IMG/VR virus record: IMGVR_UViG_3300034375_013346
Span: 1 to 64,000 of that record
Length of the DNA stretch: 64,000 nucleotides
Direction: 5' to 3' (one strand)
Origin: a virus
In this document: positions 1 through 64,000 of the stretch, in pieces
Layout: every line of letters starts with the position of its first letter
Position numbering within the stretch: the stretch's first letter is position 1
Notes under the pieces: model-generated
What the model was told of the DNA's origin: nothing
The model's input: only the letters and a program-made list of their open reading frames with translations
The model's database searches: none
Made by a program: the position numbers and the translations under genes

Positions 1-56
1 AATGAATAATTCCATCTCCTAGTTAGCCATGATATTCTTTCTAGTAACCGTCTCAT
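1..56 (-). CDS. 5' end of a gene running off the left edge
   Basis: An ATG at 56 on the minus strand opens a frame without a stop to the window edge (MRRLLERISW...). Only about 18 residues are visible, so no function can be given. A stable hairpin ends six bases before the ATG, which supports this as a real translated start. Confidence 0.3.
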   Translation of the reverse strand, partial: MRRLLERISWLTRRWNYS

Positions 57-62
57 AATTAT

Positions 63-96
63 CCTATTAAAGTCATGTATTTTACAGGACAATAGG
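63..96 (-). promoter_or_regulatory. Hairpin next to a start codon
   Basis: An imperfect inverted repeat: outer arms CCTATT/AATAGG (63-68, 91-96), inner arms GTC/GAC and TGTA/TACA, with a three-base bulge and a three-base loop. On the minus strand it ends six bases before the ATG at 56. Placement suggests a translational operator or start-site hairpin, as known for some T4 replication genes; this is inference. Confidence 0.35.
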
Positions 97-99
97 ATG

Positions 100-115
100 A
101 TTTGTTTCGACAAAT
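100..115 (-). terminator. Small UUCG/CGAA hairpin after the first full gene
   Basis: Six-base-pair stem ATTTGT/ACAAAT with a TTCG (minus strand CGAA) loop, lying just after the stop of the gene ending at 121. There is no U-tract, so it may be a processing or stability hairpin rather than a terminator. Confidence 0.25.
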
Positions 116-120
116 ATTAA

Positions 121-1047
121 TTATCTCTTAGCCTTGAACTTGAGGTTTATAGGCTCGTCCATTCGATTATCTATTACGTATCCAGGGGAAACTACCTCGG
201 ACTTAACCCATTCTCCATCTTCACCGATGGGAAGCTCTACTATCTCACCAGCAGGTAGTTTCTTAGGTAGCTTCATCTTTTTCCCTTTTACATCGATGAG
301 AAGATCCAGTCCTATGCCCTCTTCTCTGAATTCATCATCAATCCTGTTATTGATGCGATCAATTTCACCCTCAACAAATCCACCGGCGAATTTTACAAAA
401 ACCCTAATCTTATTCCCGGCGTTAAGATTGTACTGCTGTTCTTTACTGTAGTCTATAGGAGCAGATTTTCTGGTCTTATATGGAACGACTTCCCCTTCTT
501 TTACCTCCACTTTATAGATATAATCCTGTTTCTTAGGTATCATTTTAAAAGCTCCTCCAGACTCACCAAAACTCCTGATTGCATGATCCCGCTGCCTCTT
601 CTCTATTTCAGAGTCATCCATATTTGCTGGATATGGAATAATAGTAAGTAACTTGCCATCTCTAATTGGAACGTAGATCTGATTCCCTCTGGATTCTTTT
701 TTAACTCCAGTTTTTTCGTCCCTGCTTTCAGAAACTATAATTACGGGATAATCTACCCCATCGTGTGTAAAATATGGAGCTATCAGGGGATATCCAGAGT
801 TTCTATCAAATGCAAGGGATGATTTCTCCAGTGCCTTGATTCTGCTCAGTGTCTCGTCTGTTATGAGTTTTTTAACCTGTTCCTTTAGCTTACTCGCTGG
901 GGTTGGTATCCTTGAAAGTAGCTGCTGCGGAAGGAGTATATCCTTCATATCCACTATTCTCTCCTCGACCCTTTCCCTGAAATGTGAGGTAGGATCCAGA
1001 TCTTCCTGGATCTTTAGCCATTCTGAAAAATTAAAAAGCTTACTCAT
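121..1047 (-). CDS. Unknown protein with capsid-targeting-like N-terminus
   Basis: 308 residues, family not recognised. The N-terminus (MSKLFNFSEWLKIQE) has the aromatic-x-x-aromatic then [LIV]-x-E pattern shared by nine other proteins in the window and by the T4 internal-protein capsid-targeting sequence; I-Q-E at 13-15 would be the head-protease cut. The rest is soluble, with a basic, beta-rich second half (about 200-308) that may be a small barrel. Stop is 20 bp from the end of the lysin gene upstream. Inference: head-packaged protein. The annotated ATG puts the motif at residue 1, which decides the start. Confidence 0.8.
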   Translation of the reverse strand: MSKLFNFSEWLKIQEDLDPTSHFRERVEERIVDMKDILLPQQLLSRIPTPASKLKEQVKKLITDETLSRIKALEKSSLAFDRNSGYPLIAPYFTHDGVDYPVIIVSESRDEKTGVKKESRGNQIYVPIRDGKLLTIIPYPANMDDSEIEKRQRDHAIRSFGESGGAFKMIPKKQDYIYKVEVKEGEVVPYKTRKSAPIDYSKEQQYNLNAGNKIRVFVKFAGGFVEGEIDRINNRIDDEFREEGIGLDLLIDVKGKKMKLPKKLPAGEIVELPIGEDGEWVKSEVVSPGYVIDNRMDEPINLKFKAKR

Positions 1048-1066
1048 GTTTTCTTTATCTTTCCCA

Positions 1067-2575
1067 TTAGGCTAGCATTGATCCATCTGTATTGACTATA
1101 TCGAAATTAGCTGCGTATTCTCTGGCGTTGCTAAGTGATTTACTGCCTTCTATATTTTTACCCCATCCTGCGTTGGCATTCGTAGCTGCTTTTAATGCTG
1201 TATCGAAATTCGTAAAATCATTGGGGTCGTCATTCCCGTACTTTTTCTTGGAATGTCTGCTGTTTAATCTGTTTAGGAAGAATAGGGCTGCCACCTCAGC
1301 CGCTATTTTAGGGTCATTCACCATTTCCGGGTTGTTCACTATATCAACGTTTGTCCCATTTTTCTTCAGAAGATCGTTGTACTTCTTATAGCTGTCCTTG
1401 AAAGTGAGCTGGTTAAATCCCCTTCCCCTGTATTTGGATCCGTCACCTGGTGAATCGTTTCCGTATCTACCCCCATAGACAACGTCCCAGAATCGATCTA
1501 CATCCTTCTTGAGATCTGTTAATTCCGACTCAGTATAATTAGAAACACGACTCCCGAAGTATTTGCGTATCCTCTCATTGGAGGTGTTGTTATATGCGTG
1601 CTCATTCTTAGGAACAAATCCGGATTCCTTACCTATTACGCTCAGTATTCCTTTCTGTATAAGTGGATTAACTATTCCATACTTATTTAGAGCACTTATT
1701 ACTATCTCGATATTCTCTTTATGTGAAGAAGCCTTACCCTTGGGTACTATCGAACCGACCACTGGGGATATTTCATTGTGTAAATCATTAGCAACTGACA
1801 TAGGTGATGGTCCCTTGCCTATGGTTGTGGCTTTTGGAGTGATTGAGGTGGTGCTTCTCATGGGGGAAGCCTGCGATCCTAGCCGAGGTAGATTAAGCAA
1901 GGTGAATAGCCCAGTCGATCCTTGTGCCCCACCCGCATCGGCTAACACTTTTTCCTTCCTCTTTTGTAGGAACTTCAGGAATCCCATCACGTTGCTATTC
2001 GATTTGGCTGTTGCATCGGTATATTTGGTATCCCATCTGACATCCATTGGGGTTTCTCCTCCGGTGACTTTCCTTCCTTTGTTGGATGATTCAGGGTTAA
2101 CAAGAAGAAGGGTCCCATCTTCTTTCATATAGTCTCTGATGTGCTTATTATTGCTCAGACCTATGTGAACGTGGGTTGATTTACTATCCCCCCATTCAGA
2201 TATTTCACCAATTACATCACCCGCTTCTATCTTATCTCCTGGTTTTACTGATACGTTTTTAAGATGTGTGTAAAAAACTTGAGGATCCCTACCAGAACTA
2301 TCCACAGTAACGTGGGTTCCGTAAACCTTTCCAGATTTTTTTCCTGTATCTTTTACCTTCTTAACTTCTCCGCTCGTGATGGAATATACCGGAGTACCCG
2401 CCTTTGCGAAAATATCCCAGGCATTATCAGATTGCCAGTTACCTAATGGTCTGGATTGGTGGTTTCTCGGGCCGTTCTCATAAGATCCCCATTTGGGATC
2501 TAAACCCCCGAAGATGGTTACCGCCTCTTTGAGATCTTCTCCTCTATTTTTAAATTGATCGTAACTTTTAATCAT
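1067..2575 (-). CDS. Peptidoglycan hydrolase, M23 peptidase plus GH19 lysozyme/chitinase
   Basis: About 502 residues from the ATG at 2575, chosen because it starts with MIKSYDQF, the capsid-targeting-like motif (L-K-E follows at 15-17); an in-frame ATG 21 bp upstream is possible. Residues about 50-150 form an M23 lysostaphin-like domain (GTPVYSI, YTHLKNV, and HVH at STHVHIGL), although the first zinc histidine of the usual HxGxD motif appears to be Asp (DNAWDIF). Residues about 290-450 are GH19-like (GKESGF; GDGSKYRGRGFNQLT). Together they would cut cross-links and glycan strands. The targeting peptide hints at a virion-associated lysin used at entry rather than a lysis-only enzyme. A GGTAAATA box lies at 2620-2627. 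Confidence 0.85.
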   Translation of the reverse strand: MIKSYDQFKNRGEDLKEAVTIFGGLDPKWGSYENGPRNHQSRPLGNWQSDNAWDIFAKAGTPVYSITSGEVKKVKDTGKKSGKVYGTHVTVDSSGRDPQVFYTHLKNVSVKPGDKIEAGDVIGEISEWGDSKSTHVHIGLSNNKHIRDYMKEDGTLLLVNPESSNKGRKVTGGETPMDVRWDTKYTDATAKSNSNVMGFLKFLQKRKEKVLADAGGAQGSTGLFTLLNLPRLGSQASPMRSTTSITPKATTIGKGPSPMSVANDLHNEISPVVGSIVPKGKASSHKENIEIVISALNKYGIVNPLIQKGILSVIGKESGFVPKNEHAYNNTSNERIRKYFGSRVSNYTESELTDLKKDVDRFWDVVYGGRYGNDSPGDGSKYRGRGFNQLTFKDSYKKYNDLLKKNGTNVDIVNNPEMVNDPKIAAEVAALFFLNRLNSRHSKKKYGNDDPNDFTNFDTALKAATNANAGWGKNIEGSKSLSNAREYAANFDIVNTDGSMLA

Positions 2576-2622
2576 GGATCTTGAAAATATCCACATATAT
2601 ATCCAAGCTGGACATCATATAT

Positions 2623-3411
2623 TTACCAGCCCGCTAGAGATGGGTAATACTTATCACCATCGACAAATGGGAATAGGTACGCATGTTCCCGAATTCTCAT
2701 TTCCATATTTTTTTCGCATCCTTTGTGGTCTGAGTGACTGAGATACTCTCTAGATACCATTGGCCAAATGGAATAGTTGTTTATCGGAACATCACAGCTT
2801 GTGATGAAATGATCTATATCCAATTTATCCCCCTCCCTCATGTTGAGATTGTCCTTTATCTTATCCAGAATAGTATTCCTGATAATTGAAAAATTAATCG
2901 TGGATGCCCTATTTAGGGGTTTTGCCAGATGTTCATTTATTACCCCCATTTCTCCAAAGAAATAATGGTTGCCTATCAAAATATCCCAATCCTGTGGAAG
3001 ACTAGCATATGAATCCCTTATTTTATCCATAGCCCCGGAAACCAAATAAGCATCATCCTCCATCACGACTATCGAATCCTGACAATCTTCTCCAAATGCT
3101 TTTTCCATGACATCGAGATAACTTCTAAAGATGGCCCAGGGAACGTCCGATAGATCTTCAACCGCATCAAATCTCTCGACCTCGAAATTGGAAAAGAGCT
3201 GCTTATTTAATGAATTGAATCTCTCCCATCTGTCGTGTCTCCTGGCCAAGTTTATAACATAGGCTTTTTTTGGGAATTGTACCTCGTTCTTCCCGCTCAA
3301 TTCAAATTTACTTCCGATATCTATTATCCTTGAGAGGTCTGATTCTTTGTTCAGCTCGCAGATCCTCCTTAAGTCACCCGGTCCGTAGTTAGAGGTTCTG
3401 GTGGGATCCAT
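2623..3411 (-). CDS. Glycosyltransferase family 25-like protein
   Basis: 262 residues. From about residue 50 the GT25 (LPS glycosyltransferase) pattern is visible: VINLARRHDRW, then FDAVEDL, and the metal-binding acidic stretch VVMEDDAYL, then LPQDWDILIGNHYFF. GT25 enzymes transfer sugars, often galactose, to LPS or protein. A second GT25 copy is at 21395-22033. Residues 1-45 look like an extra segment. Substrate unknown: host surface glycan, virion protein or modified DNA are all possible. Confidence 0.75.
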   Translation of the reverse strand: MDPTRTSNYGPGDLRRICELNKESDLSRIIDIGSKFELSGKNEVQFPKKAYVINLARRHDRWERFNSLNKQLFSNFEVERFDAVEDLSDVPWAIFRSYLDVMEKAFGEDCQDSIVVMEDDAYLVSGAMDKIRDSYASLPQDWDILIGNHYFFGEMGVINEHLAKPLNRASTINFSIIRNTILDKIKDNLNMREGDKLDIDHFITSCDVPINNYSIWPMVSREYLSHSDHKGCEKNMEMRIREHAYLFPFVDGDKYYPSLAGW

Positions 3412-3417
3412 GTTTTT

Positions 3418-3858
3418 TTAATTTTCCCAATCGTCCCATTCTGGGTCTGACCAGTTATCCCCGTCGTAGTAGTTGTCCTCTTCGGAATGTGATAATTCCC
3501 ACTGGTAGTTATCCTTAACCCACGTTCTACTCGTAAATGGAAATTCAACCTCCCATTTAAGTGACGATCCGTAGTCAAACTGCCCGATTATCAATTCTAT
3601 CTTTACAATAAAATCAACAAGGGAGTCAGAGCAATCCTCATTAAATTTATTGTCCTCTATATAAATCTCTATCTTACCTTCCTGGTTTATCCTCAGAACT
3701 GAGCATATACTTTCAGCGATCTCCGGGTAATCAAAGGGGATGGATCTAATCTTTCCCTCCAGATCTTCCAACATGTGATCCTGACACCTCTTTTCCGAGA
3801 CCAGATCTAAGCTGTATGTGCAGCTTTCTCCCATTATTAGTTCTTCTATATTTTCCAC
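3418..3858 (-). CDS. Unknown acidic protein
   Basis: 146 residues, strongly acidic with a Trp/Asp-rich C-terminus (DNWSDPEWDDWEN). No family recognised. It stops 6 bp before the GT25 gene, so the two are probably co-transcribed. Confidence 0.65.
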   Translation of the reverse strand: MENIEELIMGESCTYSLDLVSEKRCQDHMLEDLEGKIRSIPFDYPEIAESICSVLRINQEGKIEIYIEDNKFNEDCSDSLVDFIVKIELIIGQFDYGSSLKWEVEFPFTSRTWVKDNYQWELSHSEEDNYYDGDNWSDPEWDDWEN

Positions 3859-3871
3859 TATATAACCTTAA

Positions 3872-4441
3872 TTAAAAAATAGAATTGCCTTTTATAAAAC
3901 GAGAACAAAAAGATCTCCTATGGTGTTCGGTTAGACCGTGGTTCTCGATAGCATTCATATGGTCCTTGGTTCCATATCCTGAATTTTTCTCCCATAGGTA
4001 TTCGGGGTAATCCATGGAAAGATTTTCCATGAATCTATCTCTCGTAACCTTTGCTATAATGGAAGCTGCCGATATTGAGGGAATCTTAGAATCTCCCTTT
4101 ATTATACATTTAAATGGTATGTTTTGATAACCCGGAAACTTATCACCATCGACCAACAACATTTCCGGTATTATACCTAGCTCATCGATTGATCTAAACA
4201 TAGATCTGAATGTAGCTTGAAGTATGTTGATCTCATCTATCTCGGCTGGGTATGAATAGCCGATACCTACATGAAGGGCATTATCCATTATTACCCCGTA
4301 GGCAATTTCTCTCTTTTTCTTGCTTAGTTTCTTGCTATCCGTTATTAGATCATGGGAAAAAGAATCAGGTAGAATTACCGACGAAGATACAACTGGTCCG
4401 GAAAGACACCCTCTGCCTACCTCATCTATTCCTGCCGTCAT
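3872..4441 (-). CDS. rnhB: Ribonuclease HII
   Basis: About 189 residues from the ATG at 4441; a GTG five codons upstream is the alternative but overlaps the neighbouring gene more. RNase HII removes the RNA strand of RNA:DNA hybrids and single ribonucleotides. Family signature GIDEVGRGCLSGPVV at the N-terminus gives the DE pair; LLVDGDK and the AKVTRDRFM region give the other acidic metal ligands. Length fits the family (about 190-210). In a T4-like phage it would remove primers, the job of T4 rnh (a different family). Confidence 0.92.
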   Translation of the reverse strand: MTAGIDEVGRGCLSGPVVSSSVILPDSFSHDLITDSKKLSKKKREIAYGVIMDNALHVGIGYSYPAEIDEINILQATFRSMFRSIDELGIIPEMLLVDGDKFPGYQNIPFKCIIKGDSKIPSISAASIIAKVTRDRFMENLSMDYPEYLWEKNSGYGTKDHMNAIENHGLTEHHRRSFCSRFIKGNSIF

Positions 4442-4616
4442 TTTTATCAATTTCACTCATGGCTTCTTTAAAAGCATTTTCATAGATGGATTCCCGGTCG
4501 ATATGTCTCTTGCCTTCACTGTGGAGTTTAGCAGTTTCATTAGAGACCTTTTCCATAACTTGGTCCTTAATTCCGAGCTTCCATGCTTCCATTAGTAGAT
4601 CCTCTATTAGACTCAT
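4422..4616 (-). CDS. Small unknown protein
   Basis: 64 residues, charged and predicted helical, no recognised family. Its stop overlaps the start of rnhB by about 20 bp, indicating translational coupling. Confidence 0.55.
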   Translation of the reverse strand: MSLIEDLLMEAWKLGIKDQVMEKVSNETAKLHSEGKRHIDRESIYENAFKEAMSEIDKNDGRNR

Positions 4617-4637
4617 TTCTATATTACGTTTATTACG

Positions 4638-6191
4638 TCATACGTTTGCCATTAGTGTGGCTTTTATCCCACTCTCCGGGTGGATCACATAAGCATGCAA
4701 AGCTCTGGTTGATCCTTCATACCCGTGATTGTGATGCCATCTATCCGATCCGGAAAGACTAGGCATCTGAAATACCTTCACGCCTTTGTAGTCTTTAACC
4801 ATCTCATGATGGAGGTGACCAGTAAAGAAAGCTCTATGTTTGGTCTTTGCCCATAGGTCCGGAGCTTCATTAGCCATCATATATGGCAAATCCTGAAGCT
4901 TCATCCCATCCCCATGGGTAAATCCCATTAGGGTATTCCCGTAACTGAAGTACTGTCGGAATCGGTGACACCTTATAACATTGACGTCTTCACACTCCCT
5001 GTAATATGCATCCAGATATTGAAGTAAAACATGTGATAACTTAAAGTCGTGATTTCCTGCAGTAAGAATTATTTCAACATCAGCTACCTGTCTTAATATG
5101 TCCAGGAACTCTACCATGAGCTTTTGACCTTCGACCATTATCTGTATGAAGGTACCGTCACAATCTTGCGGAGTTCCCTTAGTTGTGGTGCCTCTCATCG
5201 TGTCTACGTGGAAAAAATCAGATCCCACCGGGACTATCACTTTCTCTATGTTATATTTGAGAATATCGGGGATAAGCTCATTTGTTTTTTCCATCAAAAG
5301 ATCCCTTGCCATTTTCCTATTGTACTCCTCCTTCACTTCGCCGGACCAAGAGTACTTACCATAGTGGAGATCGAAAGGGGATATCACCAAAGCGTGTTTA
5401 TCACCTTCCGGTATATTGATCTTAGGAACGGTATATTTGGCAAAAACGCTCTCTAGTTTTTCAGCCAAGGGATTTAGAGTTAATCCTTTGAAAGCCCACC
5501 AATTATTTGCGGCATCCTTGATAAGTTTTTCCTCGCTTCGTGTATATTTCTGGAAGAAAGAGAATTTCCTTTTCTGTAAGGCATCCTGAACCATCTCATC
5601 CTCACCTCTTGAGAACATTTCCTCGTCTGTGAATGGTTCGGAGTCGTGGGTCCATCCCATGATAGACTTTAGAGCAATAAAGATATTCCTTGGGATCTCA
5701 AAGTTTCTACATATTTCATTGATGGTTTCCGGAGACCCGTCCATATTCGAATATCTGGACTTCATATCCCTAACAATGGTTCCTGTAAACTTATAGGGCT
5801 TGTTTTTTATGTATATGATGTAGAGATCTTTAGCTTCGTCGTAATAATAAGCGGTGCTGTGCTTGTATTTCTTGTATGCTCTTTTAGCAAGATTAGATTC
5901 CTCCTCCTCTATATCCTGTATAACATTATCATCTATATTATCCTTCTCAAATTTTTCTCTTATTGACCTTTCCATATCTTCTCCTTCCTCCTCTGAGATG
6001 TAAGAACTCTCGGGTTTTTCTGCAGATAGAAAAATGGTGATCTGCCTCCTTAGCGAGTCGGGTTTATATTCACCGATATCTACTCCCCTATCGGAGATTA
6101 GTTTTTTTGCTATTTCTGGGTGGCTTAGTCCCTGTTGACTTAAGTTGATGATATCATCGCTAAATTTTTCAACAATTTCTTTTGGTGACAT
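4638..6191 (-). CDS. Calcineurin-like metallophosphoesterase with N-terminal HTH
   Basis: 517 residues. Residues about 265-510 carry all metallophosphoesterase motifs in order: DLHYGK, VGSDFFH, GNHD, THGD and GHLHH. The first 55 residues look like a helix-turn-helix (LSHPEIAKKLISDRGV), and 60-250 is an acidic/charged linker region that may include a further DNA-binding segment. A phosphodiesterase or nuclease acting on nucleic acid is plausible; the substrate cannot be told from sequence. A perfect TATAAATA box sits about 90 bp upstream. Confidence 0.8.
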   Translation of the reverse strand: MSPKEIVEKFSDDIINLSQQGLSHPEIAKKLISDRGVDIGEYKPDSLRRQITIFLSAEKPESSYISEEEGEDMERSIREKFEKDNIDDNVIQDIEEEESNLAKRAYKKYKHSTAYYYDEAKDLYIIYIKNKPYKFTGTIVRDMKSRYSNMDGSPETINEICRNFEIPRNIFIALKSIMGWTHDSEPFTDEEMFSRGEDEMVQDALQKRKFSFFQKYTRSEEKLIKDAANNWWAFKGLTLNPLAEKLESVFAKYTVPKINIPEGDKHALVISPFDLHYGKYSWSGEVKEEYNRKMARDLLMEKTNELIPDILKYNIEKVIVPVGSDFFHVDTMRGTTTKGTPQDCDGTFIQIMVEGQKLMVEFLDILRQVADVEIILTAGNHDFKLSHVLLQYLDAYYRECEDVNVIRCHRFRQYFSYGNTLMGFTHGDGMKLQDLPYMMANEAPDLWAKTKHRAFFTGHLHHEMVKDYKGVKVFQMPSLSGSDRWHHNHGYEGSTRALHAYVIHPESGIKATLMANV

Positions 6192-6279
6192 ATGCTATTC
6201 TTTAATTTCCTGGGTTCTTAATACTTCGGAAGTTTTCTAATATATGGGAGACATTCAAAAAAATTTCGGGTCCCCTTAG

Positions 6280-6287
6280 TATTTATA
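6280..6287 (-). promoter_or_regulatory. T4-like late promoter box TATAAATA
   Basis: Exact match to the T4 late promoter core on the minus strand, in a 175 bp intergenic gap, downstream of a terminator and upstream of the metallophosphoesterase gene. Confidence 0.6.
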
Positions 6288-6312
6288 TCCGGGCTTCGTT
6301 AGACCTATACCA

Positions 6313-6339
6313 CAAAAAATGGGTAAATTGAATACCCAT
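6313..6339 (-). terminator. Rho-independent terminator
   Basis: Seven-base-pair stem ATGGGTA/TACCCAT, seven-base loop, followed on the minus strand by TTTTTT. It closes the transcript ending with the small gene at 6366. Confidence 0.75.
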
Positions 6340-6365
6340 TATATATGAACAGAGATGTGATTCTA

Positions 6366-6620
6366 CTATTCCTCCTTCAGTCTTCCTATTATGCCAAGGA
6401 TATTTATTTCCTTTTCCACCATATTGAAGAACTCCGTAATGTACTTACATTTCTCGTACTCCTCTGTCGATTCGTAATAATCCAGAAGTGATTCCTTTAT
6501 AGCGTGTCTCTTCTCTATAAGACGGGGCTGAAGTATCGCCTTAGTACCGAGTGTCTCCATCCTGCTTATAGCATTCTCATAAATATCTCTTTCAAGTGGC
6601 TTGCTGCCTTTCACTTCCAT
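6366..6620 (-). CDS. Small 'YExC' family protein
   Basis: 84 residues, helical, charged. Contains EEYEKCKYITEFF, a version of the acidic-x-Y-[DE]-x-C motif found in four other small proteins of this window (6624, 7049, 40745, 48369). No known family recognised. Three of these genes lie in a row here, which suggests duplication. Confidence 0.65.
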   Translation of the reverse strand: MEVKGSKPLERDIYENAISRMETLGTKAILQPRLIEKRHAIKESLLDYYESTEEYEKCKYITEFFNMVEKEINILGIIGRLKEE

Positions 6621-6623
6621 TTC

Positions 6624-6821
6624 CTATTTTTTTTCTCCAGTAGTTAAGGATTTTATAACCTCGTAAAGATCAGAGCATTTTTCATATTCTTCAAACTCTT
6701 CGAGTATGCCCATACAATCGTTTGAACTCTCAAATAGCGGACTTTTCGATCCACGTTTTATTATATCCGAATATATCTTCAGAGCCCAATTCAATTCTTC
6801 TATAGATCTTAGAGTTCTCAT
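6624..6821 (-). CDS. Small 'YExC' family protein
   Basis: 65 residues. The C-terminal half reads EEFEEYEKCSDLYEVIKSL, very like the gene just downstream, three bases away. Function unknown; paralogue relationship inferred from the shared motif and helical pattern. Confidence 0.65.
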   Translation of the reverse strand: MRTLRSIEELNWALKIYSDIIKRGSKSPLFESSNDCMGILEEFEEYEKCSDLYEVIKSLTTGEKK

Positions 6822-6848
6822 AATATCCCATGCTAAGTATATATTTAC

Positions 6849-7070
6849 TTAGTGCAGGAAAGAGAATGACTCCACGGGTTTTTGAAATACCCCAGCCGCC
6901 CCGGAAGGAGAGTTGTATTCCACCTGAAGCATGTACTGGTTTTCCGAGTTTCTAAGTACATTTAGCACCTTTACAGTCTTGGACGTGTTATTCTCTCGTA
7001 GAATATCACCCTTTGAGACTTGTATCCCATTTATCCTTGCGGATTGTGTTAATCTAAATTCTGTTCCCAT
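6849..7070 (-). CDS. Small unknown protein
   Basis: 73 residues, beta-rich, with an RNA/DNA-binding-barrel or SH3-like look (GDILRENNTSKTVKVLNVLR). Start overlaps the upstream gene by 22 bp, so translation is probably coupled. No family recognised. Confidence 0.6.
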   Translation of the reverse strand: MGTEFRLTQSARINGIQVSKGDILRENNTSKTVKVLNVLRNSENQYMLQVEYNSPSGAAGVFQKPVESFSFLH

Positions 7071-7360
7071 AATTTATATTCATCAATTAAAGTCTTAACC
7101 TCCATACAGGTTTCGTATCTTTCAAGATCTTCCGACCACATGAGGTAATTTCTGAGAAAAGTTCCGTAATCCCTCTTCTGTATAACAATGGAATATCCAT
7201 CCTCGTTATCTAATCCCATCTCATCCAGATGGAATATCAGGGTGAATGAGTGTTTTTTCTTCACCGCTTTTGATACATTTTTATAGATTAGCTTCCAGAA
7301 TAAATCCTTTTCCTCAAAGGACATCCCATCTGAATCGAGAAAAACTTCGGGTCCTTCCAT
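7049..7360 (-). CDS. Small 'YExC' family protein
   Basis: 103 residues. Ends with WSEDLERYETCMEVKTLID, the same acidic-x-Y-E-x-C motif as 6366 and 6624. The N-terminal part has beta strands (FTLIFHLDEMG). Function unknown. Confidence 0.65.
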   Translation of the reverse strand: MEGPEVFLDSDGMSFEEKDLFWKLIYKNVSKAVKKKHSFTLIFHLDEMGLDNEDGYSIVIQKRDYGTFLRNYLMWSEDLERYETCMEVKTLIDEYKLWEQNLD

Positions 7361-7369
7361 AATTTAAAT

Positions 7370-8431
7370 TTAGCTCTGGAGAGATACCACGTCTGTTTTT
7401 AATATGTCATCCATATATGCAGTGATAAGATATGGATCCGCATTTGACCCAGGTCTCCTGTCTTCCAGATATCCTTTCCATTCCTTTGCAGTGGTAACTG
7501 GTACCCTGATTGAAGCCCCTCGATCACTCATTCCCCATGAGAACTTATCTATGCTCTGGGTTTCGTGTTCTCCGGTTAGCCTCTGATCATTATCAGAGCC
7601 ATATATGTCTATTGCTTCTTTGTGTGTTTTTTCCAGATGTCTGAATATTGAATCGAAGAGTTCCTTTCCACCAACTTCTCTCATTTCCCTGTTTGAGAAG
7701 TTTACGTGCATACCTGATCCGTTCCAATCTGCTCCCTTCCCCATAGGCTTGGGATGAAAATCAACGCTAACCCTATATTTTTCTGCTATTCTGCGAAGTA
7801 GAAATCTAGAAACCCATAGATCATCAGCTGCATCTTTATTACCCTCTCCAAGAACCTGATATTCCCATTGACCCAGCATAACTTCTGCATTTGTCCCAGT
7901 AATATTAATACCGCAGGAAATACAAGCATCCATATGCTCTTCGGATATTTCTCTACCTGCACTATGTGGATGCCCAACCGAACAATAGTATTTGCCCTGC
8001 TTTTCAGGTTGTTGGAAATTCTCAAATCCAAGTGGTCTGTTATCCTTGCTATTGAACCATCTTAGAACATATTCCTGTTCAAATCCGAACCAGTTATCCT
8101 TCCCCTCGCTCCCTATGGAAGCTCTGGTGTTAGTCTCGTGTGTACTTCCATCCATATTAAGGACTTCACACATAACTATATAGGAAAATCCACCGCGGGT
8201 TGGATCGTGGTAGAGTTTAACCGGATTTAATATGCAATCTGAGGAACTTCCCTCGGCCTGCATTGTGGAACTTCCGTCAAATGACCATTGGGGAATGTCC
8301 ATTAACTTAGGCATAATCAGAGATATAGGATTCTCGATATCACCACCAAAATCAATTACTTTGACCTTGGATCTCAGGTTAGGCTCGGGTTTATAACCAT
8401 CTAGCCAGACATATTCTAATTTTATCTTCAT
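7370..8431 (-). CDS. glnII: Glutamine synthetase, type II (eukaryotic-like)
   Basis: 353 residues, the usual size of type II glutamine synthetase, which makes glutamine from glutamate, ammonia and ATP. Motifs read in order: YVWLDG and WSFDGSST at the N-terminus; FGFEQEYVL; GQWEYQVLG; the GSGMHVN loop; LTGEHET; the nucleotide/glutamate-binding SDRGASIRVP; and YLEDRRPGSNADPY at the C-terminus. All look intact, so it is likely active. Type I (GlnA) and type III enzymes differ in size and motifs. A perfect TATAAATA box 26 bp upstream suggests late expression from its own promoter. Possible roles: glutamine for nucleotide synthesis, or nitrogen diversion. Confidence 0.93.
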   Translation of the reverse strand: MKIKLEYVWLDGYKPEPNLRSKVKVIDFGGDIENPISLIMPKLMDIPQWSFDGSSTMQAEGSSSDCILNPVKLYHDPTRGGFSYIVMCEVLNMDGSTHETNTRASIGSEGKDNWFGFEQEYVLRWFNSKDNRPLGFENFQQPEKQGKYYCSVGHPHSAGREISEEHMDACISCGINITGTNAEVMLGQWEYQVLGEGNKDAADDLWVSRFLLRRIAEKYRVSVDFHPKPMGKGADWNGSGMHVNFSNREMREVGGKELFDSIFRHLEKTHKEAIDIYGSDNDQRLTGEHETQSIDKFSWGMSDRGASIRVPVTTAKEWKGYLEDRRPGSNADPYLITAYMDDILKTDVVSLQS

Positions 8432-8456
8432 GAAGGAGATTGATTTTTTGATATAC

Positions 8457-8464
8457 TATTTATA
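8457..8464 (-). promoter_or_regulatory. T4-like late promoter box TATAAATA
   Basis: Exact TATAAATA on the minus strand, 26 bp before the glutamine synthetase ATG, which is ideal spacing for a short leader. Confidence 0.65.
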
Positions 8465-8514
8465 TACTAGTTTATCAAAAAATTTTCGGCCTTTTCTGAA
8501 ATAAATTCTCCTGA

Positions 8515-8700
8515 TTATTTTGACTGAATCCCCTTCGCAGATTGGGAGAAGTCTTCGTACTGCATTAGTTTTCCAACCGTTCCCCTTTCTAATCCAAGGG
8601 ATCCCCTTTCGGATCCAAAGGTTTTCTGGTCGAACCATTTTACAAAGTTGTCGACTGTCTTGAATTTCTTATCTGGTTCTACTACTGGTAATTTGGACAT
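8515..8700 (-). CDS. Small unknown protein
   Basis: 61 residues, basic, no family recognised. An overlapping frame (8456-8638) was judged a shadow because it would cover the late promoter of the next gene. Confidence 0.5.
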   Translation of the reverse strand: MSKLPVVEPDKKFKTVDNFVKWFDQKTFGSERGSLGLERGTVGKLMQYEDFSQSAKGIQSK

Positions 8701-8717
8701 AACTTTCCTTCTTTTAT

Positions 8718-9098
8718 CTATTTATCCAAAAAGAACATTTTAGCCAAAATACCAACCAGTGCAGAGAATATTATCCATAAGGCTTTAGTTACACTTCCCT
8801 TCCATTTAACTAACTCAGCATGCTCCAATAGCAATTCCTGATTAGCCCTCTCATCTTCCTCGTGATTCAGCCTGTGTTTTGTGTTTTGATTAACCTTTAC
8901 TATAACACCGTCTTCGGGATCCAGGAGTTTCCTCTTTAGCTCAGATAAATCTTGCTTCATCTCAGATTGAGCATGTCTTAGCTCCTGGATGTTAATCTGA
9001 ATAATTTTTAACTCCCCATTAGGAAGCTGACTCTGCATCGAGTTAAGCTGATTTAATATATCCTGTATCAATTCAGGTATTTCCCTATTTTGGCTCAT
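8718..9098 (-). CDS. Coiled-coil protein with C-terminal membrane segment (XhlA/holin-like)
   Basis: 126 residues: a long helical heptad region (residues 10-95) and one hydrophobic segment near the C-terminus (ALWIIFSALVGILAKMFF) ending in a short charged tail. This is the layout of the XhlA haemolysin/holin-associated family. It may help membrane disruption at lysis, together with the holin candidate at 51851. The family assignment is from architecture only. Confidence 0.7.
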   Translation of the reverse strand: MSQNREIPELIQDILNQLNSMQSQLPNGELKIIQINIQELRHAQSEMKQDLSELKRKLLDPEDGVIVKVNQNTKHRLNHEEDERANQELLLEHAELVKWKGSVTKALWIIFSALVGILAKMFFLDK

Positions 9099-9203
9099 AT
9101 ACTTTGATTATGGTTTGTTCCCCAACAATCCCAAATAAAGTGTACTCTATATATTTTAGTAAGCCAAACCCGCAGGACAATTTTTTGTAATACTATCAAC
9201 TTT

Positions 9204-9401
9204 TTAATCCTCCCAGATAATTTCTATGCCGTCCAACAAAAGGAGAGATTCCATGGATTCCTCCGGTGTGTCAATTATAAAATTCCCATATGATTCCCCA
9301 GCCCCGAGTCCATTCTCTACTATCTCCGAATTATAGATTCTTATAATTGTGCAAACCTCTATGTGTGCCTGTGGGGAGTATGTGGTAATCTCTACTATCA
9401 C
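9204..9401 (-). CDS. Small unknown protein
   Basis: 65 residues, acidic, beta-rich, ending DGIEIIWED. No family recognised. The 105 bp upstream hold no visible gene. Confidence 0.5.
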   Translation of the reverse strand: MIVEITTYSPQAHIEVCTIIRIYNSEIVENGLGAGESYGNFIIDTPEESMESLLLLDGIEIIWED

Positions 9402-9407
9402 TGGACA

Positions 9408-9677
9408 TCAGTTAAGGATAATGTTTGTTATATCGTCTATATGGACTATGTAATGTTCCCCGCTGACTAGATTTTCTAAAACAACCTCAGTGGAGCTAGA
9501 GCTACCTAGGAGCTTGTGTGATTCCTTAAGAAAGACAAATTCGGAACCCAAATGAGACTGTTCGAGTTTAGATCTCCTCATCCACTTGCTCTGGTTTCTG
9601 AGATATAGCTTCTCGTAATATTCCTTCATAGAATCGGTTGGCTTCTTAATTTTCCGGGGTTTCTTCTTCAGTTCCAT
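9408..9677 (-). CDS. Small unknown basic protein
   Basis: 89 residues with a very basic N-terminus (MELKKKPRKIKKP) and a beta-rich C-terminal half. Start overlaps the upstream gene by 32 bp. Function unknown; the basic tail could bind nucleic acid. Confidence 0.6.
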   Translation of the reverse strand: MELKKKPRKIKKPTDSMKEYYEKLYLRNQSKWMRRSKLEQSHLGSEFVFLKESHKLLGSSSSTEVVLENLVSGEHYIVHIDDITNIILN

Positions 9678-10623
9678 TATCGTAGTATCCTTTATTTTTT
9701 AATTCCTTTAGATATTCTATTATCGTCTCCACCTCTTGTTTCCTCTTTTCCCCGTGTAGTACTTTTATGTCCCTTTTATTTTCTGGAATTCTATAGAATG
9801 AAGAGATTAAGCCGCTTTCCACCTCCTCTGGATTCTGGAAAAAATGAAGAACCGTATCCATCCCCTCTATATTGATATATGACATTGGTAATCCACCACC
9901 TCCATTTTTCCAAACCAGAGTATTCATTACGCTCTCATCCTGGAAAGGTGAATATTCATACACATCAACTACCTTCCATAGGACATTGAGAACTTCCTCC
10001 AGTACAATGAGAAATTCCTTACAGCCCTGATTAAAGAGGAAGAGATTACCAGTCCTATATTCATCCCTTGATTCTATGGGTACCTGAAAAAATTTCATTA
10101 GTGGATATTCAATGGTCTTTGTCAAATCTCTTTCTGGCCAGCATCCTTCGAATGGATTTCCCCTCACATTCCCATCATCGTCGGTTACCATGACAAATTC
10201 ATGCGGACCTTTGGTCATCAGAGGGGTGGATTTAATTTTATCCGAGTACGAGAAGATTTCATCTATGTTTGGGCAAGCTATGCTATCCCCGTCTATAAAA
10301 CAACATTCGTCATATCCCATATCCAGAACTCTCAGGCAAGCTTCGGATTTTCTGGTCATGATCTGGAAGCTTCTCAAATTCCTCCTGTCGACGTAGAAAT
10401 TCCCACCCTCAACATAGTTGAATGGTGTTCCATTCTCGTTAATATCATACTCTATCTCATGGAAGATCGCTCCAGAGGGCATTTCCAACCCTTCTTTCTT
10501 TGGGTTGTAATTAATACAAAAAATATGTATGGGATAAGAGGAGAACTCCGATATACTATTAGATAGCAATACCGATAGGTAGTGATAATTTTTGGTTGTT
10601 ATTGAAACGAAACACCTCCTCAT
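9646..10623 (-). CDS. GT-A type glycosyltransferase-like protein
   Basis: 325 residues. The N-terminal half has a nucleotide-sugar transferase look: SITTKNYHYLSVLLSNSI, then CFIDGDSIACPNIDEIF, with DGD as the likely metal-binding DxD, and later FNQGCKEFL and FQDESVMNTL typical of GT8-like folds. Donor and acceptor unknown. Sits next to the pyrimidine-modifying enzyme gene, so base glycosylation is one possibility among several. Confidence 0.65.
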   Translation of the reverse strand: MRRCFVSITTKNYHYLSVLLSNSISEFSSYPIHIFCINYNPKKEGLEMPSGAIFHEIEYDINENGTPFNYVEGGNFYVDRRNLRSFQIMTRKSEACLRVLDMGYDECCFIDGDSIACPNIDEIFSYSDKIKSTPLMTKGPHEFVMVTDDDGNVRGNPFEGCWPERDLTKTIEYPLMKFFQVPIESRDEYRTGNLFLFNQGCKEFLIVLEEVLNVLWKVVDVYEYSPFQDESVMNTLVWKNGGGGLPMSYINIEGMDTVLHFFQNPEEVESGLISSFYRIPENKRDIKVLHGEKRKQEVETIIEYLKELKNKGYYDNGTEEETPEN

Positions 10624-10666
10624 ATATCGTATTTTAGAAATTGTTCGGGTAAACGTAATGAACCCA

Positions 10667-11461
10667 TTATATGTTGCTTTGTTTTAATATACCCTTCTCC
10701 CGATTAAAACAATGCAGAGATATGATATGCATTGAATAATATCCGGGTTCAACTTCTCCCCAAGTTTCGGGGTCTCTCTTTTTCAAGGAATCTAAAATCC
10801 AATATAGCTTTCTACAAGCTAAATAGATATCATCCCTAAAGTGTCTTATGATATCACAGGATCTGATAAAATAAGATATATGAAATCTATCTCCTCTTCT
10901 CATGAAGTGGTAACCTATTGTACAAGGTACTCTTTCCTTATGTGGGGCTCCGGTATCCTCTGGGAACCAAATTGGGAGAAAAGCTTGTCTAGTGAATGGC
11001 TCCCTTTCCAACATATCTATTAAATCAGACATATCACCATACTCAAACCTAATGCCCTGAAGACTCTTTTTTCTAACCTTGCCGGTCTGATTGTTTATAG
11101 GAGCCTTTTTTGGCCAAATTCTCTCCGGATAGGTATGGGAAAACATCTCATCCTTTTTGAATTGCTCATTTTTCTTCCTGTTATAAGGCCACCATTCATT
11201 TGAGGGAGGAGGATTAAGTGGTACCCCACCTATCCTCTCGTCAAAGTGATCATCAGCCCAGGGGAGGTTTGGATTAACCTCCTCGATAAGGCTTTCTATA
11301 TCCTTAGGTATAAACATCTGGAAAGAGTGGTTCATTACTTCCCACATGTCATCTGGGGAAGGAACCCCTTGCCACCTTTCGGTCTTAACCACATATCCGT
11401 GATTATAAAGTCTTTCCTTACTCCACTTAATTGCTTCCGATGGCTTATAAAATGTTTTCAT
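10667..11461 (-). CDS. Thymidylate synthase / dCMP hydroxymethylase family enzyme
   Basis: 264 residues. The core matches the TS fold: TRQAFLPIWFPED, the catalytic cysteine in RVPCTIGYHF, then RSCDIIRHFRDDI and the late PGYYSMHIISLHCF. In thymidylate synthase the RS-x-D segment is followed by PFNI, whose Asn recognises dUMP; here that position reads DDI, i.e. Asp. T4 dCMP hydroxymethylase has the same Asn-to-Asp change and uses dCMP. This suggests a cytosine-modifying enzyme making hydroxymethyl-dCMP, though a dUMP enzyme cannot be excluded. No other thymidylate synthase is seen here. Confidence 0.75.
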   Translation of the reverse strand: MKTFYKPSEAIKWSKERLYNHGYVVKTERWQGVPSPDDMWEVMNHSFQMFIPKDIESLIEEVNPNLPWADDHFDERIGGVPLNPPPSNEWWPYNRKKNEQFKKDEMFSHTYPERIWPKKAPINNQTGKVRKKSLQGIRFEYGDMSDLIDMLEREPFTRQAFLPIWFPEDTGAPHKERVPCTIGYHFMRRGDRFHISYFIRSCDIIRHFRDDIYLACRKLYWILDSLKKRDPETWGEVEPGYYSMHIISLHCFNREKGILKQSNI

Positions 11462-11597
11462 AACAAGAACTTACATTTTTATACAGCCTTGTTATCTTGG
11501 AGTTTCCAGATTTTTAATTTTTAAATCTGAATTCATCTTCAGCGGTATGTTGATGTAATGGTTTCTAGATATTAACTACCCAATTCCGTTAGCTCGG

Positions 11598-11900
11598 TTA
11601 GTCTCTTACCTTAATTCGATACTTGCTTTCGATCCAAGACATCTCCATCTCGGCTTTCATTTTTTCACATCCAGTAATTGACATGATCGAATTAACGCCA
11701 TACTCAATCCACTCCTGATATTCCATCCGGGTGATTGATTTGGTGTTTTGCCAAAACGGGTTTTTCTTGACGTCATCTCTTGTTAAACCAAGATAACTTA
11801 GATGTCTCTCCTGTAGAAGATTCACGATAACTTCCTCTTTTTTCTTAGTACTGGAAGAACTCATTGGATATAAAATTTGATATCTGTTTGGATTATTCAT
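11598..11900 (-). CDS. Unknown protein
   Basis: 100 residues from the ATG at 11900 (MNNPNRYQ). A start at 11945 would add 15 residues but leaves only 6 bp to the CATAAATA box at 11952, so the internal ATG is preferred. Helical, charged C-terminus, no family recognised. The 136 bp downstream hold only an A/T-rich inverted repeat. Confidence 0.6.
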   Translation of the reverse strand: MNNPNRYQILYPMSSSSTKKKEEVIVNLLQERHLSYLGLTRDDVKKNPFWQNTKSITRMEYQEWIEYGVNSIMSITGCEKMKAEMEMSWIESKYRIKVRD

Positions 11901-11951
11901 TTTTACGATTGGGGGCCGAGTATGTTTCGACCGGTACAGACTCAACTGGAT

Positions 11952-11959
11952 CTATTTAT
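11952..11959 (-). promoter_or_regulatory. Late-promoter-like box CATAAATA
   Basis: Seven of eight bases of the T4 late core on the minus strand, between the cupin gene and the gene at 11598. Confidence 0.4.
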
Positions 11960-11977
11960 GTCTGTATCCAATTGAAC

Positions 11978-12364
11978 TTACTTTTGAGAGTCTCCTCTCC
12001 ATACTCTATATGAGTCTGAATCGAAGTGTTCAGTAGAGACTTCATAAACTACACCGTCCTCTAAAGCTTCCAACTGGTGTGGTTGACCAGGTCTCTGTCT
12101 TACTGAATCCCCCACCCTGAGTTCAACCTCGTTTACCTCGGCGGTTTCTGTGTCTATCCATCTATAAAGGAAAGATCCCTCCTGGACATACCACGTTTCG
12201 TCCTTTATCATATGGTAGTGCATCGAAAATTTAGCTCCTTTTTTAAAGCATAATAGTTTACCACAGTAAAGTTCATTGTTCTCAAAGATTATCTCATGTC
12301 CCCATCCCTTGGGAACGTTGCATCCTGGACATTCTTTTGCATTAAATACCTTGGGCTTTTCCAT
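11978..12364 (-). CDS. Cupin-fold protein, sugar-phosphate isomerase-like
   Basis: 128 residues. Single cupin domain with the first metal motif FSMHYHMIKDETWYVQEG and the second at RQRPGQPHQLEA. Pattern resembles the C-terminal cupin of type II mannose-6-phosphate isomerase/GDP-mannose pyrophosphorylase and WxcM-like sugar isomerases. Fits the neighbouring sugar genes. Confidence 0.75.
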   Translation of the reverse strand: MEKPKVFNAKECPGCNVPKGWGHEIIFENNELYCGKLLCFKKGAKFSMHYHMIKDETWYVQEGSFLYRWIDTETAEVNEVELRVGDSVRQRPGQPHQLEALEDGVVYEVSTEHFDSDSYRVWRGDSQK

Positions 12365-12374
12365 TGGATTTATC

Positions 12375-12794
12375 TTATTTTAATAATTCGTTTATCATGT
12401 CATGATATCGGGGAAGTGCTCTCACGCTAGCCTCATCCTTATCCATGAATTTGGCGTCGTCTATTTCCTCTAATTGTAGCATAGTCTGTGGAATTATTTC
12501 GCTCTTCAGTCCCAGTTCAGAGAGGGATTCGACCCTATATTCATAGATAAAGACCTCCTTGAAAATTTTCTTTGCCCTTATATAGTTAATCTTGAATTCT
12601 CTCCCCAATAAATCCATAGGTACTTCAATTCCAACCTCCTCCAAGGTTTCCCTACATGCTGCTTCCTTATTGCTTTCCCCCTTTTCAACATGTCCCTTTG
12701 GTGGCATATAGCTCTTGAACCATCTAGACCTAGAGCTATGGCAAAGGAGTATCTTATTTTCACACACTATAGCTATCCCTGCTGATCTTTCCAT
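12375..12794 (-). CDS. Nudix hydrolase
   Basis: 139 residues. A complete Nudix box is present (GHVEKGESNKEAACRETLEEVGI region, residues about 34-56: G-x5-E-x7-RE-x2-EE-x-G). Substrates could be nucleotides, nucleotide sugars or RNA caps. A GATAAATA box lies 23 bp upstream, so it starts a late transcript. Confidence 0.9.
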   Translation of the reverse strand: MERSAGIAIVCENKILLCHSSRSRWFKSYMPPKGHVEKGESNKEAACRETLEEVGIEVPMDLLGREFKINYIRAKKIFKEVFIYEYRVESLSELGLKSEIIPQTMLQLEEIDDAKFMDKDEASVRALPRYHDMINELLK

Positions 12795-12816
12795 CTCGTT
12801 TTAATATTTGTACAGA

Positions 12817-12824
12817 TATTTATC
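12817..12824 (-). promoter_or_regulatory. Late-promoter-like box GATAAATA
   Basis: One mismatch to TATAAATA on the minus strand, 23 bp before the Nudix ATG; the same box and spacing recur before 38601 and 46959. Confidence 0.5.
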
Positions 12825-12865
12825 CAACTTTACACAGCTCTCACCAGATCACTATGTAAAAAAAT

Positions 12866-13699
12866 CTATATCTGATCCGCAGATACTGCTCTACCTTTCA
12901 TTTTCTCCCAATCCTTCTCGGGTCTCACCTCCAGGTTAGTTTTCCATCCACCTTCCACTGTATTCATAGGAAGACCTGCCTCTCTGGCAAAGTGGATCAT
13001 CGCATTAACGTCCTTAGGAAAGCAAGTTCCTCCATACCCCATCTTACCATCTGGACCTGGTACATGAAGATGTGAATCACCCACTCTTCCATCCGAAGCA
13101 AATCCATGGATTGCATCCTCCCAATTAATACCTATCTTCTCACCTAATCGGTAGAATTCATTCATCATTGAAACCTTGGTAGCAAAAAAGGTATTATTCA
13201 TATACTTGATATACTCAGCAGTTGTAGAGTCCGTGTATATGATATGCTTGTTCATGAATCTTTCAGAGAATAATTCACCAACCTCCTTAGTGAGGTCTTC
13301 ATCCCCACCAAGAACTATCCTAGCCTGTGTTAAAATATCAAGCTTAGCAGTCCTCTCCGTTAAAAACTCAGGCGAGAATATAATCCGGTATCCGAATTTC
13401 TCTCTCATCTCCATGGTGGTTCCTGGGAGTACCGTTGATTTGATTATAAAGATAGAATCGGGTGAGGGGATAATGGAGCTAAAGAAATCCTCAATAAGGG
13501 ATAAATCTTGGGTTCCATCGGATCTCATGGGTGTGGGCAGACACACAAAGATGTATTTTTGCCCGAGCACGGCATCTAAACTATGGGTCCTCCTCTTTTC
13601 ATCTATGTCATAAATTCTGACATCGGCTGTTGGAGAAAAAGCAAAGGCCTGAGCCTCTCCTACAAAGCCATTACCCACTATTCCTACTCTTCTTTTCAT
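12866..13699 (-). CDS. UDP-glucose/GDP-mannose dehydrogenase-like protein, short form
   Basis: 277 residues against about 390-440 for the family. The N-terminal Rossmann domain (GIVGNGFVGEA) and the central domain with the catalytic cysteine (GYGGTCFPKD) and the STVLPGTT motif are intact; the C-terminal sugar-nucleotide-binding domain is missing. It may be a compact active form, need a partner, or use another substrate. Six bases from the epimerase gene, so co-transcribed with it. Confidence 0.85.
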   Translation of the reverse strand: MKRRVGIVGNGFVGEAQAFAFSPTADVRIYDIDEKRRTHSLDAVLGQKYIFVCLPTPMRSDGTQDLSLIEDFFSSIIPSPDSIFIIKSTVLPGTTMEMREKFGYRIIFSPEFLTERTAKLDILTQARIVLGGDEDLTKEVGELFSERFMNKHIIYTDSTTAEYIKYMNNTFFATKVSMMNEFYRLGEKIGINWEDAIHGFASDGRVGDSHLHVPGPDGKMGYGGTCFPKDVNAMIHFAREAGLPMNTVEGGWKTNLEVRPEKDWEKMKGRAVSADQI

Positions 13700-13704
13700 A
13701 TGTT

Positions 13705-14544
13705 TTATTTTTTATTCTTAAATTCCAGATCAAGACTTTCCTTGTAGTCCTTTATTCTGTTTTTTATTTCTTTCTCGGGTTCCCATCCGGGTAATCTCTT
13801 ATTAACATCTGCACAAGTTAGAAACTGGTATCCCTCGGGTATCATCTCCGGACCAGTATACGTAAAAGGTATATTGAAGGTTGTCATAAAATCCTCGAAG
13901 TAACATGGAGTACCGGTTCCTATATCCCAGGTAGTTCCGGCTTTAACCTTGTCCATCGCTATCAGATTTGCACTAACAACATCATCTACGTGAATGAAGT
14001 CCCTCTGGGGTTTCTTGGGGAAAAGCTCCATTACCTTCATGGATTTTTCCACGTAATATTTATAATAAGCCTGGTAAGCTACTGAGGACATCCTACCTTT
14101 ATTTTGTTCACCTGGACCAAAGACATTAAAATATCTGAGGCAAACAGCAATCCCCATCCCGTGGAGAAAGCCCTCAGCAGCATATTTGGACCAGGCATAT
14201 AGATTAGCCGGTTTTTCCCCATCTGTTCCATAACAGGCAGCGGATGATGAATAAACCATTTTTACCCGATGTTCCATACAGAGATTTCCTAGATACTTGG
14301 AAAACTCGTAATTCAGGAACATCATGTAATTTACATCTTGGTTCAGAGTATCTGAACAAGCACCTACATGAAAAACCCCGTGTATTTTATTATTCTCGAA
14401 TACCTTTCTGAGTCTATCTTGCCAGTCATGCGATAACGCATCTTCCTCCTCGAACGAAAATACTGAATTTCCGCTTGATACAAGGGATCTCTTTAGATTT
14501 CTCCCTATGAATCCATTGGATCCAGTAATTAAATAATTCCTCAT
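13705..14544 (-). CDS. NAD-dependent sugar epimerase, ADP-heptose 6-epimerase-like
   Basis: 279 residues, extended short-chain dehydrogenase. NAD-binding ITGSNGFIGRNL at the start, SSSAACYG then YAWSKYAAE with the catalytic Tyr-Lys pair, RYFNVFGPGE, and RDFIHVDDVV. The pattern is closest to HldD (ADP-L-glycero-D-manno-heptose epimerase), an LPS inner-core enzyme. With the dehydrogenase next door it suggests nucleotide-sugar conversion for glycan synthesis or remodelling. Confidence 0.85.
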   Translation of the reverse strand: MRNYLITGSNGFIGRNLKRSLVSSGNSVFSFEEEDALSHDWQDRLRKVFENNKIHGVFHVGACSDTLNQDVNYMMFLNYEFSKYLGNLCMEHRVKMVYSSSAACYGTDGEKPANLYAWSKYAAEGFLHGMGIAVCLRYFNVFGPGEQNKGRMSSVAYQAYYKYYVEKSMKVMELFPKKPQRDFIHVDDVVSANLIAMDKVKAGTTWDIGTGTPCYFEDFMTTFNIPFTYTGPEMIPEGYQFLTCADVNKRLPGWEPEKEIKNRIKDYKESLDLEFKNKK

Positions 14545-14599
14545 AGAGACTTATTTACTCTATGATACCGGAATTGATCGGAAATATTTCGTTTGTTCT

Positions 14600-14621
14600 G
14601 GATTATTTTTTAAAATAATCC
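14600..14621 (-). terminator. Perfect A/T-rich inverted repeat at a gene end
   Basis: Ten-base-pair arms GGATTATTTT/AAAATAATCC over the stop codon of the gene at 14603. It could act as a terminator or mRNA-stabilising hairpin; the stem is A/T rich. Confidence 0.3.
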
Positions 14622-15082
14622 CAATCTATATCTTGGAAATCTATATCATCCACATCATAACCAGCATATCTATTGCCGCTGAACTGAGCTGGAAAATAAA
14701 ACACATACTTGGAATCATCCGTTATCCCTGTAAGAAATCCTAATCCCTCTCCGGGTTCAGTGATCTCATCGTCATCTAGAATTACTATATCCTCAAAACC
14801 ATCGGGTCTAATAACACTCACAGCCTCCCATGAGGTGTTTTTAAATTGGTTCTTTATCTTCTCCTTATCCGCCTCCCCTGATGGATCCAGAAAGTAAGAG
14901 TAGGTACCATCACGATCAGACCATTCCTTAATCTTCCCTATTAATTCCTCCAGGTCAAGTTCATCACTCCATGGTAAAAGTCTGCGTATGAACTTTACCC
15001 CTCTGCTGTGTTTTTTCTGGGGAAAGGGTGAACTCCTCGCTCTTCTATTCCAATAATCTTCAAAAAGATCTATCTTTTTCAT
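14603..15082 (-). CDS. Unknown protein with capsid-targeting-like N-terminus
   Basis: 159 residues from the ATG at 15082 (MKKIDLFEDYW), chosen over a longer frame because it restores the aromatic-x-x-aromatic head motif and leaves 4 bp to the upstream gene. No [LIV]-x-E cut site follows closely, so processing is less sure. The C-terminus is acidic and aromatic (DVDDIDFQDIDWDYF). No family recognised. Confidence 0.65.
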   Translation of the reverse strand: MKKIDLFEDYWNRRARSSPFPQKKHSRGVKFIRRLLPWSDELDLEELIGKIKEWSDRDGTYSYFLDPSGEADKEKIKNQFKNTSWEAVSVIRPDGFEDIVILDDDEITEPGEGLGFLTGITDDSKYVFYFPAQFSGNRYAGYDVDDIDFQDIDWDYFKK

Positions 15083-15086
15083 CAGA

Positions 15087-17048
15087 TTATATATCCAAAA
15101 AGATCCATTGCTCCTGGTAGCATGTGGGATCAAGTATAACAAGCTTCAGATCCATCCCAATCCAATCCCGAGAAACACCTATCCAGTAATTCCCACCGCT
15201 TGTTAAATTTATTGAATATCTGATCAATGCTTGTCCGTATTGATCCTCCAGTATTACCCCACAATTACCCCGGGACTTTCCATTATATTTAAATGATAAC
15301 CTATCTAGAGATGAATCGAACGAAATTTCCGTCAGTGGATTCGATAATGAGGTGGAGAGTCTCTTCGCTACTATAGACCTTATTATATGAGATTCTAGCT
15401 GTCTTATGATTTCATACCAACTGGAATCCATATTCAGATGTACAACATTTAGTGGATTACCTATGAGGTCCCTAGTAGATTTATCAGGAAATGCTGTTCT
15501 ATTAGATTTATCTATAATTTCCTTTGTGTATCTGATTTTATTAGCCCCTATATCTCTCTTTAGTGTACCATCCAGGCAGAGAAAGAAGAAGGGGAAATCA
15601 GGAACTTTGGAAATCTCCAGAGCATCCACCAATGTATAGACTATGTTAATGTCATATGAAACCAGGTCATCATTACTATTCCTAATATCTACCTTATGAC
15701 CCCTTCCTCTGAGCAATGATGCCATTCTCGCACAGTTCTCATAAAAAGGGAAGTCCGAATACTCAACAGGATCGATGATCGAGATGTTTAGTTGAGAGAT
15801 GGATTTTTCGATATCAATCAAGGATTCATGTCTAACCATATCAAATCCAACCGAGTGCTTATACCAATCAGACCCAGTGGCCAAGGATGCTAATATTTCT
15901 TCGAACCCTTTACGATATTGTGATTCATAAGCCCTGTTAAGAAGAATTTTAAACTCTAAATCTTTATTCGATATCGGATTAGATGAGATCGAAAAAACCT
16001 TAATCCTGATTCCACTGAATACATCAACAACCATATCATGAACCTCGATGTGTTGGATATGACCATACTCGCCATATCTACTATGAGTTATTACGCAATC
16101 CCATTTTTCAGAAAATCTAAGTCTCTGCAGATCCGAGTAGATGGAACTAGAATCCTCAAGGGGAGATAAGGAGAACCTATAATCCCATATTTCATAATCC
16201 TCTATTTCGAGGATCTCCATTGCTTTTAAAAATTCAGATTTCCTGACTTCATCATATCCGCCAGTTACACAAACTACCCTGGTGTTTTCCGCATTCTTTG
16301 AAAGCCAATTACCGAAGAATATAGATTCATCATCCGGATGAGCGACTATTATAAGATTTCTTGCAATTTCCAAACAGTTTTCGCATTCTTTTCTAGTGTC
16401 ATCCCAATAAACCCATCTTGAGTTGCATAGTTTACAAAAACCTATTTTATAATTGGGATTCTCTGTAGTATATATTTTACCATCCCGGGGGATGAATTTC
16501 CACTTATAACCGAAGTCACCGGATGAATTGGATTTGACCCTGCTCTTTACAACCTCATGCCAAGAAGTTGACATGCCCTCAGGTGCTACGAAATCTAGAT
16601 AGTCGATTGAGTGATCTGTTATACAATACTCGATAAGCTTTATCCACATCCACTTACCCAAACCTGGATACAATTCCTTGTTATAGAGTGGGGCATTGCA
16701 ATAAAGATAGTTTCCCCACCTAAATATAAAATGTATGGAGATATCCTGATTCCCTAAATATCCTGCAAATAACATTATGTCATTGCCAGAATTAAGAATG
16801 GAATTAGAGTTCCATTCTCCCCATATCGGAAAGTTCCCGTTTGAAAGAGGCTGTGAACACCAGAGATCCATGTAATCCTGTACGAGTGAAACGTCGTAAT
16901 CGATCAACCGATATTCCAGGTTACGATTCCGGGAGAGTGTGCTCTTAAAGTCCTTCCTCGCTGGTTTGGATAGAGATGAGATATACTCACCTAATGAACC
17001 AAAGTCTGAAACCTTCAGTATTAATGGGTTATTCAGATTCGGTATCAT
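15087..17048 (-). CDS. Fusion: FemAB/GNAT-like acyltransferase and PIG-L deacetylase
   Basis: 653 residues in three parts. Residues about 5-190 resemble the FemAB/BioF2-type acetyltransferase fold (ARKDFKSTLSRNR; LGKWMWIKLIEYC). A short cysteine cluster (CKLCNSR, CENC, about 200-225) looks like a zinc ribbon. Residues about 225-370 are a PIG-L/LmbE N-acetylglucosamine deacetylase with zinc ligands in VAHPDDESIFFG and THSRYGEYGHIQHIEVHD. The rest (about 390-653) is unassigned. An acyltransferase joined to a deacetylase would swap the acyl group on an amino sugar; this is inference. Confidence 0.75.
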   Translation of the reverse strand: MIPNLNNPLILKVSDFGSLGEYISSLSKPARKDFKSTLSRNRNLEYRLIDYDVSLVQDYMDLWCSQPLSNGNFPIWGEWNSNSILNSGNDIMLFAGYLGNQDISIHFIFRWGNYLYCNAPLYNKELYPGLGKWMWIKLIEYCITDHSIDYLDFVAPEGMSTSWHEVVKSRVKSNSSGDFGYKWKFIPRDGKIYTTENPNYKIGFCKLCNSRWVYWDDTRKECENCLEIARNLIIVAHPDDESIFFGNWLSKNAENTRVVCVTGGYDEVRKSEFLKAMEILEIEDYEIWDYRFSLSPLEDSSSIYSDLQRLRFSEKWDCVITHSRYGEYGHIQHIEVHDMVVDVFSGIRIKVFSISSNPISNKDLEFKILLNRAYESQYRKGFEEILASLATGSDWYKHSVGFDMVRHESLIDIEKSISQLNISIIDPVEYSDFPFYENCARMASLLRGRGHKVDIRNSNDDLVSYDINIVYTLVDALEISKVPDFPFFFLCLDGTLKRDIGANKIRYTKEIIDKSNRTAFPDKSTRDLIGNPLNVVHLNMDSSWYEIIRQLESHIIRSIVAKRLSTSLSNPLTEISFDSSLDRLSFKYNGKSRGNCGVILEDQYGQALIRYSINLTSGGNYWIGVSRDWIGMDLKLVILDPTCYQEQWIFLDI

Positions 17049-17054
17049 AATCTA

Positions 17055-17228
17055 TCAGAAGTTTATTCCGATCCCATAATGCAATATCGAGAAGAAAAGA
17101 ACCTGCATCAGCAGCAAGACCAAGAAAAATATGAACTCCTCTAACCCGGTCTCCTTAAAAGGGATTCTCTTTGCCCATATGATTCTACCAAAAATTGTTA
17201 CAACCAATATGAAGGTTAAACTAGGCAT
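17055..17228 (-). CDS. Small two-span membrane protein
   Basis: 57 residues, too short for most gene callers. ATG at 17228 (MPSLTFILVV), hydrophobic segments at about 3-18 and 31-50, stop TGA at 17055. It fits exactly between its neighbours (2 and 6 bp gaps), which supports it. Function unknown. Confidence 0.65.
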   Translation of the reverse strand: MPSLTFILVVTIFGRIIWAKRIPFKETGLEEFIFFLVLLLMQVLFFSILHYGIGINF

Positions 17229-17230
17229 GC

Positions 17231-17626
17231 TTATTTCTCCACCTTATGTTTAAAATACTTGATCATTATGTGTGCAGACTTGTAGTTGGTGGCAAGAGGC
17301 ACCTCATGAACATCGCACAATCTCATCAGCATGGAAATGTCCACGTCGTGGGGGTGTTTATCCAGTGGATCCCGAAAAAATATCACCCCATCAACCTCGC
17401 CCCTTGTAACCATTGCACCAATTTCAGCGTCCCCTCCCATCGGACCAGATGCTACTTTACATACCTTATCTACCCCTGCATGTGTTATCATAGTTCCAGT
17501 AGTTCCGGTTGCTACTATTCCAACATCGCTTAGTTGGAAGAATGAAAGTCTCTTCATCACAAAAGAGACCATATCAGCTTTCTTCCCATCATGTGCTATC
17601 AAAGCTAACCTAATTTTCTCCTTCAT
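17231..17626 (-). CDS. mgsA: Methylglyoxal synthase
   Basis: About 131 residues from the ATG at 17626; a start nine codons earlier overlaps the upstream stop. MgsA converts dihydroxyacetone phosphate to methylglyoxal and phosphate. Family motifs are all present: ALIAHDGKK, VATGTTGT, ASGPMGGDAEIG with the catalytic aspartate, FFRDPLDKHPHDVDI with the catalytic His/Asp, and ATNYKSA. It would drain triose phosphate and release phosphate in the infected cell, making a toxic aldehyde. Confidence 0.93.
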   Translation of the reverse strand: MKEKIRLALIAHDGKKADMVSFVMKRLSFFQLSDVGIVATGTTGTMITHAGVDKVCKVASGPMGGDAEIGAMVTRGEVDGVIFFRDPLDKHPHDVDISMLMRLCDVHEVPLATNYKSAHIMIKYFKHKVEK

Positions 17627-17640
17627 ATTATTTCCATTAT

Positions 17641-18279
17641 TTAGTCCCACCATCTTTCAATGTTTTGTTCCATGATTTTGAAAAGCAGCTTTCTGGCTCT
17701 ATCGTGATTAATATGACCAATATTCATTGCAATCCTTTGTTTATCTTCTTGTTTAAAAGATATAGGTTGAAATGGGCCTTCACCTGCTAGAACCCTTTTA
17801 TAAATCAATGGATATTTAGAAAAGTAATCATCAAAGTTCTCTTCTAGTTCTTTAGATTCCCAGGTTGTGTATCCCTCTTTATCATCACATGGTTTAAACC
17901 AGTGTTTTGTCTTGTGATAGTCCATGTACTCTGAAGAATAGGTCTCATCATCTATCAATTCCATCAGCCGAACACAAGTCATCATGATCTCAGCATCTCT
18001 TTCTGCGCTTACATGAATTCCTCTGCCGCCGATATATTTTGACTGTGCTTTTAATTTATGTGAAAGAATAATAAAGATGAATGAATCATCCCAATTGCGA
18101 TCTTTCCAAATTACAGGGGACCAGTAGATCAGGTTCTTAATACCCACCTTAAAATTACGCCAAGTGTATCTGCCTTCACGGTCCCACCACATTCCTACCA
18201 CTCGGAGCTTCCTTACTATCCAAGGTCTATTATTTCTTTCCTCAGTCCATTGTTCGAATATGTCTTTTTCTGGCTCCAT
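17641..18279 (-). CDS. Unknown protein, Trp-rich
   Basis: 212 residues from the ATG at 18279, which clears the upstream stop by 7 bp; a longer start at 18306 overlaps it. Rich in Trp and charged residues (GMWWDREGRYTWRNF), no membrane segment. With the next gene upstream it forms a pair of similar composition (18287). Looks like a phage-specific family; function unknown. Confidence 0.7.
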   Translation of the reverse strand: MEPEKDIFEQWTEERNNRPWIVRKLRVVGMWWDREGRYTWRNFKVGIKNLIYWSPVIWKDRNWDDSFIFIILSHKLKAQSKYIGGRGIHVSAERDAEIMMTCVRLMELIDDETYSSEYMDYHKTKHWFKPCDDKEGYTTWESKELEENFDDYFSKYPLIYKRVLAGEGPFQPISFKQEDKQRIAMNIGHINHDRARKLLFKIMEQNIERWWD

Positions 18280-18286
18280 ATTAAAT

Positions 18287-18907
18287 TTATTGCTCCAAGC
18301 CAGCATTTTCTAATTCTTCCAATTGAGCTCTAAGCCTATCACTGTTACCCCAAATGATACTTGCATCCGGATCTATTTTTAGTATTTTTTCGACCAATTC
18401 ACTTTCCTCACCCCTCCGATAAAATCCCATCTCGATATCATCCGCTAAATCCTGAAGGTATTTAGGAGCATGGATACTAATTCGTAAATCATAATCTTCC
18501 CATTTAGTTTTCCAATCAACAAAAGCGATACCCTTAGTAAGCTTTCGTTCTAAGTTGTGTAATTTCCAATTACGAACCCTAACAATGCTTCTATCACTCC
18601 CAAAGACGTGCAGAAAACGTAAGAACCATCTTGGGCACCATTTTGGTTTTGCTTCATAATCTAAAGCAAGAACTAGTGGATACAAAGCTTTAAAATAATC
18701 GCTATCTTCATTCCATATTTGCGTTCCCAAGTAACCGAATTTTTCAAATCCTCTAGGAAAGAAGATATAGCGAAAATCACTCCACTCAATATTACGGGTA
18801 TGAATCATTCCCTTCTTACGTCCTTTCCAAAATAAGAATGAGTATTTCAGACTAGCCAGTCGTTCTTTAATTGTTGGCGGTGTATAGAATCTATTACTAC
18901 GTTTCAT
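18287..18907 (-). CDS. Unknown protein, Trp/Arg-rich
   Basis: 206 residues, basic and aromatic (ERLASLKYSFLFWKGRKKGM; FLRFLHVFGSD). No family recognised. Composition and spacing match the downstream gene, suggesting a functional pair. Confidence 0.7.
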   Translation of the reverse strand: MKRSNRFYTPPTIKERLASLKYSFLFWKGRKKGMIHTRNIEWSDFRYIFFPRGFEKFGYLGTQIWNEDSDYFKALYPLVLALDYEAKPKWCPRWFLRFLHVFGSDRSIVRVRNWKLHNLERKLTKGIAFVDWKTKWEDYDLRISIHAPKYLQDLADDIEMGFYRRGEESELVEKILKIDPDASIIWGNSDRLRAQLEELENAGLEQ

Positions 18908-18909
18908 AT

Positions 18910-19407
18910 TTAACTAAATTCGGTAGAACTACTGACTCTAAGCCCGTCAACTTCACGATCATAATAATCCTCCGGGTTACTCATCCAGTGGTGATGCGAA
19001 GTTGTATCAAAATATGTCCTATCTGCAACTAAGCCGTCTGGCTGTCCCCAAGCAAATGCCATATCTAAGAATTTCCGAGCATCAATCTCTTCCCCATACT
19101 CGTTGACTACTCGACCGCTGCTGACAAAATCGATTAATTCCTGCTTGGTAGAATAGTATTTATTGCCATTGAAGTTCCAACAGAATTTCCAGCCACTACT
19201 GCGCTTTCCAAGATGGATGCTTGTCACCCTGATAAATTCGTCCCACGGGTTAAGCGAGCTCCACTCGTCATCCGGGTTATCAATATACCTAAAGGCACGT
19301 TCAACATTACCTACACTCATTGGCATGGAGTCTATCCGTTCTTTAAGTCTTTCTTTTTTCCGTTCTAATTCTTCTTCAGTCGGAATTCTATAATAATTTG
19401 TTCCCAT
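18910..19407 (-). CDS. Unknown protein, MGTNYYRIP family-like
   Basis: 165 residues from the ATG at 19407 (MGTNYYRIPTEEEL). A longer frame from 19452 would overlap the small membrane protein at 19418 and was not chosen. Beta-rich with SGWKFCWNFNGNKYYS; resembles small phage proteins I recall starting MGTNYY, without known function. Confidence 0.7.
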   Translation of the reverse strand: MGTNYYRIPTEEELERKKERLKERIDSMPMSVGNVERAFRYIDNPDDEWSSLNPWDEFIRVTSIHLGKRSSGWKFCWNFNGNKYYSTKQELIDFVSSGRVVNEYGEEIDARKFLDMAFAWGQPDGLVADRTYFDTTSHHHWMSNPEDYYDREVDGLRVSSSTEFS

Positions 19408-19417
19408 AGTTTCTAGG

Positions 19418-19597
19418 TTAATCCATATCTCCTGCTGATCTACTGCCAACATTATTAGGTCTTCCGAAGATATCCCTCCTTTTCCCAGCTCTTTCTTTTT
19501 CGTAGCCCCATTTAAAGACGGAGTAAATCAAAAATCCCCCAACCAGGGACATAACTAACATAAGGATTGACATTTCCAAGTAATATGAAATATTCAT
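19418..19597 (-). CDS. Small single-span membrane protein
   Basis: 59 residues, ATG at 19597, stop TAA at 19418. One hydrophobic segment at about 9-28 (SILMLVMSLVGGFLIYSVF) then a basic tail. Sits with 10 bp gaps on both sides. Function unknown. Confidence 0.65.
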   Translation of the reverse strand: MNISYYLEMSILMLVMSLVGGFLIYSVFKWGYEKERAGKRRDIFGRPNNVGSRSAGDMD

Positions 19598-19607
19598 TTT
19601 TTCAATT

Positions 19608-19955
19608 TTACAAAATTCTTGATTTCTTATAATTAAACAGGAGACAATTTATATTTTCCTTGCCGACTGGATTTGCACTCTGTACTCTCCAATCCGGGAT
19701 ATTTAAATCCTGGTCCATACAATAGTTGACTAACCACTTTGCACACTCATGACCGCTGGGGGAGTCTTCTCCCAAGTCGTGATCAAAGCAGATAAGGTCT
19801 GGCATTCCCCTCAAGGCAAAGTATTCCGTGAATTCCTCAAAATTCTTTGCCCATGAGATATCATCAATTCCTATCTCGTAATCTGGAGCAAACCTGATAA
19901 TCCAGTCTGATTGGAATGGGTTCCTTATGTCATCTAACCAAAGTAGTCTCTTCAT
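19608..19955 (-). CDS. Cyclic-phosphate-processing receiver domain (cREC) protein
   Basis: 115 residues. Matches the stand-alone cREC pattern: LLWLDDIRNP, then ICFDHDLGEDSPSGHECAKWLV and VQSANPVGKENI. The family is related to response-regulator receivers and is thought from genome context to process cyclic-phosphate or nucleotide ends; the exact reaction is not settled. Confidence 0.8.
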   Translation of the reverse strand: MKRLLWLDDIRNPFQSDWIIRFAPDYEIGIDDISWAKNFEEFTEYFALRGMPDLICFDHDLGEDSPSGHECAKWLVNYCMDQDLNIPDWRVQSANPVGKENINCLLFNYKKSRIL

Positions 19956-19963
19956 ATAGTCTG

Positions 19964-20242
19964 TTATCCAGTTATTCTAACGCTGGAGTTTGTTTCTAAT
20001 ACAACTCTAGCACCGCAACTCAGAATGGGATCCTTATCTCCGCTCCCACAATAAGAGAGTTTTGATGGTCCCATGATCTCTATGGAATTGCAGTAGTAGT
20101 TTTTCCTTCCGACTTTTATAGTCACAACGGGCAATTCAGTTCCGTCTTTCTTGTTGGATCTTATATTGTGCTGATTTATATGGATCTTCTTTATTGCTTT
20201 TGACTGCTCCAATATTTCACCCGCCTTAAGTACTTCAACCAT
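19964..20242 (-). CDS. Small unknown protein
   Basis: 92 residues, beta-rich, with two cysteines near the end. No family recognised. Start overlaps the HNH gene stop by 8 bp. Confidence 0.55.
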   Translation of the reverse strand: MVEVLKAGEILEQSKAIKKIHINQHNIRSNKKDGTELPVVTIKVGRKNYYCNSIEIMGPSKLSYCGSGDKDPILSCGARVVLETNSSVRITG

Positions 20243-20591
20243 TTTTAGCTCTATTTCTTTTTAGCAATTCCCCTCTAGATATCGCCTCAAGATTTTCGGG
20301 GGAATCGTTATACTTATCACCATCTATATGGTAAATGATATACCCATCGGGAACAGGACCGTGGGTTTCCTCATAGACAAATTTGGGTCTCCTTTTCCTC
20401 TTACCCACGCCATCCCAATAATGTATGCAGTCGTTCTTAGGCTTTTGTACTCCACCCTTCCAACTAACGTGATTTTTCCCTTGGTGAGATTCACCACTTC
20501 TAAAGGTAGTCTCTGGACTTGGGAAAAATCCCTTCATACCCTTATTCCAAGGTATCTGTCCTTTCACGAATTGTCCTTTCTTATTTCTCAT
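20235..20591 (-). CDS. HNH homing-type endonuclease
   Basis: 118 residues. The N-terminus carries a DNA-binding NUMOD-like repeat (GQFVKGQIPWNKGMKGF). The C-terminal HNH_3 core is GYIIYHIDGDKYNDSPENLEAI, where the usual HH is YH, so activity is uncertain. It lies beside tRNA-Arg, a common home for free-standing homing nucleases. Confidence 0.8.
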   Translation of the reverse strand: MRNKKGQFVKGQIPWNKGMKGFFPSPETTFRSGESHQGKNHVSWKGGVQKPKNDCIHYWDGVGKRKRRPKFVYEETHGPVPDGYIIYHIDGDKYNDSPENLEAISRGELLKRNRAKNG

Positions 20592-20598
20592 ATTTTAT

Positions 20599-20673
20599 TG
20601 GTAGCCCCGCCAGGAATCGAACCTGGATCTAAAATTTAGGAAATTCTTATTCTATCCGTTGAACTACGGGGCC
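20599..20673 (-). tRNA. tRNA-Arg (CCT)
   Basis: Seven-base-pair acceptor GGCCCCG/CGGGGCT with encoded CCA, D-stem GTTC/GAAT, anticodon loop TTCCTAA (anticodon CCT, reads AGG) and T-arm CAGG-TTCGATT-CCTG. A rare-codon tRNA. Confidence 0.92.
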
Positions 20674-20677
20674 AGAT

Positions 20678-20932
20678 TTATTTCTTCTTTCTCATTTCCT
20701 CCGTTATTTCTTCTATCTCCTCCTCTGTCATATCCTTTATCATGCTATTAAGAACCATATCTAGAGCATGGTCCTCGTCCCACTCCTCAATGCCGTCGTT
20801 TATGACTCTTTCCCAGTCATCATAAAGTCCTGATTCTTGATCCCGCTTCATCATATCAACAAGAATCCTTTGTCTACGGTTGGGCATTAGCCAATTCAAA
20901 AACTTATTCAAACATCTCCTCATTCCTTTCAT
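20678..20932 (-). CDS. Small unknown protein
   Basis: 84 residues; basic N-terminus then acidic, glutamate-rich helical C-terminus (DMTEEEIEEITEEMRKKK). Its ATG overlaps the stop of the upstream small gene (ATGA). Function unknown. Confidence 0.55.
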   Translation of the reverse strand: MKGMRRCLNKFLNWLMPNRRQRILVDMMKRDQESGLYDDWERVINDGIEEWDEDHALDMVLNSMIKDMTEEEIEEITEEMRKKK

Positions 20933-21057
20933 TTCTCTTTGGTGTTAAAGGTTTCTATGTAATGATTTAAAGCCTCTTCAAAAGTTCTGCTCTTATCATA
21001 TACTTGGTCATCACGACCTTGCTGATAAAACCATTTCGCTATTTTTATATAGTTCAT
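20929..21057 (-). CDS. Very small unknown protein
   Basis: 42 residues starting MNYIKIAKWFYQQG. Stop TGA overlaps the next ATG by four bases, a classic coupling sign, which is the main support. Function unknown. Confidence 0.5.
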   Translation of the reverse strand: MNYIKIAKWFYQQGRDDQVYDKSRTFEEALNHYIETFNTKEK

Positions 21058-21152
21058 CTCTCTTTGGTATTATATCTAAACACGAGTAATCTATTCTTTA
21101 ATGTATTACAATACTAAAGAATAAAGGCGTTATAAAAAAATAAAAACGGTAT

Positions 21153-21317
21153 TTAAATAAATAGGATTACATCGCCATACTCTGGCCATTCATCCTCTGT
21201 GTCATCCTGTAGAATAGGACTTATCCTTTCCTCCAGACTTTTGATGTTATCCGAAGAAGTATTTTCTGCATTCTTATTTGCTTTTTCTTCGGGATCTGGG
21301 GTAAGGTATTGGGTCAT
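21153..21317 (-). CDS. Very small acidic protein
   Basis: 54 residues starting MTQYLTPDPEEKANK, acidic and likely disordered. Fills most of the gap 21058-21394. Function unknown. Confidence 0.45.
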   Translation of the reverse strand: MTQYLTPDPEEKANKNAENTSSDNIKSLEERISPILQDDTEDEWPEYGDVILFI

Positions 21318-21394
21318 TTGATGATGGATATTTTAATATATCTATCTCAAAAAAAGTACCGTTTTGGCCTAATATGAAGACATTTTCGAAAAAA

Positions 21395-22033
21395 TTATTT
21401 TATCCAGTTGCTGTAGTCCATAGTCTGGTTTTGTATATCACTATACCCAGCTCTTTGAACCGCTACTGCAGGATAAAAGCAATAGAAGTTGTGTGATTTT
21501 TGTAAATCCGTATATGCAACATCCAGTGGGGAATCAACCTTCCTTATCTTATCTAAAACACCCGGTATAAAAGATCCACTGAACCCCACGCAGTGGGTCG
21601 AGAAGGTATGGCTGATCTTTAGCAGTCTTTCGTTATGATTTTTTGGCATTGGAATACCTTTATGGGTATTATGATTCCCGCCAAAATATAAAGAATCCCA
21701 ATTTTCCGGTATGTAATCTAGATTTGACATATCGGATATCCCCGGAGTAAATTCAACATCATCCTCCATTATTAGTACCCTGTCAACCTTGTCCCTAATG
21801 CACTCTTCCATTATTTGTATGTTGGTCATCACAAGACCCGCAGCTGCTCTGGGAAATTTTTTATTTATCCCCCCAGCATTGGTGAGGACATCTCCGTCTA
21901 CTGCACTATATCTTTTTACGCCGGATAGCCCGAATTTTTCAGATTCCTCCAGAAATGATTCCCACCTGTCCGGCCTCCTGTCCAAGTTGATACAGTATAT
22001 TCTATCGAATATTAGATTCAGTATATTTTTCAT
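21395..22033 (-). CDS. Glycosyltransferase family 25-like protein
   Basis: 212 residues. GT25 motifs: IYCINLDRRPDRW near the start, YSAVDGD, and VLIMEDDVEF, followed by WDSLYFGGNH. Shorter than many GT25 enzymes but the donor-site motifs are complete. Paralogue of 2623-3411. It is the last minus-strand gene before the plus-strand island. Confidence 0.8.
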   Translation of the reverse strand: MKNILNLIFDRIYCINLDRRPDRWESFLEESEKFGLSGVKRYSAVDGDVLTNAGGINKKFPRAAAGLVMTNIQIMEECIRDKVDRVLIMEDDVEFTPGISDMSNLDYIPENWDSLYFGGNHNTHKGIPMPKNHNERLLKISHTFSTHCVGFSGSFIPGVLDKIRKVDSPLDVAYTDLQKSHNFYCFYPAVAVQRAGYSDIQNQTMDYSNWIK

Positions 22034-22258
22034 ATCCTCTTAATTCTCTTAGAGATGTTAGAACACTATGTTTCAGTAAAATTATTAACCCAAAAAATGC
22101 CCGCGGAAGAAGGGATTCCTGAATATATACAATGTCTCCAGACTGAAAAGTCAGTCCACAAATCAAAAAAATTACCAATTACAAAACGAAGTCCATGATT
22201 TACATGATGGACTAGAAATCAGTGATCATAAAAGATCGAAAAAATTATATCAACCAAA
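22034..22258. promoter_or_regulatory. Divergent intergenic region
   Basis: 225 bp between diverging genes; both promoters must be here. It holds an imperfect 9-bp inverted repeat (GTCCATGAT/ATGATGGAC, 22191-22212) and a small GACT-GAAA-AGTC hairpin (22141-22152), candidate operator sites. No TATAAATA box was found, so the plus-strand genes may use another promoter class. Confidence 0.4.
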
Positions 22259-22705
22259 ATGACAAGTTTATATCGTAGTACATCCATTATTTTTTTGCTA
22301 TCAATTCTACACATAATCTCATATTCACAGACTTGCCAACAGCACATACTTTCAACAGTTCCAGCCACTGAATGGACCACTTGGCAATACGTTAGTTGTG
22401 AAACATCCGATACAGTCACCCAAAGTCTACCCTGCTGTGGATGGACATTACCTGTATGCGCCGTAATTGGAACTGTCGAGCTCATTGATGGGGACGGATT
22501 TAGTGCTCCACTAATTAATGAGGTTGGTGGTCCATGGGAATCCTGTAGTCAATATAACGAAAATGAAACTGACACCTGTCAGTGGGATCTGGATCAGGAT
22601 GGAAGGATAGCTGTTTCAGATCTGCTTATAATGCTAGCCAACGATAGCTATGGTGAGGGTGATTTGGAGGGTCTCCTAAATAACTTCTCAAATCAATGCG
22701 AATAA
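22259..22705 (+). CDS. Exported protein with dockerin-like EF-hand segment
   Basis: 148 residues. Signal peptide at 1-24 (SIIFLLSILHIISYSQ) with a cut before TCQQH. Residues about 25-80 are Cys-rich beta; about 105-135 hold a calcium-loop, dockerin-like repeat (WDLDQDGRIAVSDLLIML). Its stop overlaps the ATG of the T9SS-sorted gene by 10 bp, so the two are made together and may interact. Exported to the periplasm or beyond; no T9SS sorting domain of its own is seen. Confidence 0.8.
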   Translation: MTSLYRSTSIIFLLSILHIISYSQTCQQHILSTVPATEWTTWQYVSCETSDTVTQSLPCCGWTLPVCAVIGTVELIDGDGFSAPLINEVGGPWESCSQYNENETDTCQWDLDQDGRIAVSDLLIMLANDSYGEGDLEGLLNNFSNQCE

Positions 22706-25700
22706 TCAGTCTTTTATCACTGCTGTTATTATTTCCTATTCACAGTTCTTTCTCGCAATGTGATGTTTTTATCGAACCAGGATCAGTTAATGTTATAGAC
22801 AATGGCTCTGGTGTAATGTTTGAGTTTGATGTTACAAACTCATCCTCTGGTGATTGGTACGGGGACGTCTTAAAAATGTACTGGTCTCTCAATTCGGGTG
22901 CCCCTATATGGAATATCGATTATAGTACTAACACAAATCAACCGCCAATAGCCCCAGGAGAAACTCGTACTTTAGAAACCCCCTGGTTCGATATTCCTAA
23001 TCTCCCTTCTTGGTTTCCTGAAGACCCAGGACCAGGAGGTACTTTGGATGACAACTGGATAGAAGCTTACGAATGGCCCTATTGGTCAGTAACCCCAGAT
23101 GGGTTTGATGGTACTTGGTCACAAGTTAACCTCAGACTAGGAAGTTGCGGATTAGCTGATGGTGCTTGGGTATACAACTCAGACGGTACACAATACTATG
23201 GTCCATTTAATTCTGATTGTCCTGATCTAAATGGAGACGCCTTTTGTGATTGTGATTTAGATTTTATAGGATTCGACCCAGTCACTCTGGATGTAAGTGT
23301 CGAGGTTATAAGCGACTGGAACTGTGGCACTACATTGAACGCTGGGATGAGTTCCGAAATGAGCTCCATTAATCACATACACTTCGGAATCCATGTCCCA
23401 GGATGGGATTATCCATGGGGATGCACAACCGGGATTAATCACCCGGGATGGTCATTTGCAGGATGGAGTAGCTTAGGAATAGAATCCTCTGAATTACATG
23501 CTGGTGACATCTTTAATGCTAACCTTCTAGATATTGGCGGAAGTGGTGATTGCTTTCAAGAGATTCTATCCAGTGATACCTTGACCGCTTGTCCTGAAAT
23601 TGTTATATGGCAAATAAATTATTCTAAAACCTTAAACGTATCGGATGGCGGATGGGCGGTAAACCCAAGCATCGGAAATAGTACACAGGAATATCCCGAC
23701 ATTTCCATAGGTCTAAACTCCCTATCTGCTTGCGATACACCTCCCCCATTGTATCCAGGTTGCATGGATCCTGAAGCAACTAACTACGATCCTACTGCAG
23801 GTTATGACGATAATACATGCGCATACGGTCCTGTTCTAGGATGTACAGATCCTGTGGCTTGCAATTACAATAGCTCAGCCAATTCAAACGATGGAAGTTG
23901 CGATTATTCTTGCATTGGATGTACGGATGAAAGCGCAAGTAATTATAATCCTGAAGCAGTATATGATAATAATTCTTGCGAATATCTCTTCCCAGACGCA
24001 GATCCCTCGGTAAACTTTAACCAAGTAATATGCAACGGGGAAGATCCGGAAAACTCATATAATATCTTTGTTTATAACTACGGTGAAGATACACTCTTCT
24101 ATTATTGCATAGAAATCCCAGAATTGGAATTTGATGAATGTTATAACGGATATGAAATGGGAAATCTATGGATTGAACCAGGGGCAGGACAATTCATGGG
24201 AACTTTTAATGTCCCAAGCAACCTATCCCAATTCACCGTTATAGTTTATGATGCAGATGGAGAACCAGTTGGCGACGGTGGGAATAACGTACAGGTGATT
24301 AATATAAGTCCAATATTAGTCAATCCTTGTCTACCCCTGATTGATCTAGGAATAGACACACTAACTTCACAACTTGGGGGTTGTAACGGCCAGCCTATTT
24401 ATTGGATACCCCAAGTCAACGTAATTAACTACGGGGAAGAAGACATAACCGAGTTCTGCACAACCTTCGATATCCTGAATGACGGAATCCCAATGGATAC
24501 TATTTGTCTCGATGGATTATCTTTATCCCCAGGAGATACGCTGGTCGTCGAATTCCCACAAAACAATTATGGAGCTGATCTTCCTGTAACAGTAACCACA
24601 AATATCATACATATAAATGGTGAAAATCCACCAAGTACAGCCGGCTATGATCAAGTTTACGATAACAACTATAGTGTAAATAACTTCCAGATGTGGTGTT
24701 ACGATTGTACAGATCCAGAGGCAAACAACTATAACGAATATGCTACTGATGATGACGGATCTTGCACTTACGATTTATTAGAACTGATCTATGTTGACCT
24801 CTACCCTATTAATGGATGTGACCTCACGGAAGGCGGATATTACATACCGGAAATTCTATTTGAAAATACAGGAAACGTAGAAATAACCGAGTTTTGCTCT
24901 ACCTACGACATTTACGGATCAACATACGAGGAGGAATTTTGTTGGACAGGAACCTTAAATCCGGGGGATCTTATTTACATACAGTTCCCTCCTGTTTTTG
25001 AGGATGGATTAGGTGCTGCCTATATACAAGTAAATGGAATAAATGGACAGATAAGCTTCACTGAGACAATCACTGGGGTTAACTATGCATCATATTCGGA
25101 TGACGAGTGCATATATGGATGTACGATAGTTGAGGCATGCAATTACGATCCTTTAGCCACAGTAAATGACGGTAGTTGTGATTTTGAAACCTGTGTAGGA
25201 TGTACCGACCCTCTAGCTACTAACTACAACCCAGATGCTTGGTTTGACGACGGATCTTGTGAATATGACATACTTGGTTGCACGGATCCGGCTGCATTAA
25301 ATTATGATCCTCTGGCTACTTTGGACGACGGAAGCTGCCAATACGTAATTTATCTAGGAGGATGCACAGACCCAGAAGCTATTAACTACAATGTTGCTGC
25401 AACATATGACGACGGAAGCTGCATATATGATCCATGTAGCGGAATACTAGGAGCAGTTTATTATGCACCCAATACATTCACTCCTAATAACGATGGTGTG
25501 AATGATGGATGGACCATAGTTACTGATCCTCAATGCTGGTTAAAGTGGCACGTACAGATCTACAACCGTTGGGGACAACTTATTTGGGAATCTTTCACTC
25601 CAGGAGAGGTTTGGCCAGGGTCTCAATTCGACGGAGGATATTACGTAGCTGATGGAGTTTATTTCTATCAGGTTATTGGCATCGGATACAACCCAGCTAA

Positions 25701-25740
25701 CACATTCAGAACCTCCGGGAATATAACAGTATTTAGATAA
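22696..25740 (+). CDS. Secreted Cys-rich repeat protein with T9SS type B sorting domain
   Basis: 1014 residues. Signal peptide at 1-21 (SLLLLFPIHSSFSQ). Beta-rich, aromatic regions alternate with about eight repeats of the type G-C-T-D-P-x-A-x-N-Y-N-P-x-A-x2-D-D-G-S-C (about 355-435, one near 671, and 808-915). Residues 925-1014 match the gliding-motility/type IX secretion C-terminal domain: NTFTPNNDGVNDGW, VQIYNRWGQLIWES, and DGVYFYQV. Bacteroidota use this domain to send proteins through the outer membrane by the T9SS. Such repeats are common in marine Bacteroidota surface proteins, so host origin is likely. Plausible roles: altering the infected cell's surface, blocking other phages, or adhesion. 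Confidence 0.9.
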   Translation: MRIISLLSLLLLFPIHSSFSQCDVFIEPGSVNVIDNGSGVMFEFDVTNSSSGDWYGDVLKMYWSLNSGAPIWNIDYSTNTNQPPIAPGETRTLETPWFDIPNLPSWFPEDPGPGGTLDDNWIEAYEWPYWSVTPDGFDGTWSQVNLRLGSCGLADGAWVYNSDGTQYYGPFNSDCPDLNGDAFCDCDLDFIGFDPVTLDVSVEVISDWNCGTTLNAGMSSEMSSINHIHFGIHVPGWDYPWGCTTGINHPGWSFAGWSSLGIESSELHAGDIFNANLLDIGGSGDCFQEILSSDTLTACPEIVIWQINYSKTLNVSDGGWAVNPSIGNSTQEYPDISIGLNSLSACDTPPPLYPGCMDPEATNYDPTAGYDDNTCAYGPVLGCTDPVACNYNSSANSNDGSCDYSCIGCTDESASNYNPEAVYDNNSCEYLFPDADPSVNFNQVICNGEDPENSYNIFVYNYGEDTLFYYCIEIPELEFDECYNGYEMGNLWIEPGAGQFMGTFNVPSNLSQFTVIVYDADGEPVGDGGNNVQVINISPILVNPCLPLIDLGIDTLTSQLGGCNGQPIYWIPQVNVINYGEEDITEFCTTFDILNDGIPMDTICLDGLSLSPGDTLVVEFPQNNYGADLPVTVTTNIIHINGENPPSTAGYDQVYDNNYSVNNFQMWCYDCTDPEANNYNEYATDDDGSCTYDLLELIYVDLYPINGCDLTEGGYYIPEILFENTGNVEITEFCSTYDIYGSTYEEEFCWTGTLNPGDLIYIQFPPVFEDGLGAAYIQVNGINGQISFTETITGVNYASYSDDECIYGCTIVEACNYDPLATVNDGSCDFETCVGCTDPLATNYNPDAWFDDGSCEYDILGCTDPAALNYDPLATLDDGSCQYVIYLGGCTDPEAINYNVAATYDDGSCIYDPCSGILGAVYYAPNTFTPNNDGVNDGWTIVTDPQCWLKWHVQIYNRWGQLIWESFTPGEVWPGSQFDGGYYVADGVYFYQVIGIGYNPANTFRTSGNITVFR
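23758..25440 (+). repeat. Cys-rich GCTDPxAxNYxPxAxxDDGSC protein repeats
   Basis: About eight copies of a roughly 22-residue coding repeat in two clusters plus one single copy, with Cys at both ends and an acidic DDGSC end that could bind calcium. Copies differ in DNA sequence, so they are old or selected, not recent duplicates. Confidence 0.8.
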
Positions 25741-25745
25741 TCCAC

Positions 25746-25777
25746 AAAGAACCCCGGATAAAAATCCAGGGTTCTTT
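25746..25777. terminator. Bidirectional terminator between converging genes
   Basis: AAAGAACCC/GGGTTCTTT and GGAT/ATCC arms form a 13-bp stem with one mismatch and an AAAA loop, six bases after the T9SS protein stop and before the end of the opposing gene. U-tracts are short but present on both sides. Confidence 0.75.
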
Positions 25778-25802
25778 GGTATAGACGAGGAACAGAGATT
25801 TC

Positions 25803-26408
25803 TCAATCCTCGAATAAGCTTTCAGTGTTCGTTTTTCGGTTAAAGTATTTCTCTGCATGCTCCCGATTTAATGCATTCACAAACTCATCGATTTCATCCG
25901 CTGACGAGAAAACAAAAACCCCTCCCTTGGAATCAATATACTGATTGGAGTATGAGTTGAGTTCTCCGGTGGAAACGATAAGTAGAGGAGCACCATCGAT
26001 GTGCTTAAATCTATAGGTCAATCTTACGCTGTAGTCGAAGTTCCAATCACCATATGTAAATGCACATTTGAGATTTCTTGGTTTAATTGACATCTCTTTT
26101 TCAAGATCCGTTACATTATTAGCAACAGAAATCGAATCCCATTCGGCATACTTACTCCTCGCTTGTTCCATGTTGCTAATTAAGGAAGCAAGATCATCAG
26201 GTTTTTCAACCATTAAAACAACAGGTCTATTTTCACCAGCTAGAGAATACATGTCAATAAAGTATTCATAATCACCGTCGTCCTGGACTGCGGAGACCTC
26301 ATATGAGGGATTTTCAAAATAGCTCATCATATACGAGCTAATAGCTTCTTGACCCGATGCTGAAGCTGAGAGGATCAGGGCAAAGATAAACGGCGCTACT
26401 TTTTCCAT
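25803..26408 (-). CDS. Exported protein of unknown function
   Basis: 201 residues with a signal peptide at 1-19 (VAPFIFALILSASASGQ). The mature part is mixed alpha/beta with no recognised family. Its place opposite the secreted pair suggests a periplasmic or envelope role. Confidence 0.7.
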   Translation of the reverse strand: MEKVAPFIFALILSASASGQEAISSYMMSYFENPSYEVSAVQDDGDYEYFIDMYSLAGENRPVVLMVEKPDDLASLISNMEQARSKYAEWDSISVANNVTDLEKEMSIKPRNLKCAFTYGDWNFDYSVRLTYRFKHIDGAPLLIVSTGELNSYSNQYIDSKGGVFVFSSADEIDEFVNALNREHAEKYFNRKTNTESLFED

Positions 26409-26526
26409 GTCGGAATTTTTTGGTTTTTAAAGATTTTCGGATTGGGGTGGATTCACGCTTGAATCCTTTTTGATGACTGTAAATCTAATCAATATCTACG
26501 GAATAAAAAAATTACTCCTTTTTTTG

Positions 26527-26612
26527 TACTCGAAGCGGGACTCGAACCCGCACGAACAATTCTGTTCAGCAGAGTTTAAGTCTGCCGTGTCTCCCAATTC
26601 CACCATTCGAGC
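26527..26612 (-). tRNA. tRNA-Leu (TAA)
   Basis: Acceptor GCTCGAA/TTCGAGT, anticodon stem GCAGA/TCTGC with loop CTTAAAC (anticodon TAA), long variable arm typical of leucine, T-arm GCGGG-TTCGAGT-CCCGC. CCA is not encoded (ACA). Confidence 0.92.
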
Positions 26613-26637
26613 ATATTTCACAACTCGGATTCAATCT

Positions 26638-26910
26638 TCATATTCGCCGTTCCGCATGGTTTTTTTTATTTAGGGTTAGGTATACACCAAATAAGGCGGA
26701 GATAAAGATAAACAAAAATCCTGGGTCAATTGATATTGTACCGCAACAGTTGTAGCAAGGATGTTGTGTATCGTTACACCACCACGGTGGATTTACCTGA
26801 TAGCAAGGCTGACAGTCGCTTTCTTCGGGCCCGCTAAGATAAGATCCGCTGCCATAGTCAGTGAGATATGGGTTGTTTGTAAAAGCTGGATCTTTTTTCG
26901 GATCATACAT
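26638..26910 (-). CDS. Cys-rich single-span membrane protein
   Basis: 90 residues. The N-terminal 60 carry six cysteines (CQPCYQ, WWCND, CYNCC); one membrane segment (GFLFIFISALFGVYL) and a basic tail follow. No signal peptide. Function unknown; the Cys pattern could bind metal or form disulfides outside the membrane. Confidence 0.6.
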   Translation of the reverse strand: MYDPKKDPAFTNNPYLTDYGSGSYLSGPEESDCQPCYQVNPPWWCNDTQHPCYNCCGTISIDPGFLFIFISALFGVYLTLNKKNHAERRI

Positions 26911-26939
26911 GGTGATGCAGATTCATGATAAGGAATTCA

Positions 26940-27605
26940 TTATTTTTTCCTTAGTACCAATTTTTGATTTGGCCCGAGCTGATATTCACCTAAAAGTTCC
27001 CACGGGGATTCTGGCTTTTTGCAGTAGTGGTATATCATGGATCCTTTGCCCAATATCTCCTGTCTTACCTCGTATTGTTCGGTGTCCCCGCCATTCCACT
27101 TCCAGAAAATAAAAGTGCCCCTCATAAAATTATCGTCTACCACGATATAGCTTCCGCTTTCCATTTTGCTCTCTATTGCTTGAAACTCCAAGAATCCGTG
27201 GAGCATAGCTGGCTCTGGGTCAAATATATCAAGATCCCAAGAATCCAGGTGTACTATGGTTGGACTACCATCATATTTTTCTAGGAATTGAATTGAATCG
27301 GATGTAGATGCTGTATACTCAAGATCAGGTAAGAATTTATTGAATATCTCAATGCTGGAATCACATACCTCTTTATCATTATCAACGGAACAAAAACTCC
27401 CGCCATCCAAATTAGCAAGGTGTGCAAATAGTAGACCAAAGCACCCATCACCCAGGTTTTGACTAGCACCAGTTTCGATTACCTCTATCCTATCGATTGT
27501 GTTAAGGTCTATCAATGATGCTACCTTCTCCGCCTGCTCTCTACGATCATCGCTAATCTCGGAAATCGAGGTATAAAAATCAAGGGATTTCCACCACCTT
27601 CTCAT
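26940..27605 (-). CDS. SAM-dependent methyltransferase-like protein
   Basis: 221 residues. Rossmann-type methyltransferase of the Methyltransf_24 kind: VIETGASQNLG as motif I, FCSVDNDKEVC as motif II, IVHLDSWDLDIFDPE, and SGSYIVVDDNF. The usual glycine-rich loop (ETGASQNLGDG) is intact. These often act on sugars. A second member is at 56552. Confidence 0.7.
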   Translation of the reverse strand: MRRWWKSLDFYTSISEISDDRREQAEKVASLIDLNTIDRIEVIETGASQNLGDGCFGLLFAHLANLDGGSFCSVDNDKEVCDSSIEIFNKFLPDLEYTASTSDSIQFLEKYDGSPTIVHLDSWDLDIFDPEPAMLHGFLEFQAIESKMESGSYIVVDDNFMRGTFIFWKWNGGDTEQYEVRQEILGKGSMIYHYCKKPESPWELLGEYQLGPNQKLVLRKK

Positions 27606-27620
27606 CAGCTTATAAAATGT

Positions 27621-27884
27621 TTAATATTCATATTCGCCATACACATCACCATAGTCATCCGCCGGATCTGAATCCACATGCAAGGGTTCCTGAGGTCTAT
27701 CCTTAAGAATGGTTTTAGACTTCCTCTCTATCCATCCGTAGCTATCCCCCTTGAATTCCTTCCAATTGTCAAAATCCTCAAGTTCCTTTATGATCTCGTC
27801 GGGTATTAATATAAACCCTTCGGGAGCTATACCTTGATACTTATAATAGCATGAGTATTTGATTTTATCTTCTATGTTGGACAA
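27621..27884 (-). CDS. Small unknown protein
   Basis: 87 residues, acidic and Tyr-rich at the C-terminus (DPADDYGDVYGEYEY). No family recognised. Confidence 0.55.
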   Translation of the reverse strand: MSNIEDKIKYSCYYKYQGIAPEGFILIPDEIIKELEDFDNWKEFKGDSYGWIERKSKTILKDRPQEPLHVDSDPADDYGDVYGEYEY

Positions 27885-27910
27885 TTTTAGTGACTTTTCT
27901 TTGTTACTTG

Positions 27911-27986
27911 AGTCGAAGGCAGGAATCGAACCTATCGCGTCACAACCAGTCTTAGCTGGTCTGCTCTACCACTGAGCTACTTCGAC
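27911..27986 (-). tRNA. tRNA with 8-base anticodon loop, isotype uncertain
   Basis: Perfect acceptor GTCGAAG/CTTCGAC, D-arm GCTC/GAGC, and anticodon stem GACCA/TGGTT enclosing GCTAAGAC, eight bases instead of seven. If T is position 33 the anticodon is AAG; a four-base anticodon is also conceivable. The T-stem has one mismatch (ATAGG/CCTGC) and the variable loop is long. CCA not encoded. It may be a decaying tRNA or a frameshift-type tRNA. Confidence 0.75.
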
Positions 27987-28021
27987 TTAACTACCGTTTC
28001 CGGATTTCTTAGTTTACTTAT

Positions 28022-28348
28022 CTACTTATGTTTCGAAATAGCTTCTAATTTTCTATTGATAGATTCGATATCTTTAGAAATACCATCCGCCATTTTGTCT
28101 GTCCGAGAATCTATATAGCCATAAAGCTTATTCAATTCATCGTGCACATTGTTGTTGAGGGTATCTGTATAGTCGATTTGGTCGGAATTCTGTTTATCCC
28201 TAGCCCTATCTACTTCTTCGATATTCCTCGAAAGATCAATGATCTGCTTCTTGATTTTGTTTAAATGCATGTAATTCACGAACATACCCACGACCATCAT
28301 AGCAACGATGACCGCACATACACCCGCAAGAAAATAGAATGTTTCCAT
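28022..28348 (-). CDS. Membrane-anchored coiled-coil protein
   Basis: 108 residues from the ATG at 28348 (METFYFLAGVCAV); the longer frame to 28447 runs through tRNA-Gly and is rejected. N-terminal membrane segment at about 5-28, then a long helical charged region with heptads. Could be spanin-like or a scaffold; not recognised. Confidence 0.65.
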   Translation of the reverse strand: METFYFLAGVCAVIVAMMVVGMFVNYMHLNKIKKQIIDLSRNIEEVDRARDKQNSDQIDYTDTLNNNVHDELNKLYGYIDSRTDKMADGISKDIESINRKLEAISKHK

Positions 28349-28389
28349 AATTGTTAGTTTTATTTTTTTAGGATGGAAACGGTAGTTAG

Positions 28390-28462
28390 AGCGGGTGACC
28401 GGATTCGAACCGGCTGCCCCCAGCTTGGAAGGCTGGTGCTCGACCACATGAGCTTCACCCGC
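28390..28462 (-). tRNA. tRNA-Gly (TCC)
   Basis: Acceptor GCGGGTG/CACCCGC, anticodon stem CCAGC/GCTGG with loop CTTCCAA (anticodon TCC), T-arm GCCGG-TTCGAAT-CCGGT. CCA not encoded. Confidence 0.93.
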
Positions 28463-28467
28463 TTTTG

Positions 28468-28541
28468 CTCCCCCACCTGGGCTCGAACCAGGGACCTATT
28501 GATTAACAGTCAACCGCTCTAACCAGCTGAGCTATGGGGGA
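28468..28541 (-). tRNA. tRNA-Asn (GTT)
   Basis: Acceptor TCCCCCA/TGGGGGA, anticodon stem GTTGA/TCAAT with loop CTGTTAA (anticodon GTT), T-arm CCTGG-TTCGAGC-CCAGG. Five bases from tRNA-Gly. Confidence 0.93.
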
Positions 28542-28553
28542 ATAGAAAGGTCC

Positions 28554-28574
28554 GGGCCCAAAAAGGGCCCTTTT
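28554..28574. other. GGGCCC hairpin inside the tRNA array
   Basis: GGGCCC-AAAAA-GGGCCC-TTTT: a strong six-base-pair stem between tRNA-Asn and tRNA-Met. With T-runs on both strands it may be a weak terminator or an RNA-processing signal. Confidence 0.45.
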
Positions 28575-28585
28575 GAAGACCTTAG

Positions 28586-28659
28586 TTGCGGGAGTGGGAC
28601 TCGAACCCACGGCCTCCAGGTTATGAGCCTGGCGAGCTACCAACTGCTACCATCCCGCT
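28586..28659 (-). tRNA. tRNA-Met (CAT), initiator-like
   Basis: Anticodon loop CTCATAA in stem CCAGG/CCTGG, D-arm ending GCAGTTGGTAGCTCG as in bacterial initiators, and an unpaired first acceptor base (A1:A72), an initiator hallmark. Only part of the initiator GGG/CCC anticodon-stem run is present, so the initiator call is tentative. Confidence 0.85.
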
Positions 28660-28669
28660 ATTTGCTATG

Positions 28670-28743
28670 TGCTCCCTGTAGGGCTTGAACCTACGACCTA
28701 CCGATTATGAGTCGGGTGCTCTGACCAACTGAGCTAAGAGAGC
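28670..28743 (-). tRNA. tRNA-Met or Ile2 (CAT)
   Basis: Fully paired acceptor GCTCTCT/AGGGAGC (one G-T), anticodon stem CCCGA/TCGGT with loop CTCATAA, T-arm GTAGG-TTCAAGC-CCTAC. Elongator Met, or Ile2 if C34 is modified to lysidine; sequence alone does not decide. Confidence 0.88.
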
Positions 28744-28776
28744 GGAAAAGATTTTTAAAGGAAAAATTTGTCTAGG

Positions 28777-28853
28777 TAGGCACGGCGGGGATTGAACCCA
28801 CATGTAACCATTTACTCTTTCTACAAGGTATAAGCTTGAGGAGATACGTGCCC
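28777..28853 (-). tRNA. tRNA-like element with abnormal D and anticodon arms
   Basis: Perfect seven-base-pair acceptor GGGCACG/CGTGCCT with A-CC after it and a normal T-arm (GTGGG-TTCAATC-CCCGC), but the 43 bases between do not give a standard D-arm (no GG in the loop) or a clear five-base anticodon stem. A TTGTAGA stretch could hold a TGT or GTA anticodon. Likely a degenerate tRNA, or a tRNA-like RNA with another job. Confidence 0.5.
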
Positions 28854-28921
28854 ATATGATCAGGATGTTGGGTTGTAATTTGCATAACGAAAAGAAACTT
28901 GCTGCATACATCCTTGTGAAG

Positions 28922-29003
28922 TACCGAGGGTCGGACTCGAACCGACACACCGTAAGGCGCTAGATCCTAAGTCTAGTGCGTCTACCAATTTCGCCACCCC
29001 GGC
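28922..29003 (-). tRNA. tRNA-Leu (TAG)
   Basis: Acceptor GCCGGGG/CCTCGGT, anticodon stem CTAGA/TCTAG with loop CTTAGGA (anticodon TAG), long variable arm, T-arm GTCGG-TTCGAGT-CCGAC. Confidence 0.93.
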
Positions 29004-29078
29004 ATTTGCAGGATATCGCTTAACCTGCGGTGAGTGTTCCTTTCACCTTTTTCCCTTTCGGTACTACGATTTTTTTTG

Positions 29079-29163
29079 CGGAGAGGGAGGGATTCGAACC
29101 CCCGGTACCTTGCGGTACATCAGTTTTCAAGACTGGCGCATTCGACCACTCTGCCACCTCTCC
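29079..29163 (-). tRNA. tRNA-Ser (TGA)
   Basis: Acceptor GGAGAGG/CCTCTCC, anticodon TGA in a TTGAAA loop, long variable arm GTACCGCAAGGTAC typical of serine, T-arm GGGGG-TTCGAAT-CCCTC. Confidence 0.92.
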
Positions 29164-29242
29164 TAAATTTCCAACATGTCAAAGAACCTGATGTTTTGTT
29201 CATGGTTTATACTTCTTAAGCATAAAGTGTTTCTCCTTTATG

Positions 29243-29269
29243 AAAAAAAATACCTGAGGAAAAACCAGG
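29243..29269 (-). terminator. Candidate terminator after tmRNA
   Basis: Short CCTG/CAGG stem followed on the minus strand by TATTTTTTTT, 12 bases after the tmRNA end. The stem is short, but the U-tract is long. A second hairpin (CATAAAG/CTTTATG, 29221-29242) follows at once. Confidence 0.5.
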
Positions 29270-29280
29270 AATTAGATTTG

Positions 29281-29721
29281 TGGAGCTGGGGGGATTCGAA
29301 CCCCCGTCCAGCTAGGCAAATCCTAAGAACATCGTTCACAGGCTTAGTTGATTGTACGACATCAACAAACTTTTCCCAATCCGGATTTTTGAACTGAGGC
29401 GATCGGATTCCTCAGCGGAAGACGCTAACAGCGATCTTAAGGGTATTGGACTGTGGTCCTCAGGGTTACTGATCGACTTCCTATTGTGGGTACTACTAAC
29501 CCTTATTCCCCGTTTGCAACTTTCTGTTCCTAGGCAGTTACCGCCCGGTGCTTAGGCTACAAGTGCAACTTCAGCTTCCTCAACAGGAGCTAGTCCTGCA
29601 AGGATATAAAATGGGTTTTCGCCATTTAAAAAATACATAGGTTATTATAGAGTTTCCAATGCTAACTCTGCCTGCATCAATTCAAAGAACTTCGGCCTCC
29701 TGTCGATTCCATTTCAGCCCC
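29281..29721 (-). ncRNA. ssrA: Transfer-messenger RNA (tmRNA)
   Basis: About 441 nt. The 5' end GGGGCTGAAATGGAATCGACAGG and the 3' end GGACGGGGGTTCGAATCCCCCC-AGCTCCA pair as the alanine-tRNA-like domain (GGGGCTG/CAGCTCC); CCA is not encoded. The tag frame runs from the resume codon GGC at 29623 to TAA at 29552: 23 codons, starting GENPFYILAGLAP and ending EVALVA. The GEN start is like Bacteroidota tags, but those are about 8-10 residues and usually end ALAA. tmRNA frees stalled ribosomes and tags the broken product for proteolysis; a phage ClpP is at 36659. Confidence 0.93.
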
Positions 29722-29856
29722 TTATTTATTAGGTAAATTTAACCAATCAATATCAAAGGATATCAATATAGACTTGCTTTATTTTTCACCTTTACGTGAT
29801 CTATATGTATCATCGCGAAAATGGTTTCGTTTTAAAAAGTTAAGGATTATATCCGG
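29722..29856. promoter_or_regulatory. Region upstream of tmRNA
   Basis: 135 bp A/T-rich gap that must hold the tmRNA promoter. It contains TATCCTTTG and similar A/T boxes resembling the flavobacterial -7 motif, but no certain promoter. No coding sequence seen. Confidence 0.3.
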
Positions 29857-30507
29857 TTAGAACTCTGGATATGGGTCTAAATCAGTGTGTTCAATCCAGC
29901 CAGTTACTATGTATTTATATTGGTCCCCGCCTGGAGGATTTCCCCTATGCAGATGAGTCCAAAACGCGGGTGCTAATAGAAGATCCCCAGTTCCCGGTTG
30001 AACCTTTTGCCCGGAATATTTAAATTCAGTTGCTCCCCCGTTTACATCATTGAGATAGAATATAAAGAACAGCTGTCTCTTTGCTGAATCCCCACCCTCG
30101 TTCTCGAAGTGCCATGCATAGTATCCCTCGTCCCCAATGTATCTCTGAGCCTGTATACTTGGGAATCCCCCTCCTGTCACAGATAGCATCTGGTGTGCGT
30201 GTCGAACCAGAATATTTCTTTGCGGCACCATTCCTTGATTAAATATAAAGGGATAATCTTCCAGATAATCTACCACTCTGTGAAGAAGAATCTCAGTGAG
30301 ATAGTCGTATATCTTCCTCCACTCCGGATCATTCAGATGGTGGTTTATCATCAGATCAGTGGAAGCTTTACTTTCCTTGTTAACCCCTCCGGATGTTATT
30401 CCCTCGAATTTGTTCGATGACATTTCGAATAGATCTATGATCCTTTTGCAAATTCCAGACGGAAGCTCTGCTGGGAATATCTTGGTTAGGTATGTTTCTT
30501 CCTCCAT
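29857..30507 (-). CDS. 2OG-Fe(II) oxygenase, prolyl 4-hydroxylase-like
   Basis: 216 residues. Double-stranded beta-helix oxygenase: first iron ligands in YYAWHFENEG (H-x-E/D), then RQLFFIFYLND and GGATEF, and the distal His with the 2OG-binding basic residue in APAFWTHLHRG...YKYIVTGW. Hydroxylates a protein side chain or a small substrate. Adjacent to a second oxygenase at 31014. Confidence 0.8.
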   Translation of the reverse strand: MEEETYLTKIFPAELPSGICKRIIDLFEMSSNKFEGITSGGVNKESKASTDLMINHHLNDPEWRKIYDYLTEILLHRVVDYLEDYPFIFNQGMVPQRNILVRHAHQMLSVTGGGFPSIQAQRYIGDEGYYAWHFENEGGDSAKRQLFFIFYLNDVNGGATEFKYSGQKVQPGTGDLLLAPAFWTHLHRGNPPGGDQYKYIVTGWIEHTDLDPYPEF

Positions 30508-30995
30508 TAGAATGTTTTATTTAGTACATAGGAGAACTCAATTCTATCCTCCAGATGCTGGTTAAATCTCAGCGGAGTGATTCCTCCTGATTCCAGGTCA
30601 TATTTATAGCTTTCATCCATAAAACAATAAACACGAGAAACCCCTCTTTGTTTTAGTGAATTCGCATACTCGAATAGCAGATTTAGATCGATCTTTCCGC
30701 TATCTCCGTTAAACGAAACAAAGAGTAGAACATTGGATCCTTCTACAAGATGGTGGTGTGTAAAAAGAACTTCTGAGCCATCAGGGGCATAGAATTCTAT
30801 TCTCCAATCTAAAACTTCTCTCTCATTAGAAAAAGCACCCCACATCCCTCCCTGAAGCTCCATTTCTCCAACGTATTCGTCAGAGTTCTTGAACCATTTG
30901 ACCAGGTAATTTCCGGTCCCAATGGTTACGGTTATGGATTCATCTGCAACGGATACGTTTATGTCCTCTCCTGGTGGAGAATCTGATACTACCAT
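30507..30995 (-). CDS. Unknown protein
   Basis: 162 residues, beta-rich N-terminal half. No family recognised. Shares one base with the oxygenase gene downstream, so translationally coupled; may be its partner or substrate. Confidence 0.6.
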   Translation of the reverse strand: MVVSDSPPGEDINVSVADESITVTIGTGNYLVKWFKNSDEYVGEMELQGGMWGAFSNEREVLDWRIEFYAPDGSEVLFTHHHLVEGSNVLLFVSFNGDSGKIDLNLLFEYANSLKQRGVSRVYCFMDESYKYDLESGGITPLRFNQHLEDRIEFSYVLNKTF

Positions 30996-31013
30996 GTCAT
31001 TTATTTATTTTTT

Positions 31014-31601
31014 CTAGTGATTATTTATACATCCTGCACATTCAGTTATCGAAAGCCTTTCACCGCTCGTTACCGCAGTTACCTCGTGGGGATCCGTGCC
31101 TCTATACAAGATGAATGTTCCTTTACTTCTCGGGGCAACTTCTCCGTTTATGATCAAATCACCCCCCGAATATTCTCTCGGGTCACTCAATTGGATGGTA
31201 ATCGTCATATCCCTCTTGACACCATTATGAATTCCATCATCGATATGTAAGGTATGGTATCCTCCGGTTGGATATTTGGTAAAGTAATGCGGGCCTTCAA
31301 TACCGAACTTATAATCTGCCTTCATTGAAAAAACCCGCTCTATTTTTTCTGATAAGAATCCAATAGCATCTACCGGTATACCAACAATTTCAACCCGTCT
31401 GGGAATGCTATCTATAACTGTTTTCCTTGTGGATCTTACATCCCACATATTTGAATTCATGATTTCCGGAGAGGTGTCAATACCCTCCCAATATTTCATC
31501 AGGATGTTTATCTCCTCGTCTGAAATAACACCCTCGGCATACGAAAAGTTATCCCCCGTTTTTAGTATGAGCTCTCCCTGTCCCATGTTGTATATAATCA
31601 C
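31014..31601 (-). CDS. 2OG-Fe(II) oxygenase, PKHD/prolyl hydroxylase-like
   Basis: 195 residues. Iron-binding H-x-D in GGYHTLHIDDG, then MTITIQLSDPREYSGGDL, and distal DPHEVTAVTSGERLSI with His and the 2OG-binding Arg. Same fold as the neighbour at 29857 but clearly different in sequence. Confidence 0.82.
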   Translation of the reverse strand: MIIYNMGQGELILKTGDNFSYAEGVISDEEINILMKYWEGIDTSPEIMNSNMWDVRSTRKTVIDSIPRRVEIVGIPVDAIGFLSEKIERVFSMKADYKFGIEGPHYFTKYPTGGYHTLHIDDGIHNGVKRDMTITIQLSDPREYSGGDLIINGEVAPRSKGTFILYRGTDPHEVTAVTSGERLSITECAGCINNH

Positions 31602-32767
31602 TCCTTTGTAAGCCTTCTAAGTAACCAAAATTTCTCTATATCGCTAACCGGAACTTTTTGACATATCCGATGTACGTAATCCTCCTCTAGGTTTTTAACG
31701 TCAAACTCCAAATGCAGATGCCCATTTAATTCCGAGATTGAATCAATATCACCTATTACCTGATCGTGAAAGGTAAACCAAGACCCTGGCTCAGCTATGA
31801 AGTCGGGTATTTTTATTTCGACCTCGCTAATTTTAAGGGTAGAGCTAGAGATTCTGAAGGAAATGTGGTCAGATATATTGTAACAAGCTAGGACAACTCC
31901 GTATTTTCCATCAGCCTTGTAAGGAAAAAGAGAATATTTGAGATACTCTATTGCTGTTATTCTACTAAAATCCTTGCTTGGAGGCTTATCAGTAAGCGCT
32001 TTATATAATGTCAGTTCCCTCCCGGACTTTCCCCAATATTTCTGGAAGAATTCTTCCTCGTCTCTATATAGGACGGAATCTTCACCTCCCGAGCATGCTA
32101 CAGCCTCTATTATTTCCTCAAAGAACATGTTTCGAAACGTACCAAACCATGAAATACTATCTTTTTCCCACCGTGATGAAAACATCTCATTTTGCTGGAA
32201 TATCTCAGTTCGGTATATCGAAAACCCCCCACTTATAAATCCCTCATTTTTTCTCATAAGTAGGAGAGAATCCTTACCCTCTGAAACCATATCTTCTATC
32301 TGATCCTTGATTATATCTCCAAAATCCACCAGGGGCTGGGAATAATCATATTCGAGGTATATTGTCCATTCGTAGTTATTACGAGAAGCCAAATTAATTC
32401 CATTTTTTATTAAGCTTAAAGCAGATCTTTGGTGTGGTGCGTGTCTGGCCATGAATGAACTAAACAGACCTAGATTAGGAACGGAATACCAGTTAGACCA
32501 CCTCTGAGAAATCCCTTCAGGTTTGAATAAGGGACAGCAATTTATAAGCTCGTAATCGTTAACAAAGGTGTTATTCGAATCAAAAATAAGATAATCACAG
32601 GCCTCGGCAATTTTGTCCAGCCCATAATTGCAATGTGTAACGAAACAGACGTTAATTCCGCTTCTCTTTAGCGACAGTAGCATATCCATAGTATGTGATA
32701 GTTTTTCCATGCTATCCTGGTGAGCTCCCACTATAACTAAGGAATCGTCGATATACTTATTTTCCAT
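31598..32767 (-). CDS. Glycosyltransferase-like protein
   Basis: 389 residues from the ATG at 32767 (MENKYIDDSLVIVGAHQD). N-terminal alpha/beta part (MDMLLSLKRSGINVCFVTHC) and YEWTIYLEYDYSQPLVDF with an acidic DxD-like element suggest a GT-A transferase; the C-terminal 100 residues are beta-rich and may bind carbohydrate. Overlaps the GNAT gene by 11 bp. Confidence 0.6.
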   Translation of the reverse strand: MENKYIDDSLVIVGAHQDSMEKLSHTMDMLLSLKRSGINVCFVTHCNYGLDKIAEACDYLIFDSNNTFVNDYELINCCPLFKPEGISQRWSNWYSVPNLGLFSSFMARHAPHQRSALSLIKNGINLASRNNYEWTIYLEYDYSQPLVDFGDIIKDQIEDMVSEGKDSLLLMRKNEGFISGGFSIYRTEIFQQNEMFSSRWEKDSISWFGTFRNMFFEEIIEAVACSGGEDSVLYRDEEEFFQKYWGKSGRELTLYKALTDKPPSKDFSRITAIEYLKYSLFPYKADGKYGVVLACYNISDHISFRISSSTLKISEVEIKIPDFIAEPGSWFTFHDQVIGDIDSISELNGHLHLEFDVKNLEEDYVHRICQKVPVSDIEKFWLLRRLTKE

Positions 32768-33332
32768 CCTTGGGTACATAAGAAATGTTACATAGACCTG
32801 ACATATCAACCACCCGGCTAAGACTAACCCAATCTTCCCTCAGGATTCCCAGGAATATGCTATCCAGGTATTGCCCGCATTTATGGATACATCTCCTTTT
32901 GATTCCCTCCTTTACAAAACCAACCCAAAGGGCACTCTTTAGACTAGCTATATTATTCTCTAAGACCTCAGTATCAATCCTATTCATATTTAAAACCTCG
33001 AAGCCAAAGTCTATCCCAGCTTCTAGTACAGGTTTGGAATAACCTTGTCCCCTATGATCCGATATCACATCATGGGCAGAATCATACCTTCTATTAACCC
33101 AATCTATATTTTGTATCTTATATAAACCAACCATATCTCCGGACTGGTTCAGAGCTTTAAGAATTAGTGATTTGGAGCTATCTAGAGATGAAAACCACCT
33201 TTCCTGGTCCATCGAATTAACAAAGGATATATTGTGGGTTCCAAACCATGACTCATTCTTGAGATCCTTAAGAATCGGAAGATCCTCACTCTCTATTTTT
33301 AATAGAGTTATCCCATTCTTGTGTTTATACAT
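32757..33332 (-). CDS. GNAT acetyltransferase
   Basis: 191 residues from the ATG at 33332. GNAT core with acetyl-CoA loop in DVISDHRGQGYSKPVLEAG (R-G-x-G-x pattern) and INRIDTEVLENNIASLKSALWVGF. Neighbours the DegT aminotransferase, so an amino-sugar N-acetyltransferase (PseH/FdtC-like role) is the best guess. Confidence 0.8.
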   Translation of the reverse strand: MYKHKNGITLLKIESEDLPILKDLKNESWFGTHNISFVNSMDQERWFSSLDSSKSLILKALNQSGDMVGLYKIQNIDWVNRRYDSAHDVISDHRGQGYSKPVLEAGIDFGFEVLNMNRIDTEVLENNIASLKSALWVGFVKEGIKRRCIHKCGQYLDSIFLGILREDWVSLSRVVDMSGLCNISYVPKDGK

Positions 33333-33352
33333 AGTAATTAAAGAAATTATCT

Positions 33353-34540
33353 CTACCATCCCTTCTTAATGCAATCCGCAATATACTCTCTTTGTTCATT
33401 AGTCACCCACCAACCTACTGGGATTGAAACAACATTACCTATAGTCTTATCCAGGGTTGGTAGAAAAGATCTATATTCTGCAACGCAGGTATGCTTATCG
33501 TTTCTCTCATGGACTTGAGATACCGAAATTCCACATTCATCCATCCATCTATAGAACCCATCCCTATTATCCACGAGCATTGAATAGATCCAGAAGGAGG
33601 AATCAAAACCTTCATCCCTCCTTAGGAGATTCACACCGTCTGCATCAGAAAGCTCCGAGTCGTAGAAAGAAGCATTCGATCTATGAGAATTAACTATATC
33701 ATCCGCATGTTTTAGATTTTCTATGCCCACGGTTGCACAGACGTCGTTCATGTGAAATTTATATCCCCATTCCTCTATATTCGCCTCACATCTAAAATCC
33801 TTGCGATCTCCGTCCCTATCTATTCCATACCACCTGATTAGTCTACCTCTGTTGTGCAATTCTTTATGTGGAGAGATAAGTAATCCCCCGTCAACTGAGG
33901 TTACATGCTTTATAGCCTGAAGGGAGAACATAGTTAGATTTCCGTGGGATCCTATTAATTTTCCTTTATACCTCGACCCAAATGAATGAGCCCCGTCCTC
34001 AATAACCGCTGGTTTGAAACCCAGTTTAAGGTAAGATTTTTCCTGTATACTTCTGATCTTATCGAGGTCATTCGGATATCCTCCCCAATGGACCAGCATG
34101 ATAACCTTTGTTTTATGCGTTATCTTCCTTGCAAGATCGTCTAGATCCATGTTGAGTGTTTCAGGATCTATGTCTACCCATTTTATTTTCAGCCCATTTG
34201 CTAAGATAGGCCAGTTTGAAGCGGTACACGTCAGAGGGGTTGCTAAAACCTCATCACCTGGCTGAAGCCCAGGCCATATAGAATCCGCAGCAATTGCCCC
34301 GTGATATATCTGTGTAATCTTGGTTGGTTTTTTCAATAGGTGAAGAGCTAGGTGTAAAGCTGAGGTTCCCGAGTTTACTGTCGAGATATAGTCTTGATTA
34401 AAGTACTTTCTCAGATCAGACTCAAATTGATCGACTTTTGCACCCTGTCCTATGTAGCCACTATTTAAAACCTCAGCAACCTTATCTCCAGCTTGGGGTG
34501 ACATGAAAACTTTAAAAAGAGGAATATTTTCTTTGCTCAT
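33353..34540 (-). CDS. DegT/DnrJ/EryC1-type aminotransferase
   Basis: 395 residues, full length. PLP-dependent sugar aminotransferase: NSGTSALHLALHLL, ATPLTCTASNWPILANG, VIEDGAHSFGSRYKGK, and the PLP lysine in FSLQAIKHVTSVDGGLL. Puts an amino group on a keto nucleotide sugar. With the GNAT next to it, this gives an N-acetylated amino sugar for glycan synthesis. Confidence 0.92.
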   Translation of the reverse strand: MSKENIPLFKVFMSPQAGDKVAEVLNSGYIGQGAKVDQFESDLRKYFNQDYISTVNSGTSALHLALHLLKKPTKITQIYHGAIAADSIWPGLQPGDEVLATPLTCTASNWPILANGLKIKWVDIDPETLNMDLDDLARKITHKTKVIMLVHWGGYPNDLDKIRSIQEKSYLKLGFKPAVIEDGAHSFGSRYKGKLIGSHGNLTMFSLQAIKHVTSVDGGLLISPHKELHNRGRLIRWYGIDRDGDRKDFRCEANIEEWGYKFHMNDVCATVGIENLKHADDIVNSHRSNASFYDSELSDADGVNLLRRDEGFDSSFWIYSMLVDNRDGFYRWMDECGISVSQVHERNDKHTCVAEYRSFLPTLDKTIGNVVSIPVGWWVTNEQREYIADCIKKGW

Positions 34541-34599
34541 TACCTGATATATTTTTAATCTATATAAAAGATGGGAACTAAAGTTTCGTATGTTAACAC

Positions 34600-34626
34600 A
34601 AAAAACCCCGGCCCGATGGGCCAGGG
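34600..34626 (-). terminator. Rho-independent terminator
   Basis: Nine-base-pair G/C-rich stem (CCCTGGCCC/GGGCCGGGG on the minus strand, ATC loop) followed by TTTTTT. Separates the small ORF at 34661 from the aminotransferase unit. Confidence 0.85.
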
Positions 34627-34660
34627 ATTAATGATAAAAAACGGGATCGTGGTTCGTGTT

Positions 34661-34774
34661 TTACTTCCCGTCGGAAGAGGGGTTATCTTTTTTTATTGAT
34701 GGTATTATCCCAAAATTCCATCTCTCTGTTTTAACGGTAAAGTTTGCTGAACCGATCCCTTTACCAGGCTTCAT
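34661..34774 (-). CDS. Very small unknown protein
   Basis: 37 residues starting MKPGKGIGSANF, basic. Lies alone in the gap 34541-34837 with a terminator 35 bp downstream. Evidence is only an open frame and its position. Confidence 0.35.
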   Translation of the reverse strand: MKPGKGIGSANFTVKTERWNFGIIPSIKKDNPSSDGK

Positions 34775-34837
34775 TTTTTTCAGTAATCATAATCGTAGTT
34801 GAAAAAAGTTTGCTGTAAGAAGCCTATTTTTTATACG

Positions 34838-35101
34838 TCAAAGTACTCTTTTGTTCCTTAATTCTTCTCGTAATGAATCAACCATTTGAACAGTCATGAA
34901 ATCCTTATTTTGCCAAATGTCCAATATTAGCTTGGCTATTTCCTCTTCCCTATAGGAGGTGGTAATAAAAGCTTTCTCTCCCGAGGTGTACCCTTCTCTG
35001 ATGGATATCAGAGAGATCTCTTCTCTTTCTCTGTCGCTGCATTCTGACCAAAATTCCTCAGGATCAAAATCTACTTCTCTTTCTATTATAAAGCTAGGCA
35101 T
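34838..35101 (-). CDS. Small unknown acidic protein
   Basis: 87 residues, mixed alpha/beta (FIIEREVDFDPEEFW). Two bases from the DUF2828 gene upstream. No family recognised. Confidence 0.55.
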   Translation of the reverse strand: MPSFIIEREVDFDPEEFWSECSDREREEISLISIREGYTSGEKAFITTSYREEEIAKLILDIWQNKDFMTVQMVDSLREELRNKRVL

Positions 35102-35102
35102 A

Positions 35103-36569
35103 TTATATCTTAATTTGTTTATATCTCTCAGAATCGATGGTTTGATCCATAATTTTTTCTGGTGTCATCCCATCACAATTGAGGATACTCCTCATGATTG
35201 CTGGGGAAAATCCAGAAACCAAAGCTGTACCAGCCTCGTCAAAGCTAACTGGTATGTTTTTTCCACTGGCATTAAGGTTCCAATACACTATGGATGGAGC
35301 CTCATATCCTGCTTCTTCATAGGATTTTTTAATCATCTCCTGTGCAGTAGGGTTCCAAATATTCTTTCCCTGCTCTCCCCAACCGAATACCTCTTCCCTT
35401 TTGTATACAGCTTGATCAAACTCCATGTCGGATAAAATTAGAAGTGTTGATGGCATCTCCTCATCAGGAACTGAATTTTTTACCGCCTGGTTGAGTATCA
35501 ATTCAAATACCGCCTGGAGATCGGTGTTCATTCCCCAATCCGAGCGGCTCAATTGTCTAAATCTATCATTGAGGTCTCCGCTTAAAACCTGGAGATCAGG
35601 ATTAGCAGAAAAAGTTATGAAAGAGTCCTTAAAACTTCCTTCATTCCTCTCGGAGATATAAAGACCCAAAGAAATTGCCACGTCCATGCAGGTAAGATTC
35701 TTATTATTACCAGCGCTACATTGCATAGATCCAGAGACGTCTACCACGGGCAGAATCATTCCGTTTGCACCCTCCATATAATTAGGCAAGGATTTCCACT
35801 GCTGATTAGCAACTTCGGAATCTCCAAATCCCAGAGATTTAGTTATATCGTAAGGATATACGGCACCTGCGTTTATTTTTGCGGTCCCGTTTTTAAGAGC
35901 CTCCCTATATTTAGCATATTGCTCGGGTGCATTTTTAGTAAATGCTTTCTGATATCTAGCAGAGGCCAAAGAGGGGAGTTTACTAAAGTCAATGGAATCC
36001 CAATCGCCCGAGCACATCTTACTTTCAACTACGTCCGTAAGAGAAACCAACAGCTTTCTGTATTCCTTGGGAGAGAGCTTCATAAAATTTCTAAGCTTCG
36101 CAGCTACTTTACCCTTTCGTGGCATCCATTTAGCACAAAGCCCGTCCTTGTTATCCAATGCTTCGGTGATTAGACTGAAAGCATCTTTTTCAACTCTGGT
36201 CCCCTCGAAAACTAGCACATCGTCCCACCTTCCGTAGAAAGGTATAAGTGAAAGATTACTCTTAACGATTAGATCTTGGTGTTCAGCAAGGTATATGATA
36301 ATATCCCTGAATATCTGTCTCTCTCCTGCTCCACCTCTCACATCCCTCGCCCAGAAAAGGATCTTCATTGCCCTTTCCGGATCCTCGTTGTATGCAAGGG
36401 AAAACTTCTGGATTAAGACTTCTTTCTCCGACCCCCTCATAGCTCCGATGTTAAAAAATAGATCAACACAGAAGCTAAGGGATGAAGAGTTAGTTGCCAT
36501 ACCGTTTTCGGTAATCGAATCTTTCGTTCTCAAGGCGTTTACTAGTTTCATAGCTTCCGTTTTAATCAA
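35103..36569 (-). CDS. DUF2828/TROVE-like protein with vWA domain
   Basis: 488 residues. The first 270 are helical repeats of the TROVE/DUF2828 kind (FFNIGAMRGSEKE; FWARDVRGGAGERQIF; PFYGRWDDVL), the fold of the Ro60 RNA-binding ring. From about 280 a vWA domain follows with an intact MIDAS (VVDVSGSMQ) and LILSDMEFDQ. Ro-type proteins hold misfolded or small Y RNAs. DUF2828 is known from plants, large DNA viruses and some bacteria. Function in this phage unknown; RNA binding is likely. Confidence 0.8.
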   Translation of the reverse strand: MIKTEAMKLVNALRTKDSITENGMATNSSSLSFCVDLFFNIGAMRGSEKEVLIQKFSLAYNEDPERAMKILFWARDVRGGAGERQIFRDIIIYLAEHQDLIVKSNLSLIPFYGRWDDVLVFEGTRVEKDAFSLITEALDNKDGLCAKWMPRKGKVAAKLRNFMKLSPKEYRKLLVSLTDVVESKMCSGDWDSIDFSKLPSLASARYQKAFTKNAPEQYAKYREALKNGTAKINAGAVYPYDITKSLGFGDSEVANQQWKSLPNYMEGANGMILPVVDVSGSMQCSAGNNKNLTCMDVAISLGLYISERNEGSFKDSFITFSANPDLQVLSGDLNDRFRQLSRSDWGMNTDLQAVFELILNQAVKNSVPDEEMPSTLLILSDMEFDQAVYKREEVFGWGEQGKNIWNPTAQEMIKKSYEEAGYEAPSIVYWNLNASGKNIPVSFDEAGTALVSGFSPAIMRSILNCDGMTPEKIMDQTIDSERYKQIKI

Positions 36570-36658
36570 TTCCTTATATGGAAAAAATATCTTTTGTTTC
36601 TTTTTTAATTGGGAGCAAATTTAGTTATCCAAATCGTACTAAAAAAATTTTATTCCAT

Positions 36659-37330
36659 TTATTTTCTAGTTGAGATGACCTCATCTATAATTCCATATTC
36701 TACCGCCTCCTGTGAATCTAGCCAAAAATCACGAGTCGCATCATTCTTTACTTGTTCCGGATCTTTATCGCAATATGAGCCCAGAAGATCAAATAGGATC
36801 TTATTATACTTATCCCATTCAACGAAATCGATTTTAGCGTCTTGTATATTACCACTAAAACCCCCGGAAGATTGATGAAGCATTACCTTCGAGAATCTGA
36901 GAGAATATCTTTTCCCCTTGGTCCCAGCTCCAAGCAGCACAGATCCCATGGAAGCTGCCATACCGGTATTAACCGTGATTATGTCGGATTTAATATAATC
37001 CATAACGTCCACCATCGAAAGGCCAGACTTTACAGATCCCCCTGGTGAATCTATATGCATAGTTATGTCCTTCTTGTCAACCGAATCTAGGAACATTAAC
37101 TGAGCCTGAACGATAGTCGACATTTTATCGTTGACCACCCCGGAGACCCAAAGGAGTCTATCCATCATCAGTCGGGAAAATATATCCATCTGGGTAGCTC
37201 TCAATTCCCTTTCCTCCAATATATATGGGGTAAGAGAGGATTCGACCATATTTTCGTAATACATCATATTCAATGAGCTGATTCCATGTTCGCTCATTGC
37301 ATATTTACCGAATTCATCTTTTATGTTCAT
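36659..37330 (-). CDS. clpP: ClpP-type serine protease
   Basis: 223 residues. Catalytic Ser in NTGMAASMGSVL, His in VMLHQSSGG, and Asp near NDATRDFWLDSQEA; also HIDSPGGSVKSGL typical of ClpP. All triad residues are present, so it is likely active. It degrades unfolded protein when docked to ClpX/ClpA. No Clp ATPase is seen in this window, so it would use the host's. It could also be a head protease of the ClpP fold, but the T4-like processing sites elsewhere fit a gp21-type enzyme better. Confidence 0.9.
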   Translation of the reverse strand: MNIKDEFGKYAMSEHGISSLNMMYYENMVESSLTPYILEERELRATQMDIFSRLMMDRLLWVSGVVNDKMSTIVQAQLMFLDSVDKKDITMHIDSPGGSVKSGLSMVDVMDYIKSDIITVNTGMAASMGSVLLGAGTKGKRYSLRFSKVMLHQSSGGFSGNIQDAKIDFVEWDKYNKILFDLLGSYCDKDPEQVKNDATRDFWLDSQEAVEYGIIDEVISTRK

Positions 37331-37517
37331 CTATTTTTTGCTGTTTTAATGTTATGCTAAGGGCTTCATTAAGCATTTTCTGTGTCACCTTAATTTCCTC
37401 TACAACGTCAAGTATATTAACTCTCCTATTCTTGGAAATGGTTAGGTCCTCAATGTCTGTAACCACGGAGTTTAGCTTGGACTCCGCGCCTTGGATTAAT
37501 AATTTTAACTGATTCAT
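37314..37517 (-). CDS. Small coiled-coil protein
   Basis: 67 residues, helical with heptads throughout. Overlaps the clpP start by 17 bp, so coupled. Function unknown. Confidence 0.55.
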   Translation of the reverse strand: MNQLKLLIQGAESKLNSVVTDIEDLTISKNRRVNILDVVEEIKVTQKMLNEALSITLKQQKIDEHKR

Positions 37518-37586
37518 TTTTTCACTTTTTACGAAATGTATTACAAAAATACCAGAATCAGTCGTTTTAAAAAAATTTTTATGAAA

Positions 37587-37910
37587 TTAAATAAGAGAGG
37601 TATTCACCGATCTATTAGCAACCCCATTAACTCCAGATATACCTGAATATAGAGTAGCGACACTTTTTATAGTGCTATCCCAAGGGGAATAGTTTTCAAA
37701 GAATCTTTTCATTGGGGTTATCGAAGTAACTTTTACGTCATTCATATTTCTGTGTATGCCGCATCTAATTCTACCCTTACCGTGATCGGGATGTTCCAAA
37801 TCAACATAGACAACACCCTTTCCTTCTAATCCCCATCTTACATTAGAGCAGCAAACCTGGGTACCCCCTGATTTTTCGAAGAATTCTTTCAGACTATCAA
37901 CTAAACTCAT
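37587..37910 (-). CDS. Unknown protein
   Basis: 107 residues with an alpha-helical start and a beta-rich, Cys/His-containing middle (TQVCCSNVRW, RIRCGIHRN). Overlaps the thioredoxin stop by four bases. No family recognised. Confidence 0.6.
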   Translation of the reverse strand: MSLVDSLKEFFEKSGGTQVCCSNVRWGLEGKGVVYVDLEHPDHGKGRIRCGIHRNMNDVKVTSITPMKRFFENYSPWDSTIKSVATLYSGISGVNGVANRSVNTSLI

Positions 37911-38209
37911 GGAAGATTACTATCTATGATTTCCTGAAGCTGATTTTTCTGCTTAATTCCTATCGCCCTTTGTATCTCATCATCTCCCTTGAAGAAAACA
38001 ACCGTTGGTATATTTCTTACATTAAACTGTCCAGCAAGATCTGGTGATTCGTCTACATTTATTTTGATCAGCTTTACCCTTGGGTTATCCTCCTCAACCG
38101 ACTCCAAGATAGGTTTCATCATTTTACATGGACCGCACCATGGGGCCCAAAAATCCACCATAGTTAAATCAGATCCATCCATTTCCTTAATAAGTTCTAA
38201 AGCATTCAT
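37907..38209 (-). CDS. trxA: Thioredoxin
   Basis: 100 residues, normal length. Active site WAPWCGPCKMM, the cis-proline in RNIPTVVFF, and VKLIKINVDESPDLA all present. Reduces disulfides; can supply electrons to the ribonucleotide reductase encoded at 57-61 kb. An AATAAATA box lies 10 bp before the ATG. Confidence 0.95.
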   Translation of the reverse strand: MNALELIKEMDGSDLTMVDFWAPWCGPCKMMKPILESVEEDNPRVKLIKINVDESPDLAGQFNVRNIPTVVFFKGDDEIQRAIGIKQKNQLQEIIDSNLP

Positions 38210-38280
38210 ATCTTTCGCTATTTATTTTCTTAGATTTTTTAGACACAGACTACATGAATATTTCGATCCTCCGATATTAT

Positions 38281-38601
38281 TTATCCCATTATGGTTTGAA
38301 CCATGTCCGGTTGGGTTCGATATATCATCTGCGGATTAGGAGCCATTATAACAGATATACCATCAGATAAGTCCTGTAAACCCGATATGTAGTTTTTCAC
38401 TGCATCCTCCAGGTTGGGTTTGAATGAGAATTGGTTCATAACATCCTTAACTATCTCATCTAAAGAATTTTCAAATTCATCTGGGTCATGGAATTTAAAG
38501 TACTTCTCATATTTCCTCACGAAATTTTTAATCATCTCCTGCTGGGGCAAGGATAAAGAAAGATCTGACATAAAGTCATCGAATTCAAAAAGTCTTTTCA
38601 T
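38281..38601 (-). CDS. Small protein with capsid-targeting-like N-terminus
   Basis: 106 residues starting MKRLFEFDDFMSDLS, which has the F-x-x-F motif but no clear [LIV]-x-E site. Helical, acidic. A GATAAATA late box is 23 bp upstream. Possible head-internal or scaffold protein. Confidence 0.65.
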   Translation of the reverse strand: MKRLFEFDDFMSDLSLSLPQQEMIKNFVRKYEKYFKFHDPDEFENSLDEIVKDVMNQFSFKPNLEDAVKNYISGLQDLSDGISVIMAPNPQMIYRTQPDMVQTIMG

Positions 38602-38623
38602 GTTGATAAAGATTATTATACAC

Positions 38624-38631
38624 TATTTATC
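38624..38631 (-). promoter_or_regulatory. Late-promoter-like box GATAAATA
   Basis: One mismatch to the T4 late core, 23 bp before the ATG at 38601. Confidence 0.5.
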
Positions 38632-38698
38632 TTAGGGAGAAACAAAAAACGGAAATATGAATACTAATATATAGATCAACATCTTATAAAAAATCAAA

Positions 38699-39007
38699 AT
38701 GACAGAAGAGGAAAACATTGACGTCCAAATTGAGGATACACTTGAATTCGACGACCAAGAACAGGATTCAACAGAGGATTTTCCGGTAAACCAAGAATTT
38801 CCAGGAGAAACAGACCCGCAAGAAATAGCGGAAGATCCAGAAGGACATAATGGTATATCTGAGATTCCTGACAATGAGGTAGATCGACAAGAGGACGTTG
38901 GACTTCAAAACACCGACCACAATCAACCCGAGATAGAACAACAAAAAACCTCACCTAACCCAACAAGGGTGATGAGGTTTGAAGATTTTATCAGGGATCA
39001 ATCCTAA
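38699..39007 (+). CDS. Acidic disordered protein with C-terminal FEDF motif
   Basis: 102 residues, about one third Asp/Glu, few hydrophobics. The last residues read RVMRFEDFIRDQS, like the head motif but at the C-terminus. One of few plus-strand genes. Could be a scaffold/core-type or DNA-mimic protein; the motif suggests contact with the same head component. Inference only. Confidence 0.65.
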   Translation: MTEEENIDVQIEDTLEFDDQEQDSTEDFPVNQEFPGETDPQEIAEDPEGHNGISEIPDNEVDRQEDVGLQNTDHNQPEIEQQKTSPNPTRVMRFEDFIRDQS

Positions 39008-39187
39008 TTAATCACCCGATCCGGATCTACCCAGATCTCTCCTGATCAATCTTCTCACGTAATGTGAAATCGACTCTGGAGGTTGTCCCTGGGTCAATGC
39101 TTTTTTGGATATCTTTTTGCTTAGTTCCTCGAGATCTTCACTAGATAGGAGAACTTGGATCTTTTCAGTTTTTTCTTCGCTAGCCAT
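39008..39187 (-). CDS. Small ribbon-helix-helix-like protein
   Basis: 59 residues, ATG at 39187, stop TAA at 39008, abutting the stop of the opposite gene. A strand (EKIQVLLSSEDLEEL) followed by two helices ending YVRRLIRRDL fits the RHH DNA-binding fold. Likely a small repressor or regulator. Confidence 0.6.
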   Translation of the reverse strand: MASEEKTEKIQVLLSSEDLEELSKKISKKALTQGQPPESISHYVRRLIRRDLGRSGSGD

Positions 39188-39228
39188 TTTAGATTGGTTT
39201 TTTTATTGATTTATATATCCCCGAGGTT

Positions 39229-40707
39229 TCAATTACTCTGATCAAATTCTATACCTCCGTGCCTTTCCCCTTTTGTCTTAAGTGGGGAGTAATCATCGAT
39301 AGGATCGGATATCACAAAAGCCTTATGTGGATTGACCATAACACCCAATCTCTTCATAAGTTTTCGGTTAATAAGCAAAGGGGTGGATTTGGATACCCTA
39401 TCAGTTGGTGCTATTTTAACACCTGGTATCTTAACACCATTAAAAATTAGATCAACCTCTATTATTGGTCTCTCTACCGTTTCTCTTCCAATTTCTGTGT
39501 TTGTATATCCTACTATTTTATTTTCTAACTCAACATCACCGATCTTCCATTTTAGTTGGTCTCCATCTATATTAAGCTCATCCGCATGTATAGAGCTAGC
39601 GGTGGAACCATTACCAGTATCAAATTTAGCTACAAATTTTCCTATTTGAGGGATTTCCACCGTTTCTAGATATCCCACCTCCATCTTGGTGTAAGACCAA
39701 TTGTTCTTGTTGGATATAAAATCGATCACATCACCCACAATAGGTTTTCCTATAGCCTCTGATATACCCTCTGTTCCCGGGGAGGAATTAACCTCCAGAA
39801 CATAGGGATTCCCGGTTTTTGAATCTATCATAATATCAACACCACACCAATGACAAGCTACAGCATTAGCAGATTCGCAAGCTATCTTTTCGATCTCCTC
39901 TGTGATTTCATACGAGGAAACGCTTCCTCCTAGTGAATAGTTAGTTCTGAAATCCTTCTCAACTGCCTCTCTTTTCATAGCACCCAGAATTTCAAAATTA
40001 TCCTTGCCAGGATTAAGAGGGTCAAACTTCTTAGTAATGACTTGAACCCTAATATCGAAGTTGGAATCTATTTTTTCCTGGAGTAGGATCTCACCATCCG
40101 GATCGAGCTTCCTTATTGTCTGATATACAGATTTAAGAGAAGCATAGGAATCAACTACGGATACTCCGATTCCCTGAGTACCCGCTAACAGCTTCATTAC
40201 TATCGGAAATTCCCCACCAACTTCTTCGAGCGATCTATCAAGTGTATCTTCTCCACTTACTAAAGAATACCTAGGAACGGGAATTCCTGAATCGTCAAGT
40301 ACCTGTGAAGTTGTGTATTTGCTTTCGCAGATCTCTATAGACTCGAGGGAGTTCAGACAAAAGTATCTGGAGTCTTCCAGATCCGACATGATCCTCTTAG
40401 TATGCGAGTTGGTTATGACTCCTCTTCTCGGAACTATGGCTGTAGTTTCCGGGCGTATTAGTATCTCTATGGTTTCATCCCCTTTTTCTTCTCTAAGTAA
40501 ATGTCCGTTATAAACCTTCTCGAGTACGCAGTTATTGACATTGACTGCCTTACATTCTATTCCTCTGTTCGAACACTCACTAATGAAAGATTCAGCTGTT
40601 TTACTGGGCGAGGATTGACCACTTAAAATTATTATATCTATTGACCCTCTATCCTCTGCTTCGTTTAAGAAAGAGCTATAATTAAGAGCTGGGGATATTT
40701 TTCCCAT
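39229..40707 (-). CDS. RimK-type ATP-grasp ligase fused to retropepsin-like domain
   Basis: 492 residues. N-terminus MGKISPALNYSSFLNE is the capsid-targeting-like motif with L-N-E then A. Residues about 105-325 are a RimK ATP-grasp ligase (IVMKLLAGTQGIGVSVV; EKIDSNFDIRVQVI; YVLEVNSSPG). Residues about 340-470 are the RimB/'ATP-dependent zinc protease' retropepsin-like domain with the DTGNGS active-site triad motif. RimK adds glutamates to a protein C-terminus; the partner domain is thought to trim. A writer and eraser in one chain, possibly delivered from the capsid. Confidence 0.85.
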   Translation of the reverse strand: MGKISPALNYSSFLNEAEDRGSIDIIILSGQSSPSKTAESFISECSNRGIECKAVNVNNCVLEKVYNGHLLREEKGDETIEILIRPETTAIVPRRGVITNSHTKRIMSDLEDSRYFCLNSLESIEICESKYTTSQVLDDSGIPVPRYSLVSGEDTLDRSLEEVGGEFPIVMKLLAGTQGIGVSVVDSYASLKSVYQTIRKLDPDGEILLQEKIDSNFDIRVQVITKKFDPLNPGKDNFEILGAMKREAVEKDFRTNYSLGGSVSSYEITEEIEKIACESANAVACHWCGVDIMIDSKTGNPYVLEVNSSPGTEGISEAIGKPIVGDVIDFISNKNNWSYTKMEVGYLETVEIPQIGKFVAKFDTGNGSTASSIHADELNIDGDQLKWKIGDVELENKIVGYTNTEIGRETVERPIIEVDLIFNGVKIPGVKIAPTDRVSKSTPLLINRKLMKRLGVMVNPHKAFVISDPIDDYSPLKTKGERHGGIEFDQSN

Positions 40708-40744
40708 CGGTTGTTTCTTTTCTTGTATATATCCACGTTTACAT

Positions 40745-41023
40745 CTAGTAGTTCCTTTCCCTGTTATAAACTTCAGATATTATGTAATCTACTTCCAGTG
40801 CTGCCTTTATATACATAAGCTTCTCGCACTTGTCATATCGGTCCTCCAATAGGAAGAAGTCCAACATCTCTTGTACCCTGCTGAGCTTGTATTTAGGGCT
40901 AAAATAGTCATCCCTCATGAACTCGAAGGTATTCTGGCTTATTACATCAAAGTTTAAATACATCGAATCCCGGTATTCTTCAAAACCAGCATCAATTTCG
41001 TCATCTTCAAAAACTTCTCTCAT
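40745..41023 (-). CDS. Small 'YExC' family protein
   Basis: 92 residues, acidic and helical. Carries FLLEDRYDKCEKLMYIKAAL, the motif of the group at 6366-7360 although 34 kb away. Function unknown. Confidence 0.65.
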   Translation of the reverse strand: MREVFEDDEIDAGFEEYRDSMYLNFDVISQNTFEFMRDDYFSPKYKLSRVQEMLDFFLLEDRYDKCEKLMYIKAALEVDYIISEVYNRERNY

Positions 41024-41193
41024 TTTTGAATCTCCCTTTCCAATTTATGTAGATATTCCATGGATTCAGTGGGACCAATTAAAGCATCGGGTTTATATAG
41101 GTAAATTTCAAGAAACCTTGAGTCGTCATTCATTCTCTCCCTTATTGATTTAAGTTCAGCTAGATCGGGAAGATATCTCTTATTAAATCCCAT
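41020..41193 (-). CDS. Very small unknown protein
   Basis: 57 residues starting MGFNKRYLPDLAEL. Stop TGA overlaps the ATG of the next gene by four bases. Directly follows the polymerase gene. Function unknown. Confidence 0.6.
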   Translation of the reverse strand: MGFNKRYLPDLAELKSIRERMNDDSRFLEIYLYKPDALIGPTESMEYLHKLEREIQK

Positions 41194-41194
41194 A

Positions 41195-42340
41195 TTAAAA
41201 AAGAGTGTTTATCATAAATAAATTAGGGCTTATCGGGTTGTAACCCATTACCTCTATAAATCTGTTAATCGGATCAAGGATAGTTTTAGTAAACTGCTCA
41301 TCAAAATCTATAGGTGGAGCAAATTCATGTGGGAATGTACCCTGAGCATATGCAAAAACGTTATTTTCCATTACGTTCTTCCTCTTTACAAAATAAAATC
41401 TAACCTTTTCCCCGCCCCCGATCAAGGGATATTTATCCTTGAACTTCGTTGAATTCAGAAGGTAATTGTGATATGCTGATGCTCTAACATGTATAGGACA
41501 ACCCTTGGCTACCTCCAGATTGGTTGTGTCGTTTAATACAAACTTCTCGTAGTTATTAACCATGATAGCAGCGGATATATTTTCGGGCTCTTGAGCCTTA
41601 AAGTCTCTCTTGATCTTCTTGAGCTCCTGAACAAATTCTCGGAGCTCGAATTTATTACCCTTGCTAAAAATAAATTTGGTTAAGTATATGAGCTTCTCCC
41701 TTACGAATGATGGGGTTCCGCCTTTCACCATCTCAACCCCAGTAGTTTTGATGGATGTTAAAGGCTCGGAATGTACACCTTCGGAATAAACGATATTGGT
41801 AACATATTTTTTCTTACCCAGGAATATCCCGTTGATGGAGAGAGTCTCCATCTCAAAATCCTGATAATTATCAGTTCCCCATTTTTCTGCGTAGATATCA
41901 AAGCACTTCTTGAGATATCCGACTAATCGATTCTCATTTATTGCTAATATCAAATCCTTTTCACTTCCTTCCCATCCTTCACAAGAGGCTACGACTTCCT
42001 GAAAGGTTACATAGTTGGAGTCAGTATCACCATAAACGACCATCGGCTTGTGTATCTTCTTAACCGATGTTAGTCCCAGCTTATCATGCAATTCCTTGTC
42101 CTTATGCCAAAACTCATGAAAATACTTATCGAGAATCTTCTCGGAGTGCTTAATCAAGCTTTGTCCTTGTAGGGTAACAGCTTCAGCTACTTCGGGATTA
42201 AAACAGGCAAACCAGCTATTCCCTATTGCACCATAAATGGAATTCATGGTAAGTTTTACAGCTTGCTCCTCGTTCTTAAGCTCATTCTTAAGAGCCGTAA
42301 GAACCTCAATTTTTTCCTTTAATTCTTCCCTCTCAGACAT
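41195..42340 (-). CDS. DNA polymerase family B, C-terminal part (palm/thumb)
   Basis: 381 residues. Starts inside the fingers domain and holds motif B (KLTMNSIYGAIGN) and motif C with the catalytic aspartates (VYGDTDSNYV), then KKYVTNIVYSEG and the thumb. It lacks the exonuclease and motif A, which are in the separate gene at 61274. Together they equal one T4 gp43-type polymerase. The first 25 residues are a charged helix that could pair with the helical end of the other half. Split gp43 is known in Aeromonas T4-like phages. Confidence 0.93.
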   Translation of the reverse strand: MSEREELKEKIEVLTALKNELKNEEQAVKLTMNSIYGAIGNSWFACFNPEVAEAVTLQGQSLIKHSEKILDKYFHEFWHKDKELHDKLGLTSVKKIHKPMVVYGDTDSNYVTFQEVVASCEGWEGSEKDLILAINENRLVGYLKKCFDIYAEKWGTDNYQDFEMETLSINGIFLGKKKYVTNIVYSEGVHSEPLTSIKTTGVEMVKGGTPSFVREKLIYLTKFIFSKGNKFELREFVQELKKIKRDFKAQEPENISAAIMVNNYEKFVLNDTTNLEVAKGCPIHVRASAYHNYLLNSTKFKDKYPLIGGGEKVRFYFVKRKNVMENNVFAYAQGTFPHEFAPPIDFDEQFTKTILDPINRFIEVMGYNPISPNLFMINTLF

Positions 42341-42348
42341 AGCTTATC

Positions 42349-43107
42349 TTACTTCTCTATAATACCCACAGCAGTTGATGTATCGGACTGCTCAGAAAAA
42401 AACACGATTCTGTTTTCGTGCAAATAACATCCACACGTTTCAGTATCAACATAGTTGAGATGTGATTTATAGATGGAGGATTCTGTGCTACCCTCAACGG
42501 AAATCTCATCCGGGCCTATGTTTAGCTTATAATTGAATGAATCCCCATTGATTTTCACATTCTCAGCGTCTACCTTGTAGACTAGAAGTTCCTCGGAATT
42601 ACTTTCCAACCCACATAGGGCCATTACAGAGGAGAAATCCGAACTATAGATCTTAAACTTTGAGAGAGGATCCTCCTTTGAATGCACTATGGAAAGGATA
42701 TTGTCCTCAACATATGATATCAGGGAAAGATCTGCACATCTAATTTTAATCTGGAGAGAATTTGATATAACATGTAGTTGTGTAGCTACGCAATCTCCAT
42801 CAATCTCAGAAACCTCGAGATCAAGATGTATATCCTCCTCCGGCCTGAAGTGCTTGAAGCAATCCATGAGTCTAGTGACGTCGATTAAACCGATCTTTAT
42901 TCTATCACAGGACCCATCTAATTCAGGCATTTCATCAAATACCTGATCAACATCCACCGAGGCATACTTCATAACAGATTTATCGGGGGTGTGGACCTTA
43001 CAAAAGAGCTTCTCGCTATCTAATTCAAGAAGGACGCTCTTATCAACAACCTTCAGCTTCTTCAGGAAAGAAATAAGGTTGCTGGTGCTGGTTACTCTAA
43101 TCTTCAT
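42349..43107 (-). CDS. Sliding clamp (gp45-like)
   Basis: 252 residues (T4 gp45 is 228). Duplicated alpha-beta clamp fold with VTSTSNLISFLKKLKVVDKS at the start and an inner-helix segment DVTRLMDCFKHFRPEEDIHL. Clamps tether the polymerase to DNA and, in T4, activate late transcription. Eight bases upstream of the polymerase C-terminal gene. Confidence 0.8.
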   Translation of the reverse strand: MKIRVTSTSNLISFLKKLKVVDKSVLLELDSEKLFCKVHTPDKSVMKYASVDVDQVFDEMPELDGSCDRIKIGLIDVTRLMDCFKHFRPEEDIHLDLEVSEIDGDCVATQLHVISNSLQIKIRCADLSLISYVEDNILSIVHSKEDPLSKFKIYSSDFSSVMALCGLESNSEELLVYKVDAENVKINGDSFNYKLNIGPDEISVEGSTESSIYKSHLNYVDTETCGCYLHENRIVFFSEQSDTSTAVGIIEK

Positions 43108-43162
43108 AGTGTTAATATTTAGATCTTCTATGACGACACTGTAGATTGTTTTCGATTAAAAC

Positions 43163-43192
43163 AAAAAATCCCAGCCTTTTTTGCTGGGATTT
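43163..43192 (-). terminator. Rho-independent terminator
   Basis: Ten-base-pair stem AAATCCCAGC/GCTGGGATTT, seven-base loop, then TTTTTT on the minus strand. Separates the gene at 43218 from the clamp gene. Confidence 0.85.
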
Positions 43193-43217
43193 AAATCTCG
43201 TTAAGTTACATTATATC

Positions 43218-44141
43218 TTACCTCATGCCAGTAGATCTAATGGTATCTATTATAACTTGCTTAGTAGCTGGGTCTAAGGTCTTTGCCCATTTCTTTACTG
43301 AAGGGACATCAGTGGGGATAGTCGATTGACTGTCATTTTTTGATCCTCCGGTAGACTTAGATTTGGCCAGATCTGCACTAAAAGAGGAAAGCTGCTTCTC
43401 TAGCTCCGCAAGGGATTTCTTAGCTTCAGGAGACTTTATATCGGATTTCACATCCTCTACGTTGCCATCCTCTACCTCCGGTTTCTTTAATAGCTTGAAA
43501 TCTATCTTTTTACTACCAAGTCTGGAATTAAGATCCGTAAATAAATCGGAAAGCATCTTGTTTGACATCTCAACTCTTCTTCCACCGAAAAGTCGAGAAA
43601 ATGTGTTTCCCATCAATTCTATGAAAAGATTAGCCTGTTCTTCTACAATCATACTATAAGTAGGATTATACAGTGCATCAGCTAATCCGTCCATCACTTC
43701 ATCGTACGTGGTCTCAGGGGATAGGACGGTATATTTCTTGAGAAGTTTTTTCTCGGGTTCACTGAATTCACTCCATACTTTAGGCCAAGCTTCCTTCCAA
43801 AATTGTTGTGGAGTTATGACTTTCTCTTTTATAACGTCCTTTCCCTCATATTTAATTCCCGGGATTATATAGGGGACCAAAGCAGGAAATATCTTTTTGG
43901 CCATCCTATTAAAAGCTACCAAGAAGATCGGCCTTGCAGCATTCACAACATTTTCTTTGGAAACTTCCCTAATGTTTTCCAAACAGGTATCAACAACATT
44001 CAGTGAGATCTCATATGGCTTTACGGACTGGTTGTTTATTTTAATCTCACTGTCTATAGGGAGTCCTGACTTCTCCCAGTCAACTTGAAGTCCCTCATCG
44101 ATTGCGGTTAGGAAGTAGTGGTCTACATAGTCATTAATCAT
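43218..44141 (-). CDS. Unknown protein
   Basis: 307 residues, helical first two thirds and a Ser/Lys-rich linker (LAKSKSTGGSKND) before a small C-terminal helix region. No family recognised. Lies between the clamp and the topoisomerase, so a replication or packaging role is possible but unsupported by motifs. Confidence 0.65.
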   Translation of the reverse strand: MINDYVDHYFLTAIDEGLQVDWEKSGLPIDSEIKINNQSVKPYEISLNVVDTCLENIREVSKENVVNAARPIFLVAFNRMAKKIFPALVPYIIPGIKYEGKDVIKEKVITPQQFWKEAWPKVWSEFSEPEKKLLKKYTVLSPETTYDEVMDGLADALYNPTYSMIVEEQANLFIELMGNTFSRLFGGRRVEMSNKMLSDLFTDLNSRLGSKKIDFKLLKKPEVEDGNVEDVKSDIKSPEAKKSLAELEKQLSSFSADLAKSKSTGGSKNDSQSTIPTDVPSVKKWAKTLDPATKQVIIDTIRSTGMR

Positions 44142-44162
44142 GGATAACCTGTATAATTTATC

Positions 44163-45536
44163 CTATATATCCTCCTCGTCATCTGTTAATTCAAAAATCT
44201 CCACCTCGGGATCTATCTCCTGGGGAGTTCTAACGTTGGATTTAGGAAGTAGAGAAGCAGCCTTGGTTTTTCTAAGAGAAGCTGTTACTTTTTTAACCAC
44301 CGATTCCTGCTTCTTAATTAGGGCCTGAGTTTTTCTAATCTCACTTTTAACTCTTTTTATTTCATCCTCGGTCTCCTTGATGTGATCAGAAGAGAGCTTT
44401 ATAATTTGGATAGATGATAGCTTCTGTGATATCCACTTTTTGAATCCAGATAAGAAAGATATAATTTCACTATTCTTCCTCTTCTTCTCGCTCATGTAGA
44501 GCAGGAACTTTAACTTGGCCTCCAAGAATTCGAGATCAAGGTTAAGATTCACCTCGTCTCTAATTAGTCTCTTCAAGCGGACATTCTCTAAGTGAACCCT
44601 GAACGCATCCAGATACTCTTTTACGGAGTCAAATTGAGCAACAAGCCCGTCTTTGATTAAGACGACATCCTCTTTCACCACTATCTTCGTTTGTTTCTTA
44701 ATAAGCTCAACAGCAGAATCAAATTCCTTAGTTGGCACCTTATTTAGATACACCGTAACATCGCAGGTACTCTGAGAATTATTGTTGACCCTAAATTCCC
44801 AATCTGAAAAATCCAGCTTGGATAGGAGCTTTTTCATGAATGAGTCATACCTCATAACGGGAGGAAGATCAAAAATTCTAACTGTCTTCCTAGTTTTATT
44901 GACCTCAAATCCGCTCTCCAGAATCCAGATATTATCCTCTGGACCAACCTTATAAATTTTCCCTCTGAAGTCTTTGAAATATGGTTTCAATAACTTATTC
45001 TTCCCCTCCAAATACTCCACTATATCCTCCATCTTACGGGGAAGTATATTACTCCGGTACCCAACCGCAATACCGACCACATGGGTAAGAAGACCCACAG
45101 GAACTTCCAGATGTATCCAATCATGACCACCCTCCTCATTCTTCTCATTGAGATCCTCATGTCTCTTGACTATATCCTTTATATCCCGGTTTATTCTTAC
45201 CGAGGTATATCTGGGAGCGGAAGGGTTAGGGTTAACAGGAGATCCAAAAAACCCATCCCCCTCGAGTATAGGATAGGCACAGCCAAAAGGTCGAGCCAAT
45301 TTTGATATAGCGCCAGCCAGCGAAGAATCGCCATGATGATATAGGCCAGTTCTTATCACCTCTCCCACGAGGCCAACGGTCTTATTGAAAGAATTTGGCG
45401 AATTTTCTATTATTATTCTCTGTACCGGGGTCAAGGAATCATAGAAATTAGGTATTCCTCTAGCCTGCAAGACATATAAGGCATATTCCCTATATTTCTG
45501 GTTTATCTGATCCGTAATGGTTAAAGTAGAGCTCAA
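44163..45536 (-). CDS. Type II topoisomerase, DNA-cleaving subunit (gp52-like)
   Basis: 457 residues, close to T4 gp52 (442). GyrA/ParC breakage-reunion fold: YALYVLQARGIPNFYDSLTPVQR, GLYHHGDSSLAGAISKLARPF, and the catalytic Tyr in NPSAPRYTSVR. Long coiled-coil at about 330-430. Works with the ATPase subunit at 49958. Confidence 0.92.
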   Translation of the reverse strand: MSSTLTITDQINQKYREYALYVLQARGIPNFYDSLTPVQRIIIENSPNSFNKTVGLVGEVIRTGLYHHGDSSLAGAISKLARPFGCAYPILEGDGFFGSPVNPNPSAPRYTSVRINRDIKDIVKRHEDLNEKNEEGGHDWIHLEVPVGLLTHVVGIAVGYRSNILPRKMEDIVEYLEGKNKLLKPYFKDFRGKIYKVGPEDNIWILESGFEVNKTRKTVRIFDLPPVMRYDSFMKKLLSKLDFSDWEFRVNNNSQSTCDVTVYLNKVPTKEFDSAVELIKKQTKIVVKEDVVLIKDGLVAQFDSVKEYLDAFRVHLENVRLKRLIRDEVNLNLDLEFLEAKLKFLLYMSEKKRKNSEIISFLSGFKKWISQKLSSIQIIKLSSDHIKETEDEIKRVKSEIRKTQALIKKQESVVKKVTASLRKTKAASLLPKSNVRTPQEIDPEVEIFELTDDEEDI

Positions 45537-45614
45537 ATCCGAGTTATTTTGTGTCTTTTCTATAAGGACATCGTGATTTTGTTTCTATATTGGTAAAGCA
45601 AAAAAATAAGACAA

Positions 45615-45758
45615 ATGCCCAAATCAAAAATCCACAGAAAAAAGAAGCAGGGATCAACAATCATCATTGTACATCCCAAGGGTGAGATTCCAGATATGGT
45701 AATGGACAGAAAGGAGAGAAGAAAAATTATGAGAAAGGAGAGAGGATCTACTAGCTAA
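45615..45758 (+). CDS. Very small basic protein
   Basis: 47 residues starting MPKSKIHRKKKQG, about one third Lys/Arg. Plus strand, between two minus-strand genes and overlapping the end of the transpeptidase gene by 8 bp. A nucleic-acid-binding or capsid-DNA protein is possible. Support is the open frame and its bias. Confidence 0.5.
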   Translation: MPKSKIHRKKKQGSTIIIVHPKGEIPDMVMDRKERRKIMRKERGSTS

Positions 45759-46959
45759 GAGATGAAATAACGCTCTCTATTTCCTTACGTGCACTCGAAT
45801 CTAATTTATCCAACTCTAACAAATACACATCTACTTTACTTTGCTTGTTCTTCTCAAGAGCGTAAAGAGTGTTGGAGAGTCCACTCGAATCCTCGAAAAC
45901 AAAACATCCAGCTGAATAACTATTTATTTTTTCAGTAGATCCTGAGCGATCAGCTCTGTGGATGTTTATTCCAAACTTACCGGATTCAGAGTTACCAGGA
46001 GAATAAGTGGTATATTTGGCATCGCCTGGAGATGCAACAGGAACGTATCGATGCACCTTTACGCTTCCGTCCTGTACCAATGCCTGGTAGCCTCTATGGC
46101 TTCCGATCTTATATGAATATTTACCAGGTTGTACGATAGCTAAACCCTTTGGATTAATCGAGGAATCCGGGTTAGCAGCAACATACCAGTTTCTGAAAGG
46201 AACCGCCAAATACAAAGGACCAGGAGTAGTCGTTGCTTCAAACATCCGAATAATCTTATCCTTTTTTGGGTTCATCACAATAATCCAATCTGTGAAGTGG
46301 TTTTGATGTCCAATCTTCTCGGAGAGGTTATTTCTTATCGCAATAAGGTTAACTTCTTTGGTGTTAACCTTATATCCCTCATCCGTAAGTGCTTTCTTGA
46401 CCGCATCCCACCTTTCATCATCGGTATCAGTGTGGGATCTTTTCTTGGACCAAGAACCGTAATTATATGGGGAGCTGGGAGGCAATAGACTAGACGATGG
46501 TTCCATCACCGCGTTTTCATCCTCTGCTGCGGCTTTTATAGATTCCACATTGTTATCAAATTGGTCCTTGTCCGCTCTAGATTTATTGAGCCTATCCAAA
46601 ACCGAACCAACAGTCATAGGGGAATCAGATACCGATTGAGTTGGTACACCCTCTTGAGCAATATAATCCGGATTATTAGCCAAAATCTTAGCTAGGCCCG
46701 CTCCGGCAGGAGTTGCTAATAGTAGGTCTATTGCCTTTATGCTTCCAATGTCACCCACCTTAGGTTGGTCGACTTGTTGCTGGTTGGGACCTGATGATAA
46801 GGCTATATTAGTCCTAGCTTGGTTTATTCGATCGCTGTTTTTCTGTATTTGATCCGCTAAGGCGTGAAGTTGAGCTTTAGCAGGATCTAATGTCCCGCTA
46901 GAGTTTTCATTTAATATCTCTTCCCTGAAATCACTGAAGTTAAGTATCCTGCTATCCAT
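45751..46959 (-). CDS. L,D-transpeptidase/YkuD-like protein with capsid-targeting N-terminus
   Basis: 402 residues. Begins MDSRILNFSDFREEILNE, the head motif with L-N-E. A Pro/Gln/Ser linker follows; residues about 170-350 include HRGYQALVQ and the active-site-like INIHRADRSG...YSAGCFVF (His then S-x-G-C), as in YkuD transpeptidases. Such domains make or cut peptidoglycan cross-links. Likely virion-associated. A GATAAATA box is 22 bp upstream. Confidence 0.7.
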   Translation of the reverse strand: MDSRILNFSDFREEILNENSSGTLDPAKAQLHALADQIQKNSDRINQARTNIALSSGPNQQQVDQPKVGDIGSIKAIDLLLATPAGAGLAKILANNPDYIAQEGVPTQSVSDSPMTVGSVLDRLNKSRADKDQFDNNVESIKAAAEDENAVMEPSSSLLPPSSPYNYGSWSKKRSHTDTDDERWDAVKKALTDEGYKVNTKEVNLIAIRNNLSEKIGHQNHFTDWIIVMNPKKDKIIRMFEATTTPGPLYLAVPFRNWYVAANPDSSINPKGLAIVQPGKYSYKIGSHRGYQALVQDGSVKVHRYVPVASPGDAKYTTYSPGNSESGKFGINIHRADRSGSTEKINSYSAGCFVFEDSSGLSNTLYALEKNKQSKVDVYLLELDKLDSSARKEIESVISSLS

Positions 46960-46980
46960 GCAAACCCAATGTGTTTGTTC

Positions 46981-46988
46981 TATTTATC
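46981..46988 (-). promoter_or_regulatory. Late-promoter-like box GATAAATA
   Basis: One mismatch to TATAAATA, 22 bp before the transpeptidase-like ATG. Confidence 0.5.
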
Positions 46989-47005
46989 TGTTTCCAAATA
47001 ACTTT

Positions 47006-47335
47006 CTATTCCTTTATGAGATAAACTATCAGGGAATCCAGAATCACACTAACCCCACTATTCAAAAAACCATAGGAAATACAAGTTAGAAAGACCTCGG
47101 ATAGCCAGTGAGAGGAAAGTACCCAGGAATCCACGGGATTAGTAACAACACCAGTAAATGAAAGAATTCCTAGAAAAACCCCTACCCAAAATCCACTACA
47201 TTGTATACACGTAAGCAGTTTGGAAAGTGAGGGAGCTTTGACTTGAAGATATACGCGGAGTCCGTCGAATATTGTTCCGTTAACTAGAATACTGGTAATA
47301 GACCAGCCGATAATGAGTGTAATTAAAAATTCCAT
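47006..47335 (-). CDS. DUF1360-like membrane protein
   Basis: 109 residues with three hydrophobic segments and the family-type motif LLTCIQCSGFWVGVFLG. DUF1360 proteins occur in phages and Bacteria without known function. It is next to dnaJ. Confidence 0.75.
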   Translation of the reverse strand: MEFLITLIIGWSITSILVNGTIFDGLRVYLQVKAPSLSKLLTCIQCSGFWVGVFLGILSFTGVVTNPVDSWVLSSHWLSEVFLTCISYGFLNSGVSVILDSLIVYLIKE

Positions 47336-47336
47336 A

Positions 47337-48365
47337 TCAAAATATTTTCTTGTATTCTTCTAAAAATTCCCTCTGCTCCTGGGATAGAACAGGAGGGACC
47401 GAGACATCTATTCTCACTAGGATATCACCTCTAAAATTATTTCCAAATTCAGGCACCCCCTTCCCAGCTAATCTAAATATCTTACCTGGGCTGGTTCCAG
47501 GAGGGATAGTTATCTTATATTCCCCACCTGTTGAGATATTCGGAATTTTAATCTCACTGCCAAGACAAACTTCAGGGAATGTAAGGGTTTCAGAACATAT
47601 GAGGTTTAGTCCATCCCTTTTATAAAATGGATGCGGCATGTCAAAAACGGTAATAATCAGATCCCCGGGATCGGAAGGAGATTTAGCCATATCACCTTTT
47701 CCGCTTAAGGTAAAACTAATACCTGATACAGATCCCTTAGGTATATTGATATCTACCTTATCCTGTCTTCTCTCCGTTCCTTGGCCTCCGCAGGAAGGGC
47801 AAATGGTTTTCGGAGTTTTTCCAGTACCAGAGCAAGAGTAACAGGTTTCGTCCATAGCTATCTGCCCGAAATTGCTATTTACTATTTTCCTCTTTACCCC
47901 AATCCCGCTGCAGACCTGACATGTATCCATCTGTCCATCCTTAGCACCGGTACCCATACAAGGGCTACATTGCATCCTTCTAAAGATATTAGCGGATTTT
48001 TTGGTTCCGTTAATAACCTCCTCGAGGTTTATCTCAACCCTGGCATTGATGTTCTTTCCCCTTTTGATTATCTCCTGCTCGGAAAAACCACCGAATGGGT
48101 TAAAACCACCGGGGAATGGGTTACCTGAAGAAAATGTGCTATGAGAAGAAAATGGGTTGGGGTTATCGTAATCTCTCCTTTTTTGAGGATTACCTAGGAT
48201 TTCATAGGCCTCAGCTATTTCCTTAAACTTATTCTCGGAATCCTTATCGTTACCAGTTTTATCCGGGTGATACTTCTGAACGAGCTTACGATAAGATTTC
48301 TTTATCTCGTCCTGAGTAGCAGTTCGTTGAACTTCTAATATCCTGTAGTAATCCTTTGTCATCAA
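47337..48365 (-). CDS. dnaJ: DnaJ/Hsp40 co-chaperone
   Basis: 342 residues. J-domain with HPD (YHPDKTGNDK), Gly/Phe region (FNPFGGFSEQ), then four zinc motifs: CSPCMGTG, CQVCSGIG, CYSCSGTG, CPSCGGQG, and the C-terminal substrate domain. Complete type A DnaJ, slightly short. It recruits host DnaK; may aid capsid or tail assembly or replication start. Confidence 0.96.
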   Translation of the reverse strand: MMTKDYYRILEVQRTATQDEIKKSYRKLVQKYHPDKTGNDKDSENKFKEIAEAYEILGNPQKRRDYDNPNPFSSHSTFSSGNPFPGGFNPFGGFSEQEIIKRGKNINARVEINLEEVINGTKKSANIFRRMQCSPCMGTGAKDGQMDTCQVCSGIGVKRKIVNSNFGQIAMDETCYSCSGTGKTPKTICPSCGGQGTERRQDKVDINIPKGSVSGISFTLSGKGDMAKSPSDPGDLIITVFDMPHPFYKRDGLNLICSETLTFPEVCLGSEIKIPNISTGGEYKITIPPGTSPGKIFRLAGKGVPEFGNNFRGDILVRIDVSVPPVLSQEQREFLEEYKKIF

Positions 48366-48368
48366 TAA

Positions 48369-48716
48369 TTAGAAAGATGACTTAAGCCACTCCCTAATTA
48401 CCATCTCTTTTCCTCTATCGGAATCAGGTACCATTTTCCACTTAGATAGAAGCTCATTCTCCAGTGATAGAATTTCCCCGCAAATTTCATAGCTCTCTTC
48501 ATTTTCCCAGTATTTGCACATTTTTTTGCAGAAATCTGAGATCTGCTCCTTACTGGCAAATATGTAGATGAACTCCTGGCTTTGGCCTCGTAGGGCTTCC
48601 AAAAAAAGATCCTGGACTGCTCTCTCGACGTGACACTTTAAAACTGAAAGCTGAGGATGATCTTCAAAGGAAGATCTCCAATCTGGAAAATGTTGATTGT
48701 CGAAAGATAGATTCAT
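48369..48716 (-). CDS. 'YExC' motif protein
   Basis: 115 residues. Contains WENEESYEICGEILSLENELL, a version of the small-protein motif at 6366, 6624, 7049 and 40745. The N-terminal half differs. Function unknown. Confidence 0.65.
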   Translation of the reverse strand: MNLSFDNQHFPDWRSSFEDHPQLSVLKCHVERAVQDLFLEALRGQSQEFIYIFASKEQISDFCKKMCKYWENEESYEICGEILSLENELLSKWKMVPDSDRGKEMVIREWLKSSF

Positions 48717-48723
48717 GCCGGTT

Positions 48724-48987
48724 TTATTTAATGGTATCTAGAAATTTATATATCTCCACATAAATTTCATGTTCGCTCAAATCTAAATAATTTAGGTTTA
48801 ATTTTTTCAATGCCCAATCAGTTTTTTTTGAACCAAATTTTTCAAACAGCACTTCACGCTTGATTTGAGCTTCCATTTCAGTGTCCCTGCTATAAGAAAC
48901 ACCAGAGTCTTTTAGAGAAATAATCTTCTCCTCGAACTCTCTCAACCTTTCATAGTCTTCTTTCTTTAATTCGTGGTTTCCTGACAT
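48724..48987 (-). CDS. Small unknown protein
   Basis: 87 residues, helical, charged. Overlaps the UvsE gene stop by 22 bp. No family recognised. Confidence 0.6.
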   Translation of the reverse strand: MSGNHELKKEDYERLREFEEKIISLKDSGVSYSRDTEMEAQIKREVLFEKFGSKKTDWALKKLNLNYLDLSEHEIYVEIYKFLDTIK

Positions 48988-49919
48988 ATAATTTCCTCGA
49001 TATTAGAGTGGTAATGAAGAAGTGCTTTGTCCTTCATTTTAACCTCCAATTCTATATCGAAGTTATGTCCATAAGTTTCGATCTTTTCGTGGATCCAATC
49101 AGAGTGAGCTAAATCTTTTGCTGAGTTGTCTTCAAATAAAGCACGGGATTCCGAAAAATGAGTTAAAGGGGTTACGTCATTAGGCCAGGTTGATAGACAC
49201 ACTAATAGTGATTCCTCCTCAGAAAGACCCTCCGGAGGATTACACCGATTATGCAAGTAATCAAATGTAACCGGAATTCCTATCGAGTCATGTATCATTT
49301 CTTTGAGATCCAAAGAGGTATACTGAGATCCCTTATCATCAATTTCCACGACCAACCTTTTCTTTACCGAATCGGGGAGTAGCATAAAGTTCTTACAGAA
49401 TCTAGATGCAGCTTCCTCTTTAGTTGGCTTGGTAGTATTGACGTGTATATTTATGGGATAGTGGAGATTTTGATCCAGACCCATTAAATCCATAATTTCT
49501 CCATGCTGCCTTAATTCCTTCAAAGCATTATGGACAACATCTTCCCGGAGAGAAGCAAGAACACCGTAGGGAGATGGATGGAATGTTATTCTCTGATCTC
49601 CGCTAATTGCTAGACCCCCAGCACGTTTAAGATGGGTCTTTATCTCCTCGAAGTCAGGTAGATCGGATAGCTCATATTCAGAACACCAAGGAAAAATATC
49701 GGAGCTCATCCGGTACATCTTTATTCCCATCTGATTGTTCCACTCAATTATGGTGCAGAGATCTTTCACATTGAGCAGAGATAACTCAGAGACATACTCA
49801 ATACCCCTTTCAAGAAATGTTTTCTTGGTCATAGATCTGTTAGTAGTCACTCGATCTTTCTTTTTTCTGCCCTCAGAAATACTCAGGTTAATGCAGCAAT
49901 ATCCATATCTTCTATCCAT
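48966..49919 (-). CDS. uvsE: UV damage endonuclease UvdE/UvsE
   Basis: 317 residues. TIM-barrel nuclease that cuts 5' of UV lesions. Motifs: GYCCINLSI at the start, YRMSSDIFPW, ITFHPSPYGVLA, HVNTTKPTKEEA, VEIDDKGSQ, and VTFDYLHNRCNPP. T4 uses the unrelated DenV glycosylase for this job. Confidence 0.9.
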   Translation of the reverse strand: MDRRYGYCCINLSISEGRKKKDRVTTNRSMTKKTFLERGIEYVSELSLLNVKDLCTIIEWNNQMGIKMYRMSSDIFPWCSEYELSDLPDFEEIKTHLKRAGGLAISGDQRITFHPSPYGVLASLREDVVHNALKELRQHGEIMDLMGLDQNLHYPINIHVNTTKPTKEEAASRFCKNFMLLPDSVKKRLVVEIDDKGSQYTSLDLKEMIHDSIGIPVTFDYLHNRCNPPEGLSEEESLLVCLSTWPNDVTPLTHFSESRALFEDNSAKDLAHSDWIHEKIETYGHNFDIELEVKMKDKALLHYHSNIEEIICQETTN

Positions 49920-49957
49920 AAACCAAAATTACAATTACCAGCCGTTCTAAAAAAATA

Positions 49958-51742
49958 TTAACCCATGGAAGATAACCAGGCTTTTCTAGCCTCCGAAGAT
50001 TTACCGAAAGCCATATCAAGCATTGCTGATGATTTTTTATCCTTTACGATATTTGTCATCTTTTTATTCCTCATCACGTAATCCCAATCATCCAGAGATA
50101 GGGATCCAAGGCCTTTTAAATATCGGACTCCAGAGAGTCTGGAGTTTTTAGATTCTTTTTTGAAATCATCGAGAGAATAAAAATATTTTTTATTTCTCTC
50201 CCCTATAGATACAAGAGGAGTTTCCAGGAAATATAGCATTCTTTTCTCAACAATCCAAGGGAACCATCGGAAAAATAGGCTTATCAAAAGGGATGTGATG
50301 TGTGCACCGTCAGGATCCTGGTCCGTCGCTATTACGATGTTCTGATAAGGACATCGCAAATTTGAGTTTTCCGGATCCAAATTGAGTATCTGCATAAGCT
50401 CCAATATTTCTCTATTCTCCGCAAGGTCCGAAAGGCTTCGTGCATTTTTAATCTTGCCCTTTAAAGCATATACCCCATCCCTAGAAGGATTCCTCTTCTG
50501 CAAGATCGATCCCATAGCACTAAGACCTTCAACTATAAACAAATTCTGAGCGGACCTTGAGGTAGGAGGAAAATATTTATGCGAGTATTTTACGTTCACA
50601 CTCTTCTTTTCCCTCCTAATTTTTTTCAGATTAGATTCCTTCTTTCTCCGCTCAACCTTGTCCTTTACTTTTTTATATAAGGGGGTGGAGAAGAATTTTT
50701 TTAGGGAACCACTAAAGGAATTCAATATTATTCCCTCTACCTCTTCCCTCCTTGTGACAAATTTGGTCTTATTCTGATCCCCAAATTTTACCTTACCTGG
50801 GGGTAAGTTCAATATTAAACAGAAGTCGTAGAAGTGATGAGCCAGAGAATCGTCCAGGGTTCCATTGATCTGATCCATGATTATCTTTTGGTGTATGCCT
50901 GTGCAAGTAGCGGAATTAACAAATGATACAGAACCAGAATCATCAATCTTCTCCCATATCAATATTTCTCCGATCCTAGTCTTATATGAGAGCTGCTGGA
51001 AAACCTTGGTGTCTATAGGTATAACGACCTCATCCCAGATGAAATTAATCTTTATACTTTTAGTATTATCCTCCGTCTCCAAAACTCTTTTTTTCAGCAG
51101 CAACAGGGATCTTAGAACTTCTTTATTCCACCTGCAGTTATCGAATATCTCAGCTAATGGAGAGAAGCTAACAGAGGTTCCCAGTTTTTTTCTACCTCGC
51201 TTGAGGACCTTAGGTTTCCCTGGTTTAAAGTTATTCCACTCCTGAAAGTAATACTCATTGGGACTAACAGTCTCTATGGAAAAATAACTGGACATGGCAT
51301 TAACAAGGCTAACCCCCATCCCGTTGGTACCTATCAGGGTTTCAGCTATATCGTCATTATTAAAATTGGACCCTGCTCTTAACATCGAGACCGCAGTAGC
51401 AACATTGGACATTCCACTCTTCTTATTGATAGACGAGCCGTTAATAAATCCTTCGCCAGAGTCTGTTACCCTAATGGTATTGGTTTTTGAATCAACCTCG
51501 ATTGTGATTGAGTCCATGGACTTCTTCATCCTTTTAGCCTCATCAACAGAATTAGAAAAGACCTCATCGAATAACTTATACATACCTATAGATATGTTAT
51601 AAGGAACCAGTCTTATCTTATCTTTCTCCACTATCGGGATCTGCTCCTCCGTTACTTTTACGGATCCAACATAAATAGTTGGTCTTTTGAGTATATGTTC
51701 AAAATCCGAAAGTACCTGTATGCTCTTATTAGCTGATTTCAT
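49958..51742 (-). CDS. Type II topoisomerase, ATPase subunit (gp39-like)
   Basis: 594 residues. GHKL ATPase motifs: DEVFSNSVDEAKR, VTDSGEGF, LIGTNGMGVSLVNA; C-terminal TOPRIM: FIVEGLSAMGS with the acidic residue and VIATDQDPDGAHI. One undivided chain, whereas T4 splits it into gp39 and gp60. Partner of 44163. Confidence 0.93.
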   Translation of the reverse strand: MKSANKSIQVLSDFEHILKRPTIYVGSVKVTEEQIPIVEKDKIRLVPYNISIGMYKLFDEVFSNSVDEAKRMKKSMDSITIEVDSKTNTIRVTDSGEGFINGSSINKKSGMSNVATAVSMLRAGSNFNNDDIAETLIGTNGMGVSLVNAMSSYFSIETVSPNEYYFQEWNNFKPGKPKVLKRGRKKLGTSVSFSPLAEIFDNCRWNKEVLRSLLLLKKRVLETEDNTKSIKINFIWDEVVIPIDTKVFQQLSYKTRIGEILIWEKIDDSGSVSFVNSATCTGIHQKIIMDQINGTLDDSLAHHFYDFCLILNLPPGKVKFGDQNKTKFVTRREEVEGIILNSFSGSLKKFFSTPLYKKVKDKVERRKKESNLKKIRREKKSVNVKYSHKYFPPTSRSAQNLFIVEGLSAMGSILQKRNPSRDGVYALKGKIKNARSLSDLAENREILELMQILNLDPENSNLRCPYQNIVIATDQDPDGAHITSLLISLFFRWFPWIVEKRMLYFLETPLVSIGERNKKYFYSLDDFKKESKNSRLSGVRYLKGLGSLSLDDWDYVMRNKKMTNIVKDKKSSAMLDMAFGKSSEARKAWLSSMG

Positions 51743-51795
51743 ATTTAAATCCTATTGATCTAGGTTTATATGTCCAATCGATGTGATTATTTCAC

Positions 51796-51828
51796 AAAAA
51801 AAAGGTCTGGAGTTAACCAAACCTTTTT
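51796..51828 (-). terminator. Rho-independent terminator
   Basis: Eight-base-pair stem AAAAAGGT/ACCTTTTT extended by TGG/CCA, with a run of eight T on the minus strand after it. It ends the transcript with the holin candidate. Confidence 0.8.
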
Positions 51829-51850
51829 AAATCGAAGATTATAGGAGGGT

Positions 51851-52027
51851 TTAGGCCTCCTCAGGAGCTTTGTTTTTGTCCAATACAGACCAAATACCAC
51901 CTATTAAGGTCATAGTGGCACCAAATAGTTCTGTGAACATAGCATCATCAATAAGACCTTGCGTTATTAACACACCTCCCAAGAAGGTTAAAGCGTGTCT
52001 AATGATTCCTAGTGTTTTTTCTTTCAT
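51851..52027 (-). CDS. Holin candidate, small two-span membrane protein
   Basis: 58 residues, ATG at 52027, stop TAA at 51851. Two hydrophobic segments (LTFLGGVLITQGLI and FGATMTLIGGIWSVL) and a short charged C-terminus, the layout of small phage holins of the Pam3-gp28 kind. It would make the hole that lets lysins reach the wall at lysis. Confidence 0.7.
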   Translation of the reverse strand: MKEKTLGIIRHALTFLGGVLITQGLIDDAMFTELFGATMTLIGGIWSVLDKNKAPEEA

Positions 52028-52053
52028 TTTTTTATTAATTTGATTTTGGGGTT

Positions 52054-52587
52054 TTATTCCTCTCCGGCTGGGGTAAAATATATTTCATCGACCTTCATAG
52101 GGGAGATCTTAGCTTCATATCCTTTATCCGGCAAAGAAGCTGGAATTCCTATTATCATATCATTACCACCTACATTTTCAATGCGATCTACGATAAATTC
52201 AGAATCGAAGAATATTGTTCTCTGGTCACCGAACCTGTTAACATCAAAGTCAAATTCTTCCGCCTCTACGTCGCTCCCTATTTTTTTACCTATGGTCGAT
52301 TTATATTGTCTGGCTAGTCGTTCTCTTTCTTGAGCTATAATATCTTTTATATAATCAGGAGCACCCTTTCCCTGGGTTGGGACTTCAGCAATAACATTGA
52401 TGTTCTCAACCGATCCCATTTCTTTCTGTGCTAGAAGATCCCTCAATCTAGGTATGATTTCGGAGTATTTCAATTCCTCGACAGGAGCTGCATTTATATT
52501 CTTCTTAAAGTCCAGCTCGTTATAAAGAGGAGTAGATCCTTCGTTTACCTTATTTGAATAGTCTTCGAATAAACTTATGTGCTTCAT
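52054..52587 (-). CDS. Unknown protein with capsid-targeting-like N-terminus
   Basis: 177 residues starting MKHISLFEDYSNKVNEGST: F-x-x-Y then V-N-E followed by G. Soluble, mixed fold, no recognised family. A GATAAATC box is 15 bp upstream. Likely head-packaged by the motif argument. Confidence 0.7.
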   Translation of the reverse strand: MKHISLFEDYSNKVNEGSTPLYNELDFKKNINAAPVEELKYSEIIPRLRDLLAQKEMGSVENINVIAEVPTQGKGAPDYIKDIIAQERERLARQYKSTIGKKIGSDVEAEEFDFDVNRFGDQRTIFFDSEFIVDRIENVGGNDMIIGIPASLPDKGYEAKISPMKVDEIYFTPAGEE

Positions 52588-52617
52588 CTACTTAAAAATT
52601 AGATTTATCTATATATC

Positions 52618-52893
52618 TCATTCAGGGAAATATTTTGTAACAATCACCTCAAGCTTAGAATTTCCCTTTATAAGCCGATGCCAGACCCCCGCTTTTATTT
52701 TTATCTTACCTTTACATTCAACCGGGAGTTGGTTATCGATCTGAAATAGCCAGTCATTCGGGGTTAAAAATTCCAAAGTTCGATCCTCCTCATCCCAATG
52801 CCACTTTAGAGAATTCTCGTCAGAATTTTCACTGAACACTCTCCGGTAGGTGCTGCCAGATTCGTGTATTTCTATATAAGGATGATCTACCAA
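52618..52893 (-). CDS. Small cupin-like protein
   Basis: 91 residues, beta-rich with KIKIKAGVWHRLIKGNSKL near the end, which looks like the second half of a cupin. Overlaps the next gene by 7 bp. Confidence 0.6.
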   Translation of the reverse strand: MVDHPYIEIHESGSTYRRVFSENSDENSLKWHWDEEDRTLEFLTPNDWLFQIDNQLPVECKGKIKIKAGVWHRLIKGNSKLEVIVTKYFPE

Positions 52894-53438
52894 GGATTAC
52901 TTGATTTAAGTCCTAGTAGTTTATGATACCTGTGAACATTACATGACCACCATCTTGGTTTCCATCTTGGCCCGGGATCATTACATCTGTGTCTAGCTCT
53001 AAAAGACTTTGATGCCTCTTTGTCGGAATTCTTTATTCTCATTCCAGGCTGACCAAACCTAACCAGTATGACTTTCCCATCTCCGTTCTTAGTGTAAACC
53101 CCGAACTTTCTGGGAGCTTTAGGTGTTCTGAAAGGCTTATTCAATTCCACGTCTCTTCCTTTATATTCAGCCTCGTTAATCTCAAAGGGGACATCCAATA
53201 AGACTTCTTCGCCAAGATAAGTGGATTTAGATCCAGCGTCAGTACTTATAAGGAAAACATCATCGAATGATAGATCCAATCTATCATTAAGCCACATATC
53301 CCTGGATTCATTAATTAGATCTAACCAGGACTCAGACTCTATCCTATACACGCTTTCCATTAGAGAGACCTCATTTTTCAAATGGTAGTCCATCCCTTCG
53401 CTTAATCTATCAAAATCTGAGAATCCCTTTATTCGCAT
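52887..53438 (-). CDS. Capsid-targeted protein with conserved RARH...WSC C-terminal domain
   Basis: 183 residues. Starts MRIKGFSDFDRLSEG (F-x-x-F, L-S-E then G). The C-terminal 70 residues hold VRFGQPGMRIKNSD, SFRARHRCNDPGP and WKPRWWSC, a small Cys/Arg-rich domain that I recall from phage head-assembly proteins; the function is not established. The combination points to the virion head. Confidence 0.7.
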   Translation of the reverse strand: MRIKGFSDFDRLSEGMDYHLKNEVSLMESVYRIESESWLDLINESRDMWLNDRLDLSFDDVFLISTDAGSKSTYLGEEVLLDVPFEINEAEYKGRDVELNKPFRTPKAPRKFGVYTKNGDGKVILVRFGQPGMRIKNSDKEASKSFRARHRCNDPGPRWKPRWWSCNVHRYHKLLGLKSSNPW

Positions 53439-53470
53439 ATGCTATATATCGATTCGGAATTTCCCATTCA

Positions 53471-54754
53471 TCAGGTATCCTGTTTACTGAGCTTCTTTTT
53501 CTCCTCGATAGCTTTGGCTTTTTTCAAAGCTGCTTCCCTAAAATATTCATGGTTTTTCCTTATCCTAGATTTTTCATTTTCGCTCATTGTAACAAAGAAA
53601 GGCATCCTCATGATGGCTTCCATCTTCTCAGCGGAGATTTCAGGATTTCCTGTGTGATATGCAGCTAATGCAAATTCATCAAGAAGACGCCATTGCCAAA
53701 TTTCAGGTTCTACAAATAATATATCCGATGTTCCTGGATTCTTTACTGCCATATTTCCGTAAGTAAAGGAAAGAACCCATCTTTCCTGCTCCCTTAGTTT
53801 TCTCATAGCATGGAATATAGCTTCGAGCCTTTCCGGTCTGTATTCCCAGGCTTTGGAATAGGCAGTAATGACTTCATCGGGGTGCCTCCCGAGCTGCTCT
53901 TTTAATCTACCTATCATGTAAAGGGAATAGTAAACCTCCTCATCCCATCCGCCAGCATCTGCCCTTTTTTGATAAGCGTCTATGGCTTTTACCTTCTGTT
54001 GGGAATCTCTATAACTTTGAGCCAAATAGAACATATATCGGGTATTTTCTGGATCCTTATCTAATGCTTCCTCCAATATTTCAGCATCCTTTGCGTATTT
54101 TTCTTCCAAGGAGCTAGCCCTTTTCAGAGGACTTATATCGGCATCTACCCTACATCTGTCACCTGGAATTTGGTATTGTATTACCGGCTCTTTTCCAGGT
54201 AGATCCAAATACTCATGCAAAACCCCTTTGTATACCCAATCTTGATCGGATCTAACTATCTGAGCTCGATGATACTGTAGGTTATTTAATCTGTACATTA
54301 TCTGGAAGCAATCAACATCAGAGGGTAAATCCGAGAATGGATTAATGTTGGGATTTAAAACTTCGAAGGTATCATCAGCATCTATTATCCATGAGTAATC
54401 ACATTTACCTCTGGCTAATTCCAGACTTTCCGTGCGATTAACTTCAAAGTTAACCCAGGGTCTCTCGTAGATTTCGCCTTCTATACCAAGCTCATCCATA
54501 GTTGATTTTATCTCATCTATTGTATTATCGCTTGATCCAGTGTCACATATTACATAATATGAGATATATGGTGCACATCTGGTTAAACATTTTCGGATCG
54601 TGTCCTCCTCATCTTTCACGATCATAACAAGACAGAGACTAATCGATTGGGACTTATCTACTTTTTCCGTAGATGCATCCTCCGTAGCGATTTCTTTTTT
54701 ACTTTCTTTGTTAATTGCAGGTCTGGATTTGCTCCTTGATTTTTTGGATGCCAT
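53471..54754 (-). CDS. Glycosyltransferase family 2 with TPR-like repeats
   Basis: 427 residues. After a basic/acidic leader (1-35), a GT2 domain is clear: LVMIVKDEEDTIRKCL, VICDTGSSDNTIDEI, and the DxD in DYSWIIDADDTFEV. Residues 220-330 are TPR-like helices (NTRYMFYLAQSYRDSQ). This layout resembles SUNS/GT2-TPR transferases acting on proteins or glycans. Promoter-like TATAAATG is 22 bp upstream. Confidence 0.85.
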   Translation of the reverse strand: MASKKSRSKSRPAINKESKKEIATEDASTEKVDKSQSISLCLVMIVKDEEDTIRKCLTRCAPYISYYVICDTGSSDNTIDEIKSTMDELGIEGEIYERPWVNFEVNRTESLELARGKCDYSWIIDADDTFEVLNPNINPFSDLPSDVDCFQIMYRLNNLQYHRAQIVRSDQDWVYKGVLHEYLDLPGKEPVIQYQIPGDRCRVDADISPLKRASSLEEKYAKDAEILEEALDKDPENTRYMFYLAQSYRDSQQKVKAIDAYQKRADAGGWDEEVYYSLYMIGRLKEQLGRHPDEVITAYSKAWEYRPERLEAIFHAMRKLREQERWVLSFTYGNMAVKNPGTSDILFVEPEIWQWRLLDEFALAAYHTGNPEISAEKMEAIMRMPFFVTMSENEKSRIRKNHEYFREAALKKAKAIEEKKKLSKQDT

Positions 54755-54775
54755 CTTTTATATGAGTATATTTTC

Positions 54776-54783
54776 CATTTATA
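54776..54783 (-). promoter_or_regulatory. Late-promoter-like box TATAAATG
   Basis: One mismatch to the T4 late core, 22 bp before the GT2-TPR ATG. Confidence 0.45.
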
Positions 54784-54810
54784 TGGGGAATACACTAAAA
54801 AATTTCACCC

Positions 54811-55536
54811 TTATCCCTGATCTAACGAGGTTATTCTCTCAAGAATGAGTCCATCATTGAGTGTCATAGTAAATTCACCCTTAGCTACGACATTTCTTTT
54901 GCTTGTAGATATGAGATCCACATTAAGAAATCCCGTTTCCTCGCATATGTCGATATCCTCCGTCGGGTTAACCCTGGGAAGAAAGGTAGATCTACTCATA
55001 CCCCTACCGTTCCAATAAACCAGGGTGAGATTATCTATTTTACCATCCAATATCTTTACAACCTGATTTTCTCTTAGGCATTCTATCTTTATCGAGGGTC
55101 CTCTAGACTTGAAACCTGAAGAAAATGAGGTCAAAAAATACCCTCTACCCTCGAGAAGCCCGGGGACGGTATCATTTTTGCAGGAAAACATTCCTAAAGA
55201 ACCCGAGAATCTATGGTGCTTAAATCTTACACCTAGCTCCATGAAGGATTTTCTTAGGGCCTCCATTATCTCCTCCACATCCTCAGATTTATAGAAATCC
55301 ATTAGGTAATGGGGATTAGCTCCCTTTATAATCTTGGAAGACCTGATGCGAAGGTTGGAATAATACCTTATATAATTTTCGAAGACAATACCTATGGAAG
55401 CAACTTGTTCCTCCTCAGATTTAGTCATCTTCTTCCTCATATTCATCTCATGTTCGAATCTTTCTACAAACTCTGAGAGGATGTTATTATCGTTCATATT
55501 CAATTTAGATTCTTTTCCAGGAGTAATCCGTGTCAA
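54811..55536 (-). CDS. Unknown protein
   Basis: 241 residues; helical first half, beta-rich second half. No family recognised. Overlaps the upstream gene by 32 bp. Confidence 0.6.
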   Translation of the reverse strand: MTRITPGKESKLNMNDNNILSEFVERFEHEMNMRKKMTKSEEEQVASIGIVFENYIRYYSNLRIRSSKIIKGANPHYLMDFYKSEDVEEIMEALRKSFMELGVRFKHHRFSGSLGMFSCKNDTVPGLLEGRGYFLTSFSSGFKSRGPSIKIECLRENQVVKILDGKIDNLTLVYWNGRGMSRSTFLPRVNPTEDIDICEETGFLNVDLISTSKRNVVAKGEFTMTLNDGLILERITSLDQG

Positions 55537-55918
55537 GCTTGAATCTCCCTAAACACTCAAACTTATTACCCCATTCTTCGGGTGAAATTATGCTAGCAAA
55601 TGTCTTTTCTTTATTACCAACATATAGATATATCTCTATTCCTATATAGGGTTCAAAAGAAATTTTAGAAGACCATATCATCTGGTTATCCGAATATTCA
55701 CTATACAGATCCCTAATCTGCTCTTTTATTTCCTCAGCCCTCTTGTTAAATTTTTTAGCAGCTTTGGATACAGCACCTCCTTTAAACTTGTCGATGTCAT
55801 CTATCTGGAAACTAGGGGAACTTAAAGAAGTTGGATATGGCTTTAGAAAAGCATCAAAAACCCCGGTCTCCTGATTAAACACTACGGAATCCGGTAATTT
55901 ACGATTTTTCTTTTTCAA
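55505..55918 (-). CDS. Unknown protein
   Basis: 137 residues with a basic start (MKKKNRKLPD) and a helical middle. Overlaps the adenylate kinase gene by 20 bp, so coupled to it. No family recognised. Confidence 0.6.
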   Translation of the reverse strand: MKKKNRKLPDSVVFNQETGVFDAFLKPYPTSLSSPSFQIDDIDKFKGGAVSKAAKKFNKRAEEIKEQIRDLYSEYSDNQMIWSSKISFEPYIGIEIYLYVGNKEKTFASIISPEEWGNKFECLGRFKLDTDYSWKRI

Positions 55919-56540
55919 GTGAGGTTGGCTTTATTCCTATCTTATCTATCACTTGTTTATAGACTTCTTCGGATCCGGGGGAGGCATTAATCTTAACCAG
56001 CTTTCTACTTTTCCTATACTTATCCAATAGAGGTTTGGTTTTATTCTCATATTCGTCGAACCTCTTATTAATTACATCTGGATTTTTATCATCTTCCCTT
56101 CCTTCCTTCTCGGCTCTATTGAGGATTCTTTCCCTCGATTTTTTTCTGCTCAGGTCCAGGTAGATGCAATGGTTTAATCCAACACCCAATTTACCCAGGA
56201 TGGAGTCAAGCATCTTAGTTTGCTTAATAGTTCTTGGAAATCCGTCTATTACTACACCACTTTCAAGATCCGCTTTACCAAGCTCTCTTCTTAACATTCT
56301 AGCCATTATTCTATCCGGAATATAATCTCCTTTGGCTATGATCTTTTTTAGATCTTCATCCTTGGAATTCCTGATTAGTTCTCCCGTAGAAATATGGGTA
56401 AATCCGTTCTTGGAGGCAAGTTTTTTAGAAACCGTTCCCTTTCCGGAACCGGGAGGACCCATTATGATTATGATTTCTCCTTGCTTATCTGGGATTTCCC
56501 TCTCGTTGATAAAATATTCGTAGCTTTTAACCTTATCCAT
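55899..56540 (-). CDS. adk: Adenylate kinase with capsid-targeting-like N-terminus
   Basis: 213 residues. Residues 1-18 (MDKVKSYEYFINEREI) are an extra leader with Y-x-x-F-I-N-E, the same spacing as T4 internal proteins; cleavage would leave a normal kinase. P-loop MGPPGSGKGTVSKKLA, HISTGELIR, DGFPRTIKQ, and a short LID (RAEKEGREDDK) are intact. It interconverts ATP, ADP and AMP and supports dNTP supply next to NrdA/NrdB. A capsid-borne kinase would be unusual. Confidence 0.92.
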   Translation of the reverse strand: MDKVKSYEYFINEREIPDKQGEIIIIMGPPGSGKGTVSKKLASKNGFTHISTGELIRNSKDEDLKKIIAKGDYIPDRIMARMLRRELGKADLESGVVIDGFPRTIKQTKMLDSILGKLGVGLNHCIYLDLSRKKSRERILNRAEKEGREDDKNPDVINKRFDEYENKTKPLLDKYRKSRKLVKINASPGSEEVYKQVIDKIGIKPTSLEKEKS

Positions 56541-56551
56541 CTCAATTTAGC

Positions 56552-57160
56552 TTATTTTTTCTCGAAATACCAAGTACCGAACCACTCATCGGTTACAGAT
56601 AGCTGATACCCCATTCTCTCACAGAACTCATCTACTGCAGGATTCACACCAAATACACCACAATACCATTTATGGATATTATCATAAATGTGCTTATCCT
56701 TGCCGTTTGGTAAAAAAGGCCCCTCCTTCCAATTAAGGTCTATATAATCGTGGCCCATTAATATGCCCCCGCTTTTAACTTTGGGATACCAAAGACCAAT
56801 ATCCTCACAAACTGACTTGTAGGTATGGTTAGCATCTATAAAAACAAAATCCAGGCTCTCGTCAGGAAATAGCTTATAGGTCTTATTAGAAAAGTTCCTT
56901 ATCATAGTCGATCTCTCACCAAACTGTTCCATCCTTTCCGCACATTCAGTCATGATTGCGTAGGGTTCAAAAGACCCATGGTTGGATCCATCTGGGTAAT
57001 CCTCGAAATCCAATTCTCTCCAAACATCGATCATGTAGAGATCTCCGTCCCACGTTTTCAATATTTCCTCAGCAAATTCTCCCTTAAAGGAACCAATCTC
57101 AGCTCCTACTTTAAAGCCCCTTTTAACAAAGATCTCTTTTATTAAATCTTCCCTCTTCAT
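56552..57160 (-). CDS. SAM-dependent methyltransferase (Methyltransf_24-like)
   Basis: 202 residues. Motif I GAEIGSFKGEFAEEIL, then DLYMIDVWRE, FVFIDANHTYKSV and GGILMGHDYID. Sugar-methyltransferase-like family. The substrate is unknown; it may decorate the glycan made by other genes here. Confidence 0.82.
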   Translation of the reverse strand: MKREDLIKEIFVKRGFKVGAEIGSFKGEFAEEILKTWDGDLYMIDVWRELDFEDYPDGSNHGSFEPYAIMTECAERMEQFGERSTMIRNFSNKTYKLFPDESLDFVFIDANHTYKSVCEDIGLWYPKVKSGGILMGHDYIDLNWKEGPFLPNGKDKHIYDNIHKWYCGVFGVNPAVDEFCERMGYQLSVTDEWFGTWYFEKK

Positions 57161-57178
57161 CAGCTATTTTTAAATGTG

Positions 57179-59674
57179 TTACGATCCACAGGATATACAG
57201 TCATCCGGATTATCTAGACTACATGATATATCAGACATTGCCTGATTTGCTAGCTCCTTTAACTCCTCACTAGCAGATTCAGAGTGATTAGAATTCTTTT
57301 CATCATTGGGAACATTGACAGTTTCCTCAACCTTAACTACACTGGGAGACTTGGTTTTATACTTACTTGAATCTATACCGAGACCGGATAAGGCATCCAC
57401 TGCTGCCTTAGTTCTCAAATAGTACATACCAGTTTTAAGACCCATCTTCCAGGAATGGAAATGAGCTGCAGTTAACTTGGCTGCATTCACGCCCTCTATG
57501 AAAAGATTAAGGGACTGAGACTGGCATATAAATTTACCTCTCTCAGCAGACATTTCAATAAGATCCTTCTGCTTTATCTCCCAGACAGTTTTATAGATCT
57601 CCTTAATATCGTCGGGTATATTGGGTATATTCTGAATTGACCCCTTATGGATGATAATCATATTCTTCATATCATCATCCCATAGATTGAGTGAAATTAG
57701 ATCATTCACGAGATGCTTATTAATCACAATAAATTCCCCACTCAAAGTTCTTCGAGTATAAATGTTTGAAGTGAAAGGCTCGAAAGCTTCATTATTCCCC
57801 ATAATCTGAGCGGTAGAAGCAGTTGGCATTGGGGCTAAAAGCAATGAATTTCTTGCCCCATGCTTCATAACTTCCTTCCTAAGCTTTTTCCAGTCCCACC
57901 TACCAGATAATTCCTCGTCGGTGAAATTCCATAGATTGAATTGGAATTTGCCCTGGCTCAGAGGAGATCCATCAAAGGTCTCATATGCTCCAAGTTTTTT
58001 GGCTAAAGAAACTGAGGCGGACATAGAAGCAAAATATATCGTTTCAAATATATCTGAGTTTATTTTCCTAGCCTCATCCGATGAGAATGGTATTCCCATA
58101 ATAGCATAAAGATCAGCCAGACCCTGTATTCCTATCCCTATGGGTCTATGCCTCATGTTGGATTTTCTAGTTTCTGGAGTAGGATAAAAATTAACATCTA
58201 TAACCTTATTAAGATTAATAGCGGTTTGATAGGCCACCTCATACAGAAGATCGTGATCGACTTCACACTTTCCTCTCAGTATTTTGGAGGTTCTAGCATC
58301 AGTAGATTTCAAGAAGTTATTTACCGCTATCGAAGCAAGATTACAAACTGCTTGTTCATCTTTATCAGTATACTCGATTATCTCGGTACACAGATTAGAA
58401 GATTTTATAGTACCGAGGTTTTGCTGATTTGATTTCCTATTTGCAGCATCTTTATATAGGATATATGGTGTACCAGTCTCTATCTGGGATTCTATTATTT
58501 TTCCCCATAGTTCGCGAGCTCTAACTTTTTTCCTGACTTTCCCTTCTCTCTCAGCAGCTATGTATTTCTTATTGAATTCTTCTCCATAAACCTCGTGTAA
58601 ACCAGGAACTTCAGAAGGAGATATTAATGACCAGTCCTCATCCTTTTCTACTCTCTCCATAAACAGGTCCGGAACCCAGAGAGCCAAAAATAAATCTCTT
58701 GCTCTCCTCTCCTCCTTACCCGTATTTTTTCTTAGCTCTAGAAAATCCTCCACATCTGCGTGCCATGGTTCAAGGTAAATGGCGAAAGATCCCTTTCTCT
58801 TTCCACCACCCTGATCAACATATCTGGCGGTCTCGTTATAGACCTTCAACATCGGAACAATCCCATTCGACTTACCATTTGTTCCTCGTATATAGGAACC
58901 AGTAGATCTCACATTATGTATGGCTAGTCCAATACCTCCCGCATTTTGAGAGATCAAAGCAACATCGGATAGGGTCTTATAGATACCCGGAATTGAATCA
59001 TCACTCATCGTGAGAAGAAAGCAGGACGATAATTGGGGTTTTCTAGTACCCGCATTAAATAGGGTAGGAGTAGCGTGAGTCATCATATGAGTTGACAAAA
59101 GCTCATACGTCTTAATGGCATTCTTTATGTCGCTTCCCCATATTCCTACCGCAACCCTCATGTACATGTGCTGAGGGGTTTCTGAAGGATTCCCATGCAT
59201 TTTTAGAAGATAACTCTTCTCCAATGTTTTGAAACCAAAATACTCAAAATTGAAATCACGATCATGTATAATCGAGGAATCCAACTTGTTCTTATTTTTT
59301 CTAACAACCTCGTACGTCTCATCACTGATAAGACCTGCAGGCTTGTCCGTTTCCGGATCGATATAGGAATATAGGTCCTCTATGGTATCCGAGAATTTCT
59401 TCTTAGTTGTTTTATGTAACCTCGAGACCGCTATTCTTGAAGCCAGAATTGAGTGGTCCGGGTGAATGGGTATAAGTGAAGCAGCGGTTTCGGCTGCTAA
59501 ATTGTCAAGTTCACCTGTGGTGATACCGTCATAAATTCCGGCGATCACCTTTTGTGATATACCCATTGAATCCACAAAATCTGTGTTCAATCCATAAGTC
59601 ATTTTCCTCACGCGGTTAGATATTTTATCAAATCTTACCGCTTCGCTAGATCCGTCTCTCTTAGTTACGTACAT
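57179..59674 (-). CDS. nrdA: Ribonucleoside-diphosphate reductase alpha chain, class Ia
   Basis: 831 residues. N-terminal ATP-cone (about 1-95), then the catalytic barrel: active-site cysteines near [14 protein letters not shown] and [29 protein letters not shown]; and the C-terminal shuttle cysteines in DDCISCGS. Complete. Makes dNDPs from NDPs with NrdB; can be recharged by the phage thioredoxin. Confidence 0.97.
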
Positions 59675-59693
59675 TGTTCTTTTTTGGTTATTT

Positions 59694-60674
59694 TTAAAAA
59701 TCCACGTCCATATCGAACGTGTTCTCTGAGGAGTTCATAACTCCCGCTTTCTGATATTCCCCAACTCTTTTTTCGAAGAAGTTGGTTTTTCCCTGAAGTG
59801 ATATATTGGTCATAAAATCAAACGGATTCTCCACATTGAAAACTTTAGAGCATTCAAGATCAACCAAAAGTCTATCAGCAACAAACTCCAAATATTGCTT
59901 CATCAGATCTGAATTCATACCAATCAATTTAACTGGAAGGGACTCGGTGATGAATTCTTTCTCTATCTCAAGAGCACTTAATATGATCTCCCTTATTCTT
60001 TCTTCAGATACCTTATTATTTACAAATCTATTGTGGAGCATAACAGCAAAATCGCAATGCATCCCTTCGTCTCTGGAGATAAGCTCGTTAGAAAAACTAA
60101 GACCCGGCATTAGACCCCTTTTCTTAAGCCAAAAAATGGAACAAAAAGATCCGGAAAAGAATATGCCCTCCACCGCGGCAAAAGCAATAAGTCTTTCCTG
60201 GAAGTGATCTGATTCCACCCATTTAAGAGCCCATTCAGCTTTCCTTTTAACAGCTGGGATAGTATCAATTGCATTAAAAAGATTGGACTTCTCCTCAGGG
60301 TCTGAGATATAAGTATCGATCAGGAGGGAGTAAGTCTCGGAATGTATATTCTCCATCATAATCTGGAATCCGTAGAAAAATTTAGCCTCCGTATATTGTA
60401 CCTCACTAACAAAATTCTCAGCAAGATTCTCGTTAACTATACCATCAGAGGCAGCAAAAAAAGCTAAGACATGCTTAATAAAATGCCTTTCATTATCATT
60501 GAGCTTATTTCTCCAATCATCAATATCACTGGATAAATCAATTTCCTCAGCAGTCCAAATACATGCTTGCTGTTTTTTATACATCTCCCAGATCTCCTGG
60601 TGTTCTATTGGGAAAATCACAAAGCGATTTGGATTTTCATTTAATATCGGTTCAGGTAACGAATATCCTTCCAT
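59694..60674 (-). CDS. nrdB: Ribonucleoside-diphosphate reductase beta chain
   Basis: 326 residues. Diiron-carboxylate helices: [39 protein letters not shown] and [14 protein letters not shown] give the Glu/His ligands. The C-terminal acidic tail (TFDMDVDF) docks to NrdA. Twenty bases from nrdA. Confidence 0.96.
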
Positions 60675-60715
60675 AGGTATTAATTTTTTGGTTAATTTTT
60701 AATCGATCTTTGTTC

Positions 60716-61183
60716 TTAATAGTTATTCTCCTGTCTCCTCCTATTCTCCTCATTCTTACTCATGTACATATTGTACATTTCCTGGGAAGTCATTCCTATG
60801 GAGGCAGCATAATTCATAAAAAAATGAAGCATGTCAACTATTTCGAACTTGCACTCAAGCTGGTCTGATTCAGATAAATCACTAAATCGGATCTCCGTGT
60901 AACTATTATACGCTTGCTTCCATCTTTTCCAGATTGCGTTTCCCCCGCCTTGCTTAATACCACCCAAGGCATCAGTAGCTTCGTGGATCTCGTCAATCAT
61001 AGCATGGTTATTCATATGCCAGAAATCCATTAGATCCCTGAGAGTCATGTCCTGAAAATTGTAGCCGTAAACGTTCTTCTGAGTGTCTGCTTGAAGTTCA
61101 AGAATTTCACCTAGTGTATCGGAAGATTCAGAATACAGATCCTTAATTTCTAGTTCTGCACAAGTATTATCAGTGTTTGCCAT
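60716..61183 (-). CDS. All-alpha (dimeric) dUTPase-like NTP pyrophosphatase
   Basis: 155 residues. MazG/dUTPase_2 fold: helices with MIDEIHEATDALGG and CKEFEIVDMLHFF-like ECKFEIVDMLHFFMNYA giving the E-x2-E ... E-x2-D metal motif. Cleaves dUTP to dUMP and limits uracil in DNA. Confidence 0.82.
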   Translation of the reverse strand: MANTDNTCAELEIKDLYSESSDTLGEILELQADTQKNVYGYNFQDMTLRDLMDFWHMNNHAMIDEIHEATDALGGIKQGGGNAIWKRWKQAYNSYTEIRFSDLSESDQLECKFEIVDMLHFFMNYAASIGMTSQEMYNMYMSKNEENRRRQENNY

Positions 61184-61273
61184 ATTTTTTTGTTTGATCT
61201 ATTTTTAATCCTCTAGACACTAGGTTTTTTATATATCAAGTGGTCTATAGAGGTCGAGTATTTTTAGGATTTT

Positions 61274-62686
61274 CTACCCCATTTTTTTTAATTGTTTCTC
61301 CATCTGATCAATTTCAATCTGGAGTTTTAACATTCGATCTTTAGTTGCTTTACGCTTGGCATAAAGATCTTTAATTATTGTCTTAAGTATTGGATTTTCC
61401 GAGTCACCTCCAAAAACGGCCTTAGATGAAGTTCTCACCCATCCTTCCTTAACTTCGGATAAGTTTATTCCCTCCTTTCCTTTATAAACCTCAGGGGATA
61501 TTCCCCATTGAACAATCGTATTAGGATACAGAGAGGCAAAGTCGTAACAAGCCACCCATTCATGTAGACCTTTGATGGGCTCTTTCACATATCCACCTAT
61601 AAATTTAACGTGGCTTTCCTCTTTCCTCTCGTTAACAAAAACCTGTCCCCTCTCTAAGAATTTGCGGAGCATCAGCACTTCCGTTGACCAAACAGGAGAA
61701 AGAGCCCTACTTATCTCAACGCCATTTAAATTGGCAATTTTGAGATAAGTAAGCATTGTTTGAAGCTTTACGTCTATATAGTGAACAAGAGCGCAGTCAA
61801 TAACATTATACAGTATAAATTTTGGAAAATCGGACTGATACAGGTCCCTTAGGGATCCATTATAGACTATCTTTTTAAGTCCCGTGGCCTTTTCCGCTAC
61901 GTAATCAAGTCTATTACTTTCTTTAATTTTTATTACTCGGTCCCACTTCCGGTATATCTCCAGATAATCGACCATGAGCAAGTGCATGGGGAGGTTGTTC
62001 TTTCCAATGAGCCAATTGGAAGGAGATATTATCTTAGGATCTATGCCCAACCTCTTAGCTCTGTTAACCAAATACGGCCAGTCATATCCAAACCAGTTCC
62101 ATCCAGTAATCAGGGACATTTTGGGTGCTAGGTTCTTGAAGAAAGTATAAAGCATATCATATTCACTCTCGAATTTATGATACTTAAAACTCCACTCATC
62201 GCCCATTGGAGACAGATACTCGTTAGTCCTTCTATGGATATCGGCTTGCTCTTCAGGGGTAAGTGGGTCTAGACCAAGCATAATCGCCTTACATCGGTCA
62301 GTGGCTATACCTATTGAAAGAACCTTATTCTTTGCCGATGCTGTATCGAGTGAATCCCTCATCTCGTCGGTCATCTCTACCTCTATATCGACAAAATATT
62401 TTTTGGGAGTCTGGAATTCAAAAAGGGGCTTAGTTAACTCCGGATCAGCCTCTTCCAAGATCTGTATCATCCGATACTTGTCATATTTCTGGGTTTTTGC
62501 TTTTCTAACTGGGAACCCGTCCCAGCTCTCCCATTCCTTCTCCCTTCTACTATCTGATGGTGAGCATTTTTCCCATATGAATCTCTCCTTATCAGGGACC
62601 GGAACATTAATAAATATTAAATCACCGTCCTCAGAAAAACTTGATACCTTCAAGTAGGTTCCTTTATTCTCAATATCAACTATCAT
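61274..62686 (-). CDS. DNA polymerase family B, N-terminal part (exonuclease, motif A)
   Basis: About 470 residues from the ATG at 62686 (MIVDIENKGTYLK); the longer open frame starts at a non-ATG codon and adds a hydrophobic stretch that does not belong. The 3'-5' exonuclease motifs are present: FVDIEVEM, ITGWNWFGYDWPYL, and VIDCALVHYIDVKL, then polymerase motif A in CYDFASLYPNTI. It ends in a charged helix in the fingers (MEKQLKKMG). Motifs B and C are in 41195-42340, about 19 kb away. Confidence 0.93.
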   Translation of the reverse strand: MIVDIENKGTYLKVSSFSEDGDLIFINVPVPDKERFIWEKCSPSDSRREKEWESWDGFPVRKAKTQKYDKYRMIQILEEADPELTKPLFEFQTPKKYFVDIEVEMTDEMRDSLDTASAKNKVLSIGIATDRCKAIMLGLDPLTPEEQADIHRRTNEYLSPMGDEWSFKYHKFESEYDMLYTFFKNLAPKMSLITGWNWFGYDWPYLVNRAKRLGIDPKIISPSNWLIGKNNLPMHLLMVDYLEIYRKWDRVIKIKESNRLDYVAEKATGLKKIVYNGSLRDLYQSDFPKFILYNVIDCALVHYIDVKLQTMLTYLKIANLNGVEISRALSPVWSTEVLMLRKFLERGQVFVNERKEESHVKFIGGYVKEPIKGLHEWVACYDFASLYPNTIVQWGISPEVYKGKEGINLSEVKEGWVRTSSKAVFGGDSENPILKTIIKDLYAKRKATKDRMLKLQIEIDQMEKQLKKMG

Positions 62687-62744
62687 CAAATATTTAGATT
62701 TATTATATCCTAACCAGATCAGGTTGGAGGATATATAGAAGTAT

Positions 62745-63068
62745 ATGAAAGCTAACATCAAAAGTTTCGAAGATTTCTTATTAGAATATTACGTTTCGGA
62801 AGCTCCAGGTAGCGTTGTAGTACCGGGTGAATGGTACAAGGACAGCGTTAATTCCAGGAACTACCGCCCAGCATATACTCAAATGCCCCAAGTAGTGGAC
62901 TCAATGTTCCAAACAACCGACCTATACAACTATCTGGATACCCTTTCCGAGGAGGAAGAGTTTAATAGGATAGTCAAAGAGAATAACGGAGAACCGAAGA
63001 AAATAATTAAATATCTTAAGAGACGAATAAACGAGGAGCTTCTACCTCAGCAGAAGGGGGAAAAATAA
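62745..63068 (+). CDS. Small capsid-targeted protein
   Basis: 107 residues starting MKANIKSFEDFLLEYY: F-x-x-F then L-L-E. Acidic middle and a basic C-terminus. Plus strand, 12 bp before the amidase gene. No family recognised; head-internal protein by the motif. Confidence 0.75.
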   Translation: MKANIKSFEDFLLEYYVSEAPGSVVVPGEWYKDSVNSRNYRPAYTQMPQVVDSMFQTTDLYNYLDTLSEEEEFNRIVKENNGEPKKIIKYLKRRINEELLPQQKGEK

Positions 63069-63072
63069 GGAG
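63066..63072 (+). promoter_or_regulatory. Shine-Dalgarno site for the GTG-start amidase
   Basis: TAAGGAG eight bases before GTG at 63081. Most genes here lack such a site, as is usual in Bacteroidota, so it is a notable exception. Confidence 0.6.
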
Positions 63073-63080
63073 CTGGTAAA

Positions 63081-63914
63081 GTGGAAATAATCAAACATCC
63101 CATCAATGAGGGATCTTATTATTCGGATCCCAACTTTAAAGATTCGATATTCATACATCACACAGGAGGACACCATAGACCAGACTGGACAATAGATAGC
63201 TGGGGCAGAGACCGAAAGGAATCAACAAATAAAATAAGATCCGGAGCTTCTTACGTAATAGGTGGTCCCGATCCAATTAACGCAAAGAATAAAAAACACG
63301 ACGGTAAGATACTAGAGGCATTCAACTCAGAACATTGGTCACATCACCTCTTCATAAAAAACAAAAGCAATACCTTTCTCAACCAAAAAAGTATAGCTAT
63401 CGAGATCTGTAATTACGGGGAGCTTACTAAGAGCACGGATGGAGAATTCTTTACCAAGGGCAATATAAAGATACCCAAAGGACAGGTGGAAATATTAAAG
63501 GATCCATTCAAAGGGGAAAGGTATTTCCATTCATATTCGGATCATCAAATAGAGTCACTCCGGTACCTAATATTGCTACTAGCGAAAAAACATGATATAG
63601 ATCTAAAGAGGGGATTATTAAAGGAGATCGGGAGGAGCGAAATCCAAATGCCCGAGGGTTTATCAGTAAGGGATCAGAAGAAATGGATGAACAAGAACGG
63701 AATAACCGATAGCAAAGGGAAAAAGCTAATCGAAAATAGCGAAGAGGATACCAGATATTTGCAAGCAATCGATTATCTCAATAGTAATCCATTTGATCTC
63801 TCACCACAAGCTTTACAGGGATTTCAGGGACTGTGGTCACATTCCAACGTAAGGGCAGATATCAGAGACTGCTACCCTTCACAACAAATGATACAGATGT
63901 TAAGATCTCTCTAG
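63081..63914 (+). CDS. N-acetylmuramoyl-L-alanine amidase (Amidase_2-like)
   Basis: 277 residues. Starts at GTG 63081 with a good Shine-Dalgarno TAAGGAG eight bases upstream. Amidase_2 zinc motifs: FIHHTGGHH at about 25-33 and EHWSHHLFIKN at about 83, with IAIEICNYG. It would cut the amide between muramic acid and the stem peptide. The C-terminal third has no clear wall-binding motif. The fourth wall-active protein in the window. Confidence 0.88.
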   Translation: MEIIKHPINEGSYYSDPNFKDSIFIHHTGGHHRPDWTIDSWGRDRKESTNKIRSGASYVIGGPDPINAKNKKHDGKILEAFNSEHWSHHLFIKNKSNTFLNQKSIAIEICNYGELTKSTDGEFFTKGNIKIPKGQVEILKDPFKGERYFHSYSDHQIESLRYLILLLAKKHDIDLKRGLLKEIGRSEIQMPEGLSVRDQKKWMNKNGITDSKGKKLIENSEEDTRYLQAIDYLNSNPFDLSPQALQGFQGLWSHSNVRADIRDCYPSQQMIQMLRSL

Positions 63915-64000
63915 TGGTTCATACTCTCCAGATATCCCCTTAGCTTCTTATCACTGGGTGATATTGAAAAATTTCCATTGACAAAGATCTCCCAGGATTC
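63911..64000 (-). CDS. 3' end of a gene running in from the right edge
   Basis: An open minus-strand frame from the edge ends with TAG at 63911 after about 29 codons (ends LRGYLESMNH). It meets the amidase stop tail to tail. Too short to identify. Confidence 0.5.
   Translation of the reverse strand, partial: ESWEIFVNGNFSISPSDKKLRGYLESMNH

What the first reader, a model, noticed from the sequence alone, without database searches (positions are those of the whole stretch)
22696..25740. Phage gene for a T9SS-secreted surface protein
A signal peptide, eight Cys-rich GCTDPxAxNY-type repeats and an intact gliding-motility/T9SS type B C-terminal domain occur in a phage genome. The phage would use the host's type IX system to place its product outside the cell. 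A virion protein would not need either signal. This may alter the infected cell's surface (superinfection block, aggregation, receptor masking).
Basis: partly seen in the sequence, partly recalled or inferred. Interest (0 to 1): 0.9.

Follow-up and report, generated by a model that had tools for sequence, protein, structure and literature searches.

The report
Phage-encoded type IX secretion surface cassette
This phage carries a two-gene cassette whose proteins bear the signals that Bacteroidota bacteria use to push proteins onto their outer surface, and related cassettes are shared and reshuffled among many otherwise unrelated phages, so these viruses probably re-coat the cells they infect.

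Summary
ORF 22696-25740 (+, 1014 aa, "T") has a Bacteroidota-type signal peptide, exactly eight CTDPxAxNY...DGSC repeats, and a C-terminal type IX secretion (T9SS) type B sorting domain above two curated cut-offs, in a 114.6-kb phage record with phage genes on both sides. It is not contamination: full-length relatives occur in other phages, including a 270-kb jumbo phage with portal and terminase. One strict DNA pattern found 99 stretches in viral contigs; all 80 fetched encode such a domain.

New here: (i) the neighbouring 148-aa exported ORF (22259-22705, "D") is a dedicated partner: T lies beside it in 47 of 51 loci found by D alone; the other four are cut off. (ii) T heads share an unmodelled domain (predicted pLDDT 80) present in 34 of 48 non-redundant T. 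(iii) Heads are swapped between phages while D, sorting domain and flanks stay. (iv) Jumbo-phage relatives also carry a PorP/SprF shuttle.

Best reading: Sec plus host T9SS export to the infected cell's surface, where the variable head most likely masks or alters receptors (function inferred). Type A T9SS cargo was reported in one phage in 2020, so this is a new variant of a known kind.

The parts
22259..22705 (+). D: 148-aa exported partner protein; signal peptide (ISYS|Q), Cys-rich body, one dockerin/EF-hand-like segment (DLDQDGRIAVSDLL)
   Evidence: Family found on its own in 51 viral loci, T adjacent on the same strand in 47; 51 of 51 have Q(x)C after the signal peptide
22696..25740 (+). 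T: 1014-aa type B T9SS cargo protein; start overlaps the end of D by 10 nt
22696..22755 (+). signal peptide of T, predicted cleavage before Q21 (Bacteroidetes Q-rule)
   Evidence: sequence and hydropathy rule
22756..23235 (+). N-terminal domain of T (residues 21-180), strongly conserved in the long relatives
   Evidence: alignments; structure model poor
23236..23745 (+). core head domain (residues 181-350; QCD...HPGW...GDT...WQIN...YPD)
   Evidence: present in 34 of 48 non-redundant T; alignment; model pLDDT 80, pTM 0.80
23761..23979 (+). repeats 1-3 (CTDPxAxNY...DGSC type)
24706..24765 (+). repeat 4
25120..25422 (+). repeats 5-8
25465..25737 (+). type B sorting domain (residues 924-1014)
   Evidence: PF13585 and TIGR04131 above cut-off
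25745..25778 (.). hairpin between T and the convergent gene, probably a two-way terminator
   Evidence: -20.9 kcal/mol, z -4.0, no shuffle as good
25803..26408 (-). neighbouring 201-aa ORF with a Q-rule-like signal peptide (SASG|Q); membership of the unit not shown
   Evidence: no family match

Best explanation
D and T form a small, mobile, phage-borne surface-display cassette. In the infected Bacteroidota cell both are exported by Sec and cut by signal peptidase I (Q-rule). T then crosses the outer membrane through the host's type IX system by its type B C-terminal domain, handled by a PorP/SprF shuttle: the host's in this phage as far as it is sequenced, the phage's own in the jumbo-phage relatives. 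D, encoded next to T, most likely binds or matures T. T stays at the surface as a long, acidic, Cys-rich, probably calcium-binding stalk that presents a variable head. The most likely benefit is to mask or alter surface receptors, so that sister phages do not re-infect and progeny are not lost on debris. Likelihoods: exported to or through the surface about 0.85; D and T act together about 0.85; receptor masking or exclusion as the benefit about 0.45. Shown by sequence: both signals, partner conservation, mobility, head swapping. Inferred: actual secretion, shuttle choice, D-T binding, the benefit.
For: Type B domain over two curated cut-offs at the C terminus; Q-rule signal peptides in T, in 36 of 40 signal-bearing relatives and in 51 of 51 D (the rule: PMC5837995). 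D found by its own sequence lies beside T in 47 of 51 loci, the other four contigs being cut off. Contigs of the jumbo clade carry PorP/SprF about 7 kb from T in all five that reach that far, and laboratory type B fusions need a matching shuttle (PMC12618676). Heads swap while D, sorting domain and flanks stay: L065/L082 flanks 94-100%, D 100%, sorting domain 100%, head 46%; L082/L091 head 96% with unrelated flanks. T's nearest relatives sit in phages with almost no shared flanking genes and its codon use is the most atypical of 17 long genes. Gliding-machinery proteins are proposed Flavobacterium phage receptors (PMC7345892).
Against: No secretion experiment. No PorP/SprF in the window record, nor in two huge phages or 46 of 47 other contigs, though most are fragments. 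Host not identified. No head has a known binding partner, and the core fold has no significant PDB match.
Confidence: 0.6

Rival explanations
1. Secretion hijack or decoy: phage type B substrates occupy the host's shuttles or the SprA translocon, so host adhesins and gliding proteins (possible receptors) stop reaching the surface; the head matters little.
For: Shuttles are scarce and limiting for type B export (PMC12618676). Three large phages carry mini proteins that are only a signal peptide plus a sorting domain.
Against: Conserved heads, head swapping and a dedicated partner D are unnecessary for a decoy; phages that bring a shuttle relieve rather than cause a shortage.
Confidence: 0.2
2. 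Host-benefit adhesin or enzyme display: the cassette helps infected cells attach, aggregate or digest material, which aids phage spread or yield.
For: Known type B cargo are mostly adhesins (PMC12618676); about ten related loci pair T with a secreted M43 metalloprotease.
Against: T is often found in phages that show no sign of a long-lived state; a benefit to the host during a short lytic infection is hard to see. Neither point was tested directly.
Confidence: 0.2
3. Virion protein, such as a fibre, whose sorting domain is incidental.
For: Similar repeats occur in some cyanophage proteins, one annotated as virion structural; some T lie near baseplate genes.
Against: Signal peptide, sorting domain and partner are kept together across phages; no PHROGs structural match.
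Confidence: 0.05
4. Host contamination or assembly error.
For: Opposite strand to its neighbours and atypical codon use.
Against: Same family in many independent phage contigs, 18 of 47 tested matching a terminase family; same D-T unit in dozens; none found in two bacterial genome scans.
Confidence: 0.01

Closest known systems
Cryophage T9SS type A cargo proteins (Bellas et al. 2020, PMC7468147)
   Same: Phage-encoded proteins with a T9SS sorting domain, highly variable between close phage variants
   Different: Type A domains on enzymes (endoglucanase, GH39, PA14); here type B, a shared core domain, a dedicated partner gene, and a PorP/SprF shuttle in relatives
Flavobacterium johnsoniae type B substrates with PorP/SprF shuttles, such as SprB-SprF (PMC12618676)
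   Same: Same sorting-domain family; the jumbo relatives also have substrate and shuttle in one neighbourhood
   Different: Phage-encoded; shuttle 7 kb away on the other strand instead of directly downstream, and absent from the window record
Gliding motility-associated C-terminal domain protein of Virus NIOZ-UU157 (A0A7S9STS8)
   Same: Foldseek match to the core domain, E 2.2e-10, 29% identity; named after the same sorting domain
   Different: 406 aa; no functional account found in the papers searched
Phage superinfection-exclusion proteins such as T5 Llp (from memory)
   Same: Proposed effect: masking of surface receptors
   Different: Llp is an outer-membrane lipoprotein; T has no lipobox and would use the T9SS
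Q-rule secreted proteins of Porphyromonas gingivalis phages (PMC10367356)
   Same: Phage proteins obeying the Bacteroidetes Q-rule
   Different: No T9SS sorting domain mentioned there

Membership tests
T9SS type B (TIGR04131/CHU_C) substrate | Type B sorting domain at the C terminus | tested here: met
   PF13585 55.6/27 bits, TIGR04131 36.3/35 bits
T9SS type B (TIGR04131/CHU_C) substrate | Sec signal peptide | tested here: met
   By hydropathy rule and Q-rule cleavage site, no dedicated predictor
T9SS type B (TIGR04131/CHU_C) substrate | Five conserved motifs A-E in the last 100 residues | tested here: inconclusive
   Conserved blocks align among phage copies, but the paper's motif letters are in a figure not held
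T9SS type B (TIGR04131/CHU_C) substrate | Linked PorP/SprF shuttle gene (usual, not obligatory) | tested here: not met
   None in the window record; present in the jumbo relatives; orphan substrates are known (PMC12618676)
T9SS type B (TIGR04131/CHU_C) substrate | Shown secretion by a T9SS | not testable with these tools
   Needs an experiment
T9SS type A cargo (as in Cryophage) | Type A domain TIGR04183 | tested here: not met
   14.2 bits, cut-off 23
Phage virion structural protein with GCTDP repeats | Homology to a known structural protein beyond the repeats | tested here: not met
   S-CAM3 and AG-345-P14 hits cover only 8-12% of T; no PHROGs match
Superinfection-exclusion protein (by function) | Blocks adsorption or entry of a second phage | not testable with these tools
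   Proposed only; needs an adsorption assay
Superinfection-exclusion lipoprotein (T5 Llp type) | Lipobox with Cys directly after the cleavage site | tested here: not met
   Mature N terminus reads Q-C-D after SSFS

The most novel reading that the evidence does not exclude
A broad set of Bacteroidota phages systematically takes over type B type IX secretion: interchangeable D-T surface cassettes with a phage-specific head domain, phage-owned PorP/SprF shuttles in jumbo phages, and stand-alone mini sorting domains (signal peptide plus sorting domain only) acting as competitors, which together re-set what the infected cell displays.
Probability: 0.25. Interest if true: 0.9.

Novelty: new variant of a known kind. 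Interest (0 to 1): 0.76.

Why it matters
It indicates that phages of Bacteroidota can put their own proteins on the outside of infected cells through a secretion system confined to that group of bacteria. It opens two questions to direct test: how infection changes the surface of Bacteroidota cells, and how type B substrates and shuttles recognise each other, since phages supply natural substrate-shuttle pairs and natural head swaps. The core domain, the D partner and the mini sorting domains are concrete targets for ordinary laboratory tests in Flavobacterium johnsoniae.

Tried and rejected
Host contamination or assembly error: rejected. Virion protein: unlikely. Type A cargo: below cut-off. 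PorP/SprF in the window phage: none by profile or by tblastn with the jumbo-phage shuttle. Structure of the first 346 residues from six sequences: poor (pLDDT 39), discarded. PDB fold search of the good core model: best E 0.17 (lamin tail, Ig-like), not significant. Solved-structure sequence searches: none. Bacterial homologues: two genome scans and the plasmid collection gave none, at limited sensitivity because the genome scans rest on two short peptide patterns each. Annotated phage records carrying the head or D: none found. The MT839536 hit was set aside because that record carries bacterial-type genes (UvrA-like). Whether D goes only with core-bearing T: 43 of 47 D-linked T have the core and 3 of the 4 exceptions are truncated, but a Fisher test on the other set was not significant (p 0.27, small numbers). 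Promoter scan: no more sites than chance.

Full report
CHECK. The ORF at 22696-25740 (+) is intact, 1014 aa. Its last ~90 residues match the type IX secretion (T9SS) type B sorting domain by two curated models, each above cut-off (PF13585 55.6/27 bits; TIGR04131 36.3/35 bits), and not the type A model. Exactly eight CTDPxAxNY...DGSC repeats are present; none arose in 2000 shuffles. The mature protein would be ~109 kDa, pI 4.05; the ORF has 44 Cys and only 9 Lys+Arg.

CONTEXT. The window is part of a 114,611-base virus record. Genes on both sides are phage genes: DNA polymerase B, T4-type topoisomerase subunits, exonuclease, UvsW-type helicase, ribonucleotide reductase, endolysin, glycosyltransferases, tRNAs and a tmRNA. 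The record has no terminal repeat and no match to the terminase and portal families tried, so it is probably incomplete. Most genes are on the minus strand; 22259-25740 is one of few plus-strand units and ends in a strong hairpin shared with the convergent gene.

RELATIVES. Relatives at 45-50% identity occur in ten other IMG/VR contigs, including a 270-kb phage with portal and terminase genes. Only 13 of the window record's 132 predicted ORFs have a match in that phage, yet T matches over its whole length. A single strict DNA pattern for the sorting domain found 99 stretches in viral contigs; all 80 fetched encode the domain, usually at the end of an ORF with a signal peptide. Of 47 such contigs tested, 18 also match a terminase profile. 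Two 635-642-kb phage records carry four and three such domains. So type B cargo is common in viral contigs rather than peculiar to this phage.

PARTNER GENE. The 148-aa ORF directly upstream (22259-22705, D) also has a Q-rule signal peptide and a dockerin/EF-hand-like segment. Searching with this small family alone gave 51 loci. A type B protein lies next to D on the same strand in 44 (9-12 nt overlap or 2-3 nt gap) and one gene away in 3 (DUF5675 in the one scanned; a like gene in another); the other 4 contigs end 146-889 bases downstream, too soon to show its sorting domain. The order can be D-T or T-D. This is the strongest evidence that D and T work together. In another group of about ten loci the upstream partner is a secreted M43 metalloprotease instead.

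HEAD DOMAIN AND SWAPPING. Residues 181-350 define a core domain present in 34 of 48 non-redundant T. It has no Pfam, PHROGs or significant PDB match, is predicted well from 34 sequences (pLDDT 80, pTM 0.80), and matches only two viral predicted structures at E <= 0.001, one named a gliding motility-associated C-terminal domain protein. Between near-identical phages the head is exchanged while sorting domain and flanks stay: L065/L082 have flanks 94-100%, D 100%, sorting domain 100% but head 46%; L091/L100 have flanks mostly 95-100%, sorting domain 88%, head 19%. Conversely L082 and L091 share a 96% identical head although only D (78%) matches in their flanks. The window T's closest relatives lie in phages with almost no shared flanking genes, and its codon use is the most atypical of 17 long genes. 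The cassette moves, and its head diversifies.

SHUTTLE. In the jumbo clade all five contigs that reach the position carry a PorP/SprF gene about 7 kb from T (PF11751 153-156 bits; TIGR03519 179.6 bits, cut-off 90.6, in the 270-kb phage). Published work shows that overproduced type B fusions are secreted only when a matching shuttle is co-produced (PMC12618676), so a phage-borne shuttle makes sense. None was found in the window record, in the two huge phages or in 46 other contigs; those would have to use host shuttles, which is inference.

MECHANISM. Shown by sequence: both export signals, the conserved partner, mobility, head swapping, the shuttle in relatives. Inferred: actual secretion, D-T binding, calcium binding by the repeats, retention at the surface, and the benefit. 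I rate receptor masking or superinfection exclusion as the likeliest benefit (about 0.45), because gliding-machinery proteins are proposed receptors of Flavobacterium phages (PMC7345892) and swapped exposed heads fit an arms race. Decoy action on the secretion system and host-benefit adhesion are the main rivals.

NOVELTY. Phage-encoded T9SS cargo was reported once in the papers I could search, as type A proteins in Cryophage, also variable between phage variants (PMC7468147). Searches of open full-text papers found no report of type B cargo, a phage PorP/SprF, a dedicated partner gene or mini sorting domains in phages; subscription papers and most preprints were not covered. I file it as a new variant of a known kind.

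Noticed in passing
L031:1396-1773; L061:1438-1788 (-); L062:1363-1743: Three unrelated large phages (270, 642 and 635 kb) each encode a mini protein of roughly 110-125 aa that is little more than a signal peptide plus a type B sorting domain; possible decoys for the secretion system.
   Followed up: partly
270-kb jumbo phage (loci L038-L043): This phage also encodes a 917-aa TonB-dependent receptor, a CAP protein, an M43 metalloprotease, a fasciclin-domain protein and a non-specific nuclease, most with signal peptides: an unusual load of envelope proteins for a phage.
   Followed up: partly
window 29278-29721 (-); L002:5932-6320; L011:7957-8346: tmRNA genes (Rfam RF00023, 81.5, 99.4 and 97.1 bits) in the window phage and in the jumbo relatives.
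   Followed up: no
window 61274-62761 (-) and 41195-42340 (-): DNA polymerase B appears split into two genes about 19 kb apart: one matches the first half of phrog_262, the other the second half.
   Followed up: no
L074:848-2755, L102:2283-4190, L134:6258-8012, L110:8235-9731: M43 metalloproteases encoded directly upstream of a type B protein; some end like type A sorting domains by eye (no NCBIfam match), others in dockerin-like repeats.
   Followed up: partly
270-kb jumbo phage, genes at 127325, 133538, 142795 and 146760: Several proteins share an N-terminal stretch like NEVNRMRQIMGL...LEQ, reminiscent of T4 capsid-targeting peptides with a prohead protease site (resemblance from memory).
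   Followed up: no
window 26638-26910 (-): A 90-aa Cys/Pro-rich protein with one apparent membrane segment, next to the island, is shared with the otherwise unrelated jumbo phage (46% identity); no family match.
   Followed up: no
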